Notes under the pieces: generated by a model
What the model was told of the DNA's origin: nothing
Database searches by the model: none
What the model saw: only the letters and a program-made list of their open reading frames with translations
Made by a program: the position numbers and the translations under genes
Shown here: positions 1 to 5,922 of the stretch, piece by piece
Layout of the letters: each line of letters begins with the position of its first letter
Numbering within the stretch: position 1 is the first letter of the stretch
Assembly: GCA_020052975.1 (NCBI GenBank)
Contig: JAGVOC010000123.1
Span: 1 to 5,922, forward strand
Source: Desulfobacterales bacterium
GTDB lineage: Bacteria > Desulfobacterota > Desulfobacteria > Desulfobacterales > RPRI01
Length of the DNA: 5,922 nucleotides
Reading direction: 5' to 3'

Positions 1-94
1 GAACAGGTATTAGGCCTGCTCCCATTGAGAACCAAACGTAATTTCTAACTGTTTTTGTTGACTGGGTTGCTTTTTCAGCCTGTTCTACTGTCAT
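1..94 (-). CDS. DUF697-like membrane protein, 5' end only (partial)
   Basis: Seen: reading leftward from an ATG at 94, 31 codons stay open to the window edge and encode MTVEQAEKATQSTKTVRNYV followed by WFSMGAGLIPV. An AGGAG ribosome binding site lies 8-9 nt upstream of the ATG (AAAGGAGAACAATA before the start), which fixes the start. Family knowledge: a charged amphipathic stretch, then an RNYV..SMGAGLIPVP-type turn into a hydrophobic segment, is how the DUF697 (YcjF-related) domain begins; the domain is a two-helix membrane region found in small stand-alone proteins and in GTPase fusions. The call rests on resemblance of about 20 residues, and the rest of the protein is outside the window. 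The gene is divergent from the radical SAM gene and shares its 190-bp control region. The cellular role is not known from the sequence. Confidence 0.62.
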   Translation of the reverse strand, partial: MTVEQAEKATQSTKTVRNYVWFSMGAGLIPV

Positions 95-170
95 TATTGT
101 TCTCCTTTCGTTTGCCAAATACTGGTACTGTTAAGTTTCCTATGCTCGCACTATCCAATAAATATATAAT

Positions 171-204
171 ATTGACAATACTAATACTTTTTGTTTTTGT
201 CAAT
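171..204. promoter_or_regulatory. Inverted repeat with minus-strand promoter of the DUF697-like gene
   Basis: ATTGACAA (171-178) and TTGTCAAT (197-204) form perfect 8-bp inverted arms 18 nt apart. On the minus strand the right arm supplies TTGACA, and 17 nt further is TATTGT, a moderate -10. The spacing suits a sigma-70 promoter reading toward the gene that starts at 94. On the plus strand the left arm is also TTGACA but is not followed by a convincing -10. The symmetry may be an operator; that part is inference. Confidence 0.4.
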
Positions 205-240
205 CATTTAGTATATTCATTTGGTATGTTCATTTGGTAT
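202..240. repeat. Three tandem 13-bp repeats in a divergent promoter region
   Basis: Three adjacent 13-mers are visible: AATCATTTAGTAT (202-214), ATTCATTTGGTAT (215-227) and GTTCATTTGGTAT (228-240). The second and third differ at one position; the first differs from the second at two. They lie between the DUF697-like and radical SAM genes. On the minus strand a perfect TTGACA -35 box (201-196 by minus reading, within TTGACAAAAAC) begins immediately beside the array, so a protein bound to the repeats would sit next to the promoter of the leftward gene. An operator role is inference; simple AT-rich slippage is the alternative. Confidence 0.55.
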
Positions 241-287
241 ATTAAATTATTGAGGAAACAACAGACAAATGATACTATTCTCCGATA

Positions 288-1661
288 ATGAAGATCAAAT
301 CAAACCATAACATTCTCTTAATAAACCCATGGATATATGATTTTGCTGCCTTCGACCTGTGGGCCAAACCAATAGGGCTTTTGTATATTGGAAGCCTTTT
401 AAGGAAGAACGGCTACAGGGTTCATTATATTGACTGTCTCGATATCCACACTCCAAATATGGGAAACGCAAACGGTATAGAACCGGCTAAGAGAAAGGCT
501 TATGGAACCGGCAGGTTCTATAAAGAGAATGTGGTCAAACCGGATTGTTTGAAGGATGTTCCTAAAAGATACAGCCGATACGGCATCACTCCTGAAATAT
601 TTCGAAAAGAGCTTAAAAATGTTCCAAAACCCACGGTAATATTGGTCACCTCCATGATGACATACTGGTATCCCGGTGTCTTTAAGGTAATAGATATAGT
701 CAAGGATATCTACCCTGAGGTTCCGGTTGTCCTTGGGGGCATTTATGCTACCCTCTGTTATTCACATGCCTCTGAGTATTTAAGGGCAGATTATATTATC
801 AGAGGAGAGGGGGAGACGGAAACCTTAAAATTGGTAGGTGAACTTACAGGGAACAGATTCGAATACCTGAGATCAAGTGATGGGTTAGACTCTCTTCCAT
901 ATCCTGCATTCGATCTCATGCCGGATCTGGACTATGTGTGTATTCTGACCTCCAGGGGCTGCCCGTTTTCATGCACTTATTGTGCCTCCCATGTCATTTA
1001 TAAAGGGTTTAGACGCAGAGACCCTATTTGCGTAGCAGATGAAATACAATTTTGGGGGGAGAGGTACGGGGTAAAAGAATTTGCATTTTACGACGATGCC
1101 CTTATGTCAGATCCAGAGAAGAATATTGAGATTATCCTGAAAGAGATATTGAGAAGAAAGATATTGTGCAACTTTCACACACCCAATGGGATACACATAA
1201 GATTTATGACCAGGGAACTCTGCGGATTGATGTATGAGGCGGGTTTCAAGACAATACGACTGGGGCTTGAGACATCAGATGTAAAGAGACAGCGCTCTAC
1301 CGGTAACAAGACTACAAACAGAGAGTTTGAACAGTCAGTTTCAAACTTAAGAGAAGCAGGGTTCTTGCCCGGAGAGATTGGTGTATATATCCTGATCGGG
1401 CTCCCCGGTCAGAAACCGGAAGAAGTGGAAGATACTATCAGATTTGTCTTGGGGGCGGGAGCAAAACCCATTCTTGCCGAATATTCTCCCATCCCTCAAA
1501 CTGCCCTCTGGGGAGATGCTGTTGAGGAATCGAGATTCGATATAGCCAGAGAGCCCCTGTTTCACAACAATTCTCTTGTACCTTTCAGATCAAAGCACTT
1601 TTCTTTAGAAACCTATAACGAACTCAAACAGATGACCCGCCAGGCAGTCTCAACGCTGTAG
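288..1661 (+). CDS. B12-binding-domain radical SAM protein
   Basis: 457 residues, a usual length for class B radical SAM proteins. Residues about 8-180 look like the N-terminal Rossmann-type cobalamin-binding domain: NILLINPW, then PIGLLYIGSLLRKNGYRV, VILVTSMMTYWYPG and the VPVVLGG...ADYIIRGEGE strand-turn typical of it. The radical SAM core follows with C225-x3-C229-x2-C232 inside TSRGCPFSCTYC, which ligates the 4Fe-4S cluster that cleaves S-adenosylmethionine. FAFYDDAL (265-272), TIRLGLETS (322-330) and ILIGLPGQ (368-375) are the expected later strands, including the GxxES-like and GLPG motifs. Related enzymes methylate or rearrange unactivated carbons, but the substrate cannot be read from this sequence. 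No canonical DxHxxG cobalamin motif is present, which is common in this class. The start ATG at 288 has no good Shine-Dalgarno; an in-frame stop at 270 excludes a longer form. It is the only plus-strand gene, so its operon partners, if any, are not here. Confidence 0.9.
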   Translation: MKIKSNHNILLINPWIYDFAAFDLWAKPIGLLYIGSLLRKNGYRVHYIDCLDIHTPNMGNANGIEPAKRKAYGTGRFYKENVVKPDCLKDVPKRYSRYGITPEIFRKELKNVPKPTVILVTSMMTYWYPGVFKVIDIVKDIYPEVPVVLGGIYATLCYSHASEYLRADYIIRGEGETETLKLVGELTGNRFEYLRSSDGLDSLPYPAFDLMPDLDYVCILTSRGCPFSCTYCASHVIYKGFRRRDPICVADEIQFWGERYGVKEFAFYDDALMSDPEKNIEIILKEILRRKILCNFHTPNGIHIRFMTRELCGLMYEAGFKTIRLGLETSDVKRQRSTGNKTTNREFEQSVSNLREAGFLPGEIGVYILIGLPGQKPEEVEDTIRFVLGAGAKPILAEYSPIPQTALWGDAVEESRFDIAREPLFHNNSLVPFRSKHFSLETYNELKQMTRQAVSTL

Positions 1662-1677
1662 TTAAGCAAGTATTATC

Positions 1678-1959
1678 CTACATCGAATACGAGTCAAACA
1701 TCCTGCATTCCATTTCTCCTTCAATTTTAGCAATTACCTCCACGAAAGGTTTTAAGGGAGAATGGCTCAGCTTATTTTTTAACAGTTCGTCTATTTGGAA
1801 AATCCCTGCAGAATTAGAAATCTTAATTTCAATGCATACCGGTTTGTTTTCACCTTTTTTAATATTTTTACCTGCCGAACGATGGAAGTCAAGGGCGGCT
1901 TTTTTACGTCTGTACCAGTGACAGATTATGAATTTCCCTTTTTTGTTAATATTTTTATG
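1678..1959 (-). pseudogene. Unrecognised CDS fragment without a usual start codon
   Basis: A minus-strand frame stays open for 93 codons from 1959 to a TAG at 1680-1678 and reads like real protein: ICHWYRRKKAALDFHRSAGK, then ENKPVCIEIKISNSAGIFQI, then DELLKNKLSHSPLKPFVEVI and AKIEGEMECRMFDSYSM. It contains no ATG, GTG or TTG except two ATGs near the end; only ATT codons could start it. It overlaps the last 34 bases of the nucleotidyltransferase gene in another frame and ends 16 nt from the convergent radical SAM stop. I do not recognise the family. Mixed charged, aromatic and aliphatic content and a plausible beta-strand/helix pattern argue against chance in AT-rich DNA. Most likely it is the 3' part of a gene whose beginning was lost when the nucleotidyltransferase module arrived; a real gene with an ATT start is the alternative. 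Confidence 0.42.
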
Positions 1960-2378
1960 TCAAGTTCATCCTTTTCTCTTCCTGTCGCCATTTTATTTCT
2001 GAGTAACTTTTCTAAAGATATAACGGGTATTTTTAAACCTTCAATTTCAACATTAATTTTATCTTTATCAGCTTCTTCATATGTAACACCGTCAATCTTC
2101 GTGATGATGTCAATTCTACGAGGAATCACACCGATCTGGAAAATGATTCCTTCAGTTGAAAATTCATCAATTCGAATTTGATCAATAGGAGCGCCGAATC
2201 GTGCTAATGCTTTATATAATTTCTTTGAATTTATATTATTTGGTTTTACCCAAATATCGATATCCCCGGTAGCTCTAGGGTATCCATGAGTTCCTAAAGC
2301 ATATGCACCTACTATCATGAAATCAACTTGTTCTTCTAATAATAGTTGCAACATCTCTTTGTAATCTTCGTTTAACAT
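1926..2378 (-). CDS. MNT-like nucleotidyltransferase (possible toxin-antitoxin or defence component)
   Basis: 150 residues with the minimal nucleotidyltransferase fold signature. VGAYALGTHG (23-32) corresponds to the G[GSA]-x-AL nucleotide-binding turn, RATGDIDIWV (35-44) holds the metal-binding Asp pair D39 and D41, and RRIDIIT (87-93) supplies the third acidic residue D90. The C-terminal SLEKLLRNKMATGREKDELD is the helix usual in DUF6036/AbiEii-like nucleotidyltransferases. Such proteins transfer a nucleotide to a protein or tRNA target and often belong to toxin-antitoxin or abortive-infection pairs; the target here is unknown. The ATG at 2378 is preceded by GAGAGGG with 5-6 nt spacing, a good ribosome binding site. 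The start lies inside the 3' end of the small upstream gene (56-bp overlap), implying translational coupling. All three catalytic carboxylates are present, so it should be active. Confidence 0.8.
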   Translation of the reverse strand: MLNEDYKEMLQLLLEEQVDFMIVGAYALGTHGYPRATGDIDIWVKPNNINSKKLYKALARFGAPIDQIRIDEFSTEGIIFQIGVIPRRIDIITKIDGVTYEEADKDKINVEIEGLKIPVISLEKLLRNKMATGREKDELDIKILTKKGNS

Positions 2379-2520
2379 CTTGCCCTCTCACAAATGACCA
2401 ATTATCCTTCGTAATTTCCCAAATCATTGAGATTAATTCATTCTTTTCCGCTTGAACATGTTCATCGTCTACTTCTTCGCCCATATTAATTTTCTTTACC
2501 AATTTTCTGTGCATGTTCAT
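2323..2520 (-). CDS. Small basic protein encoded with the nucleotidyltransferase
   Basis: About 65 residues. The strongest part is AEKNELISMIWEITKDNWSF followed by VRGQDVKRRLQRDVATIIRR: a W-x(7)-W helix pattern and an Arg-rich tail. Small proteins with a similar WEITKDxWSF...RLQRDV ending are, as far as I recall, found directly upstream of this type of nucleotidyltransferase; no characterised function is known to me. The start is uncertain. ATG 2520 has GGAG 10 nt upstream, TTG 2526 has the same GGAG at 4 nt, and ATG 2484 (giving MGEEVDDEH...) overlaps the stop of the small frame further upstream as TAATATG. The 3' end overlaps the nucleotidyltransferase gene by 56 bp. It may be the cognate partner of the enzyme; this is inference. 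Confidence 0.55.
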   Translation of the reverse strand: MNMHRKLVKKINMGEEVDDEHVQAEKNELISMIWEITKDNWSFVRGQDVKRRLQRDVATIIRRTS

Positions 2521-2602
2521 TTTCAAATTTCTCCAGTGTCTTATTTAAAACGACAAATTCAGATGTGCGACCCGCGATGCAGACTATCGTAAAAACCCTC
2601 AT
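2486..2602 (-). CDS. Possible 38-residue small ORF or gene remnant
   Basis: An ATG at 2602, inside a REP-like palindrome, opens a 38-codon minus-strand frame whose second half looks coded: RTSEFVVLNKTLEKFENEHA then QKIGKEN. Its TAA (2488-2486) sits immediately before ATG 2484 of the next frame. A helix-forming LNKTLEKFENEHAQKIG end is plausible for the C-terminus of a small antitoxin-like protein cut off by the palindrome cluster. It is too short to identify and could be chance. Confidence 0.25.
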   Translation of the reverse strand: MRVFTIVCIAGRTSEFVVLNKTLEKFENEHAQKIGKEN

Positions 2603-2692
2603 GCCCCGTGGGGCACCACGAAGCATGAAAATAAGGTTTTATTTTCGTACTAACTCCCCCATGCCCCACGGGGCATGGGGGGTTAGTACGAA
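2596..2692. repeat. REP-like pair of inverted palindromes plus an A/T hairpin
   Basis: Three structures are packed together. The right one (2644-2692) is a near-perfect palindrome: TTCGTACTAAC at its left end pairs with GTTAGTACGAA at its right end, C/G runs follow with one bulged base, and CATGCCCCACGGGGCATG forms the tip. The left one (2596-2615) repeats the tip in the opposite orientation, CCCTCATGCCCCGTGGGGCA, matching the right copy at 19 of 20 bases on the other strand. Between them GAAAATAA (2627-2634) and TTATTTTC (2639-2646) form an 8-bp stem with a 4-nt loop. Two inverted REP-like units around a short spacer resemble a REPIN. The cluster begins 4 nt after the stop of the antitoxin gene. 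Neither strand has a clear U-run after the GC stem, so it is not a typical terminator. Confidence 0.7.
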
Positions 2693-2696
2693 GCCG

Positions 2697-3026
2697 TCAA
2701 TCTTTTAATTGATCAACAGATAAGCCCATTGCTTTGGCTAATTTTTCAAGTGTAGCAGTTCTTAATGTATTTTCGGTATTTTCCATTTGTGACAAGGCTG
2801 CCTGAGTAATACCCGCTTTCTTTGCAATTTCTGATTGGGTGATCCCAAGGTATGTACGCCATGCTTTTACAAGGTTCATTCCTTTTTTAATGACAAGCCC
2901 AACGACTTCATGAGGTATTGTGACATCTTCTGAAGGTAATAATTTAATATATTCATCATAGGGTATAACCGCAAAGACAGGCTTACCATCTTGTTCAATA
3001 TATTGGATATTAGTAGGTATTTTCAT
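2697..3026 (-). CDS. XRE-family antitoxin with Phd/YefM-like N-terminus
   Basis: 109 residues in two parts. Residues 7-30, IQYIEQDGKPVFAVIPYDEY and IKLL, resemble the strand-rich start of Phd/YefM-type antitoxins. Residues about 55-107 are a helix-turn-helix of the XRE/Cro type: WRTYLGITQSEIAKKAGITQ AALSQMEN..., with the recognition helix around 74-83, then LEKLAKAMGLSVDQL. Family knowledge: such proteins neutralise a RelE/HigB toxin encoded beside them and repress their own operon. The ATG at 3026 has AGGAGGT 11 nt upstream (3045-3037 region) and overlaps the last 17 bases of the toxin gene, so the pair is translationally coupled with the toxin first, as in higBA-type loci. The gene is followed within 4 nt by the palindrome cluster. 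Confidence 0.85.
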   Translation of the reverse strand: MKIPTNIQYIEQDGKPVFAVIPYDEYIKLLPSEDVTIPHEVVGLVIKKGMNLVKAWRTYLGITQSEIAKKAGITQAALSQMENTENTLRTATLEKLAKAMGLSVDQLKD

Positions 3027-3258
3027 TTCTAATCTTGACCTCCTCTATGTATAGAATTTCAAATGATTCAGTAAAGAAAACTCTCCAACGGCCAACTCGA
3101 AGTCTAAATTCATCTCGATCTTTCAATTTCTTTACATTTGAGCAATTTGGAAAATTTTTCAAATCATCAACAGCATCATAAATTGTCTCTCTTGTGTGAT
3201 AATCTTTAATTTTCCGTAATTGTTTGAGAGCCTTTGGTCTCCATTTAATATTCTTAAT
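3010..3258 (-). CDS. RelE/ParE-family mRNA interferase toxin with probable ATT start
   Basis: The frame gives 82 residues if read from ATT at 3258: (M)KNIKWRPKALKQLRKIKDY, HTRETIYDAVDDLKNFPN, then NVKKLKDRDEFRLRVGRWRV and FFTESFEILYIEEVKIRNEN TY. WRPKALKQLRKI, the VKKLK...FRLRVGRWRVFF strand block and a C-terminal VKIRNENTY are the RelE/HigB fold order. Basic residues K43, K44, K46, R52, R54, R57 and R59 and the C-terminal Tyr fit ribosome-dependent mRNA cleavage by this family. The length is normal and there is no internal stop. No ATG, GTG or TTG exists in frame before residue 30; an in-frame TAA lies at 3276-3274. ATT aligns with where homologues begin (MKxIxWxPKALKQL). Either ATT initiates, perhaps on a leaderless message, or the ATG was lost and the toxin is silent. 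Confidence 0.75.
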   Translation of the reverse strand: MKNIKWRPKALKQLRKIKDYHTRETIYDAVDDLKNFPNCSNVKKLKDRDEFRLRVGRWRVFFTESFEILYIEEVKIRNENTY

Positions 3259-3264
3259 AGAAGA

Positions 3265-3306
3265 AAGATAAACTTATAATATAAGCATGTCAAGTATAAT
3301 TATAAG
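3265..3306 (-). promoter_or_regulatory. Promoter and candidate operator of the RelE/XRE operon
   Basis: On the minus strand a perfect TTGACA (3293-3288) is followed after 17 nt by TATCTT (3270-3265). The expected transcription start, seven bases on, is 3258, the A of the ATT that best starts the toxin, so the message may be leaderless. CTTATAAT (3273-3280) and ATTATAAG (3299-3306) form perfect 8-bp inverted arms around the -35 box, a suitable operator for the XRE antitoxin. Promoter boxes and arms are seen; repression and the start site are inferred. Confidence 0.6.
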
Positions 3307-3320
3307 TAATCAATAAATAA

Positions 3321-3389
3321 AATTTACCGCTAACAATTAATATAAGTATTACCTATTTTCTTCCCGGTAATGAACTTAGCCGGTAAATT
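3321..3389. repeat. Long imperfect inverted repeat, intergenic
   Basis: AATTTACCGCTAA (3321-3333) pairs with TTAGCCGGTAAATT (3376-3389) over 13 bp with one bulged C. Inside it ATTACC (3348-3353) pairs with GGTAAT (3366-3371). The 69-bp structure has asymmetric internal loops. It lies upstream of the RelE/XRE promoter and overlaps no gene. The GCTAAC/TTAGC ends recall attC simple sites, but the spacing does not fit the other three sites, so I do not call it one. Confidence 0.45.
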
Positions 3390-3610
3390 GGAGACGATTA
3401 TATAATGATTTACTTTGAAATTCAACTATTATTGTGGAAACAATACCGAAAATGTGTTTATTATCACAAAGCAGATAATACCCATAAAATAGTTTTTTTG
3501 ACATGAAACATGTCTAAGAAGCGAATGGACTGTCCTATCTATCTGTAGACTTAAGATGGACAGAACTATGAAGGGTAGGAAAAGGGTTACGTACCCTTTT
3601 ATCCGCCGCA
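3390..3610. other. Gene-free stretch with three small hairpins
   Basis: No credible coding frame is seen here on either strand. Visible structures are GACATG-AAA-CATGTC (3500-3514); CTGTCC-T-ATCT (3530-3540) pairing with AGATGGACAG (3554-3563) around one bulged T; and AAAAGGGT-TACGT-ACCCTTTT (3580-3600 region). The last could weakly terminate leftward or rightward transcripts, but a clear U-run is missing. The region separates the presumed end of the cassette array from the RelE/XRE operon. Confidence 0.4.
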
Positions 3611-3637
3611 ATGGCACGACGCGAAGCGTCGGGCCAT
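3611..3637. repeat. GC-rich hairpin abutting the last attC-like site
   Basis: ATGGCACGACGC (3611-3622) and GCGTCGGGCCAT (3626-3637) form 12-bp arms with a single mismatch and a GAA loop. The right arm is the degenerate R' box of the attC-like site at 3631-3696, so the two structures share seven bases. It could terminate the transcript of the transporter cassette (about 70 nt after its stop) or be a remnant of a further recombination site. Confidence 0.5.
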
Positions 3638-3696
3638 CGATAAGCTGAGCCGGAGCAGCCCATGGGGTCGCGATAGGCTCTAGCGCCGGGTTATAC
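3631..3696 (-). other. attC: attC-like recombination site (attC3), 66 bp
   Basis: Read on the minus strand: R'' GTATAAC (3696-3690), 5-nt spacer CCGGC, L'' GCTAGAGC (3684-3677), loop, L' GCTCAGC (3650-3644), 6-nt spacer TTATCG, R' position ATGGCCC (3637-3631). L'' pairs with L' as GCT(A)GAGC/GCTCAGC, leaving the fourth base unpaired, the extrahelical-base arrangement of integron attC sites. The site begins 3 nt after the transporter stop codon. The R' box lacks the GTT core, so the site is degenerate or the array ends here. Geometry is seen; recombination competence is inference. Confidence 0.62.
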
Positions 3697-4367
3697 CTTT
3701 TAGTGGCAGTCTTCGCAAACCTCACCACGCAAACCTTCAAAACCCTCGCGCGCGATAATTGGCGCCATGATTAGTGCTGCCACGGGGTCAGCCCACCACC
3801 AGCCCAAAAGTGCGTTTAGTGCAAGACCTCCAAGAAGAATAGCCGAAAGATAAGCGCAAATATCAGTCTGACGCGAGTCTGCCATCATGGCGCGGCTTTC
3901 CAGGTTTGATGCCGACTGGCGTTTTGCGCGAGCGAGGAGCGGCATGATTATAAGCGAGACGATAGCTAACCCAATACCAACGAAGCTGGTTTCTGGCGAC
4001 TCATGAGTAAGAAGAGACTTGATGGCTTCAAAAGCGACATATGCCGCAAGGATAAGAAAGCTAATACCCACAAGCTTGAGGGCGATCTTTTCGCGGCTCT
4101 CTTCGTGAACGGGAGAGAAAAGTCGCCAGAGAAGCACGGAGCCGGAAAGACTTTCAATAAGAGAATCAACTCCGAATCCTACCAATGCAATACTACCGGC
4201 AAACCATCCGGCTCCGATAGCTACACCTGCTTCCACTATATTCCAGCCAATGGTAAAGTATTCAAGCTTTCGACCCTGTTTCAAATGCTTTGTGCGCTCA
4301 GCGGAAGAGCAAGAAGAACACTCATTATGATCAGTCATACGTTTCTTTCATTATTGAGATGGAATAA
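3637..4367 (-). mobile_element. Integron gene cassette carrying the cation-efflux gene
   Basis: The cassette is bounded by the R' position of attC2 upstream and of attC3 downstream. Its 5' end reads TTATTCC (4367-4361); the reverse complement of the R'' region of its own attC3 is GTTATACC, which agrees at six of the seven bases after the G. That match is expected because the two ends form one attC in the excised circle. The single gene nearly fills the 731-bp unit, leaves 22 nt of leader and has no visible promoter of its own. It is visibly more GC-rich than the genes around it, consistent with independent origin. Confidence 0.6.
3700..4338 (-). CDS. Small cation-efflux (CDF-type) membrane transporter
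   Basis: 212 residues. Hydrophobic segments lie at about 28-46, 48-70, 87-107, 117-137, 160-181 and 183-197, the six-helix layout of cation diffusion facilitators. GFGVDSLIESLSG (54-66) is the helix 2 metal-site motif with D58, and MMADSRQTDICAYLS (151-165) with D154 is the helix 5 counterpart; WWADP (181-185) follows as in the same subfamily. Such proteins exchange protons for divalent metal ions across the inner membrane; the metal is not predictable here. The usual C-terminal cytoplasmic metal-sensing domain is absent. Instead both ends are cysteine-rich: C7/C10 (ECSSCSS) and C208/C211-H212 (VCEDCH), which could bind metal. The ATG at 4338 has only a weak AAAGAAA in front; a six-codon frame starting at 4351 ends across this ATG and may couple translation. 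It is the only gene of its cassette and depends on upstream transcription. Confidence 0.85.
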   Translation of the reverse strand: MTDHNECSSCSSAERTKHLKQGRKLEYFTIGWNIVEAGVAIGAGWFAGSIALVGFGVDSLIESLSGSVLLWRLFSPVHEESREKIALKLVGISFLILAAYVAFEAIKSLLTHESPETSFVGIGLAIVSLIIMPLLARAKRQSASNLESRAMMADSRQTDICAYLSAILLGGLALNALLGWWWADPVAALIMAPIIAREGFEGLRGEVCEDCH

Positions 4368-4490
4368 TGCCCTAACTAACTTGTGGGCGGGCTATAACCC
4401 AAGAAAGTTCTTTGAAAAAATATTTGTCGCAAATATCAGAAGATCAAAAGGGCACTTATATAGCCCATCAAGTTCAGTGAGAGGTTATCG
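4362..4490 (-). other. attC: attC-like recombination site (attC2), 129 bp
   Basis: On the minus strand: R'' CGATAAC (4490-4484, containing the TAA stop of the PIN gene), 5-nt spacer CTCTC, L'' ACTGAACT (4478-4471), long variable loop, L' AGTTAGT (4381-4375), 6-nt spacer TAGGGC, R' ATTATTC (4368-4362). L'' and L' pair as ACT(G)AACT/AGTTAGT with the fourth base unpaired. The stem continues inward with TTG/CAA and GGGCTATA (4466-4459) with TATAGCCC (4396-4389 region). The crossover base, normally G of GTT, is A. Length and spacings are within the range known for attC (about 57-141 bp). Confidence 0.7.
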
Positions 4491-4901
4491 TTTCAGTTTC
4501 GAGTAATCATCAAGAAATTGTTTCGGGCTCTGTATCTTAATACCCATATAATCCCTTATTTCTCGTAAAGCTTTGTCCCCTGAAATAATAGATTTTGAAT
4601 TTAATGCCACTGCACACTCAATAAATTTGTTATCATCAGGATCTTTTTCAACAACGTTTAAATTCGGAGTTTTGGCGGCGAATAAAACATGAAAGCCATG
4701 CGCAAAAAGACTCAACAACTCTTCCAGCTCACGCTCATTCTGTAGTCCCATACGGCTGAGTACATCTACATATTCATCAATGATGGGACGGGAAAGGCAT
4801 AAAATAATTTGGCCGGATTTCCATAAGTCAATGATTTTTCGAGGATTGCCATCAAAGAAAGAAGATATGAAAATATTTGTGTCAACCACTACCCTGATCA
4901 A
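4485..4901 (-). CDS. PIN-domain ribonuclease toxin (VapC-like)
   Basis: 138 residues, the normal size for PIN toxins. The start VVVDTNIFIS places D7 and N9 in the first strand. E43 in PIIDEYVDVL, D90 in EKDPDDNKFIECA and D109 in SGDKAL complete the acidic quartet that binds Mg or Mn for RNA cleavage, so the active site looks intact. It resembles the PIN group annotated as putative toxin-antitoxin system toxin component more than short classical VapC. Translation starts at TTG 4901, which overlaps the antitoxin stop as TTGA; GAGG lies 8 nt upstream. The stop codon TAA is embedded in the R'' box of attC2. Targets (tRNA, rRNA or mRNA) cannot be predicted. Confidence 0.87.
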   Translation of the reverse strand: MIRVVVDTNIFISSFFDGNPRKIIDLWKSGQIILCLSRPIIDEYVDVLSRMGLQNERELEELLSLFAHGFHVLFAAKTPNLNVVEKDPDDNKFIECAVALNSKSIISGDKALREIRDYMGIKIQSPKQFLDDYSKLKR

Positions 4902-5143
4902 TGTTTGGTCCTCACGTCACGAATAACGCTCTTAACATCCTTGGGGCCAACCCCACTTGACGCGAGTTTACCTCCGATACGGTCCCATAGATTACCAATA
5001 TAAGAATCGATATCTCGGGTTTTGACATATTCTTCGAGCAATTCCCTGACCACTTCACTCAAACTTTTCCCTTCTACCTTAGCAAAATTATTGACTTTGG
5101 CTTTGAGATCAGGATCGATCCTAACTATCATTTGAGTTGTCAT
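4898..5143 (-). CDS. Ribbon-helix-helix (CopG/VapB-like) antitoxin
   Basis: 81 residues. TTQMIVRIDPDLKAKVNNFA (2-21) followed by KVEGKSLSEVVRELLEEYVK (22-41) is a ribbon-helix-helix unit: the MIVRI strand contacts DNA and the two helices dimerise. The tail (42-81) is charged, with WDRIGG in the middle, and would wrap the PIN toxin. Family knowledge: dimers bind operator palindromes and, with toxin, repress the operon. The ATG at 5143 has a strong AGGAGG 6 nt upstream. It is the first gene of a two-gene operon, overlapping the toxin start by 4 bases. Confidence 0.85.
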   Translation of the reverse strand: MTTQMIVRIDPDLKAKVNNFAKVEGKSLSEVVRELLEEYVKTRDIDSYIGNLWDRIGGKLASSGVGPKDVKSVIRDVRTKH

Positions 5144-5206
5144 TATAAACCTCCTCTGATCATGTTATAACATATATACAATATATCATTCGTGCAGATA
5201 TGTCAA
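5144..5206 (-). promoter_or_regulatory. Promoter, operator palindrome and RBS of the RHH/PIN operon
   Basis: Minus strand: perfect TTGACA (5206-5201), then a -10 candidate TATTGT after 17 nt (5183-5178) or TATATT after 15 nt (5185-5180). Downstream lies ATGTTATAACAT (5162-5173), a perfect 12-bp palindrome that suits a ribbon-helix-helix repressor, then AGGAGG (5155-5150). The promoter lies inside the cassette, so the pair is expressed independently of any integron promoter. Binding to the palindrome is inferred. Confidence 0.6.
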
Positions 5207-5235
5207 TGGAGGAATAATCTTTAAAAAATTTGAGA

Positions 5236-5294
5236 CGATAACGGCGCTAATCAGCCGCCGAGTTTACGAGGTCGGCTGGACCAAATTGTTCGCA
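5236..5294 (-). other. attC: attC-like recombination site (attC1), 59 bp
   Basis: Minus strand: R'' TGCGAAC (5294-5288), 5-nt spacer AATTT, L'' GGTCCAGC (5282-5275), loop beginning CGA, L' GCTGATT, 6-nt spacer AGCGCC, R' GTTATCG (5242-5236). L'' and L' pair as GGT(C)CAGC/GCTGATT with the fourth base unpaired. Order, spacing, the C bulge and the AATT spacer closely parallel the classical attC of aadA cassettes. The crossover GTT is intact, making this the best preserved of the three sites. The R'' box is not fully complementary to R', as is normal for an inserted site whose R' belongs to the next cassette. Confidence 0.75.
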
Positions 5295-5319
5295 CATCGT
5301 GATGTTAAAGGATAATGAT

Positions 5320-5547
5320 CTAACCGAAAGCAGCTACTGGTACAGATCGCTCTTTTGCAAAACTTTGGCGGTGCAATTTGATGCGTTCAATCTCGTGCAA
5401 TGTCTCAGATGTTAGATAGCTTTCCCCACAATGAGAGCAGGTGACCACAGGGACATTCTCTATAATAAGCAAATCCGAGCCCTTACCATAACTTCGGGTC
5501 ACGTGACGAACTTGAGCATCTTCTTGTCCACAAATATCACAAATCAT
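5320..5547 (-). CDS. YgiT-type zinc-finger antitoxin (MqsA N-domain-like)
   Basis: 75 residues. C3-x2-C6 (MICDICG) and C37-x2-C40 (VVTCSHCGESYL) form the zinc-binding knuckles of YgiT/MqsA-type proteins, separated by the variable strand region. A helix (TLHEIERIKLHRQSF, 49-63) and the SVPVAAF ending follow, as in short members that lack the DNA-binding domain of full MqsA. Such proteins usually follow a DUF4258 toxin gene and neutralise its product. Here a DUF4258 reading frame ends 8 nt upstream. The ATG at 5547 has AGGTGA 4-5 nt upstream overlapping the toxin stop. The stop codon lies 26 nt before attC1, so this is the last gene of its cassette. It appears intact although its partner is not. 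Confidence 0.8.
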   Translation of the reverse strand: MICDICGQEDAQVRHVTRSYGKGSDLLIIENVPVVTCSHCGESYLTSETLHEIERIKLHRQSFAKERSVPVAAFG

Positions 5548-5555
5548 TTTTCACC

Positions 5556-5792
5556 TCATATTTTGTATACAGTGATAATCACTAATTTGCCAGTGATACT
5601 CAATTTACCAATCACAACCGACATGCCGGCTGAAATGGTTCCACCTTCAATAAGGTATTTCCACTCTTCTGTATTTTGGTCTTTTTGTCGTTCAACGATT
5701 TTACCTGTAAGAACAACGCGTTCGATGTCAAAAAGGGGGATTTGGGGGACGACCTTAAATTCGTAAATAACATTATTAAACAGTGTGGATAT
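5556..5792 (-). pseudogene. DUF4258-type toxin, N-terminus missing
   Basis: From 5729 leftward the frame encodes DIERVVLTGKIVERQKDQNT, EEWKYLIEGGTISAGMSVVI and GKLSITGKLVIITVYKI, ending at TGA 5558-5556. This is the C-terminal two thirds of a DUF4258 protein: DIE-x-V-x-L-x-G-x-IVERQ, the central WKYLIEG strand and the closing LVIITVY strand. Family members have about 25 further residues with a conserved His before this point. Here the frame continues upstream as CCCAAATCCCCCTTTT-type sequence and an inverted-repeat element, to a stop at 5795-5793, with no ATG, GTG or TTG. The N-terminus has therefore been replaced and the toxin is probably inactive. The paired antitoxin gene downstream remains open. 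Confidence 0.68.
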
Positions 5793-5813
5793 TTAATTAT
5801 TTAAGGTCGTCCC
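5746..5813. repeat. 68-bp element with 15-bp perfect inverted repeats
   Basis: GGGACGACCTTAAAT (5746-5760) and ATTTAAGGTCGTCCC (5799-5813) are perfect inverted copies around a 38-bp AT-rich core. The element is flanked on the left by the G-rich motif AAAAAGGGGGATTTGGGGG. It lies exactly where coding similarity of the DUF4258 toxin stops, so it or its arrival probably truncated the gene. No target duplication is evident. A small non-autonomous element or a strong hairpin terminator are both possible. Confidence 0.6.
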
Positions 5814-5858
5814 TCTTTTCTCTCTGCCAACGAGCAAAAAGGTTCGTTCTTAAGTTAT

Positions 5859-5885
5859 ACGAAAAAAGAAAACCATTTTTTTCGT
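5859..5885. repeat. A/T-rich hairpin near the right edge
   Basis: ACGAAAAAA (5859-5867) and TTTTTTCGT (5877-5885) are perfect 9-bp inverted arms around a 9-nt loop. No gene adjoins it in the window. The stretch 5814-5922 otherwise holds nothing recognisable apart from a plus-strand TTGACA at 5904-5909 and a 19-codon minus-strand frame starting at 5910 that I cannot assign. Confidence 0.4.
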
Positions 5886-5922
5886 TAATGGATAATTTTA
5901 CCCTTGACATCGGGAGGCCTTA

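Follow-up and report, generated by a model that had tools for sequence, protein, structure and literature searches.

The question raised by this locus is whether its genes form an integron-type cassette array and, if so, how an array on a contig without a match to an integron integrase could be loaded. The window is the whole stretch of DNA that was analysed: 5,922 nucleotides, positions 1 to 5,922 of contig JAGVOC010000123.1 (C20) from a Desulfobacterales bacterium. As read from its sequence, it is a predicted degenerate cassette array with an orphan attI. A first-pass annotation of this DNA had proposed an integron-type array bounded by three sites. This is partly borne out: sites 2 and 3 support it (attC geometry, top two places in a scorer, cassette rule); site 1 lacks R', and a covariance model gave no significant match.

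Genes of the window

All genes between the sites are on the minus strand, as had been claimed; they are given here in reading order. The 3' remnant of a partner gene (5556..5713, minus strand; 65% DNA match to G002:C218), presumably of the family DUF4258, lies ahead of the gene for a YgiT-type zinc finger or MqsA-like antitoxin (5320..5547, minus strand; TIGR03831, 51.7 bits, cut-off 20.2); its start is lost beside a repeat. An RHH antitoxin gene (4898..5143, minus strand; PF01402, 30.4 bits, cut-off 20.5) is followed by a PIN-family toxin gene (4485..4901, minus strand; PF13470; TIGR00305, 55.4 bits, cut-off 29.15), whose stop codon is overlapped by site 2. The CDF cation efflux gene (3700..4338, minus strand) scores 48.7 bits with PF01545 (cut-off 26.6) and is below the cut-off of TIGR01297. 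A gene 88% identical to it, in G202:C32, likewise starts directly behind an attC-type stem. The first gene behind the attI is a ParE-type toxin frame with an ambiguous start codon (3010..3246, minus strand; PF05016, 33.7 bits, cut-off 23), followed by an XRE-type antitoxin gene (2697..3026, minus strand; PF01381, 47.6 bits, cut-off 23). Dispersed palindromic repeats are found at 5735-5824 and 2587-2692.

Separate gain or loss of the units, on which the first-pass annotation had made its array depend, is favoured by a DNA search of seven other genomes of the family: the YgiT/MqsA-type unit has matches in three, the RHH-PIN and CDF units in none. No attC of at least 14 bits was found around PIN homologs of other families at the four loci scanned of 12, so RHH-PIN is not supported as a wide-ranging cassette.

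Anatomy of the attC-like sites

The exact geometry searched for was: AAC, 5 bases, an 8-base L'' with its fourth base unpaired, a loop of 3 to 110 bases, a 7-base L', 6 bases, then GTT or ATT. On the minus strand of the window, it is matched by sites 2 and 3 and by a new one, site 4; on the plus strand of the window no match was found. Site 3 (predicted attC; 5236..5294, minus strand) reads TGCGAAC-5-GGTCCAGC-19-GCTGATT-6-GTTATCG. Site 2 (attC-like; 4362..4490, minus strand) reads CGATAAC-5-ACTGAACT-89-AGTTAGT-6-ATTATTC, with ATT in place of the expected GTT. Site 4 (attC-like; 5825..5890, minus strand) reads CATTAAC-5-AAATGGTT-26-AACCTTT-6-GTTGGCA, with 7/7 stem pairs. These three have both boxes (R'' and R'), both arms (L'' and L'), the fixed spacing and the unpaired L'' base. 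Site 1 (half attC; 3631..3696, minus strand) has R'' (GTATAAC) and the stem GCT(A)GAGC/GCTCAGC; at the position required for R' it has ATGGCCC. The single rule that had been stated for sites 1, 2 and 3 describes sites 2 (ATT for GTT) and 3, and the stem of site 1. Further attC sites were to be sought upstream; site 4, inside the window, had been overlooked. The R' of site 4 touches the edge of a dispersed repeat.

The stem pairings proposed earlier are complete at sites 1 and 2 (7/7 pairs each). That of site 3 consists of five Watson-Crick pairs and two wobbles, a level common in shuffled sequence (mean of 0.93 matches per strand in 200 shuffles), and this stem therefore proves nothing alone. 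Full-stem matches occur at a mean of 0.04 per strand in the same 200 shuffles; two were observed in the window. Site 3 resembles the attCs behind the attI in G004:C1, G003:C58 and G003:C85 (same genus) in arm type and in having a loop of 19 bases; exactly the same loop is present in a site of contig C34 of the window's own genome.

The boxes of successive junctions correspond. Between the R' of a junction and the R'' of the next, 3, 4 and 3 of 4 outer bases pair in the window (10/12), versus 0, 1, 2 and 1 of 4 (4/16) for the two boxes within one site. In eight array loci of relatives the same counts are 65/76 between junctions versus 55/116 within a site. The R'' of site 2 is the full complement of the R' of site 3, and the R' of site 4 pairs with the R'' of site 3 in three of four outer bases. 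Sites 2 and 3 follow the cassette rule: the R'' box of either one fits the R' of the junction before it.

Scores of the attC-like sites

Training sites were collected with a first scanner (strict GTT), which gave scattered matches on both strands of most loci, so that array context was needed. Of the attC candidates, eight were passed over for their spacing or their weak stems; 35 were kept, from which one more was removed by eye. The pair counts of the training sites were not used as evidence because pairing was part of site choice and the counts are not independent.

A log-odds scorer with free loop length, trained on these 34 attCs from other genomes, places site 3 first (17.6 bits) and site 2 second (15.5 bits) on both strands of the window. 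Site 1 (7.9 bits) is comparable to chance matches (7.3 and 7.6 bits); site 4 is below 4 bits. In 150 shuffles, seven matches reached at least 15.5 bits and one at least 17.6 bits; no shuffle had two of at least 15.5 bits. Training sites, when left out, score 30-59 bits; the attC sites of the window are therefore weak ones.

The covariance check proposed in the first-pass annotation was run with a home-made model (R1: same 34 sites, loops trimmed; not IntegronFinder's model), and none of the three sites gave a significant match. With filters off on the window, site 3 scores 6.3 bits (E 3.6), six other places score higher, and no minus-strand match was found at sites 1, 2 and 4. None of the window's sites reached E 10 over 31 kb of own and related loci, and a whole-genome search listed only C60 and C40. 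With default filters over 142 kb, site 3 scores 13.9 bits (E 1.5, not significant); 21 sites of relatives score 24-50 bits, 19 of them being training sites. The free-loop scorer was added because the trimmed-loop model is weak for long-looped or AT-rich sites. Folding of the bottom strands, also proposed earlier, gives z-scores of -2.1 (site 4), -2.2 (site 2), -1.1 (site 3) and +0.8 (site 1). Two other searches gave nothing usable: the pattern GCTGATT-6-GTTGGC with three mismatches has 443 matches in the genome versus 207 for its reversed control, and the 13 Rfam matches of the window (E up to 10) are all below gathering score.

A predicted orphan attI

The element at 3332..3599 (minus strand) is a predicted orphan attI of family A. 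Its repeat copies end at G^TT, which places the crossover between G3334 and T3333. Across eight copies of the family, identity averages 76% in the 60 bases that precede G^TT and 35% behind it: homology stops at the crossover, with varying cassettes behind. In G004:C1, the region homologous to the window attI (profile E 4.6e-11) sits between intI and the first cassette; the window copy does not. A promoter-like pair (TTGAAT-17-TATAAT; 3397..3425, minus strand; predicted, Pc-like), found by consensus scan, lies inside the attI region and points to the crossover; by eye, a similar one is present in 7 of 8 aligned family A copies. The three attI copies of this genome have one common left edge. The left neighbour of the window attI is the CDF cassette, with the half attC (site 1) between. 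Behind the ParE/XRE genes, neither an R'' fitting the window attI (GTTAGCG) nor an attC was found, which counts against cassette loading. The 268-base element was also considered as one long attC and rejected: its ends show no L''/L' pairing (by eye), and it adjoins intI in G004:C1. The first-pass annotation had overlooked this attI copy.

It is very improbable that the hairpins are terminators and 3599-3332 an ordinary dispersed repeat unrelated to integrons: every hairpin is weak taken singly and the window has other dispersed palindromic repeats, but with terminators no pairing would be expected between the box behind a gene and the one ahead of it, a terminator scan over 3200-3720 found none, and the repeat adjoins intI in G004:C1 and has copies that end at G^TT.

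attI families of the genus

Three recurring attI families are found in the genus, with 34 copies in total (12 of family A, 7 of B, 14 of C, and L046). Nine copies without intact G^TT were excluded. Of the 25 examined, 20 have no intI gene beside them (two of these 20 have an intI fragment); most lone attIs were checked for intI over about 3 kb upstream. In 12 of the 25, the intact crossover is followed by an exact complementary R''; swapping the R' boxes among loci gives 11% on average. Nearly all genomes used are drafts, in which attI repeats may produce wrong joins.

From G^TT onward, the sequence differs within two pairs of orthologous lone attIs: G001:C17 and G004:C13 (91.5% identity over 1115 bases), and G002:C219 and G003:C2 (95% over 1166 bases and 92.8% over 180 bases). 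Different attIs can carry like cassettes: the lone attI of G004:C18 and L046, which has intI, share one at 95.7% over 563 bases, G003:C2 and G002:C2 one at 98.3% over 232 bases. The attI families replace one another at one locus.

Integrase and proposed loading of the lone attI

The absence of a visible integrase, part of the original proposal, holds for C20 up to its end; the same genome encodes a full IntI on contig C57 (451 bits, cut-off 265), its only match above cut-off. The window ends at the contig end, and up to there intI, attI and attC cassettes are not found together as a complete integron. Since C20 ends 2.6 kb upstream of the attI, a lost intI neighbour is conceivable. The attI of C57 belongs to family B, that of the window to family A.

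The best explanation, to which we give about an even chance, is that predicted cassettes, namely three toxin-antitoxin type modules and a CDF transporter, stand here in a short row that includes a predicted lone attI, and that an integrase whose gene lies elsewhere in the genome likely loads this attI in trans. Acting on the attC of a circular cassette, the integrase would cut its folded bottom strand between G and TT and join it to attI at G3334^T3333, so that the newest cassette, here the ParE/XRE pair, would end up beside the promoter-like element at 3425-3397. Recombination at these sites, service by an integrase of another lineage and promoter function are what we infer. Loading in trans is suggested by the different DNA from G^TT on at the two orthologous loci, and an integrase elsewhere in the genome likely still loads lone attIs. 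The IntI of C57 shares only 47% identity with the one that accompanies the family A attI of G004:C1, which counts against such loading.

The same anatomy could be a dead relic, with lone attIs and cassettes frozen since the local loss of intI and no integrase acting now. This is rather unlikely, though it has evidence of its own: at G003:C37 and G002:C2 the lone attI still has an intI fragment next to it, which shows loss by deletion, the attCs of the window are weak and site 1 is broken, and Xanthomonas strains with the same intI lesion are described as having mostly identical arrays (PMC12444791). The two orthologous pairs, which have a common upstream junction or flank, argue against it, since so clean a switch at G^TT points to integrase activity later than the loss of intI; the differing sequences could also be older than separate intI losses.

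It is improbable that C20 and C57 are two pieces of one ordinary integron, with C20 distal in the C57 array and with 3599-3332 as an unusual cassette's 3' end derived from attI (delta-attI type). C20 and C57 do both end at the array side, the CDF cassette is the left neighbour of the attI, and class 1 and 2 integrons are reported to have cassette ends that derive from attI and differ in length (PMC12901181). Against this, the C57 attI is from another family, what precedes the lone copies elsewhere is a chromosomal gene or a fragment of intI and not a cassette gene, and the R'' of site 4 (CATTAAC) misfits the first cassette of C57, which starts TTATGC.

Loading in trans, extended to the genus, would make its integron a distributed system: many lone attIs of three lineages, with their own promoters and at fixed chromosomal loci, trading cassettes via integrases at few other loci, with attI types replacing each other at the same locus. 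This wider picture is tentative and falls somewhat short of an even chance.

Relation to known systems

Genomic cassette targets outside an integron (attG) are short and not known to have attI ancestry. They resemble the present locus in having cassettes away from intI; unlike them, the attI of the window has a homologue next to intI. CALIN (cluster of attC sites lacking an integron integrase) is the name for two or more attC sites with no intI nearby. Such clusters are described as accessible to an integrase acting in trans (PMC9668308, PMC12444791). As in CALIN, the window has a short one-direction array of genes bounded by predicted attCs, with no intI on the contig; unlike them, it contains an attI copy and its attCs are weak, one half missing. 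The sedentary chromosomal integron of Xanthomonas (ilvD locus), as reported in PMC12444791, likewise has a fixed place beside a housekeeping gene, and intI deletions with the array kept. There, strains with the same lesion usually have identical arrays, whereas different DNA is found here behind orthologous lone attIs; it is a further difference from that account that several lone attIs of three families occur here and that attI families replace each other at one locus. Delta-attI-type cassettes of class 1 and 2 integrons (PMC12901181) are comparable in that their attI pieces stop sharply at G^TT on the right and vary on the left; unlike those described, the pieces here reach 268 bases with a promoter-like element, and several copies come after chromosomal genes instead of a cassette gene.

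Should lone attIs indeed still receive cassettes in trans, arrays that lack intI would not be dead ends: several expression sites of a genome could be supplied by one integrase, and among the arrays now classed as CALIN some may be docking sites that an integrase serves. Why an attI has to adjoin its integrase would become directly testable. According to PMC9024848, attI is missed by the standard program because it is poorly described outside class 1. Here, the attI of three lineages can be delimited to the base, without experiment, from repeated copies that break off at G^TT.

Anatomy of the array

The genes under study form a real but weak, partly broken cassette array, which on sequence grounds includes a putative orphan attI; this anatomy of the region is considered very probable. 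All array genes lie on the minus strand of the window, itself the minus-strand reading of contig C20 (contig end C20:1 is window base 5922) in a draft genome of 108 contigs and 1,917,122 bases, 73.9% complete. The plus strand carries a B12-binding radical SAM gene (288-1661).

Of the three attC sites proposed in the first-pass annotation, all on the minus strand, sites 3 (5294-5236) and 2 (4490-4362) are built as described there, save that site 2 reads ATT in place of the usual GTT. Site 1 (3696-3631) keeps its full stem and an R''-like box but lacks R' at the required place. A fourth site (5890-5825, minus strand), absent from that annotation, matches the geometry exactly, with a fully paired stem. 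A single strand would rarely carry two sites with full stems by chance (0.04 expected per strand, 200 shuffles); the imperfect stem of site 3 is nothing unusual (0.93 such expected, 200 shuffles).

With a log-odds scorer trained on 34 attCs, all taken from other genomes, site 3 comes first (17.6 bits) and site 2 second (15.5 bits) over both strands. None of 150 shuffles held two matches of at least 15.5 bits; seven single matches occurred. Site 1, with 7.9 bits, scores like chance matches, site 4 is below 4 bits, and left-out true attCs reach 30-59 bits: the window sites are poor attCs. The expectation that a covariance model would recognise them was not borne out. A model built on the same 34 attCs matched, of the four sites, only site 3 (6.3 bits, E 3.6), with six other window places higher; in 142 kb, site 3 was not significant (13.9 bits, E 1.5). 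One further covariance search brought no window site to E 10, and a whole-genome search listed only contigs C60 and C40.

Other cassette-like arrays of the same genome, away from C20 and C57, lie on C40 (locus L084), C60 (L082/L085) and C34 (L118); their sites score 22.8-33.4 bits on the first two contigs and 27.3 bits on the third. R' reads ATT for GTT at three attC-like sites (window 4362-4368, L084 3246-3306, L085 1374-1459) and, read by eye, in a fourth case near L082 90-100. A for G in the crossover triplet seems to recur in this genome. Site 1 (window 3613-3685) and a similar site on own contig C5 (L119 91-164) carry an identical 18-base stretch after L' plus 5, and R' looks as if displaced at both. 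The flank behind the C5 site equals the end flank of the array on G004:C1, a contig of a relative.

Cassette ends and related cassettes

The start of an arrayed cassette and that cassette's R'' derive from a single circle and so pair with each other; no such pairing is required between the two boxes of one attC. In the window, same-cassette box pairs (n=3) agree at 3, 4 and 3 of 4 outer bases, and same-site pairs (n=4) at 0, 1, 2 and 1. At eight loci of relatives the agreement is 65/76 for same-cassette and 55/116 for same-site pairs. Terminators would yield the opposite pattern.

In arm type and loop length, site 3 agrees with the first attCs that follow attI in G004:C1, G003:C58 and G003:C85. 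Its 19-base loop is found unchanged on own contig C34, 3' of an antitoxin-like gene, a relative of which is also in the G004:C1 array. A 69% identical relative of the YgiT/MqsA-type protein is encoded on G002:C218, with GTTATGTG and CACATAAC as the boundaries of its unit (boxes read by eye). On G202:C32, from a genome assigned to another family, a CDF gene with 88% identity to that of the window stands directly behind an attC-type stem; like its counterpart in the window, this junction has no clean GTT.

Separate gain and loss of the units, which the first-pass annotation implied, finds support in the eight genomes of the family covered by DNA search (own and seven relatives). The YgiT/MqsA-type unit has 65-72% matches in G002, G003 and G004; for the RHH-PIN and CDF units, 0/7 relatives give a match. 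At the protein level, 25/297 genomes of the phylum have a PIN relative (E 1e-25) and 28/297 have a CDF relative (E 1e-20), own counted; within the family, PIN is found in 0/7 relatives and CDF in 1/7 (G004, 34% identical). No attC was found near the four PIN homologs scanned.

Integrase

The reading of an array with no visible integrase needs amending, as one is encoded elsewhere in the genome, on C57. The single over-cut-off match to TIGR02249 is C57:332-1621 (429 aa, 451 bits versus 265); the contig ends 331 bases upstream of the gene. This IntI (L116 332-1621) is extended at its N-terminus by about 114 residues, TIGR02249 spanning residues 115-429; the extension bears a weak resemblance to the core N-terminal domain. 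A passage of PMC2426708 mentions longer, fused integrases.

A 3127-base contig from a different MAG, Thermodesulfovibrionia bacterium DeMMO2_3, matches C57 at 99.74% identity over 1538 bases (L046). The identity stops at C57:93, inside the crossover box GTTATGC, and the sequences differ behind; in the two assemblies, one and the same integrase-attI pair is thus followed by different first cassettes. Between L046 and L116, the intI-attI stretch is 99.74% identical and the adjoining aldolase gene only 94.2%. This may reflect movement of the integrase stretch between strains or a mixed bin.

The putative orphan attI and the attI families

Window 3599-3332 recurs within the genus. A profile of eight copies, the window's included, matches the interval between intI start and first cassette of G004:C1 (E 4.6e-11). 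In eight intact-core copies, mean identity is 76% over the last 60 bases before the crossover point G^TT and 35% behind it, a drop that, as far as sequence can tell, is the behaviour of an attI. A promoter-like TTGAAT-17-TATAAT (window 3425-3397) has a similar pair visible by eye in 7/8 copies. The ParE/XRE genes come next behind the window attI; no R'' complementary to GTTAGCG and no attC were found behind them. A palindromic repeat between the XRE gene and the next genes (2587-2692; copies in own C18 and G001) may hide an attC end.

Searches of the same eight genomes with two further attIs, one from own C57 (family B) and one from G003:C63 (family C), bring the tally to 12 places for family A, 7 for B and 14 for C, all within the five genomes of one genus. 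L046 added, the copies total 34; nine without an intact G^TT were left out. Exact complementary R'' boxes lie behind 12 of the 25 crossovers analysed, versus a mean of 11% with R' boxes swapped between loci. Five attIs have intI sequence beside them (G004:C1, C57, L046, G003:C63, G001:C234; in the last two the match covers only part of IntI), and 20/25 are without an adjoining intI gene. Among these, G003:C37 and G002:C2 keep an intI fragment, and G001:C73 and G003:C85 have less than 1 kb of upstream sequence. The remaining 16, the window's included, gave no IntI match (tblastn, E 1e-3) in at least 2.6 kb upstream, the search reaching the contig end for the window and about 3 kb for most others.

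Proposed loading in trans

Granted this anatomy, the balance tips somewhat towards loading in trans, by an integrase encoded elsewhere. G001:C17 and G004:C13 both carry an attI at the 3' end of an aldolase gene (named by eye) and are 91.5% identical over 1115 bases, including the attI and a gene-attI junction with a 6-base gap; they diverge from G^TT on, with no intI between gene and attI. G002:C219 and G003:C2 share 1166 bases (95%) plus 180 bases of attI (92.8%), G003:C2 having about 150 extra bases between the two stretches, and differ behind G^TT. There G003:C2 has only 232 bases, 98.3% identical to the G002:C2 cassette. L046, whose attI is intI-linked, and G004:C18, whose attI is a lone one, have cassettes there with 95.7% identity over 563 bases. 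Sister species also differ in the family found at one chromosomal place. At the aldolase locus (L112/L183, L111, L172, L116), family A is present in G001 and G004 and family C in G003; the window's genome has B, together with intI. At a locus next to alaS/bamD-like genes (by eye; L182, L165), G003 has A and G004 has B, with 90.3% identity in the 1174 bases upstream.

Action in trans is the simplest route to a clean exchange at G^TT where no integrase gene is close by. The differing DNA behind orthologous lone attIs may instead go back to independent losses of intI. Homologous recombination is likewise possible, as are wrong assembly joins at attI repeats for the differences behind G^TT. Loading in trans has a parallel in CALINs, described in passages of PMC9024848, PMC9668308 and PMC12444791 as common and perhaps mobilised in trans. 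One survey classed about one third of intI genes as pseudogenes (PMC2426708). Passages elsewhere mention unusual cassettes ending in attI pieces in class 1 and 2 integrons (PMC12901181) and off-target sites resembling attI (PMC10127599). Among titles and abstract openings, mostly outside the subscription literature, none on dispersed lone attIs of several lineages was found.

Surroundings

The partner gene of the YgiT/MqsA-type gene has lost its start and is separated from site 4 by a palindromic dispersed repeat (5735-5824), with 92-98% copies in own C15, C107, C25, C40 and C77 and further copies in G004. Past the window, C20 (L015 6889-20000) has a gene for an ABC-type ATPase and a very long open reading frame resembling a mixed peptide/polyketide synthase (named by eye).
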